A stretch of 64,000 nucleotides of DNA, taken from Promicromonospora sp. MEB111. Lineage in GTDB: Bacteria > Actinomycetota > Actinomycetes > Actinomycetales > Cellulomonadaceae. The DNA is taken from contig NZ_JARVSD010000011.1 of assembly GCF_030209445.1 (NCBI RefSeq), positions 1 through 64,000 on the forward strand. Direction: 5' to 3'. The first letter of the stretch is position 1; each line of letters opens with the position of its first letter. Both the position numbers and the translations under genes were made by a program. The notes beneath the pieces are model-generated. The model saw nothing but the letters and a program-made list of their open reading frames with translations. It had not been told where the DNA came from and searched no databases. Of this stretch, positions 1-64,000 are shown piece after piece.

Positions 1-31
1 CCGGGACGTCTTGCGGTACCACCCCAGGATG

Positions 32-55
32 TGACTTCATGTCGACATGAAGTCA
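32..55. promoter_or_regulatory. Perfect palindrome, probable MerR operator with leftward promoter
   Basis: A 24-bp perfect inverted repeat with arms TGACTTCATGTC / GACATGAAGTCA that covers the MerR start codon at 47. Read leftward it lies between TTGACT (56-51) and CATCCT (31-26), a 19-bp spacer, the long spacing typical of MerR-activated promoters. It may repress merR and activate a divergent gene left of the window. Confidence 0.7.
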
Positions 56-475
56 AGCGAGACCTGGTCGGTCGGCGAGACGGCCCGGCGGTTCGGCCTG
101 GAGACCCACGTGCTGCGCTACTGGGAGGACGAGAGCCTGTTGCGCCCGGTGCGCGACGGCGCCGGCCGCCGCCGGTACAGGCGCGACGACGTGGTGCGGG
201 TGGGCGTCATCGTGCGCAGCAAGGCGGCGGGCATGACCCTGGAGCAGGTGCGCGTCATGCTCGACGCCGGGGCGGCCGACCGGCACCGCGTGCTGGAGGC
301 GCACATCGCCGACCTGGACCGCCGGATGGCCGACATGGCGGCGTCCCGCGCGATGACGGAGCACGCGCTGCAGTGCCGCGCGCACGACATCGCCACCTGT
401 CCCCGCTTCCGCGAGCACGTGCAGGACGTGCTCGACGGCGTGCGGGACGGGTTCGTGGTCACACGGACCGCGTGA
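47..475 (+). CDS. MerR family transcriptional regulator
   Basis: A 142-residue DNA-binding regulator. The N-terminal winged helix-turn-helix (about residues 7-45, with WSVGETARRFGL and HVLRYWEDESLL) is typical MerR, followed by a second wing (RRRYRRDDV) and a helical dimerisation region. No metal-binding cysteine cluster is visible, so a small-molecule or stress effector is likelier than a metal. The ATG sits inside the palindrome at 32-55, implying autoregulation. It converges on the MFS gene with a 17-bp overlap. The target is probably a divergent gene outside the window. Confidence 0.85.
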   Translation: MKSSETWSVGETARRFGLETHVLRYWEDESLLRPVRDGAGRRRYRRDDVVRVGVIVRSKAAGMTLEQVRVMLDAGAADRHRVLEAHIADLDRRMADMAASRAMTEHALQCRAHDIATCPRFREHVQDVLDGVRDGFVVTRTA

Positions 476-1898
476 GCCTCGGGTTGTCGCGGGGGAGCAG
501 CAGCACCGTCCCGATCATCACCGCGGCGCAGGCCACGACGCACCAGAAGACCAGGTGCATCGCGTTCGCCAGCCCCGCCCCCTCGGGCGTGCCGTCCGCG
601 CCGACCACGGTCAGGGCGTTGACCACCGCGCCGAGCGCGGCCACGCCGACGGCCTGCCCGATCGACCGGGCGAACATGTTGGTCGCGGTCACCGCGCCGC
701 GCTCGCCCCAGCCCACGCTGTGCTGGGCGGCGAGCAGGGTGGGCACGGCCACCAGGCCCATGCCGAGCCCGATGACGAACACGGCGGCGGAGATCTGCCA
801 CACCTCGGCGTCGGCGTCGAGCACCAGCGTGAGCAGCGCGCCCGCCAGCACCACCACGGCGCCGATCGTGCTCGTCCAGCGGAAGCCGATCGCCAGGTAG
901 ACGCGGCCCGACAGCGTGGCCGCGATGGGCCAGCCGAGCGTGAGCGCGGCCAGTGCGAAACCGGCCACGAGCGGCCCGACGCCGAGCACGCCCTGCGCGT
1001 AGATGGGCACGTAGGTGGACAGGCCGAGCGTGATGACGCCGACCATCAGCGATGCCGCCGTCGACGCGCCCACGACCCGGCGGCGCAGCAGCCGCAGGTC
1101 GAAGATCGGGTGGGCCGTGCGCCGGGCGGACACGGCGAACGCGACCAGCAGCGCGACGGCCGCGACGAAGATGACGATCGACTGCGCGGAGGCCCAGCCC
1201 CACGCGTGGCCACCCTCCAGCAGGCCCAGGACCAGCAGCGTGCTGCCGCCCGTGAGCAGCACCGCGCCCACGTAGTCGACGGGCTGGCGCGCGCCGTCGC
1301 GCTCCTTCTCGTGGAACCTGCGCCAGATCGCCAGGAGGGCCACGGCGCCGATCGGCACGTTGACCCAGAAGATCCAGCGCCAGCTCACGAACTGGCTGAA
1401 CACACCGCCGAGGGTGGGGCCGAGCACCGAGGAGACGGCCCACACGCTGGCCATGTAGCCCTGCGTCTTGGCGCGCTCGGCGAGCGTGTAGATGTCGCTG
1501 GCGATCGTCATGGACATCGGCAGGATGGCGCCGGCGCCCAGGCCCTGCAGCACCCGGAACCAGATCAGGGCCGGCATGCTCCAGGCCACGGCGCACAGCA
1601 CCGAGCCGAGCAGGAACAGCGCGATGCCGACGAGGATCACGCGCTTGCGGCCGAACACGTCGGCCAGCCGCCCGTACACGGGCACGGTCACGGCCTGCGC
1701 GAGCGTGTACGCGGAGAAGAGCCAGGGCACCTGCTCGAACGCGCCCAGCTCGCGCGCGATCGTGGTCGAGGCGGTGGCGAGGATCGTGGCGTCGAGCGCC
1801 ACGAGCGCCGTGGCGAGCATGAGCGCGCCGAGGATCGGGCCACGGTCGCCGCGCAGGCCGAGTCGCGTGTCGGTGGTGCCGGTGGACGTCGCGGTCAT
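459..1898 (-). CDS. MFS transporter, DHA2 (EmrB/QacA-like) drug efflux family
   Basis: A 479-residue polytopic membrane protein. The N-terminus has the DHA2 pattern LVALDATILATASTTI in TM1, the loop motif GRLADVFGRKRVI, and VLQGLGAGAILPMS in TM4; family members export drugs by proton antiport with 14 helices. The start at 1898 is where membrane-protein similarity begins; reading frame upstream of it is antisense noise over neighbouring genes. It lies downstream of the MarR gene on the same strand, 110 bp away, so MarR control is plausible. Confidence 0.88.
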   Translation of the reverse strand: MTATSTGTTDTRLGLRGDRGPILGALMLATALVALDATILATASTTIARELGAFEQVPWLFSAYTLAQAVTVPVYGRLADVFGRKRVILVGIALFLLGSVLCAVAWSMPALIWFRVLQGLGAGAILPMSMTIASDIYTLAERAKTQGYMASVWAVSSVLGPTLGGVFSQFVSWRWIFWVNVPIGAVALLAIWRRFHEKERDGARQPVDYVGAVLLTGGSTLLVLGLLEGGHAWGWASAQSIVIFVAAVALLVAFAVSARRTAHPIFDLRLLRRRVVGASTAASLMVGVITLGLSTYVPIYAQGVLGVGPLVAGFALAALTLGWPIAATLSGRVYLAIGFRWTSTIGAVVVLAGALLTLVLDADAEVWQISAAVFVIGLGMGLVAVPTLLAAQHSVGWGERGAVTATNMFARSIGQAVGVAALGAVVNALTVVGADGTPEGAGLANAMHLVFWCVVACAAVMIGTVLLLPRDNPRLTRSV

Positions 1899-2008
1899 GC
1901 CTGGGGCTCCGGGGTGTGCTGCACGACACCTACAAGGTTGCCCGGGGCAGCGCCTATTCCCGATCGGTCGCGGTCTATTCCCGGGTCGGTTCCTGGATCG
2001 ACCCCGGG

Positions 2009-2548
2009 TCAGCCCGGCCGGTTGCCCGGCCAGCCCTCCGCGATCGGGTCGCGCCCGCCGTCGGGCACCGACTCGGCGAGGCGGCCCAGCGTGGCGAAGA
2101 ACGCCTCGACGTCGTCCTCCCCGGCGCCGATCGCGCCCCGCAGCGTCCGGTCGAACTCGATCGCCTCCGCCTTGAGCCGGCGGAAGAGCGCCTCGCCCGC
2201 CGCGGTGACCTCGATGCGCTGCACCCGGCGGTTGTCCGTCCGGCGGCTGCGGGTGATCAGCCCCTTGTCCTCCATGCCGCGCAGGTGGTGCGTGAGGGTG
2301 GCCTCCCGTATGCCGACGGCGTGCGCGAGCTCGCGCTGGGTGGCGGGCGTGCCCTGGTGCACGGCGAGCAGGATGTGCCAGACCTGCCACGTCGCGCCCT
2401 GCTCGGAGAGGTGAGCGTCGAACGCGCGCATGACACGGTGCACGGACTGCCACATGGCCACCGCGACCGGCACGGGGCCGGCCTGACCCGGGTTCACCCC
2501 CGCCGCGGGGCCGTCTGGATCGCCGCCGGGCCGTCCGCTTGGTTGCAT
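2009..2548 (-). CDS. MarR family transcriptional regulator
   Basis: A 179-residue winged-helix regulator with TQRELAHAVGIREATLTHHL as recognition helices and GLITRSRRTDNRRVQRIEVT as the wing, standard for MarR. The ATG at 2548 is preceded by TATCCT (2560-2555) with a 6-base gap, which fits a leaderless start; the conserved fold begins only around residue 31, so a shorter form is possible. It is divergent from the FAD oxidase and upstream of the MFS pump, and probably controls one or both. Confidence 0.85.
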   Translation of the reverse strand: MQPSGRPGGDPDGPAAGVNPGQAGPVPVAVAMWQSVHRVMRAFDAHLSEQGATWQVWHILLAVHQGTPATQRELAHAVGIREATLTHHLRGMEDKGLITRSRRTDNRRVQRIEVTAAGEALFRRLKAEAIEFDRTLRGAIGAGEDDVEAFFATLGRLAESVPDGGRDPIAEGWPGNRPG

Positions 2549-2587
2549 GGACGCAGGATAGTTCGGCCGTCCCCGAAATGCATTGAC

Positions 2588-2608
2588 GCCTAATTCTTAG
2601 ATGCCTAA
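2588..2608. promoter_or_regulatory. Candidate MarR operator
   Basis: Between the divergent marR and FAD-oxidase genes, GCCTAA occurs twice (2588-2593 and 2603-2608), and the second copy forms the inverted repeat TTAG-ATGC-CTAA (2597-2608). The AT-rich patch stands out from its GC-rich surroundings. MarR binding is inferred from position and symmetry. Confidence 0.45.
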
Positions 2609-2652
2609 CGTTTGTCACCTGGAAGATCCGGTACCGACACGGAGGCTCGACG

Positions 2653-4071
2653 ATGGCCACGCAGGACACCCCCAGCACCACCGGAACCACACAGCTCTCG
2701 CCCGAGGCGCTCGCCCGCGCCCTGGCCCCGCTCGCGGCCGCGCTCGGCGACCGCCTGCTCACCCCCTCGGCGGACACGTTCGCCGACACCGCGGCCGTGT
2801 TCGTGGGCGGCTCGCCGCTCACCCCGGCCGCCGTCGCGCGTGTCCGGACCACCGATGAGGTCGTGACGGCGCTCGCGGTCGCGCGCGACGCAGGCCTGCC
2901 GCTCGCGGTCCGCAGCGGCGGCCACCACCAGGCGCGGCACGCCCTGGTCGACGGCGGGCTCGTGCTCGACCTGCGGCTCCTGGACGGCGTCGAGATCGAC
3001 ACCGCGGCCGGCGTGGGGCGCGCGCAGGGCGGCGTGCTCGCGGGCGCGTACACGGCGACGGCCGGCGCGCACGGCCTGGCCACCGGGTTCGGCGACACCG
3101 CGACCGTCGGCGTCGGGGGCATCTCCCTCGGCGGCGGGATCGGCTACCTCAGCCGGCGCGACGGGCTCACGGTCGACAACCTGCTGGGCGCCGAGGTCGT
3201 CCTGGCGGACGGCAAGGTGGTCCAGGCCGACGCCGACAACAACCCCGACCTCTACTGGGCGCTGCGCGGCGGCGGCGGCAACTTCGGCGTCGTCACGCGA
3301 CTGGACCTGCGGCTGCGCGAGGTCGGCACGGTCACGGGCGGCATGATGATGTGGGAGCCCACCCCGGCGCGGCTCGCCACGGTCCTGCGGGCGTTCGCCG
3401 AGGGGCCGGAGGAGTTCTCCGGCATGGTGAACGTGATGCTGGCCCCGCCCGTGCCGATGATCCCGGCCGAGCTGCACGGCAAGCCGGTGCTCATGGCGCT
3501 GCTGTGCCACTCGGGCGCGGCCCGCGACGCGGCCGAGGTGTTCGGGCCCCTGCGCGCGCACGGCACGCTGCTCGACGGCGTCCAGCAGATCCCGTACACG
3601 GCCCTGTTCGAGGGGCCGGGCGGGCCGCCGGCGGGCGGCGTCGGCGACGTGCGGACCGGGTTCCTCGGCGAAGGCGCCTGGGCGCCCGACGAGGACTGGG
3701 CCGCCGCGGCGATCGAGGCGGTGTCCGGGGCGAGCGGGCCGTCCGCGGTCAACATCCGGCCCATGGGCGGCGCGATCTCGCGGGTGGACCCGGCCGCGAC
3801 GGCCTTCGCGCACCGGGACCCGGCGTTCATGGTCTCGGTCGGCGGCACCGCGATGGCGCCGGACGCGCTGCCCGCGACCACCGCCTGGGTGGCGTCGGCC
3901 GCCGAGGCCCTGGGCGTGCGCGGCCGCGGCTACGTGAACTTCATGGGCACGGCCACCGAGGAGGACGTCCGCAACGCGTACCCCGAGGCGACGCTGGCCC
4001 GGCTGCGCGAGGTCAAGCGGGCCTACGACCCGGGCAACCTGTTCGCGAGCAACCACAACGTGCGCCCGTGA
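2653..4071 (+). CDS. FAD-dependent oxidoreductase, berberine-bridge-enzyme type
   Basis: A 472-residue flavoenzyme of the VAO/BBE fold. The FAD-binding PP-loop region RSGGHHQARHALVDGG (about residues 94-109) carries the histidine that covalently binds FAD in this family, followed by GVGGISLGGGIGYLSRRDG. The C-terminus ends in the BBE motif YDPGNLFASNHNVRP. Such enzymes oxidise sugars, alcohols or secondary metabolites with O2; the substrate cannot be read here. A GGAGG site precedes the ATG. No signal peptide is evident. It is divergent from marR and probably its target. Confidence 0.88.
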   Translation: MATQDTPSTTGTTQLSPEALARALAPLAAALGDRLLTPSADTFADTAAVFVGGSPLTPAAVARVRTTDEVVTALAVARDAGLPLAVRSGGHHQARHALVDGGLVLDLRLLDGVEIDTAAGVGRAQGGVLAGAYTATAGAHGLATGFGDTATVGVGGISLGGGIGYLSRRDGLTVDNLLGAEVVLADGKVVQADADNNPDLYWALRGGGGNFGVVTRLDLRLREVGTVTGGMMMWEPTPARLATVLRAFAEGPEEFSGMVNVMLAPPVPMIPAELHGKPVLMALLCHSGAARDAAEVFGPLRAHGTLLDGVQQIPYTALFEGPGGPPAGGVGDVRTGFLGEGAWAPDEDWAAAAIEAVSGASGPSAVNIRPMGGAISRVDPAATAFAHRDPAFMVSVGGTAMAPDALPATTAWVASAAEALGVRGRGYVNFMGTATEEDVRNAYPEATLARLREVKRAYDPGNLFASNHNVRP

Positions 4072-4077
4072 GACGTG

Positions 4078-4115
4078 TCAGGCGCTCGGGTCACCCGTGT
4101 GACCTGAGCGCCTGA
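4078..4115. terminator. Bidirectional terminator hairpin
   Basis: A hairpin with 17-bp arms from TCAGGCGCTC to GAGCGCCTGA, one G-T wobble and a 4-base loop, between the converging FAD-oxidase and aldo/keto-reductase genes. There is no long T-run, as is common in actinobacteria. Confidence 0.75.
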
Positions 4116-4127
4116 CGCATCAGCGGG

Positions 4128-5060
4128 TCACGGCACCGTGTAGCCCGCCGTGCGGAACATCTCGTACCACTCGGCGCGCGTCAGCGGCACGTCCGACCCG
4201 AGGGCGGCGCCCGCCACCCGCTCCGGGTTGGTGGTGCCGAGCACCACCTGCATCTGCGCCGGGTGGCGCGTGATCCAGGCGGTCGCGATCGCGATGGCCG
4301 GCACGTCGTACTTCGTGGCCAGCCGGTCGATCACGGCGTTCAGCTCGGGGTAGTCGGGCGAGCCGAGGAACACGCCGTTGAAGAACCCGGCCTGGAACGG
4401 CGACCAGGCCTGCACGGTGATGTCGTGCAGGCGGCAGTAGTCGAGCGTGCCGGAGTCGCGGCTGATCGACTGGTCCAGGCCCTGCATGTTCGCGGCCACG
4501 CCCTGCGCCACGAGCGGCGCGTGCGTCACCGAGAGCTGGAGCTGGTTGGCCACGAGCGGCTGCGTCACCGACCTGCGCAGCAGCTCGATCTGGCCCGGCG
4601 TGTGGTTCGAGACGCCGAACGCGCGCACCTTGCCCGACGTCGACAGGTCGTCGAACGCCCGCGCGACCTCGTCGGGCTCCACGAGGGCGTCGGGGCGGTG
4701 CAGGAGCAGGATGTCGATGTAGTCGGTGCCGAGCGCCTCCAGGGAGCCCTCGACCGACTCGACGAGGTGCTCGTACGAGTAGTCGAAGTACGGTCCCTCG
4801 CGCACGATGCCGGCCTTGGTCTGCAGCACGATCTGCTCGCGCTCGGACGACGTGAGCTGCATGGCCTCGGCGAACCGGGTCTCGCAGCCGTGCAGGGCCG
4901 AGCCGTAGACGTCGGCGTGGTCGAAGAACGAGATGCCGGCGTCCCGGGCCGTCTTGACCAGGGTGCGCACCTCCTCGTCCGTCTTCTCCTGGATGCGCAT
5001 GAGGCCCAGGACGACGTTCGGGACGGTGAGGTCCGTGCCGGGCAGGGTGAAGGTCTTCAC
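4128..5060 (-). CDS. Aldo/keto reductase (YdhF-like)
   Basis: A 310-residue NADPH-dependent TIM-barrel oxidoreductase. The catalytic tetrad is visible: Asp and Tyr in FFDHADVYG, Lys in VLQTKAGI and His in ILLLHRPDA. YdhF-type enzymes reduce small aldehydes and ketones, usually with unknown physiological substrates. The start is GTG at 5060 after AGGAG. It lies 54 bp downstream of a second aldo/keto reductase, which is unrelated in detail, so the two are probably cotranscribed under the divergent LysR regulator. Confidence 0.9.
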   Translation of the reverse strand: MKTFTLPGTDLTVPNVVLGLMRIQEKTDEEVRTLVKTARDAGISFFDHADVYGSALHGCETRFAEAMQLTSSEREQIVLQTKAGIVREGPYFDYSYEHLVESVEGSLEALGTDYIDILLLHRPDALVEPDEVARAFDDLSTSGKVRAFGVSNHTPGQIELLRRSVTQPLVANQLQLSVTHAPLVAQGVAANMQGLDQSISRDSGTLDYCRLHDITVQAWSPFQAGFFNGVFLGSPDYPELNAVIDRLATKYDVPAIAIATAWITRHPAQMQVVLGTTNPERVAGAALGSDVPLTRAEWYEMFRTAGYTVP

Positions 5061-5114
5061 GGGTTTCTCTCCTGTGGTGGGTGCTAGGGGTGGCTCGGGC
5101 CGGCCGAGGCCGAC

Positions 5115-5981
5115 TCAGGCCGCCGACAGGCGGGCGACCTCGTCGGCGGTGAGCGTCAGCTCGGGCGCCTGGGCCGAGTCACGGATGCTCTCCGGGCGCG
5201 ACGCCCCGGGGATCGGCACGACGACGGGCGCCAGCGCGAGCTCCCAGGCCAGCGTCACGCGGAACGGGGAGACCCCGTGGGCGTCCGCGATCTCCTGGAA
5301 GGCCGAGTACTCGGCGCCCAGCTCGCCCGATCGGGCCAGCGAGATGCCGCCGAGCGGGCTCCACGGCAGGAACGCGATCCCCAGCTCGGCGCACAGCTCG
5401 AGCTCCGGCAGCGAGGACCGGAAGCGCGGCGAGAACTGGTTCTGCACGGAGACGAGGCGGCCGCCGAGGATGTCGTTGGCCTCGCGGATCTGGTCGGGGT
5501 TCGCGTTCGAGATGCCCGCCAGCTCGATGACGCCCTCGTCGAGCAGGTCGCGGATCGCGCCCACCGAGTCGCCGTAGGGCACGTTCGGGTCCGGCCGGTG
5601 GAACTGGTACAGGCCGATGGCCTCGACGCCGAGGCGCTTGGCCGAGGCCTTGGCGGCCTCCTTGAGGTACTCGGGGCGACCGTCCTTGGTCCAGGAACCG
5701 TCCCCGGGCCGCAGGTGCCCGCCCTTGGTGGCGACCAGCACGCCGGAGGTGTCGCCGCCGTAGGACCGGAGGGCCTCGGCGATGAGCTCCTCGTTGTGCC
5801 CCACCTCGTCGGCGAACTGGTGGTAGGCGTCGGCGGTGTCGATCAGGGTGACGCCGGCGTCGAGGGCGGCGTGGATCGTGGCGATGGAGCGCTCGCGGTC
5901 GGGCCGTCCCTCGATGGACATCGGCATGCCGCCGAGGCCGATCGCAGAGACGGAACGGCCGCCGATGGAACGGAGCTGCAT
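5115..5981 (-). CDS. Aldo/keto reductase
   Basis: A 288-residue aldo/keto reductase. Catalytic residues appear as Asp and Tyr in LIDTADAYH, Lys in VATKGGHL and His in LYQFHRPDP. The ATG at 5981 has a clear AGGAG site upstream; codons before it lie in the divergent promoter and read as noise. It is the first gene of a probable two-gene unit facing LysR, an arrangement where LysR often activates the divergent reductase. Carbonyl detoxification is likely, but the substrate is unknown. Confidence 0.9.
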   Translation of the reverse strand: MQLRSIGGRSVSAIGLGGMPMSIEGRPDRERSIATIHAALDAGVTLIDTADAYHQFADEVGHNEELIAEALRSYGGDTSGVLVATKGGHLRPGDGSWTKDGRPEYLKEAAKASAKRLGVEAIGLYQFHRPDPNVPYGDSVGAIRDLLDEGVIELAGISNANPDQIREANDILGGRLVSVQNQFSPRFRSSLPELELCAELGIAFLPWSPLGGISLARSGELGAEYSAFQEIADAHGVSPFRVTLAWELALAPVVVPIPGASRPESIRDSAQAPELTLTADEVARLSAA

Positions 5982-6018
5982 GGTTTCTCCTCGTGTCGCA
6001 ACGGGTTCGGACCAGAGA

Positions 6019-6037
6019 CTAGGAAGCGATAACCTAG
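6019..6037. promoter_or_regulatory. Candidate LysR box
   Basis: A perfect interrupted palindrome CTAGG-N9-CCTAG in the divergent region between the aldo/keto reductase (start 5981) and lysR (start 6084). Length and position suit a LysR-type operator; binding is inferred. Confidence 0.45.
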
Positions 6038-6083
6038 AAGTCCAACAACTCCTCATCATCATTCCCAGAACTGGTGTTTCTTA

Positions 6084-6965
6084 ATGGAACTGCGTCAGAT
6101 GGAATACCTCGTGGCCCTCGCGGACGAGCGCCAGTTCACCCGGGCCGCCGAGCTCACCGGCGTCTCCCAGTCCGGGCTGTCCGCCGCCATCCGTAACCTC
6201 GAGGTCGAGCTGGGCACCAGGCTGTTCACCAGGACCACCCGACGGGTCGAGCCCACCGAGGCGGGCCTGGCGCTGCTGCCCTTCGCCCGCTCCATGCTCT
6301 CCTCCGCGACGGAAGCTCGCGATGCGGTGGTCCAGGTCTCGCGTGAGCTCGCGGGCACGCTGCGGGTCGGCTCGGAGCAGTGCCTCGGCGTCGTCGACGT
6401 GGCTACGCTGCTCGAACGCTTCCACCGGCGCTACCCGCGCGTGGAGATCGCGTTCCAGCAGGCGGGCTCGCACGAGCTCCTCGCGGGGGTGCGCGACGGC
6501 GAGCTGGACGCCGCGTTCGTGGCCACCGCCGACCACGTGGGCGTGCTGCCGCGGACCGTCCTGGGGCAGGAGCCGGTCGTGTTCCTCTGCCCGCCGGACC
6601 ACCCGCTCGCGGCGCGCGCGGCCGTGGACCGGGCCGACCTGGCCGGCGAGAGCTTCATCGACTTCCACCCGTCCTGGGCGGTGCGCCAGATGAACGACGA
6701 CGCCTTTGCCGCCCGGGGCGTGCGGCGCCGGGTGCGGTTCACCGTCAACGACGTGCACACGCTGCTCGACCTGGTCGACCGCTGTCTCGGCGTCGCGCTC
6801 GTGCCGCGGCACGTGGCGGCCAAGCCCCAGGCCGTCCGCCTGGTCGCCGTCCCGGTCGTGCCGGACGGCGCGGCCGACTGGGTCGTCTCGCTGGTCACGA
6901 CCCCGGACCGCGCGGACTCCCCAGCCCCGCACCTGACGGAGCTCCTGACCGACCCCGATCGTTGA
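6084..6965 (+). CDS. LysR family transcriptional regulator
   Basis: A 293-residue regulator with the N-terminal LysR winged helix (MELRQMEYLVALADERQFTR, then GVSQSGLSAAIRNLEVELG) and a C-terminal periplasmic-binding-like effector domain starting near GTLRVGSEQ. It is divergent from two aldo/keto reductases across a 102-bp gap holding a CTAGG-N9-CCTAG palindrome, so it probably activates or represses them. The stop codon lies inside the 30-bp hairpin at 6960-7023. Confidence 0.9.
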   Translation: MELRQMEYLVALADERQFTRAAELTGVSQSGLSAAIRNLEVELGTRLFTRTTRRVEPTEAGLALLPFARSMLSSATEARDAVVQVSRELAGTLRVGSEQCLGVVDVATLLERFHRRYPRVEIAFQQAGSHELLAGVRDGELDAAFVATADHVGVLPRTVLGQEPVVFLCPPDHPLAARAAVDRADLAGESFIDFHPSWAVRQMNDDAFAARGVRRRVRFTVNDVHTLLDLVDRCLGVALVPRHVAAKPQAVRLVAVPVVPDGAADWVVSLVTTPDRADSPAPHLTELLTDPDR

Positions 6966-7023
6966 GTGCTGGATATTCGCCCTCTCGAAACGGTTCGAGA
7001 GGGCGAATATCCAGCACTCAACG
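6960..7023. terminator. Perfect 30-bp stem hairpin between convergent genes
   Basis: Left arm 6960-6989 and right arm 6994-7023 are perfectly complementary over 30 bp, with loop ACGG. It overlaps the LysR stop codon and ends 5 bp before the alpha-galactosidase stop. The arms include GGATATTCGCCCTCTCG, less GC-rich than neighbouring coding sequence. A bidirectional terminator is the simplest reading, but the stem is longer than usual. Confidence 0.8.
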
Positions 7024-7028
7024 AGGGG

Positions 7029-9134
7029 TTAGCAGGTGGTGGTCAGGGAGAGCCAGTCGGCTCGGTCGTTGTAGCCGCCGTCGCCGGCGTCGCCGACGCG
7101 GAGCGACAGGTCGCGGACACCTGTCACGTCCAGGTCGAACTCGGTCGCCGTGCCGCGCTCCACCGTGCCGCTGCTCCAGAGGGTCTCCCCGTCGCCGACG
7201 ACGTCGAACGTCGCCGTGCCGCCCTCCGGGCCGACCGTGCCGACGACGTCGTCGATGCCGACGCTCCCGGTCAGCGCGGTGCACGCACCGCCGAGGTAGT
7301 ACCGGACGTGCGACGGCGTGGCGACGCCGATCCCGGTCCCGTGCACGACGCCGGCCACCGTGAGCGGCGAGCCGCCGCCCACGCTCTGGTCGACCGTGGG
7401 CTCCATCCAGCCGCTGCTCGCGCTCACCCACGGGTGCCGCGAGAGCACGACGTCGCCGCCGGACGGCGCCGCGGGCGCGACCGTCACGCGCGACGGCGGC
7501 GTCGTGACCCGCCCGGAGCCGGACGAGACGGACGCCGCGACGTCGTAGCCGCCGGTCCCCGTCCCGGCCGGGACGGACACGGCGAACGGGACCGTCGCCG
7601 AGGCGCCGGGTCGCACCACCCGCGGGTCGGCGCCGAGCGCGCGGGCCGTCCACCCCTCGGGAACCGTGAGCGTGACCCGCGGGTCGCGGACGGGCGTGCT
7701 GCCGTCGTTGTGCAGGGTCACCTCGGTGGTCAGCCGGTCACCGGCCGCGGCCAGCAGGTCGGTGGTGGGCGCCACGGTGTCGGCCCCCACGGACGTGAAG
7801 GCGGGCGGGGCGGCGACCAGGCGCGGGGCGCCGTCGTGCCGGGTGGGCGTGACCCGCAGCAGCGCGGCGCCGTGCGCCGGCACGGCGGCGCGGACGGTGC
7901 CCGCGGACTGCGTGCGGGCGTCCGTCCACGTGTCCAGCACGGCGAACGACCGGCCCCGCAGGTCCAGGTCACGGGCGGTGGTCGCGACCTCGGCGGGCCG
8001 GTCGCCCCGGTTCAGCAGCACGACGGCGACCGAGCCGTCCGCGAGCGGTCGGGCCCACGTCTCGGTGGTCCCGGCCGCGCCGACGCGGGTGCCCTGGACG
8101 ACGAGCGGGTCCTGGTCGATCGCCAGCACGTCGTCGTCCAGCAGGATGTCCAGCGACTCCTGGTCCAGCGTGCGCGGGTCGCTGCCGATGAGCAGGGGCG
8201 CCGCCGAGACGGCCCACAGGGACATCTGGGTGCGGAACTCCTCGGTGGACATGCCCAGGCCCGGGGCGAGGTAGTCGGGGTCGTTGTAGCGACCCGGCCC
8301 GGCGACCTCCGGGTGCCGGGCGTTGGCGTCGAAGTTGCGCAGCACGTCCTTGAACCGGATGTCGCCCACGAACCCGACGTCGGTGTACGTGCGCCACGAT
8401 TCCGCGATCTCCGGGGCGTACGTCCAGGACCAGGTGGACTGCTGCTCCTCCGGGTAGTCGCCCCAGTCGGGCGACGTGACCGGGTTGCAGAGGTTGAAGA
8501 TCATCTGGCGCCCGGAGCTGTTGTCCCGCAGCGCCCGCGCGAACTCCGTGAACGCCTCCTGCGGGTCCAGGTCCGCGGCGATACCGCAGAGGAAGTCGAC
8601 CTTGACCGCGTCGTACCCCCACTCGGCGAAGGTGTCGGCGTCGGTCTGGTAGTACCCGCCGCCGCTGCCGAGGCCGCACGACCCGGGGATGTACGGGCCG
8701 GCATCGGTGTAGATCCCCGCGCGCAGGCCGCGGTCGTGGATCGCGTCGGCCAGCGCCGCCATCCCGTCGGGGAACCGCTCGGCGTCGCCCTGGAGCTGTC
8801 CGTCCTCGCCGCGCGGGACGTCGGCCTGCCAGCCGCCGTCGAGCCACACGATGTCGTAGCCCGCGTCGGCCAGTCCGGACGAGACCAGGTGGTCGGCCAC
8901 GTCCAGCACCTCCTCGGCGCCGAAGTCGCCGCCGAGGCCGAAGTAGGTGTTCCAGCCCTGGTAGGGCGTGGGGCTGGGGGACGCCGGGGCGCCGGCGGGT
9001 GCGGGGCCGGCAGCAGGGCCGGCGCCGGTCGCGGCCGGCGCCGCCGAGGCGCCCGCCGCCAGGCCCGTGGCGACCAGGGCTGTCGTGATGAGGGCGGCGC
9101 CGGTGCGCGCCGCCCAGGAACGTACGGTGAACAT
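7029..9134 (-). CDS. Secreted alpha-galactosidase, GH27, with NEW3 and NPCBM domains
   Basis: A 701-residue exported glycosidase that releases terminal alpha-galactose from oligosaccharides or galactomannan. Residues 1-32 form a signal peptide (hydrophobic core AALITTALVATGLAAG, cleavage near ASAAP). The GH27 barrel starts at TPYQGWNTYFG (about 56); D180 in VKVD is the expected nucleophile and D252 in WRTYTD the acid/base. A beta-sandwich follows, then a NEW3 domain (about 450-530) and a C-terminal NPCBM carbohydrate-binding domain with cysteines. The ATG at 9134 follows AGGAG. The operator-like 23-mer lies 100 bp upstream. Confidence 0.93.
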   Translation of the reverse strand: MFTVRSWAARTGAALITTALVATGLAAGASAAPAATGAGPAAGPAPAGAPASPSPTPYQGWNTYFGLGGDFGAEEVLDVADHLVSSGLADAGYDIVWLDGGWQADVPRGEDGQLQGDAERFPDGMAALADAIHDRGLRAGIYTDAGPYIPGSCGLGSGGGYYQTDADTFAEWGYDAVKVDFLCGIAADLDPQEAFTEFARALRDNSSGRQMIFNLCNPVTSPDWGDYPEEQQSTWSWTYAPEIAESWRTYTDVGFVGDIRFKDVLRNFDANARHPEVAGPGRYNDPDYLAPGLGMSTEEFRTQMSLWAVSAAPLLIGSDPRTLDQESLDILLDDDVLAIDQDPLVVQGTRVGAAGTTETWARPLADGSVAVVLLNRGDRPAEVATTARDLDLRGRSFAVLDTWTDARTQSAGTVRAAVPAHGAALLRVTPTRHDGAPRLVAAPPAFTSVGADTVAPTTDLLAAAGDRLTTEVTLHNDGSTPVRDPRVTLTVPEGWTARALGADPRVVRPGASATVPFAVSVPAGTGTGGYDVAASVSSGSGRVTTPPSRVTVAPAAPSGGDVVLSRHPWVSASSGWMEPTVDQSVGGGSPLTVAGVVHGTGIGVATPSHVRYYLGGACTALTGSVGIDDVVGTVGPEGGTATFDVVGDGETLWSSGTVERGTATEFDLDVTGVRDLSLRVGDAGDGGYNDRADWLSLTTTC

Positions 9135-9233
9135 CCAGGTCTCCTGACGTCGTCGTCGGTTCGGCAGGGCGCCGAAGGAGTAACCCGCCCAGCAAAGCGC
9201 GCGCCGGCGGCCCGGCGGAATGCAGGGGACGAC

Positions 9234-9256
9234 GCACCTGCCTGGACGATCCGACG
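9234..9256 (-). promoter_or_regulatory. Candidate AraC operator upstream of GH27 gene (copy 1)
   Basis: A 23-bp sequence containing CCTGGACGATCCGACG that recurs, inverted on the + strand, at 10209-10231 with one mismatch. Both copies have the same orientation relative to the gene they precede, and they flank the araC-type gene. An AraC activator site is inferred. Confidence 0.7.
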
Positions 9257-9262
9257 CCGCGC

Positions 9263-10150
9263 TCAGCGCTCGCGGTCGTGGATGCCCCGGCGAAAGTCGG
9301 TGGGGCTGCAGGAATGCACGCTCCGGAACTGGCGCGAGAAGTAGAACGGGTCCGGGTAGCCGACCGAGCGCGCGATGTCGGCGACCGGCAGCTCCGTGGT
9401 GATCAGCAGCTCGCACGCCCGGGCCATCCGCAGCCGCTTGACGTACTCGACCACGCCGCCGCCGGTCGCGGCCCGGAAGCGTGCGGAGAAGTGCGACGTG
9501 CTCAGCCCGAACCGGCGGGCGAGCGCCGCCACCTCGACGACGGCGTCCAGGTGCGTGCGCAGGTACTCCTGCGCGGCCCGGACCGGTTCGCCGCGCACCG
9601 GGCTGCCCGCGGCGGCGTCGGCCCCGATCTGGGCGAGCACCGACCACGCGGCGCCCGCGCAGCGCAGCAGGCTGGGGTAGGTCTCGTCGGTCTCCAGCGC
9701 GTCGACCACGCGTTCCAGGTCGGCCACGACGCGGACCAGGTCGTGCACCTCGACCACGGCGACGTCGTCCGGCCCCGCGTGCCCGGCCAGGTGCCGCTCG
9801 AACTCGGCGGCGTCGTCGCCCCGGACGTGCATCCACCAGATCGTCCATGGGTCGTCGTCGTCCGCCCAGTACTCGTGGGGCACGCCCGCGGGGATGACCA
9901 GCGCCTGAGCAGCGCCGATACGGTGCAGGCCGCCGGGCGTGCGGCACCAGCCGCGCCCGGCCGAGGACACGATGACGATGGTCCCGACGGCGCCCTGCCG
10001 GCGTACCCGCCCGTGGTTCGTGGCGTGCGGAAAATAGCCCGCGTCCGTGACCAGCAGGCGCGAGGTGGGGCCCGCCTTCGACGTCGCGCGGACCACGGTG
10101 GTCGGCAGCACGCGCAGGCGCTGCCCGGGGAAGCCGTCACGGATTCGCAC
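9263..10150 (-). CDS. AraC family transcriptional regulator, alpha-galactoside locus
   Basis: A 295-residue regulator with an N-terminal cupin-like sugar-binding domain (about 1-150; HEYWADDDDPWTIWWMHVRG is characteristic) and a C-terminal AraC double helix-turn-helix (FGLSTSHFSARFR and VADIARSVGYPDPFYFSRQF). The GTG start at 10150 sits 6 bases after TACCCT (10162-10157), consistent with leaderless translation. It lies between the GH27 gene and the divergent DUF5107 operon, each preceded by the same 23-mer, so it probably activates both on alpha-galactosides. Confidence 0.88.
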   Translation of the reverse strand: MRIRDGFPGQRLRVLPTTVVRATSKAGPTSRLLVTDAGYFPHATNHGRVRRQGAVGTIVIVSSAGRGWCRTPGGLHRIGAAQALVIPAGVPHEYWADDDDPWTIWWMHVRGDDAAEFERHLAGHAGPDDVAVVEVHDLVRVVADLERVVDALETDETYPSLLRCAGAAWSVLAQIGADAAAGSPVRGEPVRAAQEYLRTHLDAVVEVAALARRFGLSTSHFSARFRAATGGGVVEYVKRLRMARACELLITTELPVADIARSVGYPDPFYFSRQFRSVHSCSPTDFRRGIHDRER

Positions 10151-10208
10151 CCCTGGAGGGTAGCGCCGTCCGCCCGCCCGCGTCAGCCGGTCGCCCAGCG
10201 CCCGGAAT

Positions 10209-10231
10209 CGTCGGATCGTCCAGGCAAGTGC
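10209..10231 (+). promoter_or_regulatory. Candidate AraC operator upstream of DUF5107 operon (copy 2)
   Basis: The second copy of the 23-mer (contains CGTCGGATCGTCCAGG), 22 of 23 identical to 9234-9256. It ends 37 bp before a TAGCGT -10-like hexamer (10269-10274), which lies 7 bases before the ATG at 10282. This position suits an upstream-binding activator. Confidence 0.7.
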
Positions 10232-10281
10232 ATCGATACGTCGCTTCCCGGGGTACCCGGGAGGTTCGTAGCGTCGGACCC

Positions 10282-13200
10282 ATGCTCGATGTGGAGTCCG
10301 TGCTCGACCTTCCCGCCCGGCCCGACGACCTGGCCGGCCGGGCCGTGGCCGCCTGGGCGGCGCCGCTCACCCTGACCACCTACGAACCCCTGCCGCCCGA
10401 CCGGTTCCCTGCCTACCTGGACCGGCGCGTCTACCAGGGGTCGTCCGGCCGCGTGTACCCCCTGCCGTTCCACCACCAGATCGCCGACGAGCCCCACCCG
10501 CGCGACTGGCAGGCGGTGCACCTGGAGAACGAGTGGCTGCGGGTCGTGGTGCTGCCGGAGCTGGGCGGGCGCATCCACGTGGCCCGCGAGCGCGGCAGCG
10601 GCCGGGACTTCTTCTGGACCAACCCGGTGATCAAGCCGGCGCTGGTGGGCCTGGCCGGACCGTGGGTGGCCGGCGGCGTGGAGCTCAACTGGCCGCAGCA
10701 CCACCGCCCGGCCACCTACCTGCCGGTGGACGTCGAGATCGAGGAGGAGCGGGACGGCGCCGTCGTGGTCTGGTGCTCCGACCACGACCCGTTCACCCGG
10801 ATGAAGGGCATGCACGGCGTGCGGCTGCGCCCCGACAGCGCGGTGCTGGAGCTGACGGTGCGGCTGTACAACCGCAGCGAGCTGCCGCAGTCGTTCCTGT
10901 GGTGGGCCAACGTGGCGGCCAAGGTGGACGACCACTACCAGTCCTTCTTCCCGCACGACGTGACCTACGTGGCCGACCACGCGCGGCGCGCGATCACCGC
11001 GTTCCCGCACGCCGACCGCCCCTACTACGGCGTCGACTACCCGGCGCTCGCGGACCGGGGCGGCGACCGCCTCGACTGGTACCGCAACATCCCGGTGCCC
11101 ACGTCGTACATGTGCCTCGCGAGCGACGAGGAGTTCTTCGGCGGGTACGACCACGCGGCGCGGCTCGGGTTCGTGCACGTCGCCGACCGTGCCCTGTCGC
11201 CCGGCAAGAAGCAGTGGACCTGGGGCAACGCCCCGTTCGGCCACGCCTGGGACGCCAACCTGGCCGACGACGGCTCGCACTACGTGGAGCTCATGGCCGG
11301 CGTGTTCACCGACAACCAGCCCGACTTCGCCTACCTGGCCCCGGGCGAGACCAAGGTCTTCTCCCAGTTCTGGTACCCGTTCCGCGACGTGGGCCCGGTG
11401 GACCGGGCGACGCTGGACGCGGCGGTGCGGCTGGAGCGGTCGGGCTCCGGGGACGACGGCGCGGGCCCGACGACGGCGCGCGTCGGCGTCGTCGTACCGC
11501 GCCCCCTGGACGATGTGACGGTCACGCTGTCGGCCGACGGCGCGGTGCTGACCACCGACGTCGTCGCCGCGGACCCGACCCGCCCGGCCCTGCTGACCCA
11601 CGCCGTCCCCGCCGGAGCGGGCCCCGTCACGGTCACGGTGACCCACGGGGACCGCGTCCTGGTCACGTGGACGGAGGCCCCGGCCGCCGATCCCCGCAAC
11701 GAGCCCGAGCCCGACCCCGCCGAGGAGCCGCCCGCGCCCGACGAGGTCCGCACCGTCGAGGAGCTGGCCCTCATCGCGGCGCACCTGGACCTGTACCGGC
11801 ACGCCACGCGCTCGCCCGAGCCGTACTGGCGCGCGGCGCTGGACCGGGACCCGGGGCACGTGGACAGCCTGGTGGGCCTGGCCCGGCGCGCCTATGTGGC
11901 GGGCGGCGCGGAGCAGGCGCGCGACCACCTGGAGCGCGCCGTCGAGCGGCTGACCCGCCTCCACCGCAGCCCCCGCGACACCACGGCGGTCTACCTGCTC
12001 GGCCTGGCCCGCGAGGAGCTGGGCGACGACACGGGCGCCTACGACGCCTACGCGCAGGCCGCGTGGTCGCGGGCCTGGCGCGCCCCCGCGGGCTACCGGA
12101 TGGCGCGGCTCGACGCGCGGGCCGGACGCTACGCGAGCGCCCTGGCCCGGCTCGACGACGTGCGCCGCACCGAGCCGGACCACCTGCAGGCGCTCGCGCT
12201 GACCGTGGTGTGCCACGGGCGGCTGCGCCGGCACGCCGACGCCGCGGCCACCCTCACCGCCGCCCGCGCTCTCGACCCGCTCGACGCCTGGCTGCGCCAC
12301 CTGGACGGGCAGCCCGCGAGCGGCGACGCCCAGACCCTGCTCGACGTCGCGATCGAGCTCACGGGGGTGGGGGAGCACGACGCCGCCCTCGCCTGCCTGG
12401 ACGAGGCCGAGGCGCGTGAGGACCACCGGGCGGCCGGGCAGACCGCCGTCCGGCCGCTGCTCGCCTACCACCGCGCGCACGTGCTGCGCCTGGCCGGCCG
12501 CGCCGACGAGGCCGCCGCCGAGCGGGCCCGGGCCCGCGGCCTGGACGCCACGTGGTGCTTCCCGGGCCGGCTCGCGGACGCCGCCGTGCTGCGCGAGGCG
12601 GCCGACGCCGACCCGGGCGACGCCCGCTCCCGGTCGCTGCTGGGCCACTGGACCTACGCCGCCGGACGCCGCGCGGACGCCCTGGCCCTGTGGCGGGCGG
12701 CCGTCGCCCTCGACCCGTCCGACGCCGTGGCCTGGCGCAACATCGGCCTGGCCGCCGTCAACCACGAGCGCGACCTGGCCGCCGCGGCCGACGCCTACGG
12801 GCGGGCGTGCGCCGTCGCGCCGGACGACGCCCGGCTGCGGTACGAGCGCGACCAGCTCGCCGCGCTGACGGGCGAGACCCCGGCGGCCAGGCTCGCCCTG
12901 CTGCTGGGTGATGACCATGCACCGTCGAGCCTGGACCGCGACGACCTCGCCGTCGAGGCGCTGCACCTCATGGTCACCGAGGGCCGGGCCGCCGAGGCCC
13001 TGGCGATCCTCGGCGGCCGCCGCCTGCACCCCTGGGAGGGCGGCGAGGGCCAGGCGCTCCTGGCCTGGGACCGCGCGCACACCCACCGCGCGCTGGACGC
13101 GCTCGCGGAGGGGAGGGCCGCGGACGCCGTCGGCCACGTGCGGGCCGCTCTCGCACCGCCGCCGAACCTGGGGGAGGCCCGCCACCCCCTGGCCAGCACG

Positions 13201-13701
13201 GCGAACCTGCACCTGCTCCTGGGCGACGCGCTCGCGGCGGCCGGCGACGGAACAGGCGCAGACGACGCCTGGCGCACCGCCGCCGCCCAGCGCGGCGACT
13301 TCGTGGAGATGAGCACGCAGGAGCACGGTGAGCAGACCTTCTGGACGGTCCTCGCCCTGCGTCGTACGGGCGACCGCCTTGGCGCCGACGAGCTGACGAC
13401 GTCGCTGCTCGCCTACCGCGACACGTACGCCGTCGAGGTGCCGCGCGTGGACTACTTCGCCACCTCGCTGCCGGACCTGCTGCTGTTCGAGGAGGACCCG
13501 CTGCGGGCGCGCGACCGGCGCGTGCTCGTCCTGGACGCGCAGCTCGCCCTCCTGGCCGGCGACACCGCCACGGCGGAGGCCCTGCTGCGCCGCCCGGAGC
13601 TGGCGGCGTCGCGGCACGCGGCCGACCTGCGCCACGCCGTCGCGCGCCGCGGCGACACGCTGCTGCACGCCACCGCCGACCCGAAGGAGCACTCGGCATG
13701 A
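10282..13701 (+). CDS. DUF5107 domain protein with C-terminal TPR array
   Basis: A 1139-residue cytoplasmic protein without signal peptide. Residues about 30-380 match the DUF5107 type (PELGGRIHVARE, PWVAGGVELNWPQHH, GNAPFGHAWDANLADDG), which resembles a mutarotase/glycosidase beta-sandwich. From about 490 it is Ala/Arg-rich helical repeats of TPR character. Its biochemical role is not established, but the family is often found with glycosidases. ATG at 10282 is preferred over GTG 10228, which lies inside the operator-like 23-mer. It starts the seven-gene operon and overlaps the next gene by 4 bases. Confidence 0.8.
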   Translation: MLDVESVLDLPARPDDLAGRAVAAWAAPLTLTTYEPLPPDRFPAYLDRRVYQGSSGRVYPLPFHHQIADEPHPRDWQAVHLENEWLRVVVLPELGGRIHVARERGSGRDFFWTNPVIKPALVGLAGPWVAGGVELNWPQHHRPATYLPVDVEIEEERDGAVVVWCSDHDPFTRMKGMHGVRLRPDSAVLELTVRLYNRSELPQSFLWWANVAAKVDDHYQSFFPHDVTYVADHARRAITAFPHADRPYYGVDYPALADRGGDRLDWYRNIPVPTSYMCLASDEEFFGGYDHAARLGFVHVADRALSPGKKQWTWGNAPFGHAWDANLADDGSHYVELMAGVFTDNQPDFAYLAPGETKVFSQFWYPFRDVGPVDRATLDAAVRLERSGSGDDGAGPTTARVGVVVPRPLDDVTVTLSADGAVLTTDVVAADPTRPALLTHAVPAGAGPVTVTVTHGDRVLVTWTEAPAADPRNEPEPDPAEEPPAPDEVRTVEELALIAAHLDLYRHATRSPEPYWRAALDRDPGHVDSLVGLARRAYVAGGAEQARDHLERAVERLTRLHRSPRDTTAVYLLGLAREELGDDTGAYDAYAQAAWSRAWRAPAGYRMARLDARAGRYASALARLDDVRRTEPDHLQALALTVVCHGRLRRHADAAATLTAARALDPLDAWLRHLDGQPASGDAQTLLDVAIELTGVGEHDAALACLDEAEAREDHRAAGQTAVRPLLAYHRAHVLRLAGRADEAAAERARARGLDATWCFPGRLADAAVLREAADADPGDARSRSLLGHWTYAAGRRADALALWRAAVALDPSDAVAWRNIGLAAVNHERDLAAAADAYGRACAVAPDDARLRYERDQLAALTGETPAARLALLLGDDHAPSSLDRDDLAVEALHLMVTEGRAAEALAILGGRRLHPWEGGEGQALLAWDRAHTHRALDALAEGRAADAVGHVRAALAPPPNLGEARHPLASTANLHLLLGDALAAAGDGTGADDAWRTAAAQRGDFVEMSTQEHGEQTFWTVLALRRTGDRLGADELTTSLLAYRDTYAVEVPRVDYFATSLPDLLLFEEDPLRARDRRVLVLDAQLALLAGDTATAEALLRRPELAASRHAADLRHAVARRGDTLLHATADPKEHSA

Positions 13702-14987
13702 CCACCCCGCTCACGACCCCGGACCGCCCGCGCGTGGTGACCCTGTGGGACTTCACCTGGTACACGCGCACCGGCCCCGGCGAGCCGTTCGAGGACCTGG
13801 ACCGGGCGTTCGCGGAGGCGCGGGAGCGCGGCTACGACACCATCCGGATCTGCGCCATGCCGTTCCTGCTGTTCCGGTCGGGCCTGGACACGTCCGCGCT
13901 GGGCCTGGGACCGCTCGGCGGCGAGTTCGGGCAGCGCACGCGCTGGTACGACGTGCGCCGCGAGACGACGATCGACGCCCGGGCGCACCTGCTGGAGCTG
14001 TTCCGCGCGGCCGATCGGCACGACATCGGCGTCATCGCGTCGTCCTGGGAGTACCAGCAGTCGCCGTCGTTCGCCGCGACGCCGGACTGGTACGAGGCGC
14101 TGCACGCGGTCGATCCCGAGGAGCGGGCGGAGGTGCTGGCCGACGCCCACGCGGACCTCGTGGACCTGCTGGAGGCGGAGGGCCTGGCCCACCGCCTGCT
14201 GCTCACCGAGCTCCACAACGAGGTGCAGATCGGCTACCTCGCCGACGGGCTGGGCGTGGGCCGCGGCGACGACGCCGTCCGCGCGCTGACGCCCCGGCTG
14301 GAGCGCGGCATCGCCAGGTTCCGCGAGCGGCACCCCGGCCGGCCGGTCACCGTGAACTACGCGGGTGTGCCCGTCGGCGGGCTGAGCGCCCTGCCCGCCG
14401 ACCTCGACGCCCTCGTGGTGCACCCGTACGTGTACGGCGTGCTGCAGGAGCTGGTGGACACGTTCGGGCTGCGCGGCCCGGTCGAGGCGTTCGACGAGGA
14501 GAGGGCCCGCGAGCTGCTGCGCCCCGACGCGCCCGGCCTGGCCGCCTGGACGGTGCCGCCGGGCCAGGAGTGGCGCACGCGGGCCACGATCATGTCGCTG
14601 CCCGAGCTGTACGTGCACGACTGGTGCGACCCGCAGGCGTGGGACCGCTGGCTGTACGACCGGTGGGGCACGCACCGCCTGGCGATGCTCCAGAAGCTGA
14701 CCCTGTGGCTGGAGGTGGCGGCGGACGTCGCCGCGAGCCGCGGCATCCCGCTGATCCTCGGCGAGGGCTACGTGGGCTACACCCCGCTGCACGGCCGGTT
14801 CGAGGAGGACCCGGTCGGGGCGGAGATCTGCCGGCACGCGCTGCGGGAGGCGCGCCGGCTCGGCGCCTGGGGCGCCGTCGTCTGCTCGAATGCCGCACCA
14901 CAGCACCCGATGTGGTCCGATGTCGCGCTGCAGCGGGAGTGTGCGGCGATCCTTTCGGGCGCGGACCTACCCGCGCCCGTGATCTGA
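13698..14987 (+). CDS. Cellulase-like TIM-barrel glycosidase family protein
   Basis: A 429-residue cytoplasmic protein resembling the sugar-binding cellulase-like family of clan GH-A barrels. The pattern LLLTELHNEVQ (N174-E175) fits the acid/base Asn-Glu of this clan, and LILGEGYVGY (E356) fits the nucleophile strand. There is no signal peptide, so it would act on imported oligosaccharide. It starts inside the stop of the DUF5107 gene (ATGA). The substrate is unknown; beta-linked galactosyl or mannosyl oligosaccharides are possible given the neighbouring alpha-galactosidases. Confidence 0.72.
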   Translation: MTTPLTTPDRPRVVTLWDFTWYTRTGPGEPFEDLDRAFAEARERGYDTIRICAMPFLLFRSGLDTSALGLGPLGGEFGQRTRWYDVRRETTIDARAHLLELFRAADRHDIGVIASSWEYQQSPSFAATPDWYEALHAVDPEERAEVLADAHADLVDLLEAEGLAHRLLLTELHNEVQIGYLADGLGVGRGDDAVRALTPRLERGIARFRERHPGRPVTVNYAGVPVGGLSALPADLDALVVHPYVYGVLQELVDTFGLRGPVEAFDEERARELLRPDAPGLAAWTVPPGQEWRTRATIMSLPELYVHDWCDPQAWDRWLYDRWGTHRLAMLQKLTLWLEVAADVAASRGIPLILGEGYVGYTPLHGRFEEDPVGAEICRHALREARRLGAWGAVVCSNAAPQHPMWSDVALQRECAAILSGADLPAPVI

Positions 14988-15032
14988 GCGGTACCAGGTG
15001 CGCCAACGAGGGCGCACGGAGGAGGAACAAGG

Positions 15033-16322
15033 ATGTCCAAGCGAACGATCACGCGCCGCGAGCTGCTCGCGGGCGGTATGACACTGGGTGCGGCGAGCCT
15101 GCTGGCCGCGTGCGTGGGGACGACGCCGGGCGGCGGCGGGGGCGGCGGTGCGAGCACCGGCGCGATCACCCTGCAGAACTCGATCCAGGACGCCGACCCG
15201 AAGGCCGCCCTGGAGGCCCTGGTCAAGGCGTTCCCCGACGGTGAGGTCACGCTGAACTCGGTGGCCACCGAGCAGTTCCGGGCCCAGCTCACCAACTACC
15301 TGCGCTCCGGCGACTCGCCCGAGGTGCTGAGCTGGTACGCCGGGTCCGTGGCCCGGTCCTACGCCGAGGAGGGGCTGCTGCTCGACGTGTCGTCCCTCTG
15401 GCAGGGCGACGGCCCGTGCGCCGGCTACTCCGACGCGCTGCGCGCCCTGTCCAGCGACGCGTCGGGCAAGCAGATCTTCGTGCCCACGAGCTACTACTGG
15501 TGGGGCGTCTTCTACAAGAAGTCGGCGTTCGAGAAGTGGGGCGTCGAGGCCCCGACGTCGTGGGACGAGTTCCACGCGCTGTGCGAGAACCTCAGCGGCC
15601 AGGGCATCGTGCCGCTCACCAACGGCCTGTCGTCCACGCCGTGGATGGCGTCCGGCTGGTTCGACTACCTCAACCTGCGGGTCAACGGGGCGCAGTACCA
15701 CCGCGAGCTGCTGGCGGGCGAGCACGCCTTCAACGACCCCGAGGTCGTGGCCGTCATGGAGGAGTACAAGCGGCTGATCCCGTACTTCGACAAGAACGCG
15801 GCCTCCTACACCGCGCAGGACGCCGCGACCCCCGTGGCGCAGGACAAGTCGGCGATGTACCTCAGCGGCACGTTCGTCACCACGTACTTCCCCGAGGACC
15901 AGCGCGACGACATCGACTTCTTCTCCGTGCCGGTCATCAACGACTCCGTGCCCACGGCGGAGGAGGCACCGACCGACGGGTTCTTCGCGTCCGCCAACAG
16001 CGACAACCACGAGGGCGCCCTCGACCTGCTGGCCTATCTCGCCTCGACGACGTCGCAGCAGCAGTTCATCGAGCAGTCGAAGTCGGCCAACCTGCCCACC
16101 TCGCCCGACGTCGACACGTCGTCCTTCAGCCCGCTGGTGCAGAAGGGCATCGAGCTGCTGAACACGACCGAGGAGATCACGCAGTTCTTCAACCGCGACT
16201 CCTCGGACGCCCTCCAGGCCACCGCCGACACCGCCCTGACCAAGTTCCTCGCCGACCCGGGCTCCATGAAGAAGACCCTCGACGAGTGGCAGAAGGCGGC
16301 CGAGGGGGTCTTCGCGTCGTGA
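15033..16322 (+). CDS. ABC transporter sugar-binding lipoprotein (CUT1)
   Basis: A 429-residue extracellular solute-binding protein. The N-terminus has a twin-arginine-like TRRELLAGG followed by lipobox LLAAC with Cys about residue 28, and a Gly-rich linker. The mature part has the family 1 solute-binding fold (GTFVTTYFPEDQRDDIDFFSVP). It probably captures an oligosaccharide such as raffinose, melibiose or galactomannan fragments for the two following permeases. A GGAGGAGG site precedes the ATG. Confidence 0.9.
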   Translation: MSKRTITRRELLAGGMTLGAASLLAACVGTTPGGGGGGGASTGAITLQNSIQDADPKAALEALVKAFPDGEVTLNSVATEQFRAQLTNYLRSGDSPEVLSWYAGSVARSYAEEGLLLDVSSLWQGDGPCAGYSDALRALSSDASGKQIFVPTSYYWWGVFYKKSAFEKWGVEAPTSWDEFHALCENLSGQGIVPLTNGLSSTPWMASGWFDYLNLRVNGAQYHRELLAGEHAFNDPEVVAVMEEYKRLIPYFDKNAASYTAQDAATPVAQDKSAMYLSGTFVTTYFPEDQRDDIDFFSVPVINDSVPTAEEAPTDGFFASANSDNHEGALDLLAYLASTTSQQQFIEQSKSANLPTSPDVDTSSFSPLVQKGIELLNTTEEITQFFNRDSSDALQATADTALTKFLADPGSMKKTLDEWQKAAEGVFAS

Positions 16323-17227
16323 GCGCCCAGCCGTCCACCACGCCGACCCGCCGCCGGAACCGGTTCGCGCGCGTCCCGCTGCTCGTCTGGGTGTTCCTGC
16401 TGGTCCCGTTCGTGGTCGAGCTGTTCTGGGTGTTCTGGCCGGCGGCCAACTCGTTCTCGCTCGCCCTGACCCGCTGGGACGGGATCGGCCTGGCCGAGCC
16501 CGTGGGCCTGCAGAACTTCCGCGACCTGGCCGCCGACCCGATCTTCCTGACCGCCCTGCGCAACAACGTGATCTGGGTGCTCGGGTTCGGCGGGCTGTCC
16601 GTGGTGGGCGGCCTGGTGCTCGCGGTCACCCTGAACAAGCCCGGCCCCCTGGTCGGGCTGTACCGCAGCGCCATCTACCTGCCCATGGTCGTCTCGCTCG
16701 CCGTCAGCGGCCTCTTCTGGCGCGTCATGTACGCGCCGGAAGGGCCCATCAACGGCACGCTCGGCCTGCTCGGGCTGGAGTCCCTGGAGCGCCAGTGGCT
16801 CGCCGACCCCGCCGTCGCGCTCTGGGCCGTGCTCATCGCCGCCGTCTGGCGCCAGGTCGGCTACATCATGGTGCTCTACCTGGCCGGCCTCAAGGGCACC
16901 GACGGCACGCTGGAGGAGGCCGCCGCCGTGGACGGCGCCAACGCCTGGCAGCGGTTCTGGCGCATCGTCATGCCGCAGCTGCGCGGCGTGAACACCGTCG
17001 TCTTCGCCGTGACCGTCATCGACTCGCTGCGCACCTTCGACATCGTCTGGGCGATGACCCGCGGCGGCCCCTACAACGAGACCCAGCTGCTGAGCACCTA
17101 CATGTTCCAGCAGGCCTTCACCACGGGGAACCTCGGCTACGCCTCGGCCATCGCCGTGGTCATCTTCGCCCTGGCGATCGGCTTCATCATCACCTACCTC
17201 GCCCGCCAGGCCCGGACGGAGGACTGA
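16319..17227 (+). CDS. ABC sugar permease, CUT1 family, MalF-like
   Basis: A 302-residue inner-membrane permease with about six helices. The cytoplasmic EAA loop, which docks the ATPase, is EEAAAVDGANAWQRFWRIVM. The GTG start at 16319 overlaps the stop of the binding-protein gene (GTGA). It pairs with the next permease; no ATPase gene is in the operon. Confidence 0.92.
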   Translation: MSAQPSTTPTRRRNRFARVPLLVWVFLLVPFVVELFWVFWPAANSFSLALTRWDGIGLAEPVGLQNFRDLAADPIFLTALRNNVIWVLGFGGLSVVGGLVLAVTLNKPGPLVGLYRSAIYLPMVVSLAVSGLFWRVMYAPEGPINGTLGLLGLESLERQWLADPAVALWAVLIAAVWRQVGYIMVLYLAGLKGTDGTLEEAAAVDGANAWQRFWRIVMPQLRGVNTVVFAVTVIDSLRTFDIVWAMTRGGPYNETQLLSTYMFQQAFTTGNLGYASAIAVVIFALAIGFIITYLARQARTED

Positions 17228-17228
17228 C

Positions 17229-18128
17229 ATGTCAGCACTCGCCCCACCCGCCACGACCGGCGCCCCCACGGCGGCCGGCACCCGGCCCGCCGCCCGGCGC
17301 CGCCGGCCGCGCCCCGCCCGCTCGCCGTGGCTGCACGTCGCGATGGTCCCGGTCACGCTGCTGTGGCTGAGCCCCATCGTGTTCGTGCTGTTCGTCGCGG
17401 TGCGCTCCTACGACGACATCGCCGGCCGCGGCCTCGGCGCCCTCCCGGCGTCGTTCAGCCTCGACGGCTTCGCCACCGCCCTGACCGAGGGCGGCGTGCT
17501 CCGCTCGCTCGGCAACAGCGCGCTGGTCACCGCGTGCGCGGTGGTCCTCTCCCTGGCGCTGTCGTCCTTCGCCGCGTACGCCCTGAGCCGGTTCGACATC
17601 CCCGGACGCCGCACCATCCTGCTCACCATGCTCGCCGGCAACCTCCTGCCGCCGCAGATCCTGCTCGTGCCGGTCGCGTCCATCACCGACGCCGTCGGCA
17701 TCGCCGACACCCTCACCGCGCTCGTCATCGTGCAGGTCGGGTTCGGCATCGGCTTCTACACGTTCGTGCTGCACGGGTTCATGCGTGGCCTGCCGGGCGA
17801 GGTCTTCGAGGCCGCGCGGCTCGACGGCGCCGGCCCCGGCGGCATCTTCTGGCGCATCGTGCTGCCCCTGTCGCGGCCGTCGCTGGCGGCGCTCGCGGCC
17901 CTGGCCACGACCTGGATCTTCAACGACCTGATCTGGGCGATGACGGTGCTGCGCAGCGAGGCCAAGTTCCCGATCACCGCCGCCCTGCTCAACCTGCAGG
18001 GCGGGTTCGCGAGCGCCTGGAACGTGGTCGCGGCAGGCTCGTTGATAGCGGCCGTGCCGACGGCGATCGTGTTCTTCCTCTTCCAGAAGCAGTTCGTGTC
18101 CGGACTTCTCGTAGGAGCCAACAAGTGA
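17229..18128 (+). CDS. ABC sugar permease, CUT1 family, MalG-like
   Basis: A 299-residue inner-membrane permease with an Arg/Pro-rich cytoplasmic N-terminus (1-33), about six helices, the EAA loop FEAARLDGAGPGGIFWRIVL and a MalG-like C-terminus (FLFQKQFVSGLLVGANK). The ATG starts one base after the previous stop. It completes the membrane part of the importer, and the following GH36 gene overlaps its stop, so uptake and hydrolysis are translationally coupled. Confidence 0.92.
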   Translation: MSALAPPATTGAPTAAGTRPAARRRRPRPARSPWLHVAMVPVTLLWLSPIVFVLFVAVRSYDDIAGRGLGALPASFSLDGFATALTEGGVLRSLGNSALVTACAVVLSLALSSFAAYALSRFDIPGRRTILLTMLAGNLLPPQILLVPVASITDAVGIADTLTALVIVQVGFGIGFYTFVLHGFMRGLPGEVFEAARLDGAGPGGIFWRIVLPLSRPSLAALAALATTWIFNDLIWAMTVLRSEAKFPITAALLNLQGGFASAWNVVAAGSLIAAVPTAIVFFLFQKQFVSGLLVGANK

Positions 18129-20236
18129 CCTGGATTCTTCCGACCCGGTCGGGTCAGTACGTCGTGGGGCTCGCGCCGCGCGGGGCGGGGCTGGTCGCCG
18201 TCGGCTGGGGGCCGGACGCCGACGGGGCGGTGCCGCCCGTGGCGGCGACGTCATCCTTCGAGGCGGACCTCGACCTGCTCCCGCTGGAGGCCACGGCGCT
18301 CGGCACGCGCAACGTGCACGGCGCCGAGCTGGTGGTGCGGCGCGCGGACGGCGTCCGGGGGGCGCGCCTGGCCGTCTCCGGCAAGGTCACGCTCACGCGG
18401 GACGACGACGGCGGCACGCACCTGGAGTGTCCGCTCGCCGACGACGTGCTCGGCCTGGGCGTGACCCTGCACATCCGGACCCACCCGGACCACGACGTCG
18501 TGGAGAAGTGGGCTCGGCTGGACAACCGCTCGGCGCAGACCGTCGAGGTGCTGCGCGGCTGGGGCGGGGCCTTCGCCGTCCCCGCTCCCGGCGGCGCGCG
18601 CGTGGACCTGCTGGGCGGTGCGTGGTCGCGGGAGTTCACGCCGTTCGAGGCGTCGCTCGGGGCGGGCACGCTGAGCATCGGCAGCCGGCAGGGCATCACG
18701 TCGCACACGTACGCGCCGGTCGTGACGGTCGTGCCCGCCGGAACGGGCGGGGTGGTCCGCTCCGCCGGAACGGACGGGGGCGTCCACCCGGCCGGAACGG
18801 ACGGGGCCGTCCGCTTCGGCGTCGCGCTCGCGTACAGCGGCTCGTGGCGCATGGCGCTCGACGCCGTCCCCTTCGCCGACCACGTCCGCGTCTCCGCCGG
18901 CCCGGACGACGAGTCGGGCATCCTCACGCTGGCGCCGGGCACCGGGCTGACCACGCCCGTGCTGGCCGGGGTGCGGGTCGAGGGCGACGCCGACGACCTG
19001 GCGCAGGCCTGGCACGACTACGAGGCGACCCTGGCCCGCACGCGCGGCCCCGAGCACCGGCCCGTGGTCTACAACTCGTGGTTCGCGACGACGTTCGACG
19101 TCCGCGTGGAGCACCAGCTCCGCCTTGCGGAGGCCGCGGCGCAGGTGGGCGCCGAGGTCTTCGTGGTCGACGACGGCTGGTTCCGCGGGCGCACCACCGA
19201 CCGGGCCGCGCTGGGCGACTGGGAGGTCGACACCGACCGGATCCCGGGCGGTCTCGGGCCGCTGGCCGAGGGCGTGAAGCGGCTCGGCATGCGGTTCGGG
19301 CTGTGGGTCGAGCCGGAGGCCGTGAGCCCGGACAGCGACCTGTACCGCGCGCACCCGGAGTGGGCGCACCACGTGGACGGGCGTCCCCTGGAGACGCTGC
19401 GTCACCAGTACATGCTCGACCTGGGCCGGCCCGAGGTGGAGGAGTGGGTGCTCGGCACGCTGCGCCGGCTGCTGACCGACACCGACATCAGCTACCTCAA
19501 GTGGGACATGAACCGCTCCATCGCCGACGGTGGGCGCACCGCCCCGGGCGGGGACGACTGGTCCTGGCGGCACACCCAGGCGTACTACCGCGTGCTCGAC
19601 GCCCTGCGCGCCGAGTTCCCGCACGTCACCGTCGAGGCGTGCGCGGGCGGCGGCGGCCGGATCGACCACGCGGTGCTCGCGCGCACCGACGTGGTCTGGC
19701 CCAGCGACGAGACGGGGCCGCGCGACCGGCTGGCGATCCAGCACGGGTTCCTGGGCGTGCTGCCCGCATGGACCATGAGCTCGTGGGTCACCGACCTGCC
19801 CGACCAGCTCGACCCCGACCGGGAGGACGGCCCGGCGAGCCTGGAGTTCCGGTTCGTGGTCGCGATGGCCGGGGTGCTCGGCATCGGCGCGGACCTGCTG
19901 GCCTGGGACGACGCGACCCGGGAGCGGGCGGCGTCGTTCGTGGACCTGTACCGGACCGTGCGTCCGGTGGTGCACACCGGGCGGGTCCGGCGGCACGGCG
20001 CCCCGGCCGACCCGGCGTGCGCGGTGCAGTACACGGGCCCGGACACCGTGGTGGTGCTGGCCTGGCGTCGTCCGGGCGCGGGTCTCACCGTGCGCCTGCG
20101 CGACCTGGACCCGGACGCGCGGTACCGGGTGCGGGGCGAGGACGAGGTGCGGACGGGCGCGGCGCTCGCGACCGACGGCCTGGACGTGGCGTGGACCTGG
20201 CAGGACTGCGACGTCGTGCTGCTGGACCGGGTGTGA
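18125..20236 (+). CDS. Alpha-galactosidase, GH36
   Basis: A 703-residue cytoplasmic alpha-galactosidase that would split imported alpha-galactosides. An N-terminal beta-sandwich (about 1-290) precedes the barrel; D461 in YLKWDMNRS is the expected nucleophile and D528 in VVWPSDETGPRDR the acid/base, with the conserved CAGGGGRID between. The GTG start at 18125 overlaps the permease stop (GTGA). A 27-bp triplicate tandem repeat adds three 9-residue units near residues 205-231. It complements the secreted GH27 enzyme. Confidence 0.93.
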   Translation: MTWILPTRSGQYVVGLAPRGAGLVAVGWGPDADGAVPPVAATSSFEADLDLLPLEATALGTRNVHGAELVVRRADGVRGARLAVSGKVTLTRDDDGGTHLECPLADDVLGLGVTLHIRTHPDHDVVEKWARLDNRSAQTVEVLRGWGGAFAVPAPGGARVDLLGGAWSREFTPFEASLGAGTLSIGSRQGITSHTYAPVVTVVPAGTGGVVRSAGTDGGVHPAGTDGAVRFGVALAYSGSWRMALDAVPFADHVRVSAGPDDESGILTLAPGTGLTTPVLAGVRVEGDADDLAQAWHDYEATLARTRGPEHRPVVYNSWFATTFDVRVEHQLRLAEAAAQVGAEVFVVDDGWFRGRTTDRAALGDWEVDTDRIPGGLGPLAEGVKRLGMRFGLWVEPEAVSPDSDLYRAHPEWAHHVDGRPLETLRHQYMLDLGRPEVEEWVLGTLRRLLTDTDISYLKWDMNRSIADGGRTAPGGDDWSWRHTQAYYRVLDALRAEFPHVTVEACAGGGGRIDHAVLARTDVVWPSDETGPRDRLAIQHGFLGVLPAWTMSSWVTDLPDQLDPDREDGPASLEFRFVVAMAGVLGIGADLLAWDDATRERAASFVDLYRTVRPVVHTGRVRRHGAPADPACAVQYTGPDTVVVLAWRRPGAGLTVRLRDLDPDARYRVRGEDEVRTGAALATDGLDVAWTWQDCDVVLLDRV
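18737..18817 (+). repeat. 27-bp in-frame tandem repeat, three copies, inside GH36 gene
   Basis: Units at 18737-18763, 18764-18790 and 18791-18817 each begin GCCGGAACGG and encode AGTGGVVRS, AGTDGGVHP and AGTDGAVRF. They lie in the N-terminal beta-sandwich, probably a surface loop, and keep the reading frame. Confidence 0.85.
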
Positions 20237-21036
20237 GCGCCCGGCCGCTCACTGTCCGCACCGACCCGGCCCTGGGCGGCCGCTGGACCTCGCTGGCGAC
20301 GCCGGAGCGCGAATGGCTCTGGCGCAACCCGCGGGTCCCGGCGGCAGCCCGGGCGGGAGTCGCCCCCGGCGACCCGTTCGTCGACGCGGGCGGCGGCGAG
20401 GAGTGCCTCCCGACGATCGGCGGCCCGAGCGACCACGGCGAGGTGTGGTCCAAGCCCTGGACCAGTCAGGCGCCGGGCGTGGCCCGGGTCCGAGCCGGCG
20501 ACCTCACCCTGAGCCGCCGCCTCGCCACGCACGACGGCACCGTCCGCGCCGACTACACGATCGACGGCCCGCCCGGCGCGGTCCTGCTGCACGCGGTGCA
20601 CCTGCTGCTCGACCTCGCTCCGGACGCGCGCCTGGAGGTGCCCGGCCGCCCGGACACCCTCGTGGTCGAGTGGCCGGAGCCGGGCGCGACGACGGCCAGC
20701 ACCTGGCCCGACGGCAGGGGCGTGCCGCTCGACGTCCTGGGTCCGGACGACGGGACGGCCCGGTGCGCGGTGGTGGCGACCGACCGGCTCGACGTCGTGG
20801 ACGGCGCCGACCGGCTGTCGCTGCGCTGGGGCGTCGGGCCGGGGTACGCCGCCCCGGTGTCGCTGGTCGTGTGGCGCAACCTCGGCGGCTGGCCGGACGA
20901 CGGCCCGTACCGGTCGGTCGGCGTCGAACCGATGCTGGGGGCGGAGACGAACCTCGACCGCGCCGCCCCGGACCGGCTGGCCCGCCTGGGCGATGCCGGG
21001 CGGATCGCCTGGTGGCTGGAGGTACACGTCCCCTAG
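20233..21036 (+). CDS. Galactose-mutarotase-like (aldose 1-epimerase fold) protein
   Basis: A 267-residue soluble protein resembling aldose 1-epimerase-fold proteins: GGRWTSLATPEREWLWRNP at the N-terminus, GGEECLPTIGG, and the C-terminal YRSVGVEPMLG, a typical place for the catalytic Glu of mutarotases. It may interconvert anomers of galactose released by GH36. The GTG start overlaps the GH36 stop (GTGA), and it is the last gene of the operon. Assignment to the fold is better supported than activity. Confidence 0.75.
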   Translation: MSARPLTVRTDPALGGRWTSLATPEREWLWRNPRVPAAARAGVAPGDPFVDAGGGEECLPTIGGPSDHGEVWSKPWTSQAPGVARVRAGDLTLSRRLATHDGTVRADYTIDGPPGAVLLHAVHLLLDLAPDARLEVPGRPDTLVVEWPEPGATTASTWPDGRGVPLDVLGPDDGTARCAVVATDRLDVVDGADRLSLRWGVGPGYAAPVSLVVWRNLGGWPDDGPYRSVGVEPMLGAETNLDRAAPDRLARLGDAGRIAWWLEVHVP

Positions 21037-21045
21037 GCTGACGGG

Positions 21046-23826
21046 GTGGCCCTCCTGGGCACGAAGCTGCACATACCGACGGCGCGGCGGCACCTTGTCC
21101 CTCGCCCGCGGCTCACTGCCCGGATGCCGCTGGGAGCGGACCCGCTGCCCCGTCTGATCCTCGTGTCCGCGCCCCCTGGCTTCGGCAAGACGACCCTGTT
21201 GAGCCAGTGGCTCGACCAGTGGCGAACCGTCCGGCGTGCCGAGACCCGTCGGGTCGCCTGGCTCTCGCTCGACGCCGAGGACAGCGCCCTGCAGCGCTTC
21301 CTGGCCCTCTTGATCGGCGCGATCCAGGTCGTCGAACCTCGTGCGGGTGTCGATGCGGCCGCACTCCTGCGGGCCGGCGGCGCCACCGTCTCTCCAGGTG
21401 TTCTGGTGAGCCTGATCAACGACCTCGACGGCGTCGACGGAACTCTCGTGCTCGCGCTCGACGACTACCACCTGATCGAGTCCCGGGAGGTTCACGAGGC
21501 GGTGACATTCCTGCTCGACCATCTTCCGGACCATCTGCCGGTGGCGATGGCGACCCGCTCCGACCCGCCCCTGCCCCTGGCCCGGCTGCGCAGTCGCGGG
21601 CAGCTGACCGAGGTACGCGCCGCCGACCTGCGCTTCACCGCAGCCGAGGCGCGGGACTTCCTCAACCGGGTGATGGGGCTGGACCTCGCCGAGGCCGACG
21701 TGGACGCGCTGGAGGAACGCACCGAAGGCTGGATCGTCGGGCTCCAGCTCGCCGCGCTCTCCTTGCGCGACATACCCGAGCGCGGTGACGTCGCGGGGTT
21801 CATCGAGGCGTTCACCGGCAGCAACCGATTCGTCATCGACTATCTCGCCGACGAGGTGCTGGCCCGCCAACCCGTCCAGGTCCGCGACTTCCTGCTCGGC
21901 ACCGCCGTGCTCGACCGGCTCACCGGGGCCCTGTGCGACGCCGTCACCTGCGGCACCGACGGCGCGAGGATGCTGGAGGACCTGGAGCGCGGCAACCTGT
22001 TCCTGGTACCGCTCGACGCCGAGCGTTCCTGGTACCGCTACCACCATCTCTTCGCCGACATGCTGCGCGCACGCCTGCGCGCCGAGGCCCCGGACGAGGT
22101 GCCGATCCTGCACCGGCGGGCCGGTGAGTGGTTCGCCGCCCACGGCCTCGTGGAAGACGCGGTCCGGCACGCGCTCGCCGCTGCGGACTTCGACCGTGCC
22201 GCCCACCTGATGGAGGAGGCGCTGCCGGAGCTGCGCCGCACCCGTCAGGACGGCCTGCTGCTGGGCTGGGTCCGGGCGCTGCCGGAGTCTGTGGTCCGGC
22301 GCAGCCCCGCCCTGAGCATCCTCGCGGGTTGGTCGCTGATGATATCGGGAGACCTCGGCTCGGCCGAGCGCCGGCTCGACGACGCCGAGGAGGCGCTGGC
22401 GGCCGGCGCCGCGGACGAGGGTCTCGCTGCGACGTGGGCGGACACGGATGATCTGCGGACCGCCCCGGCGACGGTCGCGGTCTACCGCGCATCGTTGGCC
22501 CAGGCGCGTGGCGATGTCGCGGGCACCGTGCGCCATGCCCGGCGCGCGGCGGATCTCGCTCGACCCGAGGACCACTTCGTCCGGGGAGCCGCCGGCGGGT
22601 TTCTCGGTCTGGCCGCTTGGGCGGCCGGCGACGTCGGGGAGGCGCTGTCCACGTTCTCCGACGCGGTCCGCAGCCTGCACGCAGCGGGAAACCTCGTGGA
22701 CGAGCTGGACAGCACGGTGGTGCTCGCCGACATGTGGGTCGCCTCGGGCAGGCCCGGTCGTGCCCGCCGCCTGTGCGAGCAGGCCCTGCGGACGGCCACC
22801 AGGAGTGGGCAACCGTATCTGCGGGCCACCGCCGACCTGCATGTCGCCCTGGCCGAGCTCGACCGCGAGGCCGACGAGCTGGCCAGCGCGGAGGAGCATC
22901 TCGAGACCGCGCGGATCCTGGGCGAGCGGACGTCGATCACCGAGAACCGGCACCGGTGGTTCGTCGCGATGTCGCAGGTGCGCGCCGCCGGCGGTGACTT
23001 CGACGCCGCGCTGCGCCTGCTCGACCAGGCCGAGGCGCTCTACCGGCCCGGCTTCTACCCTGACGTGCGCCCGATCGCCGCGATGAAGGCCCGCGTCGAG
23101 ATCGCGGCAGGGGACCTGGCGTCAGCCGCCCGCTGGGCCGAGGACCGGGGAGTTGGCGTCGGTGACGACGTGGACCACCTGCGGGAGTACGAGCACCTGA
23201 CCCTGGTGCGGCTCCTGCTCGCCCAGCAGGGCGACGACCAGCACGACGCCCGCCCCGGCGCGGTGTCCCCGACGGTGGTGCTGGGGTTGCTCGACCGGCT
23301 GCAGGCCGCGGCCACGGACGCCGCGCGCGACGGCAGCGTGCTCGAGATCCGGGTGCTGCAGGCCCTCGCCCACCGCGCCGACCGAAACCTGCCCGCGGCA
23401 CTGGCCGCACTGGGCCGCGCCCTGGGCGCGGCGCCCGAACCGGACAGCTACGTGCGGCTGTACCTGGACGAGGGCGCGCCGATGAGAGCCCTGCTGGACA
23501 GGAGGGCGACCGCTACCGGTCCCGTCGCGGGCGCGGAGCACGGGGAAGCGGTGCGAGGACGGGCCCGGCGGCTACTCCTGCGGACCCAGCCCGCCCGGAC
23601 GACCGGATCGGCCGGGTCTCCCCAGGATCCGGTGGATCCGTTGAGCCGGCGCGAGCGCGAGGTGCTCCGGCTGCTCGACAGCGAGCTGACCGGACCGGAG
23701 ATCGCCCGAGAGCTCTACATCACGCTCAACACCCTGCGAACCCATACCAGGCGCATCTTCACCAAGCTCGACGCGCGGACCCGGGCGATCGCCGTACACC
23801 GCGCGCGCGAACGCGGGCTGCTGTGA
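21046..23826 (+). CDS. MalT-type LuxR transcriptional regulator (STAND ATPase)
   Basis: A 926-residue ATP-dependent regulator. It opens with the MalT signature LLGTKLHIPTARRHLVPRPRL, then Walker A PPGFGKTTLLSQW and Walker B LVLALDDYHLI, a TPR-like middle, and a C-terminal LuxR helix-turn-helix (LSRREREVLRLLDSELTGPE to LRTHTRRIFTKL). The GTG at 21046 has TAGGCT (21034-21039) 6 bases upstream, a leaderless start whose -10 overlaps the previous stop codon. It probably activates the following membrane-protein gene rather than the sugar operon. Confidence 0.88.
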   Translation: MALLGTKLHIPTARRHLVPRPRLTARMPLGADPLPRLILVSAPPGFGKTTLLSQWLDQWRTVRRAETRRVAWLSLDAEDSALQRFLALLIGAIQVVEPRAGVDAAALLRAGGATVSPGVLVSLINDLDGVDGTLVLALDDYHLIESREVHEAVTFLLDHLPDHLPVAMATRSDPPLPLARLRSRGQLTEVRAADLRFTAAEARDFLNRVMGLDLAEADVDALEERTEGWIVGLQLAALSLRDIPERGDVAGFIEAFTGSNRFVIDYLADEVLARQPVQVRDFLLGTAVLDRLTGALCDAVTCGTDGARMLEDLERGNLFLVPLDAERSWYRYHHLFADMLRARLRAEAPDEVPILHRRAGEWFAAHGLVEDAVRHALAAADFDRAAHLMEEALPELRRTRQDGLLLGWVRALPESVVRRSPALSILAGWSLMISGDLGSAERRLDDAEEALAAGAADEGLAATWADTDDLRTAPATVAVYRASLAQARGDVAGTVRHARRAADLARPEDHFVRGAAGGFLGLAAWAAGDVGEALSTFSDAVRSLHAAGNLVDELDSTVVLADMWVASGRPGRARRLCEQALRTATRSGQPYLRATADLHVALAELDREADELASAEEHLETARILGERTSITENRHRWFVAMSQVRAAGGDFDAALRLLDQAEALYRPGFYPDVRPIAAMKARVEIAAGDLASAARWAEDRGVGVGDDVDHLREYEHLTLVRLLLAQQGDDQHDARPGAVSPTVVLGLLDRLQAAATDAARDGSVLEIRVLQALAHRADRNLPAALAALGRALGAAPEPDSYVRLYLDEGAPMRALLDRRATATGPVAGAEHGEAVRGRARRLLLRTQPARTTGSAGSPQDPVDPLSRREREVLRLLDSELTGPEIARELYITLNTLRTHTRRIFTKLDARTRAIAVHRARERGLL

Positions 23827-23842
23827 GATCGCTCGATGTCCC

Positions 23843-23878
23843 GGCGTCACCACGTGGGTCACATCATGTGGTGACGCC
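23843..23878. promoter_or_regulatory. Inverted repeat upstream of membrane-protein gene, candidate LuxR site
   Basis: Fourteen-base arms GGCGTCACCACGTG and CATGTGGTGACGCC (one mismatch) are separated by 8 bases. A TAGGTT -10-like hexamer lies at 23898-23903, so the repeat sits next to the expected -35. This fits activator binding by the upstream LuxR protein; a terminator for luxR is the alternative. Confidence 0.55.
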
Positions 23879-23954
23879 CGGTCACCCTGTCGGCTCCTAG
23901 GTTCGAGTCATCCCCGCGGCACACTCCGCGGACCGACTCGAACAGGAACCGGAC

Positions 23955-24644
23955 ATGACCATCACGCATTCCACCCTCATCCGGTCAGCCGCCGTCGCCG
24001 CCGTCGCCGCCGGGCTGATCTTCATCGGCGTGCAGATCGACCACCCCCACTCGGACGTCGACGCGGTCGCCACCACCGAGTGGGTCATACGCAACTCGCT
24101 AAAGGTGCTGATGGCCGCCCTGGCCCTGGCCGGCATCACCGGCATGTACCTGCGCCAGGTGAAGCAGATCGGTCTCCTGGGCCTGCTCGGGTACCTCGTC
24201 TTCGGCGCCGGCTACCTCACCGTCATGAGCGTCGCCTTCGTCAGCGCGTACGTCCTGCCCTCCATCGCCGAGACCGACCCCGGCTACGTCAACGACGTCC
24301 TCGCCGCAGCCACCAACGGCAGCGCCACCGGTGACATCGGCCTGATGCAGACCGTGCTCACCGTCTCAGGCATCACCTTCCTGGGTGGCGGCCTCATCTT
24401 CGGCATCGCGCTGTACCGGGCACGCGTCCTCGCCCGATGGGCGGCCGCGCTCCTCGCCGTCGCCAGCGTCCTCACCGTCACGCTCGCCTTCCTGCCCGAC
24501 GCCCTCTACCGGTTCCTGGCCTTTCCCAACTCCGTCGCCATGATCGGCCTCGGCTGCTCGCTCTGGCTCACCACGCGCACCAGGATCACCACGCTGCCGG
24601 CCGGTGCCGACGATCCGCCCCTCACCGCGGCGGGTTCGCGATGA
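23955..24644 (+). CDS. Multi-pass membrane protein of unknown function
   Basis: A 229-residue integral membrane protein with about six hydrophobic helices (SAAVAAVAAGLIFIGVQI, VLMAALALAGITG, GLLGYLVFGAGYL, FLGGGLIFGIALY, AAALLAVASVLTVTLAFL, near-C-terminal VAMIGLGCSLWL). No catalytic motif is recognised. It follows the MalT-type regulator and overlaps the next small gene by 4 bases. I believe such LuxR/membrane protein/small protein trios recur in actinobacteria, but have no search result to show it. The function is unknown. Confidence 0.7.
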   Translation: MTITHSTLIRSAAVAAVAAGLIFIGVQIDHPHSDVDAVATTEWVIRNSLKVLMAALALAGITGMYLRQVKQIGLLGLLGYLVFGAGYLTVMSVAFVSAYVLPSIAETDPGYVNDVLAAATNGSATGDIGLMQTVLTVSGITFLGGGLIFGIALYRARVLARWAAALLAVASVLTVTLAFLPDALYRFLAFPNSVAMIGLGCSLWLTTRTRITTLPAGADDPPLTAAGSR

Positions 24645-24861
24645 GTCGACCACCCGTCCCGCCCGTCCGCTACGAGCTCCGCGTCGAGGGCCACCTCGAC
24701 GAGCACTGGTCAGCCTGGTTCGACGGGATGGCCCTCGTCCACGAGGACGACGGCACGACCTCCCTGCGCGGGTCGGTGGCCGACCAGGCCGCGCTGCACG
24801 GCCACCTCGCGAGGGTGCGCGACCTCGGCGCCACGTTGATCTCGGTGAAATCTTCCACTGT
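24641..24861 (+). pseudogene. Small conserved protein gene lacking its own stop codon
   Basis: Starts ATGA-overlapped with the membrane-protein gene and encodes YELRVEGHLDEHWSAWFDGM, then HEDDGTTSLRGSVADQAALH and RVRDLGATLISV. Its relatives, as I remember them, end a few residues after this point at about 70-80 residues. Here the frame stays open through AT-rich sequence and continues in frame into the isomerase (start 24953) to 25702, giving a potential 353-residue fusion. The end given marks where the conserved part stops. A junction of an inserted module is inferred. Confidence 0.6.
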
Positions 24862-24881
24862 AAGAATTTCTTCACTACGAT
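24853..24881 (+). promoter_or_regulatory. Promoter of the sugar isomerase gene with direct repeats
   Basis: TTCCAC (24853-24858), a 17-bp spacer and TACGAT (24876-24881) form a good sigma-70-type promoter in a conspicuous AT-rich patch. It overlaps direct repeats GAAATCTTCCACT (24847-24859) and GAATTTCTTCACT (24864-24876), a likely regulator site of unknown partner. Confidence 0.65.
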
Positions 24882-24952
24882 CGACCGCGGTGCTCAGCGA
24901 GCCGGCCGCAACGGGGTGGCCGGGGAGAGGCCGTGCCGAACGAAGGAGTTCC

Positions 24953-25702
24953 ATGCCGACTACGACGCCGACGACCTCCGTACAGCTCTACTCGGTCCGG
25001 GAGGCGGTAGCTGACGACCTGGACGGCGCCGTGGCGCGCCTGGCCGAGATTGGCCTGAAGCACGTGGAGCCGTATGCCTTCCACGAGCGCACCGACGACT
25101 ACCTGCGGGCGTTCGCGGCGACTGGCGTGACCGCGCCGTCGGGCCACGCGCCCGTGCTCGCGGCCGAGACCCCCGAGGCGATCCTCGACGCGACCGTCGC
25201 CCTGGGGATGGCGACCGTGATCGACCCGTTCCTGCCCGCCGAGGGGTGGCAGACCGCCGACCAGGTGGCCCGGCTCGCGGAGCGCGTGAACGGGCTGGCG
25301 GAGCTCGCCGCCGAGCGAGGGCTGGAGTTCGGGTACCACAACCACGCCTGGGAGCTGGGCACCCGCCTCGGCGAGCAGCATGCGCTGGAGGTGTTCGTCG
25401 AGCACCTGGCGCCCGACGTGGTGCTGGAGGTCGACACGTACTGGGCGGCCGTCGGGGGAGCGGACGTCCCGGCGCTGCTCGCGGCCCTGGGGGACCGGGT
25501 GCGCCTGATCCACGTCAAGGACGGCACGCTGGACGGCGACGTGGACCGGCAGCAGCCGGCCGGCTCGGGCGAGGTGGACGTGCCCGCGATCCTGGCGGCC
25601 GCCCCGGGAGCGACCCGCGTGATCGAGTTCGACGCGTACGGCGGGGACGTGTTCGAGGGCATCGCGCAGTCGCTGGCGTGGCTGTCGGAGCACGACCGAT
25701 GA
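24953..25702 (+). CDS. Sugar phosphate isomerase/epimerase (xylose-isomerase-like TIM barrel)
   Basis: A 249-residue AP-endonuclease-2-type TIM barrel. Metal-ligand patterns are visible: FGYHNHAWEL (Glu/His region), VVLEVDTYW (Asp), RLIHVKDG (His) and VIEFD (Glu). The family interconverts keto and aldo sugars or epimerises them. AAGGAG precedes the ATG, and a promoter lies at 24853-24881. The Gfo/Idh/MocA dehydrogenase gene overlaps its stop by 4 bases, a pairing common in inositol or rare-sugar degradation; the substrate is unknown. Confidence 0.85.
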   Translation: MPTTTPTTSVQLYSVREAVADDLDGAVARLAEIGLKHVEPYAFHERTDDYLRAFAATGVTAPSGHAPVLAAETPEAILDATVALGMATVIDPFLPAEGWQTADQVARLAERVNGLAELAAERGLEFGYHNHAWELGTRLGEQHALEVFVEHLAPDVVLEVDTYWAAVGGADVPALLAALGDRVRLIHVKDGTLDGDVDRQQPAGSGEVDVPAILAAAPGATRVIEFDAYGGDVFEGIAQSLAWLSEHDR

Positions 25703-26796
25703 GTGCGGCGGGCGTCGGCATCATCGGTGCCGGCAACATCTCGACCCAGTACCTGGAGAACCTGACCCGGTTCCCCGACGTCGAGGTGCGGTTCGTCGCG
25801 GACCTCGACCTCGACCGCGCCGCGGAGCGGGCGCGGGAGTACGGAGTGCCGGCGTCGGGCAGCGTGGACGGGCTGCTGGCCCGGGACGACGTGGACGTGG
25901 TCGTGAACCTCACCGTCCCGGCGGTGCACACCGAGGTGGGGCACCGGATCCTGGCCGCCGGCAAGCACGTGTGGAGCGAGAAGCCGGTCGCCCTCGACGC
26001 GGACGCCGCGGCCGCGCTGCTCGCGGACGCCGAGGCACGCGGCCTGCGTGTCGCGTGCGCCCCGGACACGGTGCTGGGCGCGGGCATCCAGACGGCGCTG
26101 CGGGCGATCGCGCGCGGCGACATCGGGGAGCCGCTGACGGCCACCACGATGTTCCACGTGCCCGGGCCGGAGTCGTGGCACCCGAGCCCCGACTTCCTGT
26201 TCGCGCTCGGCGGCGGCCCGCTGTTCGACATGGGGCCCTACTACGTGACCACGCTGGTGCACGTGCTCGGCTCCGCGACCCGGGTCCAGGCGGTGGCCTC
26301 CACCTCCCGCCGGACCCGCACCATCGGGAGCGGCCCCCGGGCGGGCGAGGTGTTCGACGTCGAGGTGCCGACCCACCACGCCGCGATCATCGAGTTCGGC
26401 GAGGGCCGGTCGGCGCAGTCGACGTTCTCGTTCCAGCACGCCCTGCCCCGCAGCGGGTTCGTCGAGGTCAACGGCACCGAGGGCACGATCGTGCTGCCCG
26501 ACCCGAACGGGTTCGACGGCGGCTCGTCCCTGTGGCGCTACGGCTCCGACGAGCCGACGGCGCTCCCGGCGTCCGGCCCAACGTTCGGGCGCGGGGCCGG
26601 CGTCGTCGACCTGGTGCGCTCGATCCGCGACGGCGGCACCGAACGCGCCTCAGGGGCGGTGGCGGCGCACGTCCTGGACATCCTGCTCGGGATCCGCGAC
26701 GCGGCCGAGGCCGGGCAGCCCGTGAAGATCACGTCGGCCGTGTCACCGGTCGCCCCGCTGCCGGAGGGCTGGGACCCGGCGGAGGCGACGGCGTAG
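25699..26796 (+). CDS. Gfo/Idh/MocA family oxidoreductase
   Basis: A 365-residue NAD(P)-dependent sugar dehydrogenase. The Rossmann motif GIIGAGNISTQYL opens the protein, and HVWSEKPVALD holds the conserved EKP lysine. The C-terminal alpha/beta substrate domain includes GGGPLFDMGPYYVTTLVHV. Overlap with the isomerase gene (ATGA) indicates one pathway, probably oxidation then isomerisation of an imported sugar or polyol. It converges on the TetR gene with a 10-bp gap and no visible terminator. Confidence 0.88.
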   Translation: MSAAGVGIIGAGNISTQYLENLTRFPDVEVRFVADLDLDRAAERAREYGVPASGSVDGLLARDDVDVVVNLTVPAVHTEVGHRILAAGKHVWSEKPVALDADAAAALLADAEARGLRVACAPDTVLGAGIQTALRAIARGDIGEPLTATTMFHVPGPESWHPSPDFLFALGGGPLFDMGPYYVTTLVHVLGSATRVQAVASTSRRTRTIGSGPRAGEVFDVEVPTHHAAIIEFGEGRSAQSTFSFQHALPRSGFVEVNGTEGTIVLPDPNGFDGGSSLWRYGSDEPTALPASGPTFGRGAGVVDLVRSIRDGGTERASGAVAAHVLDILLGIRDAAEAGQPVKITSAVSPVAPLPEGWDPAEATA

Positions 26797-26806
26797 GGGC
26801 CGGCAG

Positions 26807-27421
26807 TCACCCCTGGTCGCCCGGCAGCAGCCGTTCCAGCAGCTCCAGCGACCGCCGCACGTCCACGGCCTCCGGGTCCAGCAACCACTGGAGCTGGAGG
26901 CCGTCGGACGCGGCCGCGACCAGCGCGGCGGCGTCGTCCGGGTCGATGTCGGCGGCGATCGCGCCGGAGGCCTGACCGGCGCGGACGCGTTCGGCCAGGT
27001 CGGCGCGGACTCCCCGGAACCGCGCCCGCACGAACTCGCGGGTCTCGGGATGCTGCTGCGCCTGCAGCGCGTCGGTGGTGAGTGTCGCGTACAGCTCGAC
27101 CAGGCCGGGGATCGAGCGGTTCCGCACGGCGCTGCGCTCCATGAGGGCGACCGCCGAGACCTCCTCGGTCGGGGACGGCTCCGCGGCCCGGGCCTCGTGC
27201 GCCCGGTAGACCTCGACGAGCAGCTCGTCGCGGTGGGCGAAGTAGTAGCGCAGCGCGGCGTGCGAGACGCCGATCGCCTCGCCGATGGCCCGCAGCGACG
27301 CGCCCACGCCGCGCTCGGCGAAGACGGCGATCGCGCTCGTGAGGATCTGGGCGCGCCGTTCCGGGGCCCTCCGGTACGACCGTGCCTGGGCTCCCGCGTC
27401 GCCGTTCACCATGGGGGTCAT
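26807..27421 (-). CDS. TetR family transcriptional regulator
   Basis: A 204-residue repressor. The N-terminal helix-turn-helix reads ILTSAIAVFAERGVGASLRA, then IGVSHAALRYYFAHRDEL. The C-terminal ligand domain (about 75-204) is poorly conserved, as usual. The start may be 27421 or 27412 (both ATG); upstream frame is noise. It is divergent from the F420-type reductase with 76 bp between, and CCAGG-N5-CCTGG (27436-27450) there is a weak operator candidate. Confidence 0.82.
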   Translation of the reverse strand: MTPMVNGDAGAQARSYRRAPERRAQILTSAIAVFAERGVGASLRAIGEAIGVSHAALRYYFAHRDELLVEVYRAHEARAAEPSPTEEVSAVALMERSAVRNRSIPGLVELYATLTTDALQAQQHPETREFVRARFRGVRADLAERVRAGQASGAIAADIDPDDAAALVAAASDGLQLQWLLDPEAVDVRRSLELLERLLPGDQG

Positions 27422-27435
27422 CGTACGAACGGCCG

Positions 27436-27450
27436 CCAGGAAATCCCTGG
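27436..27450. promoter_or_regulatory. Weak candidate TetR operator
   Basis: A short inverted repeat CCAGG-AAATC-CCTGG in the 76-bp gap between tetR and the divergent NAD(P)-binding oxidoreductase. The position fits autoregulation; the symmetry is short, so it may be chance. Confidence 0.3.
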
Positions 27451-27497
27451 GCGGGAGCGGGTGGAATGCGGCGCCGGGTCCCGGAGTTGCCGACCGT

Positions 27498-28139
27498 ATG
27501 ACTACCTTCGGCATCATCGGAGCAGGACACATCGGCAGCCAGGTCGCCCGCCTGGCGATCGCGCAGGGCAACGAGGTGGTGATCGCCAACTCGCGCGGTC
27601 CCGAGACCCTCGCGGACCTGGTCGCGGAGCTGGGCCCGAAGGCCCGGGCGGCCACGGCGAAGGAGGCGGCCGAGGCCGCCGACGTCGCCGTCGTCTCCGT
27701 GCCGCTGAAGGCCTACCGCGACCTCCCGGTGGAGCCGCTGGCCGGGAAGATCGTGCTCGACACCAACAACTACTACTGGGAGCGCGACGGCCACGTCGAG
27801 GCGCTCGACCGTGGTGAGGCGACCGTCTCGGGCCTGCTCCAGGAGCACCTGCCGACCTCGAAGGTCGCCAAGGCGTTCAACCACATCGTGGCCGCCACGA
27901 TCACCACCGACGGCACTCCGGCCGGCACGGAGAACCGCCGGGCACTGGCCACGGCGAGCGACTACCCGGAGGCCGTCGAGCTGGTCACCGCCTTCTACGA
28001 CGCGGCGGGCTTCGACACCGTCAGCGCCGGCCCGCTCAGCGAGTCCTGGCGCGTGGAGCGCGACCGGCCCGCCTACGGCCCCCGCCAGAACGCCGAGGAG
28101 CTCAAGGAGAACCTGGCCAAGGCGCAGCGCGTCCTCTGA
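27498..28139 (+). CDS. NADPH-dependent F420 reductase-type oxidoreductase
   Basis: A 213-residue protein with the dinucleotide motif TFGIIGAGHIGSQVARLA and IANSRGP, the pattern of the NADPH:F420 oxidoreductase/NAD(P)-binding family, and VAKAFNHIVAATI in the second half. Some members reduce F420 with NADPH and others use other partners, so the cofactor is unproven. It faces the divergent TetR gene, a likely regulator. It ends before the hairpin at 28165-28192. Confidence 0.82.
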   Translation: MTTFGIIGAGHIGSQVARLAIAQGNEVVIANSRGPETLADLVAELGPKARAATAKEAAEAADVAVVSVPLKAYRDLPVEPLAGKIVLDTNNYYWERDGHVEALDRGEATVSGLLQEHLPTSKVAKAFNHIVAATITTDGTPAGTENRRALATASDYPEAVELVTAFYDAAGFDTVSAGPLSESWRVERDRPAYGPRQNAEELKENLAKAQRVL

Positions 28140-28164
28140 CCTCGTTCCGCCCGCACCGCCCGGA

Positions 28165-28192
28165 GGCGTTCGGGGCTCAGGCCCCGAACGCC
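28165..28192. terminator. Hairpin with an SDR stop codon in its loop
   Basis: Perfect 12-bp arms GGCGTTCGGGGC and GCCCCGAACGCC flank the 4-base loop TCAG. The loop holds the minus-strand TGA of the SDR gene, and the right arm encodes its last residues (GAFGA). It probably stops transcription from both convergent genes. Confidence 0.65.
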
Positions 28193-28980
28193 CCCAGCGC
28201 GACCGGCTCCCACTCGCGCCAGGTGCGCAGGCGCTCGGCGTAGATCTGCTCGACGTCGGCGAGCGGCTTGCCGAGGAAGACGTGCAGCGGCGGCCGCTCG
28301 GCGTCGACGATCCGCAGCAGCGCGGCGCGCGTGGCGCGCGGGTCCCCGAGCTCGAACTCGGGCGCCGTGGCGACCCGCGCCTCGGCGTAGTCCGGGTGCT
28401 CGGCGCTGGCGCGCAGCCCGGCGCCGAACCCCGTCGCGTACGGGCCCGGCTCGACGTTCGTGACATGGATGCCGAACGGCGCCACCTCCTGCGCCAGGGC
28501 CTCGGACAGGCCCTCCACCGCCCACTTGGACGCGTGGTAGGCGCCGAACCCCGGGAAGGCGCGCACGCCGCCCTCGCTGGTGACCTGGAGGATGCGGCCG
28601 GACCCCTGCGCGCGCAGGACCGGCAGGACCGCCTGGGTGACCCAGACCGTGCCGAAGAAGTTGGTCTCCAGCTGGGCGCGCAGCTCCTGCTCGGTCACCT
28701 CCTCGACCATGCCGACCTGGCCGTAGCCCGCGTTGTTGACGACCACGTCGAGCCGTCCGAAGCGCTCGACGGCGCGGTCGACGGCGGCCAGCACGGCCGA
28801 CCGGTCGGTGACGTCGAGGGGGACGGTCAGCACGGCCTCGCCGTACTTGCTCGTGAGCGGCTCCAGCGCGGTGACGTCCCGCGCGGTGGCGGTGACGTGG
28901 TCGCCGCGTTCGAGGGCGGCCTCGGCCCACACGCGACCGAGACCCTTGGCTGCTCCGGTGATGAACCATGTGGTGTGCAT
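28177..28980 (-). CDS. Short-chain dehydrogenase/reductase
   Basis: A 267-residue NAD(P)-dependent SDR. The cofactor motif TGAAKGLGRVWAEAA is near residue 9; NNAGYG follows, and the catalytic Tyr-Lys pair is in YHASKWAVEG, with the Ser in VTSEGG. The C-terminal substrate loop is not diagnostic. ATG 28980 is used because similarity begins there. It faces a LysR gene 88 bp away that probably regulates it. The substrate is unknown. Confidence 0.88.
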   Translation of the reverse strand: MHTTWFITGAAKGLGRVWAEAALERGDHVTATARDVTALEPLTSKYGEAVLTVPLDVTDRSAVLAAVDRAVERFGRLDVVVNNAGYGQVGMVEEVTEQELRAQLETNFFGTVWVTQAVLPVLRAQGSGRILQVTSEGGVRAFPGFGAYHASKWAVEGLSEALAQEVAPFGIHVTNVEPGPYATGFGAGLRASAEHPDYAEARVATAPEFELGDPRATRAALLRIVDAERPPLHVFLGKPLADVEQIYAERLRTWREWEPVALGAFGA

Positions 28981-29037
28981 GCCTCCATCGTGCGGCGGGC
29001 CAAGCCATTCCACCAGCGACTCTTCGGCACACAAGAC

Positions 29038-29052
29038 ATGCGCTCACCGCAT
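29038..29052. promoter_or_regulatory. Candidate LysR box (T-N11-A)
   Basis: The palindrome ATGCG-CTCAC-CGCAT gives a T-N11-A LysR motif between the SDR start (28980) and lysR. It overlaps an alternative ATG at 29051, which favours the downstream start at 29069. Confidence 0.45.
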
Positions 29053-29068
29053 GGCTCATGATGGGCGC

Positions 29069-29968
29069 ATGGCCGAGCTCACCGTCACCGCGCTCCGGGT
29101 GGTCCACGCCGTCGTCGGCACCGGGTCCTTCACCGCGACCGCCGACCTGCTCGGGTACACCCAGTCCGCGGTGTCCCGCCAGGTCGCCGCCGCCGAGGCC
29201 GCCGCGGGCGTGCCCCTGTTCGTGCGCGGCGCGCGCGGCGTGGCGCCCACCCCGGCGGGCACGCTCGTGGCGCGCCGGGCCGCGGTGGTCCTCGCCGAGC
29301 TGGACGCCGTCGGCAAGGACCTCGCGGGGCTGAGCGACACCCTGGGCGGCCGGGTGGTGCTCGGCGCCTTCCCGACGGCGACGTGGGTGCTCGCGCCGCG
29401 CGCCGTCGCCGTCGTACGGGAGCGGCACCCGGGCCTGGCGGTCGACCTGCACGAGGCGTCGACCCCCACCCAGCTGCAACAGCTCCGCGCGGGGCGCATC
29501 GACGTGGCGGTCATCGGCATGGGCGCCGACCTGCCCGCCTACGACCTCGACGGGCTGCGCCGCGACCACCTCGCGGACGGCCGCTCCCTGGTCGCGGTGT
29601 CGAGCGACCACCGGTTCGCCGGCCGGGACCAGGTTCCGGTCGCGGAGCTGGCCGAGGAGGAGTGGATCGTGGGCACGGGCCTGCGCGGCGACCCGCAGTT
29701 CGGCGCCTGGCCCACGCTGCCCGCGCCCCGGGTCGTGCACGCGGTGCGCGAGTGGCCCGCCCGCCTCGGCCTGGTCGCCGCCGGGCTGGGCGTCACCACG
29801 GTGCCCGAGCTCGTCGTCCCCGGGATCCCGGCCGACGTCGTGACGGTCCGGGTCGACGACCCGGCGTGGCTCGGCCGCGCGGCGGTCGCCGTCACCCGCC
29901 CGGACCGCCCGGCGGGCGTGGACGCCGTGGTGAGGGCGCTCCGGGAGGTCGCCGGCGGGCTGGGCTAG
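29069..29968 (+). CDS. LysR family transcriptional regulator
   Basis: A 299-residue LysR regulator. The winged helix reads LTVTALRVVHAVVGTGSFTA and YTQSAVSRQVAAAEAAAG; the effector domain starts at GRVVLGAFPTATW. ATG 29069 is chosen because the other in-frame ATG (29051) lies in a palindrome that may be the operator. It is divergent from the SDR gene, its probable target. Its TAG stop overlaps the TAGTCT -10 hexamer of the methyltransferase gene. Confidence 0.88.
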   Translation: MAELTVTALRVVHAVVGTGSFTATADLLGYTQSAVSRQVAAAEAAAGVPLFVRGARGVAPTPAGTLVARRAAVVLAELDAVGKDLAGLSDTLGGRVVLGAFPTATWVLAPRAVAVVRERHPGLAVDLHEASTPTQLQQLRAGRIDVAVIGMGADLPAYDLDGLRRDHLADGRSLVAVSSDHRFAGRDQVPVAELAEEEWIVGTGLRGDPQFGAWPTLPAPRVVHAVREWPARLGLVAAGLGVTTVPELVVPGIPADVVTVRVDDPAWLGRAAVAVTRPDRPAGVDAVVRALREVAGGLG

Positions 29969-29977
29969 TCTCGCGGC

Positions 29978-30739
29978 ATGCCCGCCGCGCCCGACGACCC
30001 CTGGTCCGCCGTCGCCGACGACTGGGGCCGGTACTGGGGCACCTTCGCGCGCCCGGTCTGGGCTCCGCTCCTGGACGCGGCGGGGATCGGGCCGGGCAGC
30101 CGGGTGCTCGACGTCGGCTGCGGCAGCGGCGAGCTGCTCGAACACCTCCAGGACCAGGGCGCGCGGGCCGGCGGCGTCGACCCGGCGACCCGGATGGTCG
30201 AGCTCGCGCGGGCCCGCGCCGTGGGCGCGGACGTGCGCCTCGGCGAGGCCGAGCACCTCCCGTTCGACGACGGCGCCTTCGACGCCGTGCTCGCCGTGAA
30301 CGCGGTCCAGTTCGCCGACGACGTCGCCGACGCCCTGGCCGAGATCGCCCGCGTGCTGACGCCGGACGGCGTCGTCGGGCTGGCCGGCTGGGCCGACCGG
30401 ACCCGGAACGACCTGGACGCGATCAACGTGGCGCTCGCGGAGGCCGACGACGAGGAGCCGCCCGAGGACGGCCCGCTGCGCCTGCCGGGCGGGCTCGCCG
30501 CCGTGCTCGCAGACGCGGGCTGGGCGGTGCTCGACCACGGTGTGGTGCCGGTCCCGTGGACCGCCCGGGACGCGAACGACCTGGTGCGCGGCATCCTGTT
30601 CGGTGAGGGCGACGCGACGGTCGCGGAGCTCGCGCCGGTGGTGGTCGAGGCCGCGGCTCCGTTCCGCCGTCCGGACGGCAGCTACCGCCTGCTGAACGCC
30701 TTCCGCTGGGCGGTGGCCCGGCGCCCGAGGTCCACGTGA
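29978..30739 (+). CDS. Class I SAM-dependent methyltransferase
   Basis: A 253-residue soluble methyltransferase with SAM motif I VLDVGCGSGELLEHL (about 42-56), motif II around GGVDPATRMVELARA, and FDAVLAVNAVQFADD as motif IV. The acceptor is unknown; the fold is of the UbiE/Methyltransf_11 type. TAGTCT (29966-29971) lies 6 bases before the ATG, so the mRNA is probably leaderless. The MFS gene overlaps its stop (GTGA), and the pair may act together in modification and export. Confidence 0.85.
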   Translation: MPAAPDDPWSAVADDWGRYWGTFARPVWAPLLDAAGIGPGSRVLDVGCGSGELLEHLQDQGARAGGVDPATRMVELARARAVGADVRLGEAEHLPFDDGAFDAVLAVNAVQFADDVADALAEIARVLTPDGVVGLAGWADRTRNDLDAINVALAEADDEEPPEDGPLRLPGGLAAVLADAGWAVLDHGVVPVPWTARDANDLVRGILFGEGDATVAELAPVVVEAAAPFRRPDGSYRLLNAFRWAVARRPRST

Positions 30740-31929
30740 GCGCCCCGACCGACCCGGACCAGCCCGTCCTGCGGGTGCCCGGGGTCCGGGCCCTGGTGTG
30801 GATGTCGCTGTTCGGCTTCGCCGGGTACGCGCTCCTGCTGCCGACGGCGCCCCTGTGGGCCACCCACGGCGGCGCCGACGAGGGCGGCGCGGGGCTGGTG
30901 AACGCCGTCCTCATGCTCGCCACCGTCGCGTTCCAGACGACCGTGCCCTGGGCGCTGCGCCGGCTCGGCTGGCGCACCACGCTGGTGGCCGGGGTGCTGC
31001 TGCTCGGGCTCCCGTCCCTGGCGTTCCTGCTCACCGACCAGCTCGGGTGGATCCTCGCGGCGTCGGCCGTGCGCGGCGCCGGGTTCGCGGTGGTGACGGT
31101 CTGCGGCGCGACGGCGATCGCCGAGCTGGTCGACGTCTCCCGGCGCGGCCGCGCGATCGGCGTCTACGGCCTCGCGGTCGCGGCGCCCCAGGTGTTCCTC
31201 ACGCCGAGCGCCGCCTGGGTCGCCGAGTCCGTCGGCTTCCGGGTGGTGTTCGTCCTCGGGGCCCTGCCCGCGCTCGCCGTGCCGTTCGCGGTGGCCCTCG
31301 GGCGGCGGCTGGACGACCTGACCGGGGCCGGTACCCCCGGCGTCGTCGGCGCGCCCCACCCCAGCCGCGCCCGCGTGCTCCTCGCGCTGGCGCTGCCCTC
31401 GCTCGTGCTGCTGGCCGTCACCACGCCCGGGGGAGCGCTGCTCACGTTCGCCCCGCAGCTCGGGTACGGCGCGCTCGTGGCGATGGCCGGGCTGTTCGGC
31501 CTCACCGTCGCGGCGGCCCTGTCCCGCTGGCTGGTGGGCGGCCTGGCCGACCGGCACGGGCCGCGCCGGTTCGTCCCGCCGCTGCTGGCGCTTTGCGCCG
31601 CGGGCCTCGTGCTGTGCGCCTGGTCGATCACCGGCTCGGGCCCCGGCGCCGTGGGGCTGATCGTGGGTATGACCGTCGTCGGCATCTCCTACGGCAGCCT
31701 GCAGAACCTCACGCTGGTCAGCGCGTTCGCGGCCGTGCCCGACCGGGAGCGCAGCGTCGCCAGCGCCGTCTGGAACATCGGCTTCGACACCGGCACCGGG
31801 CTCGGCTCGCTCGTGGTCGGCTTCATCGCGGCCGGCACGAGCTTCGCGGTCGGGCTGCTGACGACCGCGGTGCTGTGCGCCGTCGTCGCCGTCGTCACCC
31901 TGGTGGGCGCGGGCCGGCGGACCGTCTAG
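30736..31929 (+). CDS. MFS transporter (CynX/NimT-like 12-TM type)
   Basis: A 397-residue membrane protein with about twelve helices. The N-terminal half shows GYALLLPTAPLWA and RGAGFAVVTVCGATAIAEL, and a GLADRHGPRRFVPP loop marks the start of the second half. The substrate is unknown; organic anion or drug export is possible. GTG start, overlapping the methyltransferase stop by 4 bases. A 12-bp hairpin follows. Confidence 0.85.
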   Translation: MSAPTDPDQPVLRVPGVRALVWMSLFGFAGYALLLPTAPLWATHGGADEGGAGLVNAVLMLATVAFQTTVPWALRRLGWRTTLVAGVLLLGLPSLAFLLTDQLGWILAASAVRGAGFAVVTVCGATAIAELVDVSRRGRAIGVYGLAVAAPQVFLTPSAAWVAESVGFRVVFVLGALPALAVPFAVALGRRLDDLTGAGTPGVVGAPHPSRARVLLALALPSLVLLAVTTPGGALLTFAPQLGYGALVAMAGLFGLTVAAALSRWLVGGLADRHGPRRFVPPLLALCAAGLVLCAWSITGSGPGAVGLIVGMTVVGISYGSLQNLTLVSAFAAVPDRERSVASAVWNIGFDTGTGLGSLVVGFIAAGTSFAVGLLTTAVLCAVVAVVTLVGAGRRTV

Positions 31930-31943
31930 GCGCGGCCGTCCGC

Positions 31944-31974
31944 ACCAGGGTGCGGACCAGTGCCGCACCCTGGT
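31944..31974. terminator. Terminator hairpin after MFS gene
   Basis: Perfect 12-bp arms ACCAGGGTGCGG / CCGCACCCTGGT with a 7-base loop, 15 bp after the MFS stop and before the molybdoenzyme gene. Confidence 0.65.
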
Positions 31975-32009
31975 CCGCCGCCCGGCCCGGCCGGGCGAGG
32001 GTGGGCGGC

Positions 32010-32714
32010 ATGATCGACAAAGGACTGCCCGGCGACGCCGTCGGGCCCGGGCGGCCGGTGGGCCGCCGGATCGTGCTGGCGATGCTCGGCCTGGGAGCCG
32101 CGGGCGTCGCCGTGGGACCCGCGGTGCGGGACGGGGTGCGTCAGGCCCTGTCCCGGGTCGCGCCGGCGGCGGTGCCGGACGACCGCGGGTTCCGCTACTT
32201 CAGCGTCGTCGGCTCCGTGCCGCGCCAGGACGCGACGAGCTACCGGCTCACCGTCGGCGGGCTGGTGGACCGGCCCGCCACGTACACGCTCGACCAGCTC
32301 GCGGCGCTGCCCCAGCACACGGTGGTGCACGACGCCGTCTGCACGGACGGCTGGCAGGTCGACGACGTACCGTTCACCGGCGTCCTGCTGAGGGACCTGC
32401 TCGACGCGGCCAGGGTGCGGGACGAGGGCGCCGCGGTGCGGTTCACCTGCTTCGACGGCGCCTACTCCGAGAGCCTCACGCTGGAGCAGGCGCGCCGGGC
32501 GGACGTGCTGGTCGCGCTGCGCATGTTCGACGAGCCCGTGCCGCACGACAGCGGCGGCCCGGTGCGGCTCTTCGTGGCGCCGATGTACTTCTACAAGTCG
32601 GCCAAGTGGCTCTCCGGGATCGAGGTCACCAGCCAGGTCCAGCAGGGTTACTGGGAGGACTACGGCTATCCCGTGGACGGCTGGCTGCCCGGCGAGGAGC
32701 CCGTCGGTGCCTGA
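32010..32714 (+). CDS. YedY-like molybdopterin-dependent oxidoreductase
   Basis: A 234-residue sulfite-oxidase-fold protein. The N-terminus (GRRIVLAMLGLGAAGVAVG, residues 18-36) resembles a Tat signal or membrane anchor, so it probably works outside the membrane. C111 in HDAVCTDGW is the expected molybdenum ligand, and FVAPMYFYKSAKWLSGIE is the typical C-terminal motif. In YedY/MsrP proteins this centre reduces methionine sulfoxide; the activity here is inferred. It overlaps the cytochrome b gene by 8 bases, its likely electron donor. Confidence 0.85.
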   Translation: MIDKGLPGDAVGPGRPVGRRIVLAMLGLGAAGVAVGPAVRDGVRQALSRVAPAAVPDDRGFRYFSVVGSVPRQDATSYRLTVGGLVDRPATYTLDQLAALPQHTVVHDAVCTDGWQVDDVPFTGVLLRDLLDAARVRDEGAAVRFTCFDGAYSESLTLEQARRADVLVALRMFDEPVPHDSGGPVRLFVAPMYFYKSAKWLSGIEVTSQVQQGYWEDYGYPVDGWLPGEEPVGA

Positions 32715-33354
32715 GCGCGTGCTCCGCTTCAGCCCCGCCGAGCGGGCCGTGCACCGGGCGACCGGGCTGCTGTTCCTGGTCTGCCTGCTCACCGCGGTCG
32801 CGCTCTACGTGGCGCCGGTCGCGCAGCTCGTGGGCCGGCGGCTCCTCGTCGAGACCGTCCACGAGTGGTCCGGGCTCCTGCTGCCCGTGCCGGCCCTGCT
32901 CGGCCTGTGGTCGGGCCCGTTCCGCGCCGACCTGCGTCGCCTCGACCACTTCGCCGAGCACGACCGCCGGTGGCTCGCGAGCCTCCGCTCGTCCGACGCG
33001 CACCGTGGCCGGTTAGCGGGCAAGTTCAACGCCGGCCAGAAGGTCTGGGCCTCCTGGCTCGCCGGCGCCGTCCTGGTCATGCTCGGCACCGGCCTGCTGC
33101 TGTGGTTCAGGTTCGCGCTCGACGTCGTGCCGCGGGCCGGCGTCGTGCTCGTGCACGACGTCGTCGCCTACGCCCTCGTGGTCGTCGTCGCCGGCCACAT
33201 CCTCAAGGCGATCGCCGACCCGGAGGCCCGGCGCGGTATGCGCACCGGGGCCGTCCGGCGGTCATGGGCGGCGCGGGAGCACGCGCTCTGGCTCGGTCAG
33301 AGCTCGTCACCCTCGGCGCTCCAGGCCTCCCAGGCCGCGGACGACGCCGCGTAG
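32707..33354 (+). CDS. Cytochrome b subunit (b561 / formate-dehydrogenase gamma type)
   Basis: A 215-residue membrane cytochrome with four predicted helices. Candidate haem-ligand histidines occur in the helices (ERAVHRATGLLF, VETVHEWSGLLLP, VVLVHDVVAYAL, VVAGHILKAI), and GKFNAGQKVWASWLAG is the signature of formate-dehydrogenase gamma subunits. It probably passes quinol electrons to the overlapping YedY-like protein. GTG start inside the upstream gene. Its 3' end overlaps the minus-strand gene by 58 bp. Confidence 0.85.
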   Translation: MPERVLRFSPAERAVHRATGLLFLVCLLTAVALYVAPVAQLVGRRLLVETVHEWSGLLLPVPALLGLWSGPFRADLRRLDHFAEHDRRWLASLRSSDAHRGRLAGKFNAGQKVWASWLAGAVLVMLGTGLLLWFRFALDVVPRAGVVLVHDVVAYALVVVVAGHILKAIADPEARRGMRTGAVRRSWAAREHALWLGQSSSPSALQASQAADDAA

Positions 33355-33668
33355 GCGGCCACCGCGCCGAGGATCGCGGCGCTCACGGCGCTGCTCAGGG
33401 CCGCTCCCGCCGCGTCCGTGCCGAGTGCCTGGGCCAGCGCGCCGCGCCGCCCGCCCTCGGCCCGCGCCGCCGCCCGGCCCAGGGCGGCGGCGGACGGGTC
33501 GGCGGGCGGCTCGGCGGTGCGGGAGAGCCGGTCGAACACGGCCTCCCGCTCCGCCGGGGCGAGCCGCTCGAAGGCGGCGACGTGGACCTGCTCGACGGTG
33601 TGCGGCGGGGCGGAGCTCAGCAGCCGCTCGGAGCGGTCGAGCGCCCCGGGGTCGTCAGACCGGGCCAT
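33297..33668 (-). CDS. Conserved hypothetical protein, Ala-rich
   Basis: A 123-residue protein that I do not recognise by function. The first half is charged and helical (ERLLSSAPPHTVEQVHVAAF, then PAEREAVFDRL); the C-terminal third has one hydrophobic Ala-rich segment (GAALSSAVSAAILGAVAAYA) that could be a membrane helix. It is the last gene of the SRPBCC-VOC operon, overlapping the previous gene by 14 bp and the convergent cytochrome gene by 58 bp. Confidence 0.65.
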   Translation of the reverse strand: MARSDDPGALDRSERLLSSAPPHTVEQVHVAAFERLAPAEREAVFDRLSRTAEPPADPSAAALGRAAARAEGGRRGALAQALGTDAAGAALSSAVSAAILGAVAAYAASSAAWEAWSAEGDEL

Positions 33669-33888
33669 CGTCGGCTCCTTCGGCCGGGTCGGCTACCGCG
33701 TCGGCCGGGACGATGCGGTAGCCCTGCTCCGCGAGGGTCCGGGTCATGTGCTCGGCGTACCACTCGGGCCAGCCCTCGTCGTACACGCCGCCCAGCTCCT
33801 CCTGCTCGTGGACGCCGTGCGCCGTCGCCGCCTGCCTGAGCAGGTCGAGCAGGATCTCGTTGGACCTCGGGTCGCCGGTGGTGCTCAT
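33655..33888 (-). CDS. Small hypothetical protein
   Basis: A 77-residue acidic protein of unknown function with a conserved-looking core, GGVYDEGWPEWYAEHMTRTL. ATG 33888 overlaps the stop of the upstream VOC gene (ATGA), which supports this start. No signal peptide or membrane helix. Tight packing suggests a role with the VOC and SRPBCC proteins. Confidence 0.65.
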   Translation of the reverse strand: MSTTGDPRSNEILLDLLRQAATAHGVHEQEELGGVYDEGWPEWYAEHMTRTLAEQGYRIVPADAVADPAEGADDGPV

Positions 33889-34328
33889 CGGCCCGGGAGG
33901 CGGTCGATGATCTGCTGGAGCACCCACTCGTTGCCGTCGGGGTCGGCGAACGACGCGAACGACGCGTAGCTGTCGTGGTCCGGGTGCGGCCCCGGCACGC
34001 GGTTCGCGGTGCCGGCCCAGTGGAAGACGCCGTCCTGGTCGTGCCAGATCTCGCTGACGTCGGCGCCGTGCCCCGCGAGCTCGGCGCGCGCCGCGGCGAG
34101 GTCCGTGACCACGAGGTGCAGGCCCCGCACGGAGCCCGGCGCCGCGTCGGTCAGGTGCTCGCCGAAGATGATCGACGCGGCGGACCCGGGCGGCGTGAGC
34201 TGCACGACGCGCAGGCCGCGCTCGGTGGCGAAGTCGGCGTCGAGACGCCAGCCGAGCCCCGCGTAGAAGGCCTTGGCGCGGTCCACGTCGGCGACGGGCA
34301 GGACGACGACCTCGAGCTTGAGTTCCAT
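33885..34328 (-). CDS. VOC family protein (glyoxalase/dioxygenase superfamily)
   Basis: A 147-residue protein with two beta-alpha-beta-beta-beta halves typical of the vicinal-oxygen-chelate fold: LEVVVLPVADVDRAKAFYAG at the start and FADPDGNEWVLQQI at the end, the latter with the Glu metal-ligand position. Members include glyoxalases and antibiotic-binding proteins, so function is open. GGAGAA precedes the ATG. It lies 50 bp downstream of the SRPBCC gene in the unit facing the CGNR regulator. Confidence 0.85.
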   Translation of the reverse strand: MELKLEVVVLPVADVDRAKAFYAGLGWRLDADFATERGLRVVQLTPPGSAASIIFGEHLTDAAPGSVRGLHLVVTDLAAARAELAGHGADVSEIWHDQDGVFHWAGTANRVPGPHPDHDSYASFASFADPDGNEWVLQQIIDRLPGR

Positions 34329-34378
34329 GGTGTTCTCCGATTCCAGGTGGGTGGTGCGGCGGTCGGGGTCTTCGGGGG

Positions 34379-34807
34379 TCACTTGGCCGACAGCGGACCG
34401 GCGAAGGACTTGCTGAGGGAGGCGGGGCCCACGAGGGGCAGCAGGGCGGCGAGCAGCTTGCGCTGGAAGGTCTGGGGCCGGCGGGTCAGCTCGACGTCGA
34501 TGCGGCTGCCGTCCCCGGCGGGGGAGACCTGGAAGACCCAGCCACCGCCGGGTCCGAACACCTTCGAGTCCAGTGTCGTGATGTCGACGCGGCCGCGCTC
34601 GTCGTCCCACTCGTAGCGGGCCCTCTCCCAGGCGGCCGCGGTGCCCTCGGTGACCTCCGCCCAGTTGTCGCCCTGGGCGTGGACCGTGAGGTGGTCGGCG
34701 TCGATCGTGGGCCAGGCCTCGGCGCGGGCGGGGCTGAAGTCGGTCAGCACCCGCATGGCGGCCTCGGGGGCGAGCGTGGAGTCGAGGTGAAAACGAACGG
34801 CGGTCAT
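34379..34807 (-). CDS. SRPBCC-fold (START-like) protein
   Basis: A 142-residue protein of the polyketide-cyclase/AHSA1-type SRPBCC fold, with a hydrophobic ligand-binding cavity: start MTAVRFHLDSTLAPEAAMRV, middle RYEWDDERGRVDI and a C-terminal long helix (RKLLAALLPLVGPASLSKSF). The ligand is unknown. It is the first gene of the minus-strand unit and faces the CGNR regulator across three operator-like palindromes, so it is the likely main target. Confidence 0.78.
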   Translation of the reverse strand: MTAVRFHLDSTLAPEAAMRVLTDFSPARAEAWPTIDADHLTVHAQGDNWAEVTEGTAAAWERARYEWDDERGRVDITTLDSKVFGPGGGWVFQVSPAGDGSRIDVELTRRPQTFQRKLLAALLPLVGPASLSKSFAGPLSAK

Positions 34808-34826
34808 GGTCAGGCTCCTCGGTTGT

Positions 34827-34847
34827 GTAACCACTTTGAGCGGTTAC
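34827..34847. promoter_or_regulatory. Operator A, GTAACC-N9-GGTTAC
   Basis: A perfect 6-bp inverted repeat with a 9-base spacer, 20 bp upstream of the SRPBCC start. One of three equal-geometry sites in this divergent region; on the opposite strand the spacer contains CTCAAAGT, similar to site B. Confidence 0.7.
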
Positions 34848-34877
34848 TGCGATGATCAGAACTGTGGCACAGGTTGC

Positions 34878-34898
34878 GTAACCCGTCAAACTGGTTAC
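34878..34898. promoter_or_regulatory. Operator B, GTAACC-N9-GGTTAC
   Basis: The best of the three sites: arms extend to GCGTAACC / GGTTACGC, with spacer CGTCAAACT. It sits mid-way between the divergent genes, 51 bp from site A and 41 bp from site C. Confidence 0.75.
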
Positions 34899-34918
34899 GC
34901 GGACTTGTGCGTCACCCG

Positions 34919-34939
34919 GTCACCGGCCAGAATGGTTAC
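34919..34939. promoter_or_regulatory. Operator C, GTCACC-N9-GGTTAC
   Basis: The same 21-bp geometry with one changed base in the left arm; it ends directly before the GTG start of the CGNR regulator gene, so occupancy would block that gene (autoregulation). Confidence 0.65.
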
Positions 34940-35653
34940 GTGAACCACGCCTTCCCCTGCGGAACGCTCGCGCTCGACTTCCTCGGCACGCTGCGCGCCC
35001 GCCGCAACCCGGTCCCCGCGGAGAAGCTCGGCACGCCCGAGCTCCTCGACGACTGGTTCGTCGAGTCGGGGATGTTCGACGCCGCCCCGCACGCCGACGA
35101 GGCCGACCTGGCGGCGGCCCTGGAGCTGCGCGAGTCGCTGTACGCGCTCGTCGAGGAACGACTCGGCGGACGCGCGGCGCTCGCGGCCGCGGCTTCCGCC
35201 GCGGCGTCGGACCTGGCCGGGCAGTCTGGTCCGGTCGGGCACGCCGAGGTGGCTCCCACGGGCCCGGCAGCGCTCGCCGCGGCCGTCGAGGTTCTCAACC
35301 GGTACGCCGCGGAGCCGCCGGTCACGGTGCGGCTGGATGTCGGCGACGGAGGCGTCGGCGACGCGGCCGCGGTCGGCAACGGCGCCGCGAGCATCCGTCG
35401 CACCGGCACGGCCGCACAGGGCCTGGCCGCCGTCGCCCGCGAGGCCGTCGAGATCCTGGGCGGCCCGGACGCCGCGCTCCTGCGCGAGTGCGGCCGCCCC
35501 GAGTGCACCCAGGTCTACCTCGACCGTTCGCGCGGCCACCGCCGCGAGTGGTGCGCCATGCGCACCTGCGGCAACCGGGTCAAGGTCTCGGCCTACCGCT
35601 CCCGCCACCGCACCGCCCCGGCGTCGTCGGCGCCGTCGACGACCCACGCCTGA
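34940..35653 (+). CDS. CGNR zinc-finger / ABATE-domain regulator
   Basis: A 237-residue putative transcription factor. The N-terminal ABATE domain begins HAFPCGTLALDFLGTLRARR; the C-terminal zinc finger has LRECGRPECTQVYLD and WCAMRTCGNRVK, giving four cysteines and the CGNR signature. GTG 34940 is chosen because it directly follows operator C; no better start exists. It is divergent from the SRPBCC-VOC operon and probably represses that unit and itself. Confidence 0.85.
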   Translation: MNHAFPCGTLALDFLGTLRARRNPVPAEKLGTPELLDDWFVESGMFDAAPHADEADLAAALELRESLYALVEERLGGRAALAAAASAAASDLAGQSGPVGHAEVAPTGPAALAAAVEVLNRYAAEPPVTVRLDVGDGGVGDAAAVGNGAASIRRTGTAAQGLAAVAREAVEILGGPDAALLRECGRPECTQVYLDRSRGHRREWCAMRTCGNRVKVSAYRSRHRTAPASSAPSTTHA

Positions 35654-35684
35654 CCCCGCCCGACCTCGCTCCGCCCGCCCGGAA

Positions 35685-35755
35685 GTGCGCTTCTACCCAG
35701 TCATCTGGCCCGAAAACGACCGTAATCCGGGCCGGATGACTGGGTAGAAGCGCAC
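35685..35755. terminator. Long 28-bp stem hairpin
   Basis: Arms 35685-35712 and 35728-35755 (starting GTGCGCTTCTACCCAGTCAT) pair over 28 bp with a single G-T mismatch and a 15-base loop. It follows the CGNR gene and precedes the LacI operon. It resembles the 6960-7023 hairpin in size and position but not in sequence. Confidence 0.7.
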
Positions 35756-35824
35756 CTCTGACCTGGGTCGTCGGGGGCCGCTTGACGGCCCGCCCGCGCC
35801 GGTGCAACACTGGCGCCCATCACC

Positions 35825-35836
35825 GGAAACGTTTCC
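35825..35836. promoter_or_regulatory. LacI-family operator 1
   Basis: The perfect palindrome GGAAACGTTTCC with central CG, the classic LacI/GalR operator type, about 15 bp downstream of a possible promoter (TTGACG 35782-35787, AACACT 35806-35811). Confidence 0.85.
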
Positions 35837-35858
35837 AGTGTGCATCCGGCTGGAAACT

Positions 35859-35870
35859 GGAAACGTTTCC
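35859..35870. promoter_or_regulatory. LacI-family operator 2
   Basis: A second identical GGAAACGTTTCC, 34 bp centre-to-centre from operator 1 and 52 bp before the lacI start; a half-site TGGAAAC lies at 35851-35857. The pair suggests cooperative autorepression of the whole operon. Confidence 0.85.
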
Positions 35871-35922
35871 AAATCTGCTGGGTCAGGCACAGGGCAGGAC
35901 CTCACGACGAAGTGGAGTGACA

Positions 35923-36954
35923 GTGTCGTCATCACGCGCCACCCTCATCCAGGTGGCCGAGCGCGCCGGGGTGTCGCTGGCGTCGACCTCGCGGGCGCTG
36001 CACGGCACGGGCGCCAGCCAGAAGATGGTGGACCGCGTCCGCGCCGCCGCCGCCGAGCTCGGCTACAGCCCGGACGCGATCGGCCGGTCGCTGCGGATGA
36101 AGCGGACCTTCCAGGTCGCGTTCGCCGTCGCCGACATCGGCAACCCCGTCTACGTCGAGATGCTCACCGCGATCCACGAGGTCCTCGCCCCGCACGGGTA
36201 CCGCGTGGTCGTCATGTCCACGGGGCACACGGTCGCCTCCACGGTCGACCTGGTCCGCAGCCTCGGCAGCGGGTTCGTCGACGGCCTGATCGTCAGCCCG
36301 CTGCGCACCGACGACGCGCTCGTCGACGCGATCCGGGAGGCGCCCGTCCCCGTCGTCGTCATCGGCCGCTCGCTCGAGCAGCAGGGCATCGACTCCGTCT
36401 CCACGGACTCGGCCGCGGGCCTCGGCCAGGCCGTCGCCCACCTCCTGGAGATCGGCCGCCGCCGGATCGGGTTCGTCAACGGACCGCTCGACACCACCCC
36501 GGGCGCCGCCCGCCAGCGCGGGTTCGACGCCGCCACGAGCGGCCCGGCGTTCACCGGGGACCACGCCGAGACCGAGCGGGCCGACGACTTCACGGTCGCC
36601 GCCGGGCTCGCCGCCGCGCGCCGGCTGCTGTCCCGCACCCCCGCGGCGGGGCCGTTCGACGCCGTCGTCGCGGCCAACGACCTGCTCGCCATCGGCGTCG
36701 TCCGCGCCGCCCGGGAGCTGGGGCTCTCGGTGCCCGGCGCGCTCGCCGTCACCGGGATGGACGACACGGAGATCGGCCGCGTCTTCCAGCCGAGCCTGAC
36801 CAGCGTCTCGCTCGGGTCCGCGGAGCGTGGCGCCGCCGCCGCCCGGCTGGTCCTGGACCGGGTGGACGACGGCGCCGAGCCCGCCCAGCAGATCGCCATC
36901 GGGCCGCGCCTGTTCGTGCGCGAGTCCACAGCCCAGGAAGAGAGTGCCCGATGA
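35923..36954 (+). CDS. LacI family transcriptional repressor of the ADP-ribosylglycohydrolase operon
   Basis: A 343-residue regulator. The N-terminal LacI helix-turn-helix is TLIQVAERAGVSLASTSRAL, followed by the hinge region ELGYSPDAIGRSLRM and a sugar-binding-type effector domain ending near VTGMDDTEIGRVFQPSLTSV. A GTGGAG site precedes GTG 35923. Two identical operators lie just upstream. It is the first gene of an eleven-gene plus-strand operon, so its inducer is probably the transported sugar or a product of it. Confidence 0.9.
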   Translation: MSSSRATLIQVAERAGVSLASTSRALHGTGASQKMVDRVRAAAAELGYSPDAIGRSLRMKRTFQVAFAVADIGNPVYVEMLTAIHEVLAPHGYRVVVMSTGHTVASTVDLVRSLGSGFVDGLIVSPLRTDDALVDAIREAPVPVVVIGRSLEQQGIDSVSTDSAAGLGQAVAHLLEIGRRRIGFVNGPLDTTPGAARQRGFDAATSGPAFTGDHAETERADDFTVAAGLAAARRLLSRTPAAGPFDAVVAANDLLAIGVVRAARELGLSVPGALAVTGMDDTEIGRVFQPSLTSVSLGSAERGAAAARLVLDRVDDGAEPAQQIAIGPRLFVRESTAQEESAR

Positions 36955-37916
36955 CCGTCCTCGCCTCGCCCCGGCCGCCGTCGACGCCCCGGTCCGGGCG
37001 CCGCCGCGGCCCCACGGGCATGGACCGCGCCCGACGCCGCGAGGCCGCCGCACTGGTGATGCCGTCGCTGCTGCCGATCCTCGTGCTGTCCGTCGCGCCG
37101 CTGCTCATGGGCGTGCTGCTCGCGTTCACCGACGCGGAGCTCGTGCGGCGCCCCGACTACCAGTTCGTCGGCGTCGACAACTTCGTGCGGCTGGCCGGCA
37201 ACTCGTTCTTCTGGGACTCGTTCCGCATCGGCATGGTGTGGGCCGTCTCGGTGACGCTGCTCCAGCTCGTCGCCGCCCTGGGCCTGGCCCTGCTGCTCAA
37301 CTCCGGTCTGCGGCTGCAGGGGCTCACCCGGGTGCTCGCCCTGATCCCGTGGGCGATGCCGCCCGTGGTCGTGGCGATCATGTGGAAGATGATCTACTCG
37401 CCGAACGCGGGGCCGCTCAACGCGTTCCTCGGCTCGGTGGGTCTGCCGGACGACATCAACTGGCTCGCCGACTTCTCGACCGCGCTGCCCGCCGTCATCG
37501 TCGTCGGCGTCTGGGTGGGCATGCCCCAGACCACGGTGACGCTGCTCGCCGGGCTGCAGCAGATCCCGCAGGAACTGCACGAGGCCGCCGCGATGGACGG
37601 CGCCGGGGCCTGGCGCCGGTTCTGGGCGGTCACGCTGCCGAGCCTGCGGCCGATCGTCACGTCGATCACGTCGCTCAACTTCATCTGGAACTTCAACTCG
37701 TTCTCGCTGGTCTACGTGCTGACCGAGGGCGGGCCCGGCGGCCGCACCATGCTGCCGATGCTGTTCACCTACCTGGAGGCGTTCAAGAACCGGAACATCG
37801 GTTACGCCGCCGCGATGGGCGTGGTGCTCGTCGTGGTGGTCGTGCTCCTCCTCGCGCTCTACCTGCGGTCGCAGTTCCGTGACGACCGCGCCGAGAAGAC
37901 GAAGAAGGAGGGCTGA
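36951..37916 (+). CDS. ABC sugar permease, CUT1 family, MalF-like
   Basis: A 321-residue permease with about six membrane helices and a basic N-terminus (RSGRRRGPTGMDRARRREAA). The EAA loop reads LHEAAAMDGAGAWRRFWAVT. ATG overlaps the lacI stop by 4 bases. With the following permease and binding protein it forms an importer lacking its own ATPase gene. The solute is unknown; the neighbours suggest a ribose-containing compound. Confidence 0.92.
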   Translation: MTVLASPRPPSTPRSGRRRGPTGMDRARRREAAALVMPSLLPILVLSVAPLLMGVLLAFTDAELVRRPDYQFVGVDNFVRLAGNSFFWDSFRIGMVWAVSVTLLQLVAALGLALLLNSGLRLQGLTRVLALIPWAMPPVVVAIMWKMIYSPNAGPLNAFLGSVGLPDDINWLADFSTALPAVIVVGVWVGMPQTTVTLLAGLQQIPQELHEAAAMDGAGAWRRFWAVTLPSLRPIVTSITSLNFIWNFNSFSLVYVLTEGGPGGRTMLPMLFTYLEAFKNRNIGYAAAMGVVLVVVVVLLLALYLRSQFRDDRAEKTKKEG

Positions 37917-37920
37917 GTCG

Positions 37921-38760
37921 ATGCGCGTCATTGCCCAGCAGATGGTCCGCCCCGCCCAGTACGTGGCGCTGGCCGGTTACATCATCTTCCTGGGGTTCCC
38001 GCTGCTGTGGCTGCTGTCGGCCTCGGTGAAGTCGTCCGGCGAGCTCAACTCCCTGGTCGTGAACCTGCTTCCGCAGGAGTGGCACTGGGAGAACTACTCG
38101 GAGGCCCTGGCCCGGCAGGGCCTCGTGCGGTCCTCGGCCAACAGCGCGATCGTCGCGCTCGCGTCCACCGCGCTCGTCATCCTCGTCGCGCTGCCCGCGT
38201 CGTACGTGCTCGCGCGGCTCAAGGGGGCGATCCGCGCGGCCGGCGTCGGCTGGATCCTGGTGAGCCAGGTGTTCCCCGTGATCCTCGTGATCCTGCCGCT
38301 GTTCCTCATCCTGCGGACCATCGGCCTGACGGACAGCCTGGTGGGGCTCACGCTCGTGCACACCACGTACACGCTGCCGTTCGCGCTGTGGATGCTGCAG
38401 GGGTACGTCGCCGCGATCCCGGTGGAGCTGGAGGAGGCCGGGTCGATGGACGGCGGCAGCCGTCTGGTGGTGCTGCGCCGGATCGTCTTCCCGCTGCTCG
38501 CCCCCGGCGTCGTCGCCACCGCGATGTTCAGCTTCGTCTCGTCCTGGAACGAGTTCTTCTTCGCTCTCGTGCTGCTCCAGTCGCCCGAGAACTACACCCT
38601 GCCGATCACCCTGTCGACGTTCATCGGCGGCGAGGGCAAGGTCGCGCTCGGCCCCCTGGCGGCGGGCTCCGTGCTCGCCGCGATACCCAGCATCGTCTTC
38701 TTCTCGATCATGCAGAAGAAGCTCACCGGCGGCCTCATGGCCGGGGCGGTCAAGGGATGA
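37921..38760 (+). CDS. ABC sugar permease, CUT1 family, MalG-like
   Basis: A 279-residue permease with about six helices. The EAA loop is LEEAGSMDGGSRLVVLRRIV, and the C-terminus QKKLTGGLMAGAVKG is typical of MalG-type subunits. It starts 4 bp after the upstream permease stop, with a AAGGAGG site at the end of that gene. Confidence 0.92.
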   Translation: MRVIAQQMVRPAQYVALAGYIIFLGFPLLWLLSASVKSSGELNSLVVNLLPQEWHWENYSEALARQGLVRSSANSAIVALASTALVILVALPASYVLARLKGAIRAAGVGWILVSQVFPVILVILPLFLILRTIGLTDSLVGLTLVHTTYTLPFALWMLQGYVAAIPVELEEAGSMDGGSRLVVLRRIVFPLLAPGVVATAMFSFVSSWNEFFFALVLLQSPENYTLPITLSTFIGGEGKVALGPLAAGSVLAAIPSIVFFSIMQKKLTGGLMAGAVKG

Positions 38761-38807
38761 CCAGCCCCCACGGCCACACCAGCACCACCTATCCGAAAGG
38801 CAGACCC

Positions 38808-40082
38808 ATGAAGTCTCGTGGAGTGTTCATCGCTGCATGCCTCACGACCACCACCCTCCTGCTCGCCGCCTGCGGCAGCGGGGACGCCGGCGACGACGGC
38901 CCGGTCACGCTGAAGTTCCAGGCGCTGTCCGACCAGCCGGCCGCGATCGCCGCGACCGAGTCGATCGTCGAGGACTGGAACACGGCCAACCCCGACGTCC
39001 AGGTCGAGATCGTCCCGGCGGGCTGGGACGGCGTCTACGACAAGCTCATCACCCAGTTCAACGGCGGCGCCGCGCCCGACATCATCCACTACGAGGCGGC
39101 GAGCATCGTCTCGTTCGCCCGCGACGGCTACCTGGCCGACCTCACCGACCTCATGTCGGACGAGCGCCGTGCGGACATCCCCGAGGGCGTGCTCGACTCC
39201 GTGACCGTCGACGACCAGGTGATCGCCTACCCGACCGAGCTGCAGTCGTACGTGGTGTTCGCCAACCGCACGCTGCTGGAGGACGCCGGGGTGGAGATCC
39301 CGACCGGTGAGACGATGACGTGGGACGAGCTGCGCGAGATCGCGAAGGCGACCACGAAGGGCGACGTCTACGGCCTCGGCTGGGGCCTGTCGAGCCCCAC
39401 GGCGGCGTTCATGGCGCTGGCCCCCGGGTTCGGCGGCACCTACATCACCGGCACGGGCGAGGACGCCGACCTGACCGTCGGCGAGGGCGAGATGGCGCTG
39501 CCCGAGCTGGTGCACGGCATGGCCTACGACGACAAGTCGATCCTGCCGGTCACCCTGACGCAGTCGGGTTCGGAGGCCATCGCCTCGTTCTACGCCGGGC
39601 AGACGGCGATGACCGTGCAGGGTTCCTACCAGGCCGCGAACATCGCCAAGGACGCGCCGGAGGACCTCGACTGGGTGGCGCTGCCCCCGCTGGCCGGCCC
39701 CGAGGGCCCGCAGCAGGCGGCCAACCCGCAGACGCTGTCGGTCAACATCGACTCCGAGCACGTCGAGGAGTCCGCGGAGTTCATCGAGTTCTTCACGCAG
39801 ACGGAGCACCTCGCCGCGCTGAACGAGGCGGACGCCCTGATCCCGGCGACGACGTCGGCCCAGGAGGCCCTGACGGAGAAGCTCGGCGACGAGAACGGCT
39901 GGAGCACGATCCTGGCCTCCGGCCAGAACTTCACGGCCGCCCCGTACCTCTTCGCGGACTCGTACGCGCAGTGGAAGGACACCGTGGCGACGCCCGCCTA
40001 CCAGCGCTACCTGGCGCAGGAGACGGACGAGACGGAGCTCGCCGACCAGCTCACGAGCGGCTGGGACGAGATCACGCAGTAA
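38808..40082 (+). CDS. ABC transporter solute-binding lipoprotein
   Basis: A 424-residue secreted binding protein. Signal peptide with lipobox LLLAACGSG (Cys about residue 22) anchors it to the membrane. The mature sequence shows the family 1 solute-binding fold (FNGGAAPDIIHYEAASIVSF and MTVQGSYQAANIAKDAPEDL). It lies last in the transporter group, 47 bp after the permease. It defines the substrate of the system, which cannot be read from sequence. Confidence 0.9.
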   Translation: MKSRGVFIAACLTTTTLLLAACGSGDAGDDGPVTLKFQALSDQPAAIAATESIVEDWNTANPDVQVEIVPAGWDGVYDKLITQFNGGAAPDIIHYEAASIVSFARDGYLADLTDLMSDERRADIPEGVLDSVTVDDQVIAYPTELQSYVVFANRTLLEDAGVEIPTGETMTWDELREIAKATTKGDVYGLGWGLSSPTAAFMALAPGFGGTYITGTGEDADLTVGEGEMALPELVHGMAYDDKSILPVTLTQSGSEAIASFYAGQTAMTVQGSYQAANIAKDAPEDLDWVALPPLAGPEGPQQAANPQTLSVNIDSEHVEESAEFIEFFTQTEHLAALNEADALIPATTSAQEALTEKLGDENGWSTILASGQNFTAAPYLFADSYAQWKDTVATPAYQRYLAQETDETELADQLTSGWDEITQ

Positions 40083-40121
40083 CTGACGCAAGCGACGTAG
40101 GAACGAACAAGGAGCGTAGCC

Positions 40122-41291
40122 GTGAGCTGGTTAGAGGACCGGTCGGTGGCCGTGATCACCGGTGCCGCAGTGGGGGACGCCCTCGGTGGAGCGACCGAGG
40201 GCTGGACACCGGAACAGATCGAGGAGCGGCACGGGGGCCGCGTGCGCGGCATCGTCGGGCCCTGGTACCCCAACTGGCGCGACGCGCGCCCCATCGCCCC
40301 GTACCACAAGGGCGACGGGCACATCACGGACGACACCCTCATGACCAGGGCGCTCGTGGAGGTGTACGCCAAGCGGCGTGCGCACCTCGACGCCTACGCG
40401 ATGGCCGAGGACCTGGTGCCGCTGATGATCGGGGAGCCGCGGTGGATCCCCGAGCTCGAGTCGACGGCGCTGCTGCTCCAGCGGGTGTTCCTCGCCGAGA
40501 AGTGGCTCGTGGCCCGGCTGCACTACGGGCACGTGGACCCGCGCGAGGCGGGCGTGGGCAACGTCGTCAACTGCGGGGCGGCCATGTACGCCGCGCCCGT
40601 GGGGCTGGTGAACGCGGGCGACCCCCGCGCCGCCTACGCCGAGGCGATCGACCTCACAGGCGCCCACCAGTCCAGCTACGGACGCGAGGCGGCCGGGGTC
40701 TTCGCGGCGATGGTCGCGGCCTCGGTCGCCCCGGGCGCCACGCTGGACGACGTCGTGGCCGCCGCGCTGGACGTGGCGCACGACGGGACGGCGGCCGCGC
40801 TCCGGGCCGTCGTGGACGCCCTGTCCGGCTGGCCGGAGCCGCCCACGACCGACGACGAGGAGCGCAAGCTCGCGCGCCTCGTGCGGGAGGTCGTGGCCCC
40901 GTACGACTCGGTCGGCCCGGAGTACCGGCAGATGTCGATGGACGCCCGCCGGCCCTCGCGCACCAAGTCGATCGAGGAGCTGCCGGTGGCGCTCGGGCTC
41001 CTGCTCGGGCACCGCGGCGACTACCGCGGCTCCGTGCTGGCCGCCGTGAACTACGGCCGGGACGCCGACTCGATCGCCGTCATGGCGGGCGCCGTGGCCG
41101 CCGGGCTGGGCGGGAGCGGCGTGGTGCCCGCCGAGTGGCTCGACCAGATCGAGACCGCCAGCCAGATGGACGTCCGCGAGACGGGCCGCCTCATGGCGTC
41201 CGCGGCGGGCGACATCCTGCGGGCGGACCGCGAGCGGGCGCTGGCCCGGCTGACGTCGCTCGACGCCGTCGGGGCGGGTGAGCCCGCGTGA
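40122..41291 (+). CDS. ADP-ribosylglycohydrolase-family protein (first copy)
   Basis: A 389-residue all-helical ARH/DraG-type hydrolase that would cleave an N- or O-glycosidic bond to a ribose. Metal-site motifs are present: GAAVGDALGGATEGW at the N-terminus, HITDDTLMT with the Asp pair, and NYGRDADSIAVMAGAVAAGL at the C-terminus, where GRDADS replaces the usual GGDTDT. GTG start after AAGGAG. Downstream ARH and ribokinase genes overlap in series, suggesting small-molecule catabolism rather than protein de-ADP-ribosylation. Confidence 0.82.
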   Translation: MSWLEDRSVAVITGAAVGDALGGATEGWTPEQIEERHGGRVRGIVGPWYPNWRDARPIAPYHKGDGHITDDTLMTRALVEVYAKRRAHLDAYAMAEDLVPLMIGEPRWIPELESTALLLQRVFLAEKWLVARLHYGHVDPREAGVGNVVNCGAAMYAAPVGLVNAGDPRAAYAEAIDLTGAHQSSYGREAAGVFAAMVAASVAPGATLDDVVAAALDVAHDGTAAALRAVVDALSGWPEPPTTDDEERKLARLVREVVAPYDSVGPEYRQMSMDARRPSRTKSIEELPVALGLLLGHRGDYRGSVLAAVNYGRDADSIAVMAGAVAAGLGGSGVVPAEWLDQIETASQMDVRETGRLMASAAGDILRADRERALARLTSLDAVGAGEPA

Positions 41292-42664
41292 GGCTGACCT
41301 GGGCCCAGCCCGAGGACCTGCTGGCGCACGAGCTCGTGCAGTCGGCGGCCGAGGGCAAGGACGTCGCCGACGTCCGCGGCCGCTGGGTCGCGGCGGGCGG
41401 CGACCCGACGCCGGCCGTGAGCGGCGCCGGCCCGGTGCCGGCGCCGCCGGCGCTGCGCGCGCTGGCGCGCGACCTGCTGGACGAGCTGGACGCCCTGCCT
41501 GCGCCGTCCTTGGCCCCGGCCACGTGGGACGACGTCGAGGCCCTGCTCCCGCCCGCCCCGTCGCTGCCGAGCCGCCCGGCCGGAGGGGACGCCGCCTACG
41601 CCGCCCGGGTCCAGGGCGCCTGGACCGGCCGGGCCGCGGGCTGCCTGCTCGGCAAGCCCGTGGAGAAGATCCCGCGGGCGGGCATCGAGGAGATCCTGCG
41701 GTCCACCGGCCGCTGGCCGCTCGACCGCTGGTTCACGGCCGTCGGCCTGCCCGACGACGTCGCGGCGCGCTGGCCGTGGAACCGCCGGTCGGCGCCGACG
41801 TCGCTGGAGGAGAACATCCACGGCATGCCGGAGGACGACGACCTCAACTACCCGATCCTGGCCCTGGCGCTCCTGGAGCGGCACGGCCGCGGGTTCACCA
41901 CGGACGACGTGGCGCAGCTCTGGCTGGACAACCTGCCCGCCGGGCGCACCTTCACCGCCGAGCGCGCTGCCTACCGCAACATCCTCGACGCGGTGCCCGT
42001 GCCGGAGACGGCCACGCACCACAACCCGTTCCGCGAGTGGATCGGCGCGCTCATCCGCACCGACCTGCTCGGCTGGGTCTCGCCCGGTGACGTGCGCGGG
42101 GCGGCCCGGCTGGCCTGGGCCGACGCCCGGCTCAGCCACACCCGCGACGGGGTCTACGGGGCGATGTGGGCGGCCGGGCTGGCCGCCGCCGCGATGGTCG
42201 CCGAGAGCGTCGAGGACGTGCTCGACGCCGCGGACGCCGTCGTACCGCCGGGCAGCGGGCTGGCCGCCGCCGTGGCGCTCGGCCGGTCGCTCGGGCGCGA
42301 CAACGACGGGAGCGAGGCGGGCGTGCGCGCCGGGCTCGACCGCATCCACGCCGAGTACGGGCACCTGCACTGGGTGCACACGCTGAACAACGCTGCCGTC
42401 ATCGCGTTCGCGCTGTCCGCGGGCCGGGGCGACTTCGGGGCGAGCGTCTCGATCGCCGTCCCGGCGGGCTGGGACACGGACTCGGCGGCGGCGACCGTGG
42501 GCGGCGTGGCCGGGGCTCTTCTGGGCGTCGACGGGATCGGCGAGCGGTGGACCGCACCCCTGGACGGGCGTATCGCGACCTCCCTGCCGGGCGGGGAGCA
42601 GCGCATCGCCGACCTCGCGGCGCGTACCGTGGCGCTGGTGGAGCCCGCCGGAGGTGCCGCATGA
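41288..42664 (+). CDS. ADP-ribosylglycohydrolase-family protein (second, divergent copy)
   Basis: A 458-residue ARH-family protein with about 100 extra N-terminal residues, Pro/Ala-rich after residue 40. Motifs: GAWTGRAAGCLLGKPVE, PEDDDLNYPI (about 181-190) and GWDTDSAAATVGGVAGALLG. It differs clearly from the first copy, so the two probably act on different bonds or steps. Start GTG overlaps the first ARH stop by 4 bases, and the ribokinase gene overlaps its stop. Confidence 0.82.
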   Translation: MRLTWAQPEDLLAHELVQSAAEGKDVADVRGRWVAAGGDPTPAVSGAGPVPAPPALRALARDLLDELDALPAPSLAPATWDDVEALLPPAPSLPSRPAGGDAAYAARVQGAWTGRAAGCLLGKPVEKIPRAGIEEILRSTGRWPLDRWFTAVGLPDDVAARWPWNRRSAPTSLEENIHGMPEDDDLNYPILALALLERHGRGFTTDDVAQLWLDNLPAGRTFTAERAAYRNILDAVPVPETATHHNPFREWIGALIRTDLLGWVSPGDVRGAARLAWADARLSHTRDGVYGAMWAAGLAAAAMVAESVEDVLDAADAVVPPGSGLAAAVALGRSLGRDNDGSEAGVRAGLDRIHAEYGHLHWVHTLNNAAVIAFALSAGRGDFGASVSIAVPAGWDTDSAAATVGGVAGALLGVDGIGERWTAPLDGRIATSLPGGEQRIADLAARTVALVEPAGGAA

Positions 42665-43593
42665 CCGGGCAGGTCGTGGTGGTCGGGTCGGCGAACGTCG
42701 ACCTGGTGGTCGACGTGCCCCGGCACCCCGCCGGCGGCGAGACCATCCTGGGCGGCGACCTGCGCCGCACACCGGGCGGCAAGGGCGCCAACCAGGCCGT
42801 CGCCGCGGCGCGGGCCGGGGGAGCCGACACCACGTTCGTGGGGGCGCTGGGCCGGGACGAGTCCGGGGAGCTGCTGCTCGCCTCGCTCGCCGGTGCGGGC
42901 GTGCGGACCGACACGGTCGAACGCGTCGACGCCCCCACCGGCACGGCGCTGATCACCGTGTCGCCCGACGGCGAGAACGCCATCGTCGTGGCGCCCGGCG
43001 CCAACTCGCGGGTGCGGGTCGGCGCGGCGCAGGCCCGCCGGATCGCGGCCGCCGACGTCGTCCTGGCGCAGCTCGAGATCCCGCTCGACACCGTGATCGC
43101 GGCCGCCCGGGAACGCCGCGCGGGCGCGTTGTTCGTGCTCAACGCGGCGCCGTCGCGCGACCTGCCCGACGCCCTGTGGGACCAGCTCGACGTGCTCGTG
43201 GTCAACGAGCACGAGGCGGCGGACCTGGCGGGGGCGGGCTCCGGCGCCGCCACCCCCGAGGAGCTCGCGGCCGCGCTGCTGGCCCGTGTGCCGGCGGTCG
43301 TCGTGACCCTCGGCGCGGCCGGAAGCCTGGTGGCCGAGCGCGGTGCGGACGCCGTCCGCGTCCCGGCCGCGAAGGTCGCGGCGGTGGACACGACGGGCGC
43401 CGGTGACACGTACTGCGGCGTGCTCGCGGCGTCCCTGGCCGGCTCAGGTCGGGCCGGCTCCGGCCTCCTGCGGGCGGCACACCTGGCCGGGTCCGCCGGG
43501 GCGCTCGCCGTCACGCGGCCGGGGGCGCAGGACGCCGTGCCCGACGTGGCCGACGTCGTCGCGCTGGCAGAGACTCTCGGAAAGGCATCATGA
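42661..43593 (+). CDS. Ribokinase-type PfkB sugar kinase
   Basis: A 310-residue PfkB kinase. The N-terminal signature VVVVGSANVDLVVDVPRHP, the GGKGANQAVAAARAGG motif and the C-terminal anion-hole motif VDTTGAGDTYCGVLAA with the catalytic Asp support ribokinase (ribose to ribose 5-phosphate). It directly follows two ADP-ribosylglycohydrolase-family genes with a 4-base overlap, so ribose released by them is the likely substrate. Another sugar or nucleoside is possible. Confidence 0.88.
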   Translation: MTGQVVVVGSANVDLVVDVPRHPAGGETILGGDLRRTPGGKGANQAVAAARAGGADTTFVGALGRDESGELLLASLAGAGVRTDTVERVDAPTGTALITVSPDGENAIVVAPGANSRVRVGAAQARRIAAADVVLAQLEIPLDTVIAAARERRAGALFVLNAAPSRDLPDALWDQLDVLVVNEHEAADLAGAGSGAATPEELAAALLARVPAVVVTLGAAGSLVAERGADAVRVPAAKVAAVDTTGAGDTYCGVLAASLAGSGRAGSGLLRAAHLAGSAGALAVTRPGAQDAVPDVADVVALAETLGKAS

Positions 43594-45650
43594 GCTACAC
43601 GTTCAACCCCCTGGTCCCGCGGCCGATCGACCGGCCCACCGAGGTCGCGACCGGGGCCTTGACCCCGGAGGCGAGCGAGGCGCTCGACCAGGCCAAGATC
43701 TTCTCCGGGCCCGCCGACCCGGCCGACCGCCCGGCGTGGCGCGAGACGCTGCGGGCCTGGCGGTCCGACGCCCGCGACCGGCACGGCTACACCGGCGCCG
43801 CGTACGCGCGCCCGGAGGCCGCGTGGGCGGCGCGGTGCAGCACGGTGGCGCAGGTCTGGCTGTGGGACGAGCTGCTCTACTCGTTCGAGGAGGAGCGTTT
43901 CACGCCGGAGCGGTTCCTCGCCGACGCCCGGGAGCGGTTCGGAGGGCTGGACGCCGTCGTGCTGTGGCACGCCTACCCGGTGATCGGGCTGGACGACCGC
44001 AACCAGTGGGACTTCTACCGCGACGTGCCCGGCCTGGCCTCGCTCGTGGCGACGTTCCACGACGCCGGCCTGCACGTCTTCGTCGACTACAACCCGTGGG
44101 ACGTCGGCACGCGGCGCGGGGCGGACGACCTCACGGAGCTCGCCGCGGTCGTGCGCGAGCTCGGGGCGGACGGCGTCTTCCTGGACACCCTGAAGAAGGC
44201 CGAGCCCGAACTGGTCGCGCGCCTGGAGGGGGCGCGGCCCGGGATCGTGCTGGAGGGCGAGTCCAAGCTGCCCGTCGAGCGCATCGAGGACCACTCCTCC
44301 TCGTGGGCGCAGTTCTTCGCCGACTCCCCGGTGCCCGGCGTGCTCCGGGCGCACTGGTACGAGCGCCGGCACATGCAGCATCACGTACGGCGCTGGCACC
44401 GTGACCACTCCGAGGAGCTCCAGTCCGCGTGGCTGAACGGCGTGGGCGTGATGGTGTGGGAGGTCGTCTTCGGCGTCTGGGTCGGGTGGTCCCGGCGGGA
44501 CGCCGCGACCGTGCGCCGCCTCGTCACGGTCCAGCGGGCCGCCGGCGACCTGCTGCTCGACGGCGAGTGGACGCCGCTGGCGCCGCTCTCCGACGAGGCC
44601 GAGGCCGCGGGCGTGTACGCGTCGCGGTGGTCGCTGGACGGCGTCACGCTGTGGACGCTGGTGAACCGGGGCGAGGCCGACTACGCGGGGCCGGTACTGG
44701 CCGCGGGCGCCGCGGAGCGGGCGGCCGGCCGGCTGGTGCCGCTCACGGAGCCGTCGGCCGCCGCGGACGTCGTCGTCCCCGGCCGCGGTATCGCGGCCCT
44801 GCTGCACTTTTCTCCGGGCGCCGCCGAGCCGGCCTGGCTGCCGGACCTGCTCGATGCGCTGCGCGGGATGCCGCACGACGCCGACTCCCGGTTCCCGCAC
44901 CGGCTGGCGCGTCGCGTCGGCGTGTCGGACGCACAGGTCACCCCGGTGACCTACACGTCTGTCAGGGCGGCTCCGCCGAAGAGCACCCCGGAGCCGGACG
45001 CCGTCGTCGTCCCCGCGGGCGACTACGTGCTCACCGTGCGCTACCGCGCGCGGGAGACCGGGATGTACCAGGGCGCGCCGTACGTGGACGAGTGGAAGCC
45101 GCTGCCGCCGCGTCTGCACGACGCGCGCACGCTGCAGCGCGACGGCGTCCTCGCGGCGCCGGTCGCGGTCGCGGAGGCCGAGGTGACGAACGCGCAGTTC
45201 GCGGCGTTCCTCGACGCGACGGGCTATGCGCCCGCCGAGCCGCACCGGTTCCTCGCGCACTGGTCCGACGGGAGCCCGGCCGCGGGTACCGAGGACGAGC
45301 CGGTGACGTACGTCGACCTCGACGACGCCCGCGCCTACTGCGCCTGGCGCGGCGGGCGGCTGCCCACGGAGGACGAGTGGCAGCTCGCGGGCGAGGCCCG
45401 GCCGTCGTCCTTCGGGGTGGAGCGGCCCGGCGTCGCCGTCTGGAGCTGGACCGAGAGCGAGCACAGCGACGGCCGCACCCGGTTCGTCATGCTCAAGGGC
45501 GGCAGCGACCACCGCGCCGCGGACTCCGACTGGTACGTCGAGGGCGGGCGGCACGCGCCGGACTACTCGGTGAAGCTGCTGCTCCCGGGCCTCGGGCTCG
45601 CCCGGAGCGCCACGGTGGGGTTCCGGTGCGCGTGGGAGGTGTCGGCATGA
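43590..45650 (+). CDS. TIM-barrel glycosidase-like protein fused to formylglycine-enzyme-like domain
   Basis: A 686-residue two-part protein. Residues about 60-300 look like a glycosidase-type barrel (VVLWHAYPVIGLDDRNQWDF, LHVFVDYNPWDVGT, VLEGESKLPVERIEDHSSSW), followed by a beta region (about 330-420). Residues about 450-685 match the FGE-sulfatase/SUMF1 fold (VTNAQFAAFLDATGY, DARAYCAWRGGRLPTEDEWQ, final VGFRCAWE). Only one Cys is seen in the fold's middle, so true formylglycine activity is doubtful. No signal peptide. It overlaps both neighbours by 4 bases. The function is unknown. Confidence 0.75.
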   Translation: MSYTFNPLVPRPIDRPTEVATGALTPEASEALDQAKIFSGPADPADRPAWRETLRAWRSDARDRHGYTGAAYARPEAAWAARCSTVAQVWLWDELLYSFEEERFTPERFLADARERFGGLDAVVLWHAYPVIGLDDRNQWDFYRDVPGLASLVATFHDAGLHVFVDYNPWDVGTRRGADDLTELAAVVRELGADGVFLDTLKKAEPELVARLEGARPGIVLEGESKLPVERIEDHSSSWAQFFADSPVPGVLRAHWYERRHMQHHVRRWHRDHSEELQSAWLNGVGVMVWEVVFGVWVGWSRRDAATVRRLVTVQRAAGDLLLDGEWTPLAPLSDEAEAAGVYASRWSLDGVTLWTLVNRGEADYAGPVLAAGAAERAAGRLVPLTEPSAAADVVVPGRGIAALLHFSPGAAEPAWLPDLLDALRGMPHDADSRFPHRLARRVGVSDAQVTPVTYTSVRAAPPKSTPEPDAVVVPAGDYVLTVRYRARETGMYQGAPYVDEWKPLPPRLHDARTLQRDGVLAAPVAVAEAEVTNAQFAAFLDATGYAPAEPHRFLAHWSDGSPAAGTEDEPVTYVDLDDARAYCAWRGGRLPTEDEWQLAGEARPSSFGVERPGVAVWSWTESEHSDGRTRFVMLKGGSDHRAADSDWYVEGGRHAPDYSVKLLLPGLGLARSATVGFRCAWEVSA

Positions 45651-46855
45651 GCGTGTCGCGCGATCCCGCGGTCGGCGCCCTGGCGGGCCTGCGCGTCGTG
45701 GACGCGTCCACGCTGTTCGCGGGGCCGATGGCGGCGATGCACCTGGGTGACCTGGGTGCCTCCGTGATCAAGGTGGAGCACCCGGTCAAGGCCGACCCGT
45801 CGCGCACGCACGGGGCCGCGAAGGACGGCGTCAACCTCTGGTGGAAGACGCTGGGGCGCAACAAGCGCACCGTCACGGCGAACCTTGGTTCGGACGGCGG
45901 GCGCGAGGTGTTCCTCGCGCTGGCCGAGCGGGCCGACGTGGTGATCGAGAACTTCCGGCCCGGCACGCTCGAACGCTGGGGCCTGGGCTACGAGGAGCTG
46001 TCGGCGCGCAACCCGCGCCTCGTGCTCGCGCGGGTCTCGGGCTTCGGGCAGACCGGCCCGTACCGCACACGCCCGGGGTTCGGCACGCTCGCGGAGGCGA
46101 TGAGCGGGTTCGCGGCGATGACCGGCGAGGCCGACGGCCCGCCCACGCTGCCGCCCTTCGGCCTGGCCGACGGCGTCGCGTCGCTCGCCACCGCGTTCGC
46201 GATCATGACGGCACTCTCGGCGCGCGACCGGACCGGCCGGGGGCAGGTCGTGGACACCGCGATCGTCGAGCCGATCCTCGCGATGCTCGGGCCGCAGATC
46301 ACGCGCTGGGACCAGCTCGGGACCGTGCAGGCGCGGACCGGCAACCGGTCGAGCAACAACGCGCCGCGCAACACCTACCGCACCAGCGACGGGCACTGGG
46401 TGGCCGTCTCCACGTCGGCGCAGTCGATCGCGGAGCGGGTGATGCGGCTGGTCGGGCGGCCGGAGCTGGTGGACGAGCCCTGGTTCGCGCGCGGCGTGGA
46501 CCGGGCGCGGCACGCGGACGAGCTCGACGCCGCCGTCGGCGGCTGGATCGCGGAGCGCACCCGGGACGAGGTGGTGAAGGCGTTCGAGGAGGCCCAGGCC
46601 GCCGTCGCCCCCGTGTACGACGCGCGGGACATCGTGGCCGACCCCCAGTTCCAGGCCCTCGGGACCATCCACGAGATCGAGGACCCCGAGCTGGGGCCGA
46701 TGCTCATGCAGGGACCGCTCTTCCGGCTCTCGGAGAACGACGGCGTCATCCAGTTCACGGGCCGGCCGCACGGCGCGGACACGGACGAGGTGCTGGGGGA
46801 GCTGGGCTTTTCCGCCGAGCGCGTGGCGGAGCTGCGGGAGGAGGGGGCGGTATGA
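45647..46855 (+). CDS. CaiB/BaiF CoA-transferase (family III)
   Basis: A 402-residue enzyme that moves CoA between carboxylic acids. N-terminal LRVVDASTLFAGPMAAMHLG and DLGASVIKVEHP are characteristic; GRNKRTVTANLGSDGGREV and SGFGQTGPYRTRPGFG follow, and the Asp in PFGLADGVASL fits the catalytic aspartate. It overlaps both neighbours by 4 bases. With the CitE-like lyase next to it, it would activate and then split an acid derived from the non-sugar part of the substrate. Confidence 0.9.
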   Translation: MSVSRDPAVGALAGLRVVDASTLFAGPMAAMHLGDLGASVIKVEHPVKADPSRTHGAAKDGVNLWWKTLGRNKRTVTANLGSDGGREVFLALAERADVVIENFRPGTLERWGLGYEELSARNPRLVLARVSGFGQTGPYRTRPGFGTLAEAMSGFAAMTGEADGPPTLPPFGLADGVASLATAFAIMTALSARDRTGRGQVVDTAIVEPILAMLGPQITRWDQLGTVQARTGNRSSNNAPRNTYRTSDGHWVAVSTSAQSIAERVMRLVGRPELVDEPWFARGVDRARHADELDAAVGGWIAERTRDEVVKAFEEAQAAVAPVYDARDIVADPQFQALGTIHEIEDPELGPMLMQGPLFRLSENDGVIQFTGRPHGADTDEVLGELGFSAERVAELREEGAV

Positions 46856-47673
46856 CGCCGCTGACCCTGCTCTACGTGCCCGGCGACCGGCCCGACCGGG
46901 TGGCCAAGGCACTGGCCTCGGACGCCGACGTGGTGCTGGTCGACCTGGAGGACGCCGTCGCGCCGTCGCACAAGGCGGAGGCGCGGGACAACGCGGCCCG
47001 GCTGCTGGCGGGCCTGCCGGACGGGCTGGTCCAGGTGCGGATCAACCACGGCAGCAGCCGGTGGCACGCCGACGACGTTGCGATGCTCGCGGCCCTGCCG
47101 CTCGCCGTCGGCGCCCGTGTGCCCAAGGTGGAGTCCGCCGCGGAGGTGCGGGACCTCGCGGCCGCGCTGCCCGGCCGGGCGCTGCACCTGCTGGTCGAGT
47201 CGGCGCTCGGCGTCGAGCGGGCCTTCGAGCTGGCGACGGCGTCGCCGCAGGTGCGGTCGATCGGGCTGGGGGAGGCGGACCTGCGCTCCGACCTGCGAGT
47301 CGACGGCGAGGAGGGACTGCTCTGGGCGCGCAGCCGGGTGGTGGTCGCGGCCCGGGCGGCGGGGCTGGTGCCGCCAGTGATGTCGGCGTTCACGAACGTG
47401 CGGGACCTGGACGGGCTGGCGGCGTCGTGCCGGGCCGGGCGGGCGCTGGGCTTCTGCGGCCGGACGGCGATCCACCCGGGGCAGCTCCACACGATCCGGG
47501 CGGCGTTTCTGCCCTCGGCCGAGGAGGTCGCCGCGGCGCGCGAGGTGCTGGCGCGGGTCGGCGCCGCCGCCACCGAGGGTGTGGGTGCCGTGGCCCTGAC
47601 GGACGGGACGTTCCTCGACGTGGCGATGGTGGAACGGGCGCGGTGGGTGGTGGAGCTGGGGGAGAAGCGATAG
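46852..47673 (+). CDS. HpcH/HpaI-CitE family CoA-ester lyase
   Basis: A 273-residue TIM-barrel lyase of the citrate-lyase beta/malyl-CoA lyase type. VDLEDAVAPSHKAEAR, LLVESALGVERAFELA and IGLGEADLRSDLRV hold the conserved Asp, Glu and Asp of the metal and CoA site; GFCGRTAIHPGQL is typical of the family. It would cleave a beta-hydroxyacyl-CoA to acetyl- or propionyl-CoA plus an oxoacid. It is the last gene of the eleven-gene operon. Confidence 0.88.
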   Translation: MTPLTLLYVPGDRPDRVAKALASDADVVLVDLEDAVAPSHKAEARDNAARLLAGLPDGLVQVRINHGSSRWHADDVAMLAALPLAVGARVPKVESAAEVRDLAAALPGRALHLLVESALGVERAFELATASPQVRSIGLGEADLRSDLRVDGEEGLLWARSRVVVAARAAGLVPPVMSAFTNVRDLDGLAASCRAGRALGFCGRTAIHPGQLHTIRAAFLPSAEEVAAAREVLARVGAAATEGVGAVALTDGTFLDVAMVERARWVVELGEKR

Positions 47674-47694
47674 ATTTCTATCGTTTTTCGATAG
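47668..47694. promoter_or_regulatory. Alternating CGATAG/CTATCG operator
   Basis: Three consecutive arms, CGATAG-ATTT-CTATCG-TTTTT-CGATAG, directly before the DUF2975 gene. The first arm overlaps the end of the lyase gene. The site can form either of two hairpins or bind a dimer; binding by the downstream HTH protein is inferred. Confidence 0.6.
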
Positions 47695-47701
47695 GAGGGC
47701 C

Positions 47702-48208
47702 ATGAATCCGCTCGCCACGAGGCTCCTGCGCCTCGTCATCGTGCTTCTCTTCCTGGGCGTCGCGCTGGTGCAGCTCGTGGTGCTCCCGGAGCTCTCGGCC
47801 GGCGTCGCGTCGTCCTATCCCGAGGCCGCTAGCCTTCGGGTGCCCACTCTCGCCTGGTCGATCGCCGTGCTGGTGCCGGCTCAGGTGGTCCTCGTCGGTA
47901 TCTGGCGGCTGCTCGCCCTGGTCCGTCGCGATGCGGTGTTCTCGCCCGACGCGTTCCGGTGGGTCGACCTGATCGTCTGGGCATCCGTCGGCGCCTGCGT
48001 GCTCGCGCTCGGCCTCCTGAGCTGGCTGACGGTGCGGACCCTGGACTTCGGGATGCAGCCGGGCATCGGGCTCGCGCTCATCGGGTGCGCCGTGCTCGCG
48101 GGCGGGATCGCCCTGCTGGTCGTCGTCCTGCGCGGCCTGCTGGTCAAGGCCGTCGGGTGGAAGGGCGAGGCGGCGGCGCTCCGGATCGAGCTCGACGAGG
48201 TGATCTGA
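47702..48208 (+). CDS. DUF2975 membrane protein
   Basis: A 168-residue membrane protein with four helices (LRLVIVLLFLGVALVQLVVL, TLAWSIAVLVPAQVVLVGIW, WVDLIVWASVGACVLALGLL, IGLALIGCAVLAGGIALLVV) and a short loop RRDAVFSPDAFRWVD, typical of DUF2975. Function unknown; the family nearly always sits with a small Xre-type regulator, as here (1-base overlap). AGGAGG lies just upstream of ATG inside or next to the CGATAG repeats. Confidence 0.82.
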   Translation: MNPLATRLLRLVIVLLFLGVALVQLVVLPELSAGVASSYPEAASLRVPTLAWSIAVLVPAQVVLVGIWRLLALVRRDAVFSPDAFRWVDLIVWASVGACVLALGLLSWLTVRTLDFGMQPGIGLALIGCAVLAGGIALLVVVLRGLLVKAVGWKGEAAALRIELDEVI

Positions 48209-48438
48209 TGCCGATCGTCGTGGACATCGACGTCATGCTCGCGCGCCGCAAGATGTCCGTGGGGGAGCTTGCCGAGCGGGTCGGGATCACCCCGGCGAAC
48301 CTCGCGGTCCTGAAGAACGGCCGCGCCAAGGCGGTCCGGTTCACGACGCTCGACGCGCTCTGCGCGGCCCTCGAGTGCCAGCCGGGCGACCTGATCAGGT
48401 ATGTCCCGGGTGGCGACACGGTGTTGCCGGAGGGCTGA
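48208..48438 (+). CDS. Small Xre/YozG-like helix-turn-helix regulator
   Basis: A 76-residue DNA-binding protein consisting of one helix-turn-helix: MLARRKMSVGELAERVGITP, NLAVLKNGRAKAVRFTTLDA and LCAALECQPGDLIRYVP, the pattern of the YozG type. It is translationally coupled to the DUF2975 gene and probably represses the pair through the CGATAG repeats. Its 3' end contains the first unit of the repeat array. Confidence 0.85.
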   Translation: MPIVVDIDVMLARRKMSVGELAERVGITPANLAVLKNGRAKAVRFTTLDALCAALECQPGDLIRYVPGGDTVLPEG

Positions 48439-48536
48439 CGGGGGCTTGGCGGAGGGCTATCGGGGGCTTGCTGGAGGGCTGTCGGAGCGCTGGAGGGGCG
48501 TCACGGAGGGCTGACGGGAGCCTGACAGAGGGCCGG
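48428..48536. repeat. Imperfect ~22-bp tandem repeat array
   Basis: Degenerate units with core GGAGGGCTGACGGG: 48428-48449, 48450-48472, a longer variant 48473-48503, 48504-48525 and a partial copy to 48536. The first unit includes the HTH gene's stop codon. No spacers of constant length, so not CRISPR. It fills the gap between the HTH gene and the HNH element. Confidence 0.7.
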
Positions 48537-48614
48537 GCCCGGGGTGAATTCTGCTGTGGGCAGATGGGGTCGGTTCGACGAGCGGTGCGAACGTGTGTGT
48601 CATAGGTTGATGGC

Positions 48615-50442
48615 ATGACGCGAACGGGTGAGGTGTTGACGCGGACGGGCGACGAGCTGCCTGTCGGGTCGGTGCTGCCCGGGGGTGGTGTGCTATCCGG
48701 GATCGCTGGTGCCGCGGTGGTTGATGCTGCCCGTGTGCGGGAGGTGCGTCGGATGCTGGCGGGCATGATCCTGCCAAGGACCACCGACAGCGGCGCGGGT
48801 ACCGAGGCTGGCCCAGGTGGAAGCGCGCCACGGGCACAGGCGGAGTGGGTGGATCTGCTCGGTGAGCTGGAAGCGTTGAAGAACGCGGTCACGGCGACGC
48901 AGGCGAGGTTGGCCGTGGTGTTGGACGAGGCGACCAAGGCCGACGAGGCCGTGCACGGGATCCGGGCGGAGCGGCAGGGTCGTGGTGTGCCGAACCAGGT
49001 CGGTGCTGCGCTGCGGGTGAGCCCGCATGCGGGTGCCGGGTTCCTGAGTACCGCCCGGGTATGGGTCGCGCAGATGCCGCACACGTTCAACGCGCTGCGC
49101 TCGGGGGTGTTGTCGTCGTGGCGGGCCACCCTGCTCGTGCGGGAGACGTCCCACCTGTCCGTGGAGCACCGCGCGCTGATCGATGAGGAGATCTGCGGCC
49201 CGCAGCGCCTGGCGGACCTGGCGCGGATGGGCACGCGGCGGTTGATCGCCCGGATCAAGGAACTGGCCGCCCGGTTGGATGTGCACGCGTGCGTCAAGCG
49301 CAACGCCAGGGCCGTGTCGGAGCGGCGGGTGTCGGTGCGTCCGGCTCCTGATCTGATGGTCTACCTGACCGCCCTGGTTCCGATGGCTGAGGGTGTGCAG
49401 GCGTACGCGCAGCTGAAGGCCCATGCCGAGATGGTCAAGGCGGGCGGTGATGGGCGGGGTGCGGGGCAGATCATGGCCGACACCCTGATCGAACGCGTCA
49501 CCGCCCGTCAGGCTGGGCACGCGGGTGATGTGCCGGTCACGATCAACCTGTTGGTCTCGGACGAGACCCTGTTGGCCGGTGGTGACGAGTCCGGTGTGGT
49601 GTTGGAGGGCGCTCCGGCGGGTGTGGGTACGGTCCCGGCGCCCGTGGCACGTCACCTGGCCGCGCATGCAATCGACACGGACACCGCGTGGCTGCGCAGC
49701 ATCTACGTCAACCCGCACGGCAGGTTGCTGGCCAGCACGTCGACGTCAAGGTTCCACCCCCCAGGGCCTGGCCGCGCTCCTGCGCGCCCGGGAGCAGGGG
49801 ATCTGCGCCACGACGTGGTGTGATGCCCCGGTCCGGCATCTGGACCACGTCACCCCGCACGCCGAGGGCGGCCCGACCAGCCTGGACAACGGGCAGGGCA
49901 TGTGTGCCCGGTGCAACCATGCCAAGCAGGCACCGGGTTGGTCGCAGAAGACCACCCAGGTCGACGGCCGGGATGCTGTGGAGACGGTCACGCCGACGGG
50001 GCACACGTATGTCTCGGTCGCCCCCACACCACCCGCACCGGTCAGGACCGGCGGCACCGCACCAGGTCACGACACTGCACCGGTGGGAGGCGGGGTACCT
50101 GTCCGTGACACGGTCGCGGTTCGTCATGCTGCTGTGCGTCCTGAAGCGGCGGCGACCGGTCCCACGGGACCCGCCCACGGCCAGGCACCCGCCCCCGAGC
50201 GATCCACCACCCCGGCCTGGACCCCGGCCGTCGGCATGACGGGACCGAGCAAGGGCCGTACACCCCGCAGCCGCTACCAGATCGGCTGCCACACCAACCC
50301 TCGCAACAGCCCGATCCCGTACCAGCCGAGACCGCGGCCAAGATCGGGACCACGAACGCGGCCACAACCACGAACACCCCGCCGAGCCCACACCGCCGAC
50401 CTGTCCTGGGCGCACCGCCCCGGCACCGCCGTCGCGACGTGA
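48615..50442 (+). pseudogene. DUF222/13E12 repeat HNH-endonuclease gene, frameshifted
   Basis: The N-terminal frame (48615 to about 49757) encodes the DUF222 part (ELEALKNAVTATQARLAVVL and RRLIARIKELAARLD). The HNH part continues in another frame (about 49757-50442): QGLAALLRAREQGICATTWC, HLDHVTPHAEGG and MCARCNHAKQAPGW. The switch point is a C-run at 49757-49762 with one extra C; five Cs would restore RFHPQGLAALL. ATG 48615 follows TAGGTT by 6 bases. The C-terminal tail (about 150 residues) is Pro/Thr-rich. A lower-GC, GTG-rich style than its neighbours suggests an acquired element. Confidence 0.8.
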
Positions 50443-50473
50443 ACGGGATCGACGGGGCCGGCACGACGGCTAC

Positions 50474-50626
50474 ATGACCGAGGGTGCGGCCACGGCCTAC
50501 CGCCGCGACCACCCGGACGCCGAGCTGCACCTGCTCGGGGGCGGCCACTGGCTGCTCGAGACCCATCTCGACGAGGTGCTCCCGCTCGTCCGCGACTTCC
50601 TCGCCCGGCTCGGCGCCCCCACCTGA
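50474..50626 (+). pseudogene. 3' remnant of an alpha/beta hydrolase gene
   Basis: Fifty codons encoding AYRRDHPDAELHLLGGGHWL and LETHLDEVLPLVRDFLARLG, the usual C-terminal end of alpha/beta hydrolases including the catalytic His (GGHWLLE). The rest of the gene is absent; upstream, the frame runs into the tail of the HNH element. Likely truncated by that element's insertion. Confidence 0.7.
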
Positions 50627-50627
50627 G

Positions 50628-51602
50628 TCACGGCACCAGCACGATCCGCCCGAACACCGTGCCCGCGTCCATCTGGCGGTGGGCCTCGGCGGCCTGGTCC
50701 AGGGGCAGCACATCGTGGACGACGGCGTGCAGCTCGCCGCGTCCCGCGGCGTCGAACTGCTCCGCGCGGACGACGGCGAGGTCGGCTGCGGGGACGGTGT
50801 CGAGGCTGAACGTCGCGAACGAGCGGGACTGCTGGAACGCGCCCAGGAGGCGCGCACCGAAGTCGGCGGGCGGCATCCCCGCGATCGCGCCGACCACGAC
50901 CATGCGCCCGTTAGGCGCGAGCCGGTCGATGAAGTCGGGGGTGCCGGGCCCGCCCACGATGTCGACGATCACGTCGTAGGACGCCGGGGCGTCCGGGTCG
51001 CCCTCCCCGGCGCGGTCGAGCACGTGCGTCGCCCCGAGGGCGCGCAGGCGCTCGCCGCGTCCGGCCGACGACGTCGTCACCGCGACGGCGCTCGCCCCGC
51101 CCCGGGCCGCCAGCTCCACGGCCGCGATGCCGATGCTCCCGGCCGCGCCGCGCACCAGCACGGACTCCCCGGCCGCGAGGTGCGCGTGCGCCAGCGCGAA
51201 GTGCGCCACGGGCGCCGAGCTCCCGAGGGCGACCGCGTCGGCCGACGAGAGCTCGCCCGTCAGCGCGACGACGTCGTCCACCCGGGCGACCGCGTGCTCG
51301 ACGTAACCGCCGCTCGTGCCGGTGAACGCCCAGACCCGGCGCCCCACCCACGCCGCGTCGACGCCTGCGCCGACTGCCGTCACCCGGCCGGCGACCTCGC
51401 TGCCGGGTATGAGCCCCGTGCTGAGGCCGAACCCGCTGAGCGTCCCGCGCCGGATGACGGCGTCGACCCCGCCCACGCCGATCGCCTCGGTCTCGATCAC
51501 GACCTGCCCGGGTCCGGGGGCCGGAACGGGGGCCTCGCCCACCACCATGCCGCTCGGGTCGCCGAACCGCTCGATCGTCACTGCTCGCATCGTTGTCGTC
51601 AC
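50628..51602 (-). CDS. Zinc-independent quinone-oxidoreductase-type (MDR) dehydrogenase
   Basis: A 324-residue medium-chain dehydrogenase/reductase. The N-terminal GroES-like domain (RAVTIERFGDPSGMVVGEAP, LIPGSEVAGRVTAVGAGVD) lacks the structural zinc cysteines. The Rossmann part has VLVRGAAGSIGIAAVELAAR, typical of NADPH quinone reductases. Start ATG 51602; MRAV at 51590 is an alternative. It probably reduces quinones or enals; it faces the CBS gene across 151 bp. Confidence 0.87.
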   Translation of the reverse strand: MTTTMRAVTIERFGDPSGMVVGEAPVPAPGPGQVVIETEAIGVGGVDAVIRRGTLSGFGLSTGLIPGSEVAGRVTAVGAGVDAAWVGRRVWAFTGTSGGYVEHAVARVDDVVALTGELSSADAVALGSSAPVAHFALAHAHLAAGESVLVRGAAGSIGIAAVELAARGGASAVAVTTSSAGRGERLRALGATHVLDRAGEGDPDAPASYDVIVDIVGGPGTPDFIDRLAPNGRMVVVGAIAGMPPADFGARLLGAFQQSRSFATFSLDTVPAADLAVVRAEQFDAAGRGELHAVVHDVLPLDQAAEAHRQMDAGTVFGRIVLVP

Positions 51603-51753
51603 GCCGGCGACGCTAACGGACGCCTGCGTCCACTTCGGGAAAGTGAGAGCGGCAGCCGCACGTTTGCCTCACATGACGTGCGAGTGAGCGCGCCCCGCCG
51701 CACGCTGGACAGAGGCCGGCCACCCACCGGCCGCACCCAGGAAGGAACGCGAC

Positions 51754-52164
51754 ATGGTCCAGCAGACCGTCGCCGATGTCATGACACCGGCGCCGACCAC
51801 GATCGGGATGTCCGAGACGTTCCAGTCTGCAGCGCGGGCGATGGCCGACCACGACGTCGACGCCCTGGTGGTCCGGGCCGGACCCACCGTCATCGGGATC
51901 GTCACCGACCGCGACCTGGTGGTCCGCGGCCTCGCCGAGGGGCTCGGCCTCGAGGCGATGGTGGGCGAGGTGGCCAGCGAGGAGCTCGTCACGGTCGGCC
52001 CCGACGTCCCCGTGGAGGCGGCCGCCGAGATGATGCGCAGCGCCGCCGTCCGGCGCATCCCCGTGGTCGACGGCGACGTCGCCGTCGGGATCCTCTTGCT
52101 CGCGGACCTCGCCGTCGAACGGGACCCGACGTCGGCCCTGGCCCGGGGTCAGGACCTCCCGTAG
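51754..52164 (+). CDS. CBS-domain pair protein
   Basis: A 136-residue protein made of two CBS motifs: VADVMTPAPTTIGMSETFQS with DHDVDALVV, and GEVASEELVTVGPDVPVEAA with SAAVRRIPVVDGD. Such stand-alone pairs bind adenine nucleotides and act as energy or stress sensors. GGAAGGA precedes the ATG. Its end overlaps the convergent ROK gene by 16 bp. The partner is unknown. Confidence 0.85.
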   Translation: MVQQTVADVMTPAPTTIGMSETFQSAARAMADHDVDALVVRAGPTVIGIVTDRDLVVRGLAEGLGLEAMVGEVASEELVTVGPDVPVEAAAEMMRSAAVRRIPVVDGDVAVGILLLADLAVERDPTSALARGQDLP

Positions 52165-53342
52165 CTCGTCACGAAGTGCTCGACCGCGCACGCCGCCGCG
52201 CCCCGCGCCCAGTCCACGAACCGCAGCGGCCGCAGCTCGATGGCCGAGCGTGCGGCGGAGCCGAAGGCCCGCTGCTCGAACGCGCTGCGCACGTGGGGGT
52301 CCATGACGTCGTAGTCCTGCTCGTCGACCGGCCGGTCCGGCCCCGACCCGCTGCCGATCGCCTCGCCCGTGATCACGATGTGCTGGGCGCCCAGCAGGTT
52401 GGCGATGGTGGCGATGCCGATCCCGACGGCGCGGCCCGCGTCGGCGAGCACCCGCACGGCGTCGGGCTGACCCGAGCGGGCGAGGTCCGCGACGTCGCCG
52501 ATGCCGAGCCCGTCGAACCCGGCCTCCGCCATGCGCCCCAGGATCCCGGCGGACCCCGCGATCGCCTCGACGCAGCCGCGGTTGCCGCAGTGGCACAGGG
52601 GCCCGTCGGGGTCGACGAGCACGTGCCCCACCTCGCCGGCCACGCCGAACTCGCCGTGCACCACCTGCCCGTTGACCAGCAGCGCGCACCCGATGCCGGT
52701 GCCGACCGTGACGAGGGCCAGAGACGAGATGCCGCGGCCCACCCCGTACCAGCGCTCGCCGGTGAGCAGGGCGCGCACGTCGTTCTCGACCGTCGTCGTG
52801 AGGCCGGTGCGGCGGGCGATCTCGTCGCCGAGCGGCACGTCCCGCCAGGCGAGGAAGGGCGAGTAGGCCACGTGCCCGGAGGCGGCGTCGACGTCGCCCG
52901 AGACGGCCACGCCGACGCTGCCGACCGCGGGCCGGCCCGCCCGCAGGCCGTTCACGAGCTCCACGATCTGCTCGACGATCGCCTCCGGGCCGTGGTCGCG
53001 CACCGGCACCGTGACCTCGTCCAACACCTGGCAGCGCAGGTCGCAGACCACGCCGAAGAGCTGGTCGGCGGTGACCTTCACGCCGATCGACTGGTGCGCC
53101 TCCGCCTGCAGGGTCACCATCGTGGCGGGCCGCCCCAGGGCGCCGTCGGTGGACGCCCGGTCGCCGGTCTCCAGCAGGAGCCCCGCCTCCAGCAGCGGGC
53201 GTACCGCGCGCGTGATCGCGCCCGGTGTCAGGCCGGTGTCACGGGCCAGGGCGGTCCGTGAGGCGTCGCCGCTCCTGACCAGCTCCTGGAAGACGCGCGT
53301 CCCCGCCGGGCTGAGGGCAGGTGCGGCTGATCTCGCGGACAT
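52149..53342 (-). CDS. ROK family transcriptional regulator
   Basis: A 397-residue repressor-type ROK protein. The N-terminal winged helix (SRTALARDTGLTPGAITRAV) is fused to a sugar-kinase fold: SVGVAVSGDVDA, ALVTVGTGIGCALLVNGQVV, and the zinc motif LCHCGNRGCVEAIAG. It probably senses a sugar. No sugar operon adjoins directly; the MFS gene 13 bp upstream on the same strand may share its transcript. Its targets are not visible. Confidence 0.87.
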   Translation of the reverse strand: MSARSAAPALSPAGTRVFQELVRSGDASRTALARDTGLTPGAITRAVRPLLEAGLLLETGDRASTDGALGRPATMVTLQAEAHQSIGVKVTADQLFGVVCDLRCQVLDEVTVPVRDHGPEAIVEQIVELVNGLRAGRPAVGSVGVAVSGDVDAASGHVAYSPFLAWRDVPLGDEIARRTGLTTTVENDVRALLTGERWYGVGRGISSLALVTVGTGIGCALLVNGQVVHGEFGVAGEVGHVLVDPDGPLCHCGNRGCVEAIAGSAGILGRMAEAGFDGLGIGDVADLARSGQPDAVRVLADAGRAVGIGIATIANLLGAQHIVITGEAIGSGSGPDRPVDEQDYDVMDPHVRSAFEQRAFGSAARSAIELRPLRFVDWARGAAACAVEHFVTSYGRS

Positions 53343-53355
53343 GCCACGACTCTAT

Positions 53356-54564
53356 CTATGTGGCACGGCGCCGCAGCACCCCGGACAGGGCCACGACCAG
53401 GACGCCCGCGATCGGCACCACCAGCAGGCCGGTGCGCAGGCCCACGTCGTCGGCGACCAGGCCGACCAGCGGCGGCGAGCAGAGGAAGCCGAGCCGCAGC
53501 AGCCAGGACACGATGGTCAGGCCCGTGCCGGGGCGCAGGCCGGGCAGCTCGTCGGCCTCGTGCATGGCGGCCGGGATGAGCGTCGCGCTGCCGAAGCCCG
53601 CGGCGGCGAACCCGGCGATCGTGCCGGGCACGGTGGGCCACGCCAGCGCCAGCCCCATGCCGAGCGCGATGATCACGCCGCCCGCGCAGGCGACCGTGCG
53701 CTGGCCGAACCGGTCCACCAGGCGGTCACCCAGCAGGCGGCCCACCGTCTGGGCGCCGACGAGCGACACGTAGGCGGTGGCGGCCAGCGCGGCCGGGGCG
53801 CCGAGGTCGGTCGAGAGGTAGAGGGTCGCCCACGAGCTCCCGGCGTCCTCCACCAGGGCGCCGCCGATGCCGATGAGCACGAGCGCGGCGACGATCGCCA
53901 CGGTGCGGACGCTCAGGCGCGGCCCGCGGAGGCGGGCGGGAGCCGCTGCGGCGGAACCCCCGTCGTCGGCCGTCTCGTCGTCCCGGCCCGGCAGGAGGAA
54001 CCGCAGGGCGACGACCGCCACGACGGCGAAGACCCCCAGCGAGATGCCCAGGTGCACGTCCAGCGGCAGGCCGAGCGCGATGGCGCCCGCGGCCATCGAC
54101 CCGCCCAGCACGGCGCCGATGGACCACACGGCGTGGAAGCCGTTGATGATGGACCGTCCGTACCGGCGCTGCACGCGCAGGCCATGGGTGTTCTGCCCCA
54201 CGTCGGTGATCGAGTCGGACGCGCCGCCGAGGAACAGGGCCGCCACGAGCAGGGCGAACGACGGCGCGAGGCCGGCCGCCAGCGTGCCCAGCCCCGTCAG
54301 GACGGTGCCGACGACGGCGACGCGCGCCGACCCGAAACGGCGCACCATGTACCCGGCCCCGAGGCCCGAGACGATCGCGCCGGTCGGGAACGCGGCGATG
54401 GCCAGGCCGTAGGCCGCGTTGTCGAGGTCGAGCGCGGTCTTGATCTCCGGCAGGCGGGGCACCAGGTTGGCGTACAGGGCGCCGTTGGTCAGGAACAGTG
54501 CGCCGACGGCGGCGCGGGCACGCCGGACGGCGAGCGGCGGACGGTTGTCCTGGGGAAGCGACAT
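53356..54564 (-). CDS. MFS transporter
   Basis: A 402-residue twelve-helix transporter. The N-terminus RARAAVGALFLTNGALYANL and VPRLPEIKTALDLDNAAYGL matches a fucose-permease-like/DHA-type group often annotated only as MFS; a long cytoplasmic loop holds DDETADDGGSAAAAPARLRG. ATG 54564 is chosen because codons before it lie in a promoter palindrome. It faces the acetyltransferase-tetR unit, so TetR control is likely. Confidence 0.85.
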   Translation of the reverse strand: MSLPQDNRPPLAVRRARAAVGALFLTNGALYANLVPRLPEIKTALDLDNAAYGLAIAAFPTGAIVSGLGAGYMVRRFGSARVAVVGTVLTGLGTLAAGLAPSFALLVAALFLGGASDSITDVGQNTHGLRVQRRYGRSIINGFHAVWSIGAVLGGSMAAGAIALGLPLDVHLGISLGVFAVVAVVALRFLLPGRDDETADDGGSAAAAPARLRGPRLSVRTVAIVAALVLIGIGGALVEDAGSSWATLYLSTDLGAPAALAATAYVSLVGAQTVGRLLGDRLVDRFGQRTVACAGGVIIALGMGLALAWPTVPGTIAGFAAAGFGSATLIPAAMHEADELPGLRPGTGLTIVSWLLRLGFLCSPPLVGLVADDVGLRTGLLVVPIAGVLVVALSGVLRRRAT

Positions 54565-54587
54565 GCGCACGAGCGTACCCGCGTTAC

Positions 54588-54599
54588 GTACGATCGTAC
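54588..54599. promoter_or_regulatory. Candidate TetR operator
   Basis: A perfect 12-bp palindrome GTACGATCGTAC in the 58-bp gap between the divergent MFS and acetyltransferase genes, the latter cotranscribed with tetR. It lies where it could block both promoters. Confidence 0.55.
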
Positions 54600-54622
54600 A
54601 CATCGCCCGCTACGCTGTGCCC

Positions 54623-55216
54623 ATGGCTCACGACTACTTCGCCGGCGACCCGCGCACCCACCACGAGCGCATGCTCGCCGGCGACCTGTACATCGGCGGA
54701 CAGGACCCGGAGAGCGTCCGGCTCGCCCAGCGCGGCCTCGCCCTCGCCGACGCCTACCACCGCGCGGTCGTGGCCGACGACGACGGCGCCCGCGCGCTCC
54801 TGGACGACCTGCTCGGCACGCTGGGCGACGACGCGTTCATCAAGCCGCCGCTCTACGTCGACTACGGCGGGAACATCCACGTCGGCCCGCGCACCTTCGC
54901 CAACTACAACCTCACGGCCCTGGACGTCGCGACCATCACGATCGGCGCGGACTGCCAGATCGGGCCGAACGTCCAGCTCCTCACGCCGACCCACCCCGTG
55001 GAGCCCACCCCGCGCCGGGACAAGCTGGAGGCCGCGCTGCCCATCACGATCGGCGACAACGTCTGGCTCGGCGGCGGCGTGATCGTCTGCCCCGGGGTCA
55101 CCATCGGGGACAACACGGTGGTCGGCGCAGGTGCCGTCGTCACGCGCGACCTGCCGGCGAACGTGGTCGCCGTCGGCAACCCCGCCCGCGTGGTCCGCGA
55201 GATCGCCGAGAGCTGA
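54623..55216 (+). CDS. Sugar O-acetyltransferase (maltose/galactoside type)
   Basis: A 197-residue left-handed beta-helix acyltransferase. The N-terminal maltose-acetyltransferase cap (HHERMLAGDLYIGGQDPES) is followed by hexapeptide repeats (TITIGADCQIGPNVQLLTPT, WLGGGVIVCPGVTIGDNTVV) and NPARVVREI. The catalytic His is in TPTHPV. It acetylates sugars with acetyl-CoA. TACGCT (54611-54616) lies 6 bases before the ATG, indicating a leaderless start. The TetR gene begins 3 bp after its stop. Confidence 0.9.
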   Translation: MAHDYFAGDPRTHHERMLAGDLYIGGQDPESVRLAQRGLALADAYHRAVVADDDGARALLDDLLGTLGDDAFIKPPLYVDYGGNIHVGPRTFANYNLTALDVATITIGADCQIGPNVQLLTPTHPVEPTPRRDKLEAALPITIGDNVWLGGGVIVCPGVTIGDNTVVGAGAVVTRDLPANVVAVGNPARVVREIAES

Positions 55217-55218
55217 CC

Positions 55219-55761
55219 GTGACCGGACGCCGGCACGACCCCGACCGCAGGAGCCGGATCATCGACGTCTGCCTCGACCTGATCGCCGAGGTGGGGGTGG
55301 CCGGCGTCTCGCACCGCAAGGTCGCGGCGGCCGCCGATGTGCCGCTCGGCTCCATGACCTACCACTTCGCCGGGATGGACGACCTGCTGCGGGAGGCGTT
55401 CGGCCGGTTCGCGCGGGCCGGCAGCGACGGGTTCGAGCAGCGGATGAGCGCGGCGACCGACCTGGAGAGCGCGCGCGAGGCGGTGGTGGCGATCATCACG
55501 GAGGACGTCTTCGACACGCAGCGCGACCTGGTGCTGACCCACGAGCTCTACACGCTCGCGGCTCGCGAGCCCGCCTACCGCGAGCTGACCAACGCGTGGA
55601 TGGCGCGCTCCCGGGCGGCGCTGGAGCGGCACTTCGACCCGGTCACGGCGCGGATGCTGGACGCTCTGATCGAGGGGCTGACGATCCATCGGGCCCTGGA
55701 CACCGAGGCGCCGCGGCCCGACACGGTCACCGAGGCCGTGCGACGCATCACGTCGGGCTGA
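55219..55761 (+). CDS. TetR family transcriptional regulator
   Basis: A 180-residue repressor. Helix-turn-helix: IIDVCLDLIAEVGVAGVSHR, then VPLGSMTYHFAGMDDL. The C-terminal part (about 70-180) is helical ligand-binding. The GTG start is 3 bp after the acetyltransferase gene, so it is cotranscribed. It probably represses its own unit and the divergent MFS gene via GTACGATCGTAC. Confidence 0.87.
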   Translation: MTGRRHDPDRRSRIIDVCLDLIAEVGVAGVSHRKVAAAADVPLGSMTYHFAGMDDLLREAFGRFARAGSDGFEQRMSAATDLESAREAVVAIITEDVFDTQRDLVLTHELYTLAAREPAYRELTNAWMARSRAALERHFDPVTARMLDALIEGLTIHRALDTEAPRPDTVTEAVRRITSG

Positions 55762-55809
55762 CCGGCGGAACATCTGCCGCCCGGGGCTGTTGTGGCTGGT
55801 GTGAGCGAC

Positions 55810-56913
55810 ATGAGGCGGGCGACCGTCGTGGTGATCGGGGCCGGCCAGGCCGGCCTCTCGGCGGCGTACCACCTGCAGCGCCGCGGCTTCGTGAGCGCCG
55901 TGGACCAGCCGGAGGCGGAGCGCACCTACGTGGTGCTGGACGCGAACCCCGCGCCCGGCGGCGCCTGGCAGCACCGGTGGGAGTCGCTGCGGATGGCCAC
56001 CGTCAACGGGATCTTCGACCTGCCGGGGCTCGCCCAGCCCGCCGTCGACCAGGAGGAGGCCAGCCGCGTGGCCGTCCCGCGCTACTTCGCGGGCTTCGAG
56101 CAGGCCTTCGGCTTCCCGATCCTGCGCCCGGTCCAGGTGGTCGCGGTGCGGCGCGCCGACGACGACCCGGACGGCGACCTCGTGGTGACCGGCGACCGCG
56201 GCTCGTGGACCACCCGCGCCGTCATCAACGCCACCGGCACCTGGACCAACCCGGTGCTGCCGCGCTATCCCGGGCAGGACACGTTCCGCGGGCGACAGCT
56301 CCACACCCGCGACTACGTGCGGGCCGAGGACTTCGCCGGGCAGCGGGTCGCCGTCGTGGGCGGCGGCATCTCGGCGCTCCAGCTCCTGGAGGAGATCTCG
56401 CGCGTGGCGACCACCCGCTGGTACACCCGGCGCGAGCCGGTCTTCCACGACGAGTTCCGCAGCGAGACCCTCGGGCGCGAGACCATCGCCAAGGTCATGG
56501 CCGACGTCGCGGCGGGCCGGCCCACCGGCAGCGTCGTCTCCTACACCGGGCTCATCTGGACGCCGTACGCGCTCGCCGCCAAGGCCCGTGGCGCCCTGGA
56601 GCGGCGGCCCATGTTCACCGCGATCGAGCCGGACGGCGTGCGCGAGGCCGACGGGAGCCTGACGCCGCTCGACGCGATCCTCTGGGCCACCGGGTTCAAG
56701 GCCGACCTCGCCCACCTCGGCCCGCTGGGGCTACGCAACGAGCTGGGCGGCATCGCCATGGCCGGCACGCAGGTCGCGGCGGAACCACGGGTGCACCTCA
56801 TCGGGTTCGGGCCGTCGCAGTCGACGGTCGGCGCCAACCGGGCGGGCCGCGAGGCGGTCACGGCGGTGGTTCGGCGGCTCCCGGCCGGGCAACCAGCTCG
56901 ATCAGCAGGATGA
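55810..56913 (+). CDS. FAD-dependent oxidoreductase, flavin-monooxygenase-like (CzcO type)
   Basis: A 367-residue two-dinucleotide-site flavoprotein. The FAD motif VVVIGAGQAGLSAAYHLQRR is N-terminal; WQHRWESLRM follows, and a second Rossmann motif VAVVGGGISALQLL binds NADPH. ATGFKADLAHL near the C-terminus is family-typical. The substrate is unknown; some relatives oxidise ketones or organosulfur compounds. Start ATG 55810; GTG 55801 is possible. It overlaps the convergent membrane-protein gene by 56 bp. Confidence 0.85.
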   Translation: MRRATVVVIGAGQAGLSAAYHLQRRGFVSAVDQPEAERTYVVLDANPAPGGAWQHRWESLRMATVNGIFDLPGLAQPAVDQEEASRVAVPRYFAGFEQAFGFPILRPVQVVAVRRADDDPDGDLVVTGDRGSWTTRAVINATGTWTNPVLPRYPGQDTFRGRQLHTRDYVRAEDFAGQRVAVVGGGISALQLLEEISRVATTRWYTRREPVFHDEFRSETLGRETIAKVMADVAAGRPTGSVVSYTGLIWTPYALAAKARGALERRPMFTAIEPDGVREADGSLTPLDAILWATGFKADLAHLGPLGLRNELGGIAMAGTQVAAEPRVHLIGFGPSQSTVGANRAGREAVTAVVRRLPAGQPARSAG

Positions 56914-58216
56914 GCACCACGGCCCCGGCCGCGACGCCGACGATCAGCGCCGGCGTCGGGCTGGACGCGAGCAGGAGCACGAGGGCGGCGAGGGCGATGA
57001 CGGCGGCGCGCGCGACGCCGCGGTAGCGCGCGAGCCAGACGCCCGTGGCGCCGGTGGACACGCCCCGGCCCTCGGCCCACCTGCGGGTGCGGCTCATCCC
57101 CGTGCTGATCCCGGACCGCAGGCCGCGCGCCGACGCGCTCGACCCGCCGAGGTAGGCCGCCAGCGCGACGACCAGGCCGAGCACCCCCACGGTGCGCAGC
57201 GTGACGCGCAGGAACGAGACGAGCTGGTCGAACACCACCTGCGCGGCGTCGAGCCGCATTACCTTCCCGCTGAGTGCGTCGAGATACAGCCCCCGCCCGA
57301 TCGCGAGGCCGATCCCCAGGACCACCATCGCGGCGGCCAGCGCGAGGCCCGCGACGACCAGGGCGCGCAGGTGGTGCGTCGCGGCGGCGACGCCGGCGCC
57401 CAGCAGGATCAGGACGATCCACGGGAGCCATGTGCCGAGCGCGACGACCTGGGCGTACCGGTTCCGGATCTCGGTGAGCTGGCTGCTCTCCATGACGGTG
57501 AACGACGCGTTGATCGTGGGCAGGTTCCCCGCCAGCGTGAGGCCCCGGTCGACCAGGCGCTGCTTGAGCATGTCGATCAACCCGCTGAGCTGGATGGTGA
57601 GCTGGCCGTTCTGGCCCACCTGGGCGACGTCGCCCCCGGAGCCCTGCATGACCTGCACGAGCTGCTCGTGCGCGACCCGGTTGGCCTGGTCCCAGGCGGA
57701 CTCGAACCGGTCGCTCTCGACCAGCCGGTCCGCGGCGTTGCGGACGAAGGACTCCACCCCGCTGGTCAGCGGGCCCTCCAGCGCGGTGATCGCCCGCGCG
57801 GCCCGCGGGGCGACGCCCCGCTCGTCCAGCCCCTGCTGGACGTCGCCGAGCAGGGCTCCGACGTCGATCCGGTCCATGACGGCCGTGGTCAGCCGGCCGG
57901 CCACCGCCGACTGCACGACCGGGTCCTGGGCCAGGGGTGCGACCGTCGCGACATAGCGGTCGGTGTCGGTGAGGGTGCGCTCCGCCCAGGCGGCGACCAC
58001 GCCCACCGGGGCCAGCAGGGCACCCAGCAGGATCAGCACGACGGCGGTCGCGCTCCTGGCTCGGTTGCGGCGCGGGCCCGGCGGCGCGGCGGGGGCCGCA
58101 CCGGCGTGTGGCGCCGCGTCCAGCCGCCGCCGGAGCTCGGCGTTCTCGCGCTCCAGGGCGGCCAGACGGGCGGTCACGTCGGGCGGTTCGGCACCTTCTG
58201 CCGTGGCCTCGTTCAC
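56858..58216 (-). CDS. Membrane protein with large extracytoplasmic domain
   Basis: A 452-residue protein of unknown function. An N-terminal coiled coil (VTARLAALERENAELRRRLD) precedes a first helix (TAVVLILLGALLAPVGVVAA, about 56-77), a loop of roughly 190 residues (ERTLTDTDRYVATVAPLAQD) and four further helices to the C-terminus. Such proteins are common in actinobacteria without assigned role. It ends 3 bp after, and is downstream of, the SHOCT protein gene on the same strand. Confidence 0.75.
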   Translation of the reverse strand: MNEATAEGAEPPDVTARLAALERENAELRRRLDAAPHAGAAPAAPPGPRRNRARSATAVVLILLGALLAPVGVVAAWAERTLTDTDRYVATVAPLAQDPVVQSAVAGRLTTAVMDRIDVGALLGDVQQGLDERGVAPRAARAITALEGPLTSGVESFVRNAADRLVESDRFESAWDQANRVAHEQLVQVMQGSGGDVAQVGQNGQLTIQLSGLIDMLKQRLVDRGLTLAGNLPTINASFTVMESSQLTEIRNRYAQVVALGTWLPWIVLILLGAGVAAATHHLRALVVAGLALAAAMVVLGIGLAIGRGLYLDALSGKVMRLDAAQVVFDQLVSFLRVTLRTVGVLGLVVALAAYLGGSSASARGLRSGISTGMSRTRRWAEGRGVSTGATGVWLARYRGVARAAVIALAALVLLLASSPTPALIVGVAAGAVVLILLIELVARPGAAEPPP

Positions 58217-58219
58217 GGG

Positions 58220-58597
58220 TCAGACCAATGCCTTGGCCTTCAGCCGCTCGAACTCCGCCGGCGAGATGGTGCCGGCGTCGAGGAGCGCCTTGGCGCTCGT
58301 GATCTGCTCGGACGGCGAGGGCCCGGAGGCGACCTCGCGGATGTAGCTCTCGGTCGCCTGCTGTGCCTGCGCCATCCCGGCGGCGTGGCGTTCGGCCATC
58401 CCGCGGCCGCGGGCGATGAGGTACACGAGCGCGGTGAGGACCGGGAGGAAGATCAGGAAGATGATCCACAGGGCCTTCCACCAGCCCGAGAGCTCGCGGT
58501 CACGGAAGAGGTCCGCGACGATCTGGAACAGCACCATGAGGTACGCCACGAAGAAGAAGCTGTAGACCATCAGCCAGAAGAAATCCCAGAAATCCAT
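58220..58597 (-). CDS. SHOCT-domain small membrane protein
   Basis: A 125-residue protein with two helices (FWLMVYSFFFVAYLMVLFQI; WWKALWIIFLIFLPVLTALV), a phospholipase-D-N-terminal-like segment, and a C-terminal SHOCT motif (LLDAGTISPAEFERLKAKAL). SHOCT is an oligomerisation-type motif; its biological role is unknown. ATG 58597 is the first Met before the hydrophobic region. It is followed at 3 bp by the large membrane protein gene. Confidence 0.82.
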   Translation of the reverse strand: MDFWDFFWLMVYSFFFVAYLMVLFQIVADLFRDRELSGWWKALWIIFLIFLPVLTALVYLIARGRGMAERHAAGMAQAQQATESYIREVASGPSPSEQITSAKALLDAGTISPAEFERLKAKALV

Positions 58598-58856
58598 GAC
58601 TCGCCCCGTTCTCGACGGCAATCCGATGGGTTCGGAGCGCACCGGTGGTTTGCCCGATCCGCAGTTTCAAAGTAACCGCGAGGGGTGGGTTCCGCCCGCG
58701 CTGAGCGGGGGGTTTTGGTCGCGAGGGAACGAAAGTCGGGTTCTGCCGGAGAAATCACCTGATTCGGGTGAACCTTTCGCCCGGTGTTCCCGTCGTACGG
58801 GTGACCGCCCGTGTGCGGTCGCGTTCATGACTCCGACCTTCTCGAAGGAGAACACC

Positions 58857-59180
58857 ATGATCCGTGCCTCGAAGCGTCTCGCCGCCGCCCTTGCGGTGGG
58901 CGGGCTGCTGGCCGTCGCCGTCCCGACGTCGGCCTCCGCCGCCGACGGGGACCTCACGTTCTGGTCCGGCGCCTTCACCGGGCAGACCGTGACCTACCCG
59001 GACGCCGGCACCGGCTGCACGACCCTGCCGTTCGTCGTCCACGCCGAGCTCAACGAGACCGCCACGGGCATCCGGGTCTACGAGAGCACCGACTGCACCG
59101 GCCGGGCGCTCACCTTCCCGGCCACCGACGTGCACAGCTTCATCGGGTTCGACGGGCGCAGCTTCGAGCCGGTCGGCTGA
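58857..59180 (+). CDS. Small secreted protein, crystallin-like repeats
   Basis: A 107-residue exported protein. Residues 1-28 are a signal peptide (LAAALAVGGLLAVAVPTSAS, cleavage near ASAAD). The mature part has two similar strands, LTFWSGAFTGQTVTYP and IRVYESTDCTGRALTFP, recalling beta/gamma-crystallin or peptidase-inhibitor-I36-type repeats, and two cysteines. Function unknown. GAAGGAG (58844-58850) places the start at 58857; ATG 58827 is less likely. The 259 bp before it hold no gene and no clear motif apart from this site. Confidence 0.72.
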   Translation: MIRASKRLAAALAVGGLLAVAVPTSASAADGDLTFWSGAFTGQTVTYPDAGTGCTTLPFVVHAELNETATGIRVYESTDCTGRALTFPATDVHSFIGFDGRSFEPVG

Positions 59181-59216
59181 GGCGTGCGAGAATAGGGGCA
59201 GAGCCCACAGAGGTTC

Positions 59217-59258
59217 CCGGACGAGGGTTGCCGTACCCGGTGTGCGACAAGACGGCAT
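59217..59258 (+). ncRNA. Guanidine-III riboswitch (ykkC-III)
   Basis: The leader of the SMR gene carries CCGGACGAGG, GCCGTACCCGG and GACAAGACGGC in the order and spacing of the guanidine-III class. CCGG pairs with CCGG in the first stem and GCCGT with ACGGC in the second. It lies 15 bp before the ATG, so free guanidine probably opens the ribosome-binding site (GAGGAG, 59261-59266). Confidence 0.9.
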
Positions 59259-59272
59259 CTGAGGAGCACACC

Positions 59273-59587
59273 ATGTCCTGGATCGTCCTTGTCGTCTCCG
59301 GCCTTCTCGAGGCCGTCTGGGCCACCGCGCTGAGCCGTTCGGAGGGCTTCAGCAACGTCGTCCCGAGCATCGTCTTCGGCGTGGCCCTCGTGGCCAGCAT
59401 GGGCGGGCTCGCGTACGCCCTGCGGGACCTGCCCGTGGGTACCGCCTACGCCGTCTGGGTGGGTATCGGCGCCGCGACCACCGTCGTCTGGGCCATGGTC
59501 ACCGGCGCCGAGCCGGTCTCCGTGGCCCGCGTGCTGCTGATCGCGGGCCTGATCGGCTGCGTGATCGGGCTCAAGCTGACCCACTGA
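59273..59587 (+). CDS. gdx: SMR guanidinium exporter (SugE/Gdx type)
   Basis: A 104-residue four-helix small multidrug resistance protein: SWIVLVVSGLLEAVWATALS with the essential Glu14, then GGLAYALRDLPVGTAYAVWV and GAATTVVWAMVTGAEP, the SugE/Gdx pattern. Glu14 binds proton or guanidinium in antiport. The guanidine-III riboswitch directly upstream assigns guanidinium export rather than general drug efflux. A terminator follows 7 bp after the stop. Confidence 0.92.
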   Translation: MSWIVLVVSGLLEAVWATALSRSEGFSNVVPSIVFGVALVASMGGLAYALRDLPVGTAYAVWVGIGAATTVVWAMVTGAEPVSVARVLLIAGLIGCVIGLKLTH

Positions 59588-59593
59588 GCACGG

Positions 59594-59623
59594 GAGCGGC
59601 GGCCCCGTCCGGGGCCGCCGCTC
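59594..59623. terminator. Terminator hairpin
   Basis: Perfect 13-bp arms GAGCGGCGGCCCC / GGGGCCGCCGCTC with loop GTCC between the convergent gdx and tannase-family genes. Confidence 0.85.
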
Positions 59624-59634
59624 GTCGACAAGGG

Positions 59635-61227
59635 TCAGGACGCCGCGACGCAGCGGTAGCCGGCGCCGTCGGCCGGGTCGCCCTCGTAGCGGGTCACCAG
59701 CGGGTAGCGGCTGACCTCACGCGTGACGGTCCGGCCGTCACGCTCGGTGACGACGGCGGGCAGCGTCGCTGGGGCCTTCCCCTTCTCGACCCAGTCCACC
59801 AGGGTCACCAGCGGGTCCGTGCCGATGCCGCAGTGGTTCACGCCCGGGGGCAGGAACAGCCGGTAGAAGCTGTCGACCCGGGCGTTGCCGCCCATGGCCC
59901 GGTTGACGCGCTCGCGGTAGTCGACGGTGCCCTGGGTGGGCACGAGCTGGTCGGCCTGGCCGTGCCAGCTCAGCAGCTTGCCGCCGGAGCGGGCGAACGC
60001 GGACAGGTCCGGGTCGTCGCTGCCGATCACGGAGTGGAAGTCGCGCTGCGACGTCGCGAAGAGCTGTTCGAACTGCCGGTAGGTCAGGTGGGCGGTGTCG
60101 AGCTGCGGGTCCTGCGCGACGAAGTACTTGACCCACTGGTCGGCCACCACGAACGGCTGGCCGGGCGTGGCGAGCCAGTTGAATGCGGCGCCCTTGTTCG
60201 GCCCGTACCACAGCGGGTGACCGGACCGGCTGACCGGACCCTGCCAGATCTTGCGGACGGCGTCCGCGAGGTCCGAGCTGATGGTGTACGTCGCACCGTC
60301 GCAGTCCACCTGGGTGCCGACCAGCGCCCGCGGGTCCCACGTGCAGTCCTGCGGGTCGTCGATGATGCCGTCCCGCACGCCGTCGACCGTGTCGCAGGCC
60401 TCGACGGCCGCGGTGTTGAACGCCTCGATCTCGCACGGTGCGGGGGCGACGTCCTCCTCGTCGAACACGACCTGCGGCCACAGCGTGGCCACGGCGAACC
60501 GGTCCCAGCTCACCGCGGGAGCGCCGGCCAGGATGCCCTGGAAGTCCTTCGGGTACTCCTGCGCCGCCACGTACCCCTGGCGGCCGCCCGTGGAGCAGCC
60601 GTTCCAGTAGGAGTAGGTGGCCTTGCTCCCATAGAACTCCTTGGTCACGGACTTGCCGACCACCGCGAGGTCGTGCACCGACCGGGACGCGAAGTTCTCC
60701 AGGAGAGGCCCGTTCACCCGCCCGTCCGGCGTCAGCGCCCAGCCGCTGACGTCGGCCGGGGACTGGCCGATACCCGCGTCGGTGGCCGCCGCGGCGTAGC
60801 CGTTCTTCACGGCCGCCACCAGGGTGGCGCCCAGGTCGCCGGCCAGGTACGCGCTCCCGCCGGTGGCCTGGAAGCGGCCCGACCAGTCGGCCCGGTCCTG
60901 CGGCAACGACACCTTGACGGTCTCGTGGTCGCCGGCCCGGCCGTGTGTGAGGGTCACCGTGATGTCGCACCGGGCGGGCACGTCGGGGATCGGGGCGGGC
61001 GTCTGGAGCGGCGGCGTCGCCTCGGGGAAGGTGACGGTCCCGGCGGGGAAGGCCTCGGCGGTCACGGACTCGACCTGGGCGCCGCGCGGCGCGGAGACGG
61101 GTACGGGGGCGCACGACGACGCGGGGTGGGCGTCCTCGGCAGGGCTGCTCGCCGGTGCCGCGAGCGGGAGGAGCCCCGCCGCCGACACCGACAGCGCCGC
61201 CGTGACCAGCATGACTAGCTTGTTCAT
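59635..61227 (-). CDS. Secreted tannase/feruloyl-esterase family protein
   Basis: A 530-residue serine esterase. Residues 1-26 form a signal peptide (KLVMLVTAALSVSAAGLLPL). The GCSTGG nucleophile motif (S212) follows YSYWNG; D426 in WHGQAD and H465 in GVNHCGIG complete the triad. C211 and C466 adjoin Ser and His, the CS-D-HC disulfide arrangement of this family. It would release ferulic, gallic or similar acids from plant polymers. ATG 61227; the long open frame upstream is antisense to luxR. Confidence 0.9.
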   Translation of the reverse strand: MNKLVMLVTAALSVSAAGLLPLAAPASSPAEDAHPASSCAPVPVSAPRGAQVESVTAEAFPAGTVTFPEATPPLQTPAPIPDVPARCDITVTLTHGRAGDHETVKVSLPQDRADWSGRFQATGGSAYLAGDLGATLVAAVKNGYAAAATDAGIGQSPADVSGWALTPDGRVNGPLLENFASRSVHDLAVVGKSVTKEFYGSKATYSYWNGCSTGGRQGYVAAQEYPKDFQGILAGAPAVSWDRFAVATLWPQVVFDEEDVAPAPCEIEAFNTAAVEACDTVDGVRDGIIDDPQDCTWDPRALVGTQVDCDGATYTISSDLADAVRKIWQGPVSRSGHPLWYGPNKGAAFNWLATPGQPFVVADQWVKYFVAQDPQLDTAHLTYRQFEQLFATSQRDFHSVIGSDDPDLSAFARSGGKLLSWHGQADQLVPTQGTVDYRERVNRAMGGNARVDSFYRLFLPPGVNHCGIGTDPLVTLVDWVEKGKAPATLPAVVTERDGRTVTREVSRYPLVTRYEGDPADGAGYRCVAAS

Positions 61228-61308
61228 GGTGCACAGCCTGGCCGGGCGGCAGCCGGGGCCGCCCCAGGGAGACACCCTGGTGCGCCCCCGGGTGCCGGTC
61301 CCGCCCGG

Positions 61309-61314
61309 TGTAAT
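61309..61314 (+). promoter_or_regulatory. -10 element of the luxR gene
   Basis: TGTAAT, near the TATAAT consensus, 19 bp before GTG 61333. The upstream CCAGGG-AGACA-CCCTGG palindrome (61264-61280) may be an operator for luxR or the divergent esterase. Confidence 0.45.
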
Positions 61315-61332
61315 CTCCGCGAGGAGGTGCGT

Positions 61333-64000
61333 GTGCGGAGCGAGACGGTGCTGCGCGGCCGGCGGCGCGAGACGGACGCGCTCGACGAGCTGCTGCGTGA
61401 GGTCCGGGCCGGGCACAGCCGGGTCCTGGTGCTGCGGGGCGAGGCGGGGATCGGCAAGACGGCGCTGCTGGACCACCTGTCCACGCGGGCGGGGAGTGCC
61501 CGGGTGGTTCGCACGGTCGGCGTGGAGCCGGAGTCCGAGATCGCCTACTCGGCGCTGCAGCAGCTCTGCGCCCCGCTCCTGGACCACCTCGACCGGCTGC
61601 CCGCACCGCAGCGGGACACCCTTGCCACGGCCTTCGGCCTGAGCCCCGGCCGCCCGCCCGAGGCGCTCCTGGTCGGCCTCGCGGTGCTCGGGCTGTTCGC
61701 CGAGGCCGCGGCCGAGCAGCCGCTGGTCTGCCTGGTGGACGACGTCCAGTGGGTCGACCGGATGTCGGAGGTGATCCTGACCTTCGTGGCCCGTCGCCTG
61801 CAGGCCGAGTCGGTCGCCCTGGTGCTCGCCGTGCGCAGCCCCGGCGACGAGCAGGTGCTCCCGGGCCTGCCCGAGCTCCGGGTCGGCGGCCTCCCGGACG
61901 CCGACGCCGCCGCGCTGCTCGACTCGGCGCTGCCGGGGCCGGTCGACGACCACGTCCGGGCGCGGATCCTCGCCGAGACGCGCGGCAACCCGCTCGCGCT
62001 CCTGGAGCTGCCCCGCGGGCTGACGCCGGCGGAGCTCGCGTTCGGGTTCGGCGCCCCGAGCCCGACGCCCGTCACGGACCAGGTCGAGGACGGGTTCCAG
62101 CGGCGCGTCGCCGACCTCCCCGCGGACACCCGGACGCTCCTGCTCACCGCCGCCGTCGAACCCGTGGGCGACGTGCCGCTGCTCTGGCGGGCGCTCGACC
62201 GGCTCGGCGTCGCCCCGGACGCCGCCGCGGCGGCCGAGGCGGCCGGGCTGGTCCGGATCGGCGCCCGCGTGCGGTTCCACCACCCCCTGGTGCGCTCCGC
62301 CAGCTGGCGCTCGGCCACGCCGGCCGAGCTGCGCGCGGCGCACCGGGCGCTCGCCGACGTGACCGACCCGGGCCAGGACCCCGACCGCCGCGCCTGGCAC
62401 CGGGCGCACGCCGCGCTCGGGCCGGACGACGAGGTGGCCGGCGACCTGGAGCGCACCGCCGACCGGGCGCTCGCGCGCGGCGGGCGGTCCGCCGCGGCGG
62501 CGTTCCTGGAGCGCGCCGCCGAGCTGACCCAGGACCCGAAGCTGCGGGCCGAGCGTGTCCTGGCCGCCGCGCGCGCACGGTTCGCCTCCGGCGCCCTCGA
62601 CGGGATACCCGGCCTGCTGTCGGCCGCGGAGCTGGGCCCGCTCGAACCGCTGCAGAGGGCCGGGGCGGAGCGGCTGCGGGCCCAGGTCGCGTTCGCGCTC
62701 GACCGCGGCCGGGGCGCCGTCGGGCCGCTCCTCGAGGCCGCGCGGCGGCTGGACCAGCTCGACCCGGCGGCGGCCCGCGAGGCATACCTCTGGGCGCTCG
62801 GCGCCGCCGTGCACGCGGGCCGGCTCGGCGACGACGACCTGCGGCGCGCGGCCGAGGCCGCGCGCGCAGTGCCGTCCGGACTTGACGTGACCGGCCTGTT
62901 CCTCACCGGGCTCGCCGTGCGGTACACCGCCGGGTACGGCCCCGCCGTGCCGCACCTGCGCGGCGCGCTCGCCGCGCCGGCCGACGACGACGCGGCGCTG
63001 CTGTGGCTGTCCGCCCCGGTGGCGCACGAGCTGTGGGACGCCACCGCCTGGTTCCGGCTCACCGAGCAGGCCCTCGCCTCCGCGCGCTCGGCCGGGGCCC
63101 GAACGGTGCTGCCCACGGCCCTGACCTTCCGTGCCGGCGCCCTGGTGGCGGAGGGCCGGTTCGCCGAGGCGTCCGACCTGCTGCGCGAGGCCGAGTCCTT
63201 CGCGAACCTGCCCCCGCACCCGTCCGCCGCGCTCACCCTCGCCGCGCACCAGGGCGTCGAGGAGCCCGCGATGCGCCTGGTCGACGCCACCGTCCGCGAG
63301 GCCGAGGCGCGCGGCGAGGGCCGCTGGCTCGGCCTGGCGGGCTACGCCGAGGCCGTGCTGCACAACGGGCTCGGCCGGTACCCGGCCGCCCTGGAGGCCG
63401 CACGCCGCGCCGTGGCGTACGACGACCTCGCCCTGACGGGCTGGAGCCTCGGCGAGCTGGTCGAGGCCGCGGCGCGCGCCGGGGAGGCCGGGGCAGCCGC
63501 CGAGGCGCGTGAGCGTCTCGCGGAGCGCACCGCCGCCGCGGGGACGCCCTGGGCGCTGGGCGCGCAGGCGCTCGCGGACGCGCTGGCGGGTCCGCCGGCC
63601 GCGGCCGAGGACCGGTACCGCGAGGCGATCGACCTCCTGGGCGGTACGCGGCTGACCCTGCTGACGGCCCGGGCCCGCCTGGTCTACGGCGAGTGGTTGC
63701 GCCGGGAGAACCGGCGCGCCGCGGCGCGGGAGCACCTGCGCGCCGCGCACGAGGTGTTCGCCGCGGCGGGTGCAGAGGGCTTCGCGGGGCGGGCGAGCCG
63801 GGAGCTCGCGGCGACGGGGGAGACGGTCCGCAGGCGCAGCGCCGGGCCGGCGGACGGGCTCACGGCACAGGAGGCGCAGATCGCGCGCCTCGCGGTGACG
63901 GGCCGGACCAACCCGGAGATCGGCGCGGAGCTGTTCCTCAGCCCGCGCACCGTGGAGTGGCACCTGCGCAAGGTGTTCGGCAAGCTCGGGATCGGTTCGC
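61333..64000 (+). CDS. Large LuxR regulator with AAA ATPase domain (partial at window end)
   Basis: 889 codons are present and the frame is open at the edge. Walker A is LRGEAGIGKTALLDHL, Walker B PLVCLVDDVQWVD; a long TPR-like helical region follows, and the C-terminal LuxR helix-turn-helix (GLTAQEAQIARLAVTGRTNP, then LSPRTVEWHLRKVFGKLGI) is cut just before its end. The GTG at 61333 follows AGGAGG. It is divergent from the tannase-family gene by 105 bp and may regulate it. Confidence 0.88.
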   Translation, partial: MRSETVLRGRRRETDALDELLREVRAGHSRVLVLRGEAGIGKTALLDHLSTRAGSARVVRTVGVEPESEIAYSALQQLCAPLLDHLDRLPAPQRDTLATAFGLSPGRPPEALLVGLAVLGLFAEAAAEQPLVCLVDDVQWVDRMSEVILTFVARRLQAESVALVLAVRSPGDEQVLPGLPELRVGGLPDADAAALLDSALPGPVDDHVRARILAETRGNPLALLELPRGLTPAELAFGFGAPSPTPVTDQVEDGFQRRVADLPADTRTLLLTAAVEPVGDVPLLWRALDRLGVAPDAAAAAEAAGLVRIGARVRFHHPLVRSASWRSATPAELRAAHRALADVTDPGQDPDRRAWHRAHAALGPDDEVAGDLERTADRALARGGRSAAAAFLERAAELTQDPKLRAERVLAAARARFASGALDGIPGLLSAAELGPLEPLQRAGAERLRAQVAFALDRGRGAVGPLLEAARRLDQLDPAAAREAYLWALGAAVHAGRLGDDDLRRAAEAARAVPSGLDVTGLFLTGLAVRYTAGYGPAVPHLRGALAAPADDDAALLWLSAPVAHELWDATAWFRLTEQALASARSAGARTVLPTALTFRAGALVAEGRFAEASDLLREAESFANLPPHPSAALTLAAHQGVEEPAMRLVDATVREAEARGEGRWLGLAGYAEAVLHNGLGRYPAALEAARRAVAYDDLALTGWSLGELVEAAARAGEAGAAAEARERLAERTAAAGTPWALGAQALADALAGPPAAAEDRYREAIDLLGGTRLTLLTARARLVYGEWLRRENRRAAAREHLRAAHEVFAAAGAEGFAGRASRELAATGETVRRRSAGPADGLTAQEAQIARLAVTGRTNPEIGAELFLSPRTVEWHLRKVFGKLGIGS

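Follow-up and report, generated by a model that had tools for sequence, protein, structure and literature searches.

A LacI-controlled ten-gene block of soil actinobacteria as a candidate pathway for a ribosyl-type glycoconjugate

Comparison of sequences indicates that a ten-gene operon present in Promicromonospora sp. MEB111 is inherited as a block among many soil actinobacteria. We propose, with a probability of roughly 45%, that this operon is under LacI control and serves to break down one imported glycoconjugate in which a ribosyl-type sugar is joined to a beta-hydroxy acid. In the substrate a small beta-hydroxy (di)carboxylic acid would carry a pentofuranosyl group, probably ribosyl; it is the identity of the sugar and of the acid, the type of bond and the order of the steps that we infer. 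According to our hypothesis the glycoside would enter through a CUT1 importer, energised by an ATPase encoded elsewhere, and its glycosidic bonds would be cleaved inside the cell by two metal-dependent proteins of the ADP-ribosylglycohydrolase family (ARH1 and ARH2) together with a TIM-barrel protein acting as third glycosidase. The freed pentofuranose, most likely D-ribose, would be phosphorylated by a ribokinase. The other product, a beta-hydroxy acid of the malate or citramalate kind, would receive CoA from an acyl-CoA through a CaiB-type transferase, and a CitE-type lyase would then cleave the CoA ester to a 2-oxo acid and acetyl-CoA or one of its homologues.

Layout and operators of the block

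The window, by which we mean the whole stretch of 64,000 nucleotides that was analysed, is part of contig 31 of a 6.23-Mb genome. ORF reading together with Pfam and NCBIfam identified ten open genes on its plus strand (35923-47673), in the order LacI, two CUT1 permeases, binding protein, ARH1, ARH2, kinase, TIM/FGE, CaiB and CitE, as follows.

35824..35837, no strand: LacI-type operator 1, CGGAAACGTTTCCA, a palindrome; sites of this kind are a conserved feature ahead of LacI
35858..35871, no strand: LacI-type operator 2, TGGAAACGTTTCCA, a palindrome
35923..36954, plus: LacI-family repressor, 343 aa (Pfam)
36951..37916, plus: CUT1 permease (UgpA/MalF type), 321 aa (Pfam, NCBIfam)
37921..38760, plus: CUT1 permease (GlcU/MalG type), 279 aa (Pfam, NCBIfam)
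38808..40082, plus: extracellular solute-binding protein (SBP_bac_1), 424 aa (Pfam)
40122..41291, plus: ARH1, ADP-ribosylglycohydrolase-family protein, 389 aa (Pfam)
41288..42664, plus: ARH2, divergent ADP-ribosylglycohydrolase-family protein, 458 aa (Pfam, structure model)
42661..43593, plus: ribokinase-like PfkB kinase, 310 aa (Pfam, NCBIfam)
43590..45650, plus: TIM-barrel glycoside-hydrolase-like protein with C-terminal FGE-like domain (TIM/FGE), 686 aa (Pfam for FGE, model)
45647..46855, plus: class III (CaiB) CoA-transferase, 402 aa (Pfam, NCBIfam)
46852..47673, plus: CitE/HpcH-family CoA-ester lyase, 273 aa (Pfam, NCBIfam)

A preliminary description of this DNA had claimed eleven genes with 4-base overlaps at seven of ten junctions; we count ten genes, with such overlaps at six of the nine junctions and gaps of +4, +47 and +39 at the remaining three. 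The single plus-strand unit that it placed at 35825-47673 was confirmed, the start lying at most one base from the first LacI palindrome and the end coinciding with the CitE stop, and all the protein classes that it named were recovered by Pfam and NCBIfam, the TIM barrel itself by model only. The second permease was assigned the start ATG 37921, which has an AGGAGG site, and an alternative GTG at 37879 would create a 38-base overlap with its neighbour. The solute-binding protein carries a lipoprotein signal, as judged by eye. A promoter search at the block found none, and terminator-like sites at the block were in no excess over chance. The next genes downstream, which lie outside the unit, encode a DUF2975 protein and a small Cro/C1-type HTH protein.

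Control by the LacI-type repressor is supported by the conservation of its sites. Within the 150 bases that precede the LacI match, at least one site with no more than two mismatches was present in 64 of 71 stretches, and two sites in 54, compared with none in 1420 control stretches; the seven stretches without an operator belong to five Glycomyces loci, Kribbella L083 and Leifsonia L085. This sequence-specific count supersedes a looser palindrome count (67/70 upstream versus 21/70 control stretches). With at most one mismatch allowed, the operator 14-mer occurs in its own 6.2-Mb genome only as these two operators, and the regulon is thus probably this operon alone. The ten-gene block contains no ATPase gene for the importer; a candidate UgpC/MsmK-like ATPase gene lies at C29:60802-61710, 57% identical to the Ensifer one.

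Co-inheritance and natural variants

Scanning a collection of genomes for the TIM/FGE protein yielded 176 relatives, the best 80 of which were taken as loci. Gene presence in these was scored by tblastn, gene calling having mislabelled frames in high-GC loci. The closest named relatives of the block are Promicromonospora species. Among the best 80, 62 have all ten genes, and the order is the same in 80/80 for whichever genes are present. Contig ends truncate five loci (L008, L022, L060, L066 and L074), which count towards the 80 but not as complete; L041, which is truncated as well and has no kinase, and the broken L039 are treated likewise. The kinase is the block gene most often absent, and the sole absent one in nine loci. 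L061 is without CaiB and CitE and keeps the rest, and L034 is without LacI, ARH1, kinase, CaiB and CitE, so that not every part is required everywhere. The TIM/FGE gene of L062, with eight stops in the matched frame, was omitted from alignment A1; alignments A1, A2 and A3 comprise 46, 42 and 40 sequences, of at most 81 (the 80 loci and the window). A protein of cluster c12 stands downstream of the block in 17 loci and was excluded from the unit; the copy at L063 is an esterase by Pfam.

Two further lines of evidence concern inheritance. First, in a set of 200 genomes from the family to which the window belongs, TIM/FGE was found in 43, ARH1 in 44, CitE in 44 and CaiB in 43, with an identical set of 43 genomes shared by all four, a co-occurrence that applies to close orthologues owing to the thresholds, which we chose ourselves (1e-80, 1e-60, 1e-45 and 1e-120). 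The one extra genome, 75% complete, has ARH1 and CitE. Secondly, ARH1, ARH2, kinase, CaiB and CitE show correlated pairwise distances (r 0.90-0.95), and in each of the ten gene pairs 0/200 shuffles gave a value as high. Shared occurrence and correlated distances fit a block that travels and diverges as a single unit. The preliminary description had staked its reading on the set being kept together in other genomes, and this is what we find, with close orthologues nearly all-or-none. Across the phylum sample the full TIM/FGE protein appears patchy and rare: a search matched 65 of 396 genomes, and among the matches listed the own genome alone has it at full length, the others being short and nearly all within the FGE part.

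Natural variants separate the two halves of the block. In Nonomuraea (L134) ARH1 (64%), ARH2 (56%) and a ribokinase stand together with LacI, the permeases and the binding protein, and tblastn did not detect TIM/FGE, CaiB or CitE in this 21-kb stretch. The CaiB (63%) and CitE (48%) of Nonomuraea are encoded at another place, where a GntR regulator and a DctM transporter flank them. Two additional ARH genes precede ARH1 at L134. In Mycolicibacterium a ribokinase, permeases and a binding protein accompany ARH2 (41%); Sphingopyxis has the kinase (49%), TIM/FGE (33%), a GH127 enzyme and a CoA-transferase, with no ARHs alongside. Burkholderia, Rhodococcus sp. DN22 and Nonomuraea possess a CaiB-CitE pair that no ARH accompanies.

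Plasmids provide a further series of variants. ARH1 relatives were present in 23 plasmid records, 21 of them from Hyphomicrobiales (one of these, from Microvirga, being just 23% identical). LacI, permeases, binding protein, ARH1 and UgpC are present in all nine Rhizobiales loci that we read, and a long ARH in eight. CaiB and CitE occur in three (L122, L141 and L143), and L140 has CaiB with no CitE detected; L131 has a ribokinase downstream and L142 a divergent ribokinase-like gene (36%) upstream, and L129, L130 and L132 have neither kinase nor CaiB/CitE. In none of the nine do kinase and acid half stand together. L132 contains a 61-residue kinase-like fragment. CaiB lies 4.4 kb downstream of ARH1 in nine listed records, including L122 and L143.

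Eleven of the 80 loci are kinase-less; ten of them (all except L034) were traced into their genomes, and a ribokinase-like gene was found elsewhere in 10/10, the best being 43-51% identical. From the half-only loci and the kinases encoded elsewhere it follows that the sugar and acid halves are separable and that the kinase seems replaceable. The division into sugar release and phosphorylation on the one side and CoA activation and cleavage on the other, as drawn in the preliminary description, is supported by these half-only variants and by the intact putative catalytic residues described below.

Sugar, acid and competing substrates

Pfam PF03747 matches both ARH1 and ARH2, the genes of which share a 4-base overlap in 51 of 72 loci. 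Residues E26, T69, D70, D71, D314, D316 and S317 of ARH1 are kept in 70/70 sequences, and E126, E182-D185, D396, D398 and S399 of ARH2 in 74/75, the sole exception being the broken locus L062; by comparison with ARH1/ARH3/DraG, we take these residues to be metal ligands. The model of ARH2 (mean pLDDT 92) adopts the all-helical ARH/DraG fold, and 48 of its 50 listed PDB matches are of ARH/DraG type (ARH3, DraG, MJ1187), the remaining two, at ranks 1 and 4, being chains of FtsHi motor complexes. ARH1 has the loop NCGAAMY where the paralogue at C31:136841 has GNGAAMR, presumably the ADP-ribose-binding form, and the residue after the loop Met is Tyr in 69/70 sequences, Phe in one and never Arg.

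In the TIM/FGE protein Pfam recognises the FGE part only (PF03781, positions 33-122 of 255) and gives no curated GH family match for the TIM-barrel part. Foldseek neighbours of the model (pLDDT 82) are amylase, GH30 xylanase and alpha-galactosidase-type barrels as well as FGE, with 2q17 and 6muj matching the FGE part; the best PDB matches are mostly TIM-barrel hydrolases, at whole-chain TM-scores of about 0.3. The TIM-barrel part is probably the third glycosidase of the block. Three residues, D199, E222 and E224, are invariant in 46 sequences, and our guess is that they are its catalytic carboxylates. Residues 636-676, which by comparison with SUMF1 we take to be the copper-cysteine-pair region of FGE, contain no cysteine pair (39 of 46 sequences have no cysteine there and seven have one), which makes FGE chemistry unlikely.

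The preliminary description had named ribose as the sugar. This is plausible insofar as the Nonomuraea kinase, which adjoins orthologous ARHs, passes the cut-off of the ribokinase model TIGR02152 (309.7 against 299.65), but the window kinase, at 258.9 bits, remains under it; the Agrobacterium and Sphingopyxis counterparts score 279.4 and 259.8. The kinase residues N12, D14, G39-K41, E139 and D249, presumably ribose-site and catalytic residues as in E. coli ribokinase, are kept in 61 sequences. In a rather unlikely variant of the same two-part pathway the substrate would be a non-ribose furanoside, of arabinofuranose, apiose or galactofuranose type, and the kinase would take that sugar. The Sphingopyxis kinase and TIM/FGE stand beside a GH127 beta-L-arabinofuranosidase-type enzyme that replaces the ARHs, and the sugar could therefore be another furanose; such a reading would also accommodate the low score of the window kinase, and the ARH family may not be limited to ribose. 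It is opposed by the distance of the ribokinase model from the next-best kinase model (258.9 vs 82.5 bits, NCBIfam), by the retained ribose-site residues and by the Nonomuraea score.

Both enzymes of the acid half keep their putative catalytic residues. CaiB matches PF02515 (E 4e-121) and its D175, the presumed catalytic aspartate, is invariant in 77 sequences; it scores alike with formyl-CoA, mesaconate and glutarate transferases (NCBIfam). E116 and D143 of CitE, which we take to be metal ligands, are invariant in 74 sequences. The best named model for CitE is RipC, a lyase of itaconate degradation, at 154.8 bits and far under the cut-off of 375; its best solved relatives are labelled acyl-CoA lyase beta chain, presumably RipC. 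The Ensifer CitE has citrate lyase, not RipC, as its best model, and the Ensifer CaiB a dicarboxylate (succinate-glutarate) transferase, under cut-off. The RipC model of the window CitE, the Ensifer CaiB model and the DctM carrier of Nonomuraea suggest an acid similar to citramalate or malate; against it stand the citrate-lyase fit of the Ensifer CitE and the equal scores of the window CaiB with three transferases. Outside ARH contexts, CaiB relatives stand beside MFS carriers and varied enzymes, so the acid may be no dicarboxylate. Nor are we aware of a ribosyl malate or citramalate that is abundant in nature.

That CaiB and CitE are portable, and occur free of ARHs in the three taxa named above, raises the possibility that the acid half handles acid from another source (esters that decorate an oligosaccharide, or the general salvage of dicarboxylates) and shares no more than its regulation with the sugar half; L061 and Nonomuraea, where the ARH half has no adjacent acid half, agree with this. 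We nevertheless consider it improbable, given the separate pairing of ARH1 (39%) with CaiB (46%) in Rhizobiales, the co-inheritance in 43/43 TIM/FGE-bearing family genomes and the finding of no esterase by Pfam among the ten proteins.

If anything slightly less probable is a nucleoside-like N-riboside, the base or ring of which other enzymes would convert to the acid taken by CaiB and CitE. Trios of ARH, permease and kinase in which the transporter is of nucleobase or nucleoside type are reported from Staphylococcus (PMC3637587) and from E. coli, as yegTUV (PMC10819704), and the CaiB relatives of Halomarina and Rhodococcus stand beside amidohydrolase, isochorismatase or cyclase genes. However, the compact block, complete in 62/80 loci, contains no ring-opening or base-degrading gene, its importer is of CUT1 type and a third glycosidase-like protein is present. 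Reversal of ADP-ribosylation, or recycling of ADP-ribose or NAD, would fit the name of the ARH family and the intact putative metal ligands but is very improbable in a LacI/CUT1 context, with Tyr or Phe instead of Arg in the ARH1 loop (NCGAAMY) of 70 sequences and with neither a nudix nor an NAD-related protein recognised by Pfam in the ten-gene set.

Several specific substrates were considered and rejected. Arsenosugars were set aside since the block has no arsenic gene and their 5-deoxy sugar could not be acted upon by ribokinase; nicotinate riboside, since no ring-opening gene is present in the block. Thuringiensin, methanopterin-type hydroxyglutarate ribosides and t6A-type nucleosides were dropped for want of support.

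Comparison with known systems

To our knowledge ARH proteins have been studied almost wholly as erasers of protein ADP-ribosylation. We put forward as a tentative and somewhat doubtful possibility that the block represents an undescribed pathway for an environmentally common ribosylated hydroxy-dicarboxylate, with ARH1 and ARH2 as coupled carbohydrate glycosidases and TIM-barrel/FGE as a new glycosidase family. If this were true, a class of natural products would have been revealed from its degraders, and the retention of the block under 28 genus names points to a fairly common conjugate. The claim of the preliminary description that no described pathway has this gene set agrees with our search of the open-access literature (most subscription papers lying outside its scope), in which neither the ten-gene combination nor the pathway or substrate was found. 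ARH and kinase modules are already known and unexplained, and it is the ten-gene combination that is new to this literature. ARH genes beside sugar kinases are still unexplained in both E. coli and Staphylococcus (PMC10819704, PMC3637587). Since the block offers a transporter whose binding protein lends itself to screening, and since natural variants contain one half only, direct tests of what an ARH does beside a kinase become feasible.

The block resembles yegT-yegU-yegV of E. coli, a single operon of transporter, ARH and PfkB-type kinase, in combining a transporter, an ARH and a sugar kinase. It differs in that yegT-yegU-yegV has one ARH, a nucleoside-symporter-type carrier and a GntR-family regulator, and no TIM/FGE, CaiB or CitE; its functions are called unknown in PMC10819704. 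In the staphylococcal SERP2216-2218 type an ARH likewise adjoins a ribokinase and a permease, whereas the permease is of the cytosine/purine family and the acid half is absent (PMC3637587).

The rhizobial LacI-CUT1-ARH1-ARHlong-UgpC plasmid operons, for which no description was found in the open-access literature, share the gene order of the block and an ARH1 that is 39% identical over nearly its full length, and several contain CaiB or CaiB and CitE. In contrast to the block, an ARH of about 700 aa with an extra C-terminal region replaces ARH2, TIM/FGE is absent and the ATPase is included. Assimilation of citramalate and itaconate employs a CoA-transferase and the RipC/Ccl lyase, and is thus similar to the proposed acid half in that CoA is transferred to a dicarboxylate before CitE-type cleavage. 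The block differs from it in having no hydratase, and in that its acid genes are located inside a glycoside operon.

Repeats flanking the operon

Two repeat features lie near the operon, one on each side:
35682-35758, hairpin with 31-nt arms, upstream of the operon
48424-48485, short tandem repeat of period 22; the small Cro/C1-type HTH gene (48208-48438) ends within it

The 19-nt core of the hairpin, GCGCTTCTACCCAGTCATC, occurs in 13 copies in a genome-wide count, versus none for the reversed control, and in the same genome the copies form facing pairs three times. The hairpin is perhaps a dispersed REP-like element.

ARH genes at other loci

The Promicromonospora sp. MEB111 genome has another ARH locus, L116 (G000:C6:68000-87000), with two ARH matches; these genes adjoin a divergent LacI, a binding protein and a permease, and kinase, CaiB and CitE were not seen among the called genes, all non-ARH names at this locus being assigned by eye. 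ARH genes were also found elsewhere:
L134:7976-12534, four consecutive ARH genes in the Nonomuraea cousin operon
L122:7974-10073 and L123:5983-8118, ARHs of ~700 aa from Proteobacteria, whose ~400 C-terminal residues had no Pfam match

CaiB relatives in other contexts

CaiB relatives with 51-64% identity to the window protein are encoded in L124, L126, L127 and L128, with CitE-type lyases nearby. The neighbours in Rhodococcus and Halomarina include FAD, cyclase, amidohydrolase or MmgE/PrpD genes; those in Burkholderia were named by eye only. These four loci probably represent another acid pathway.
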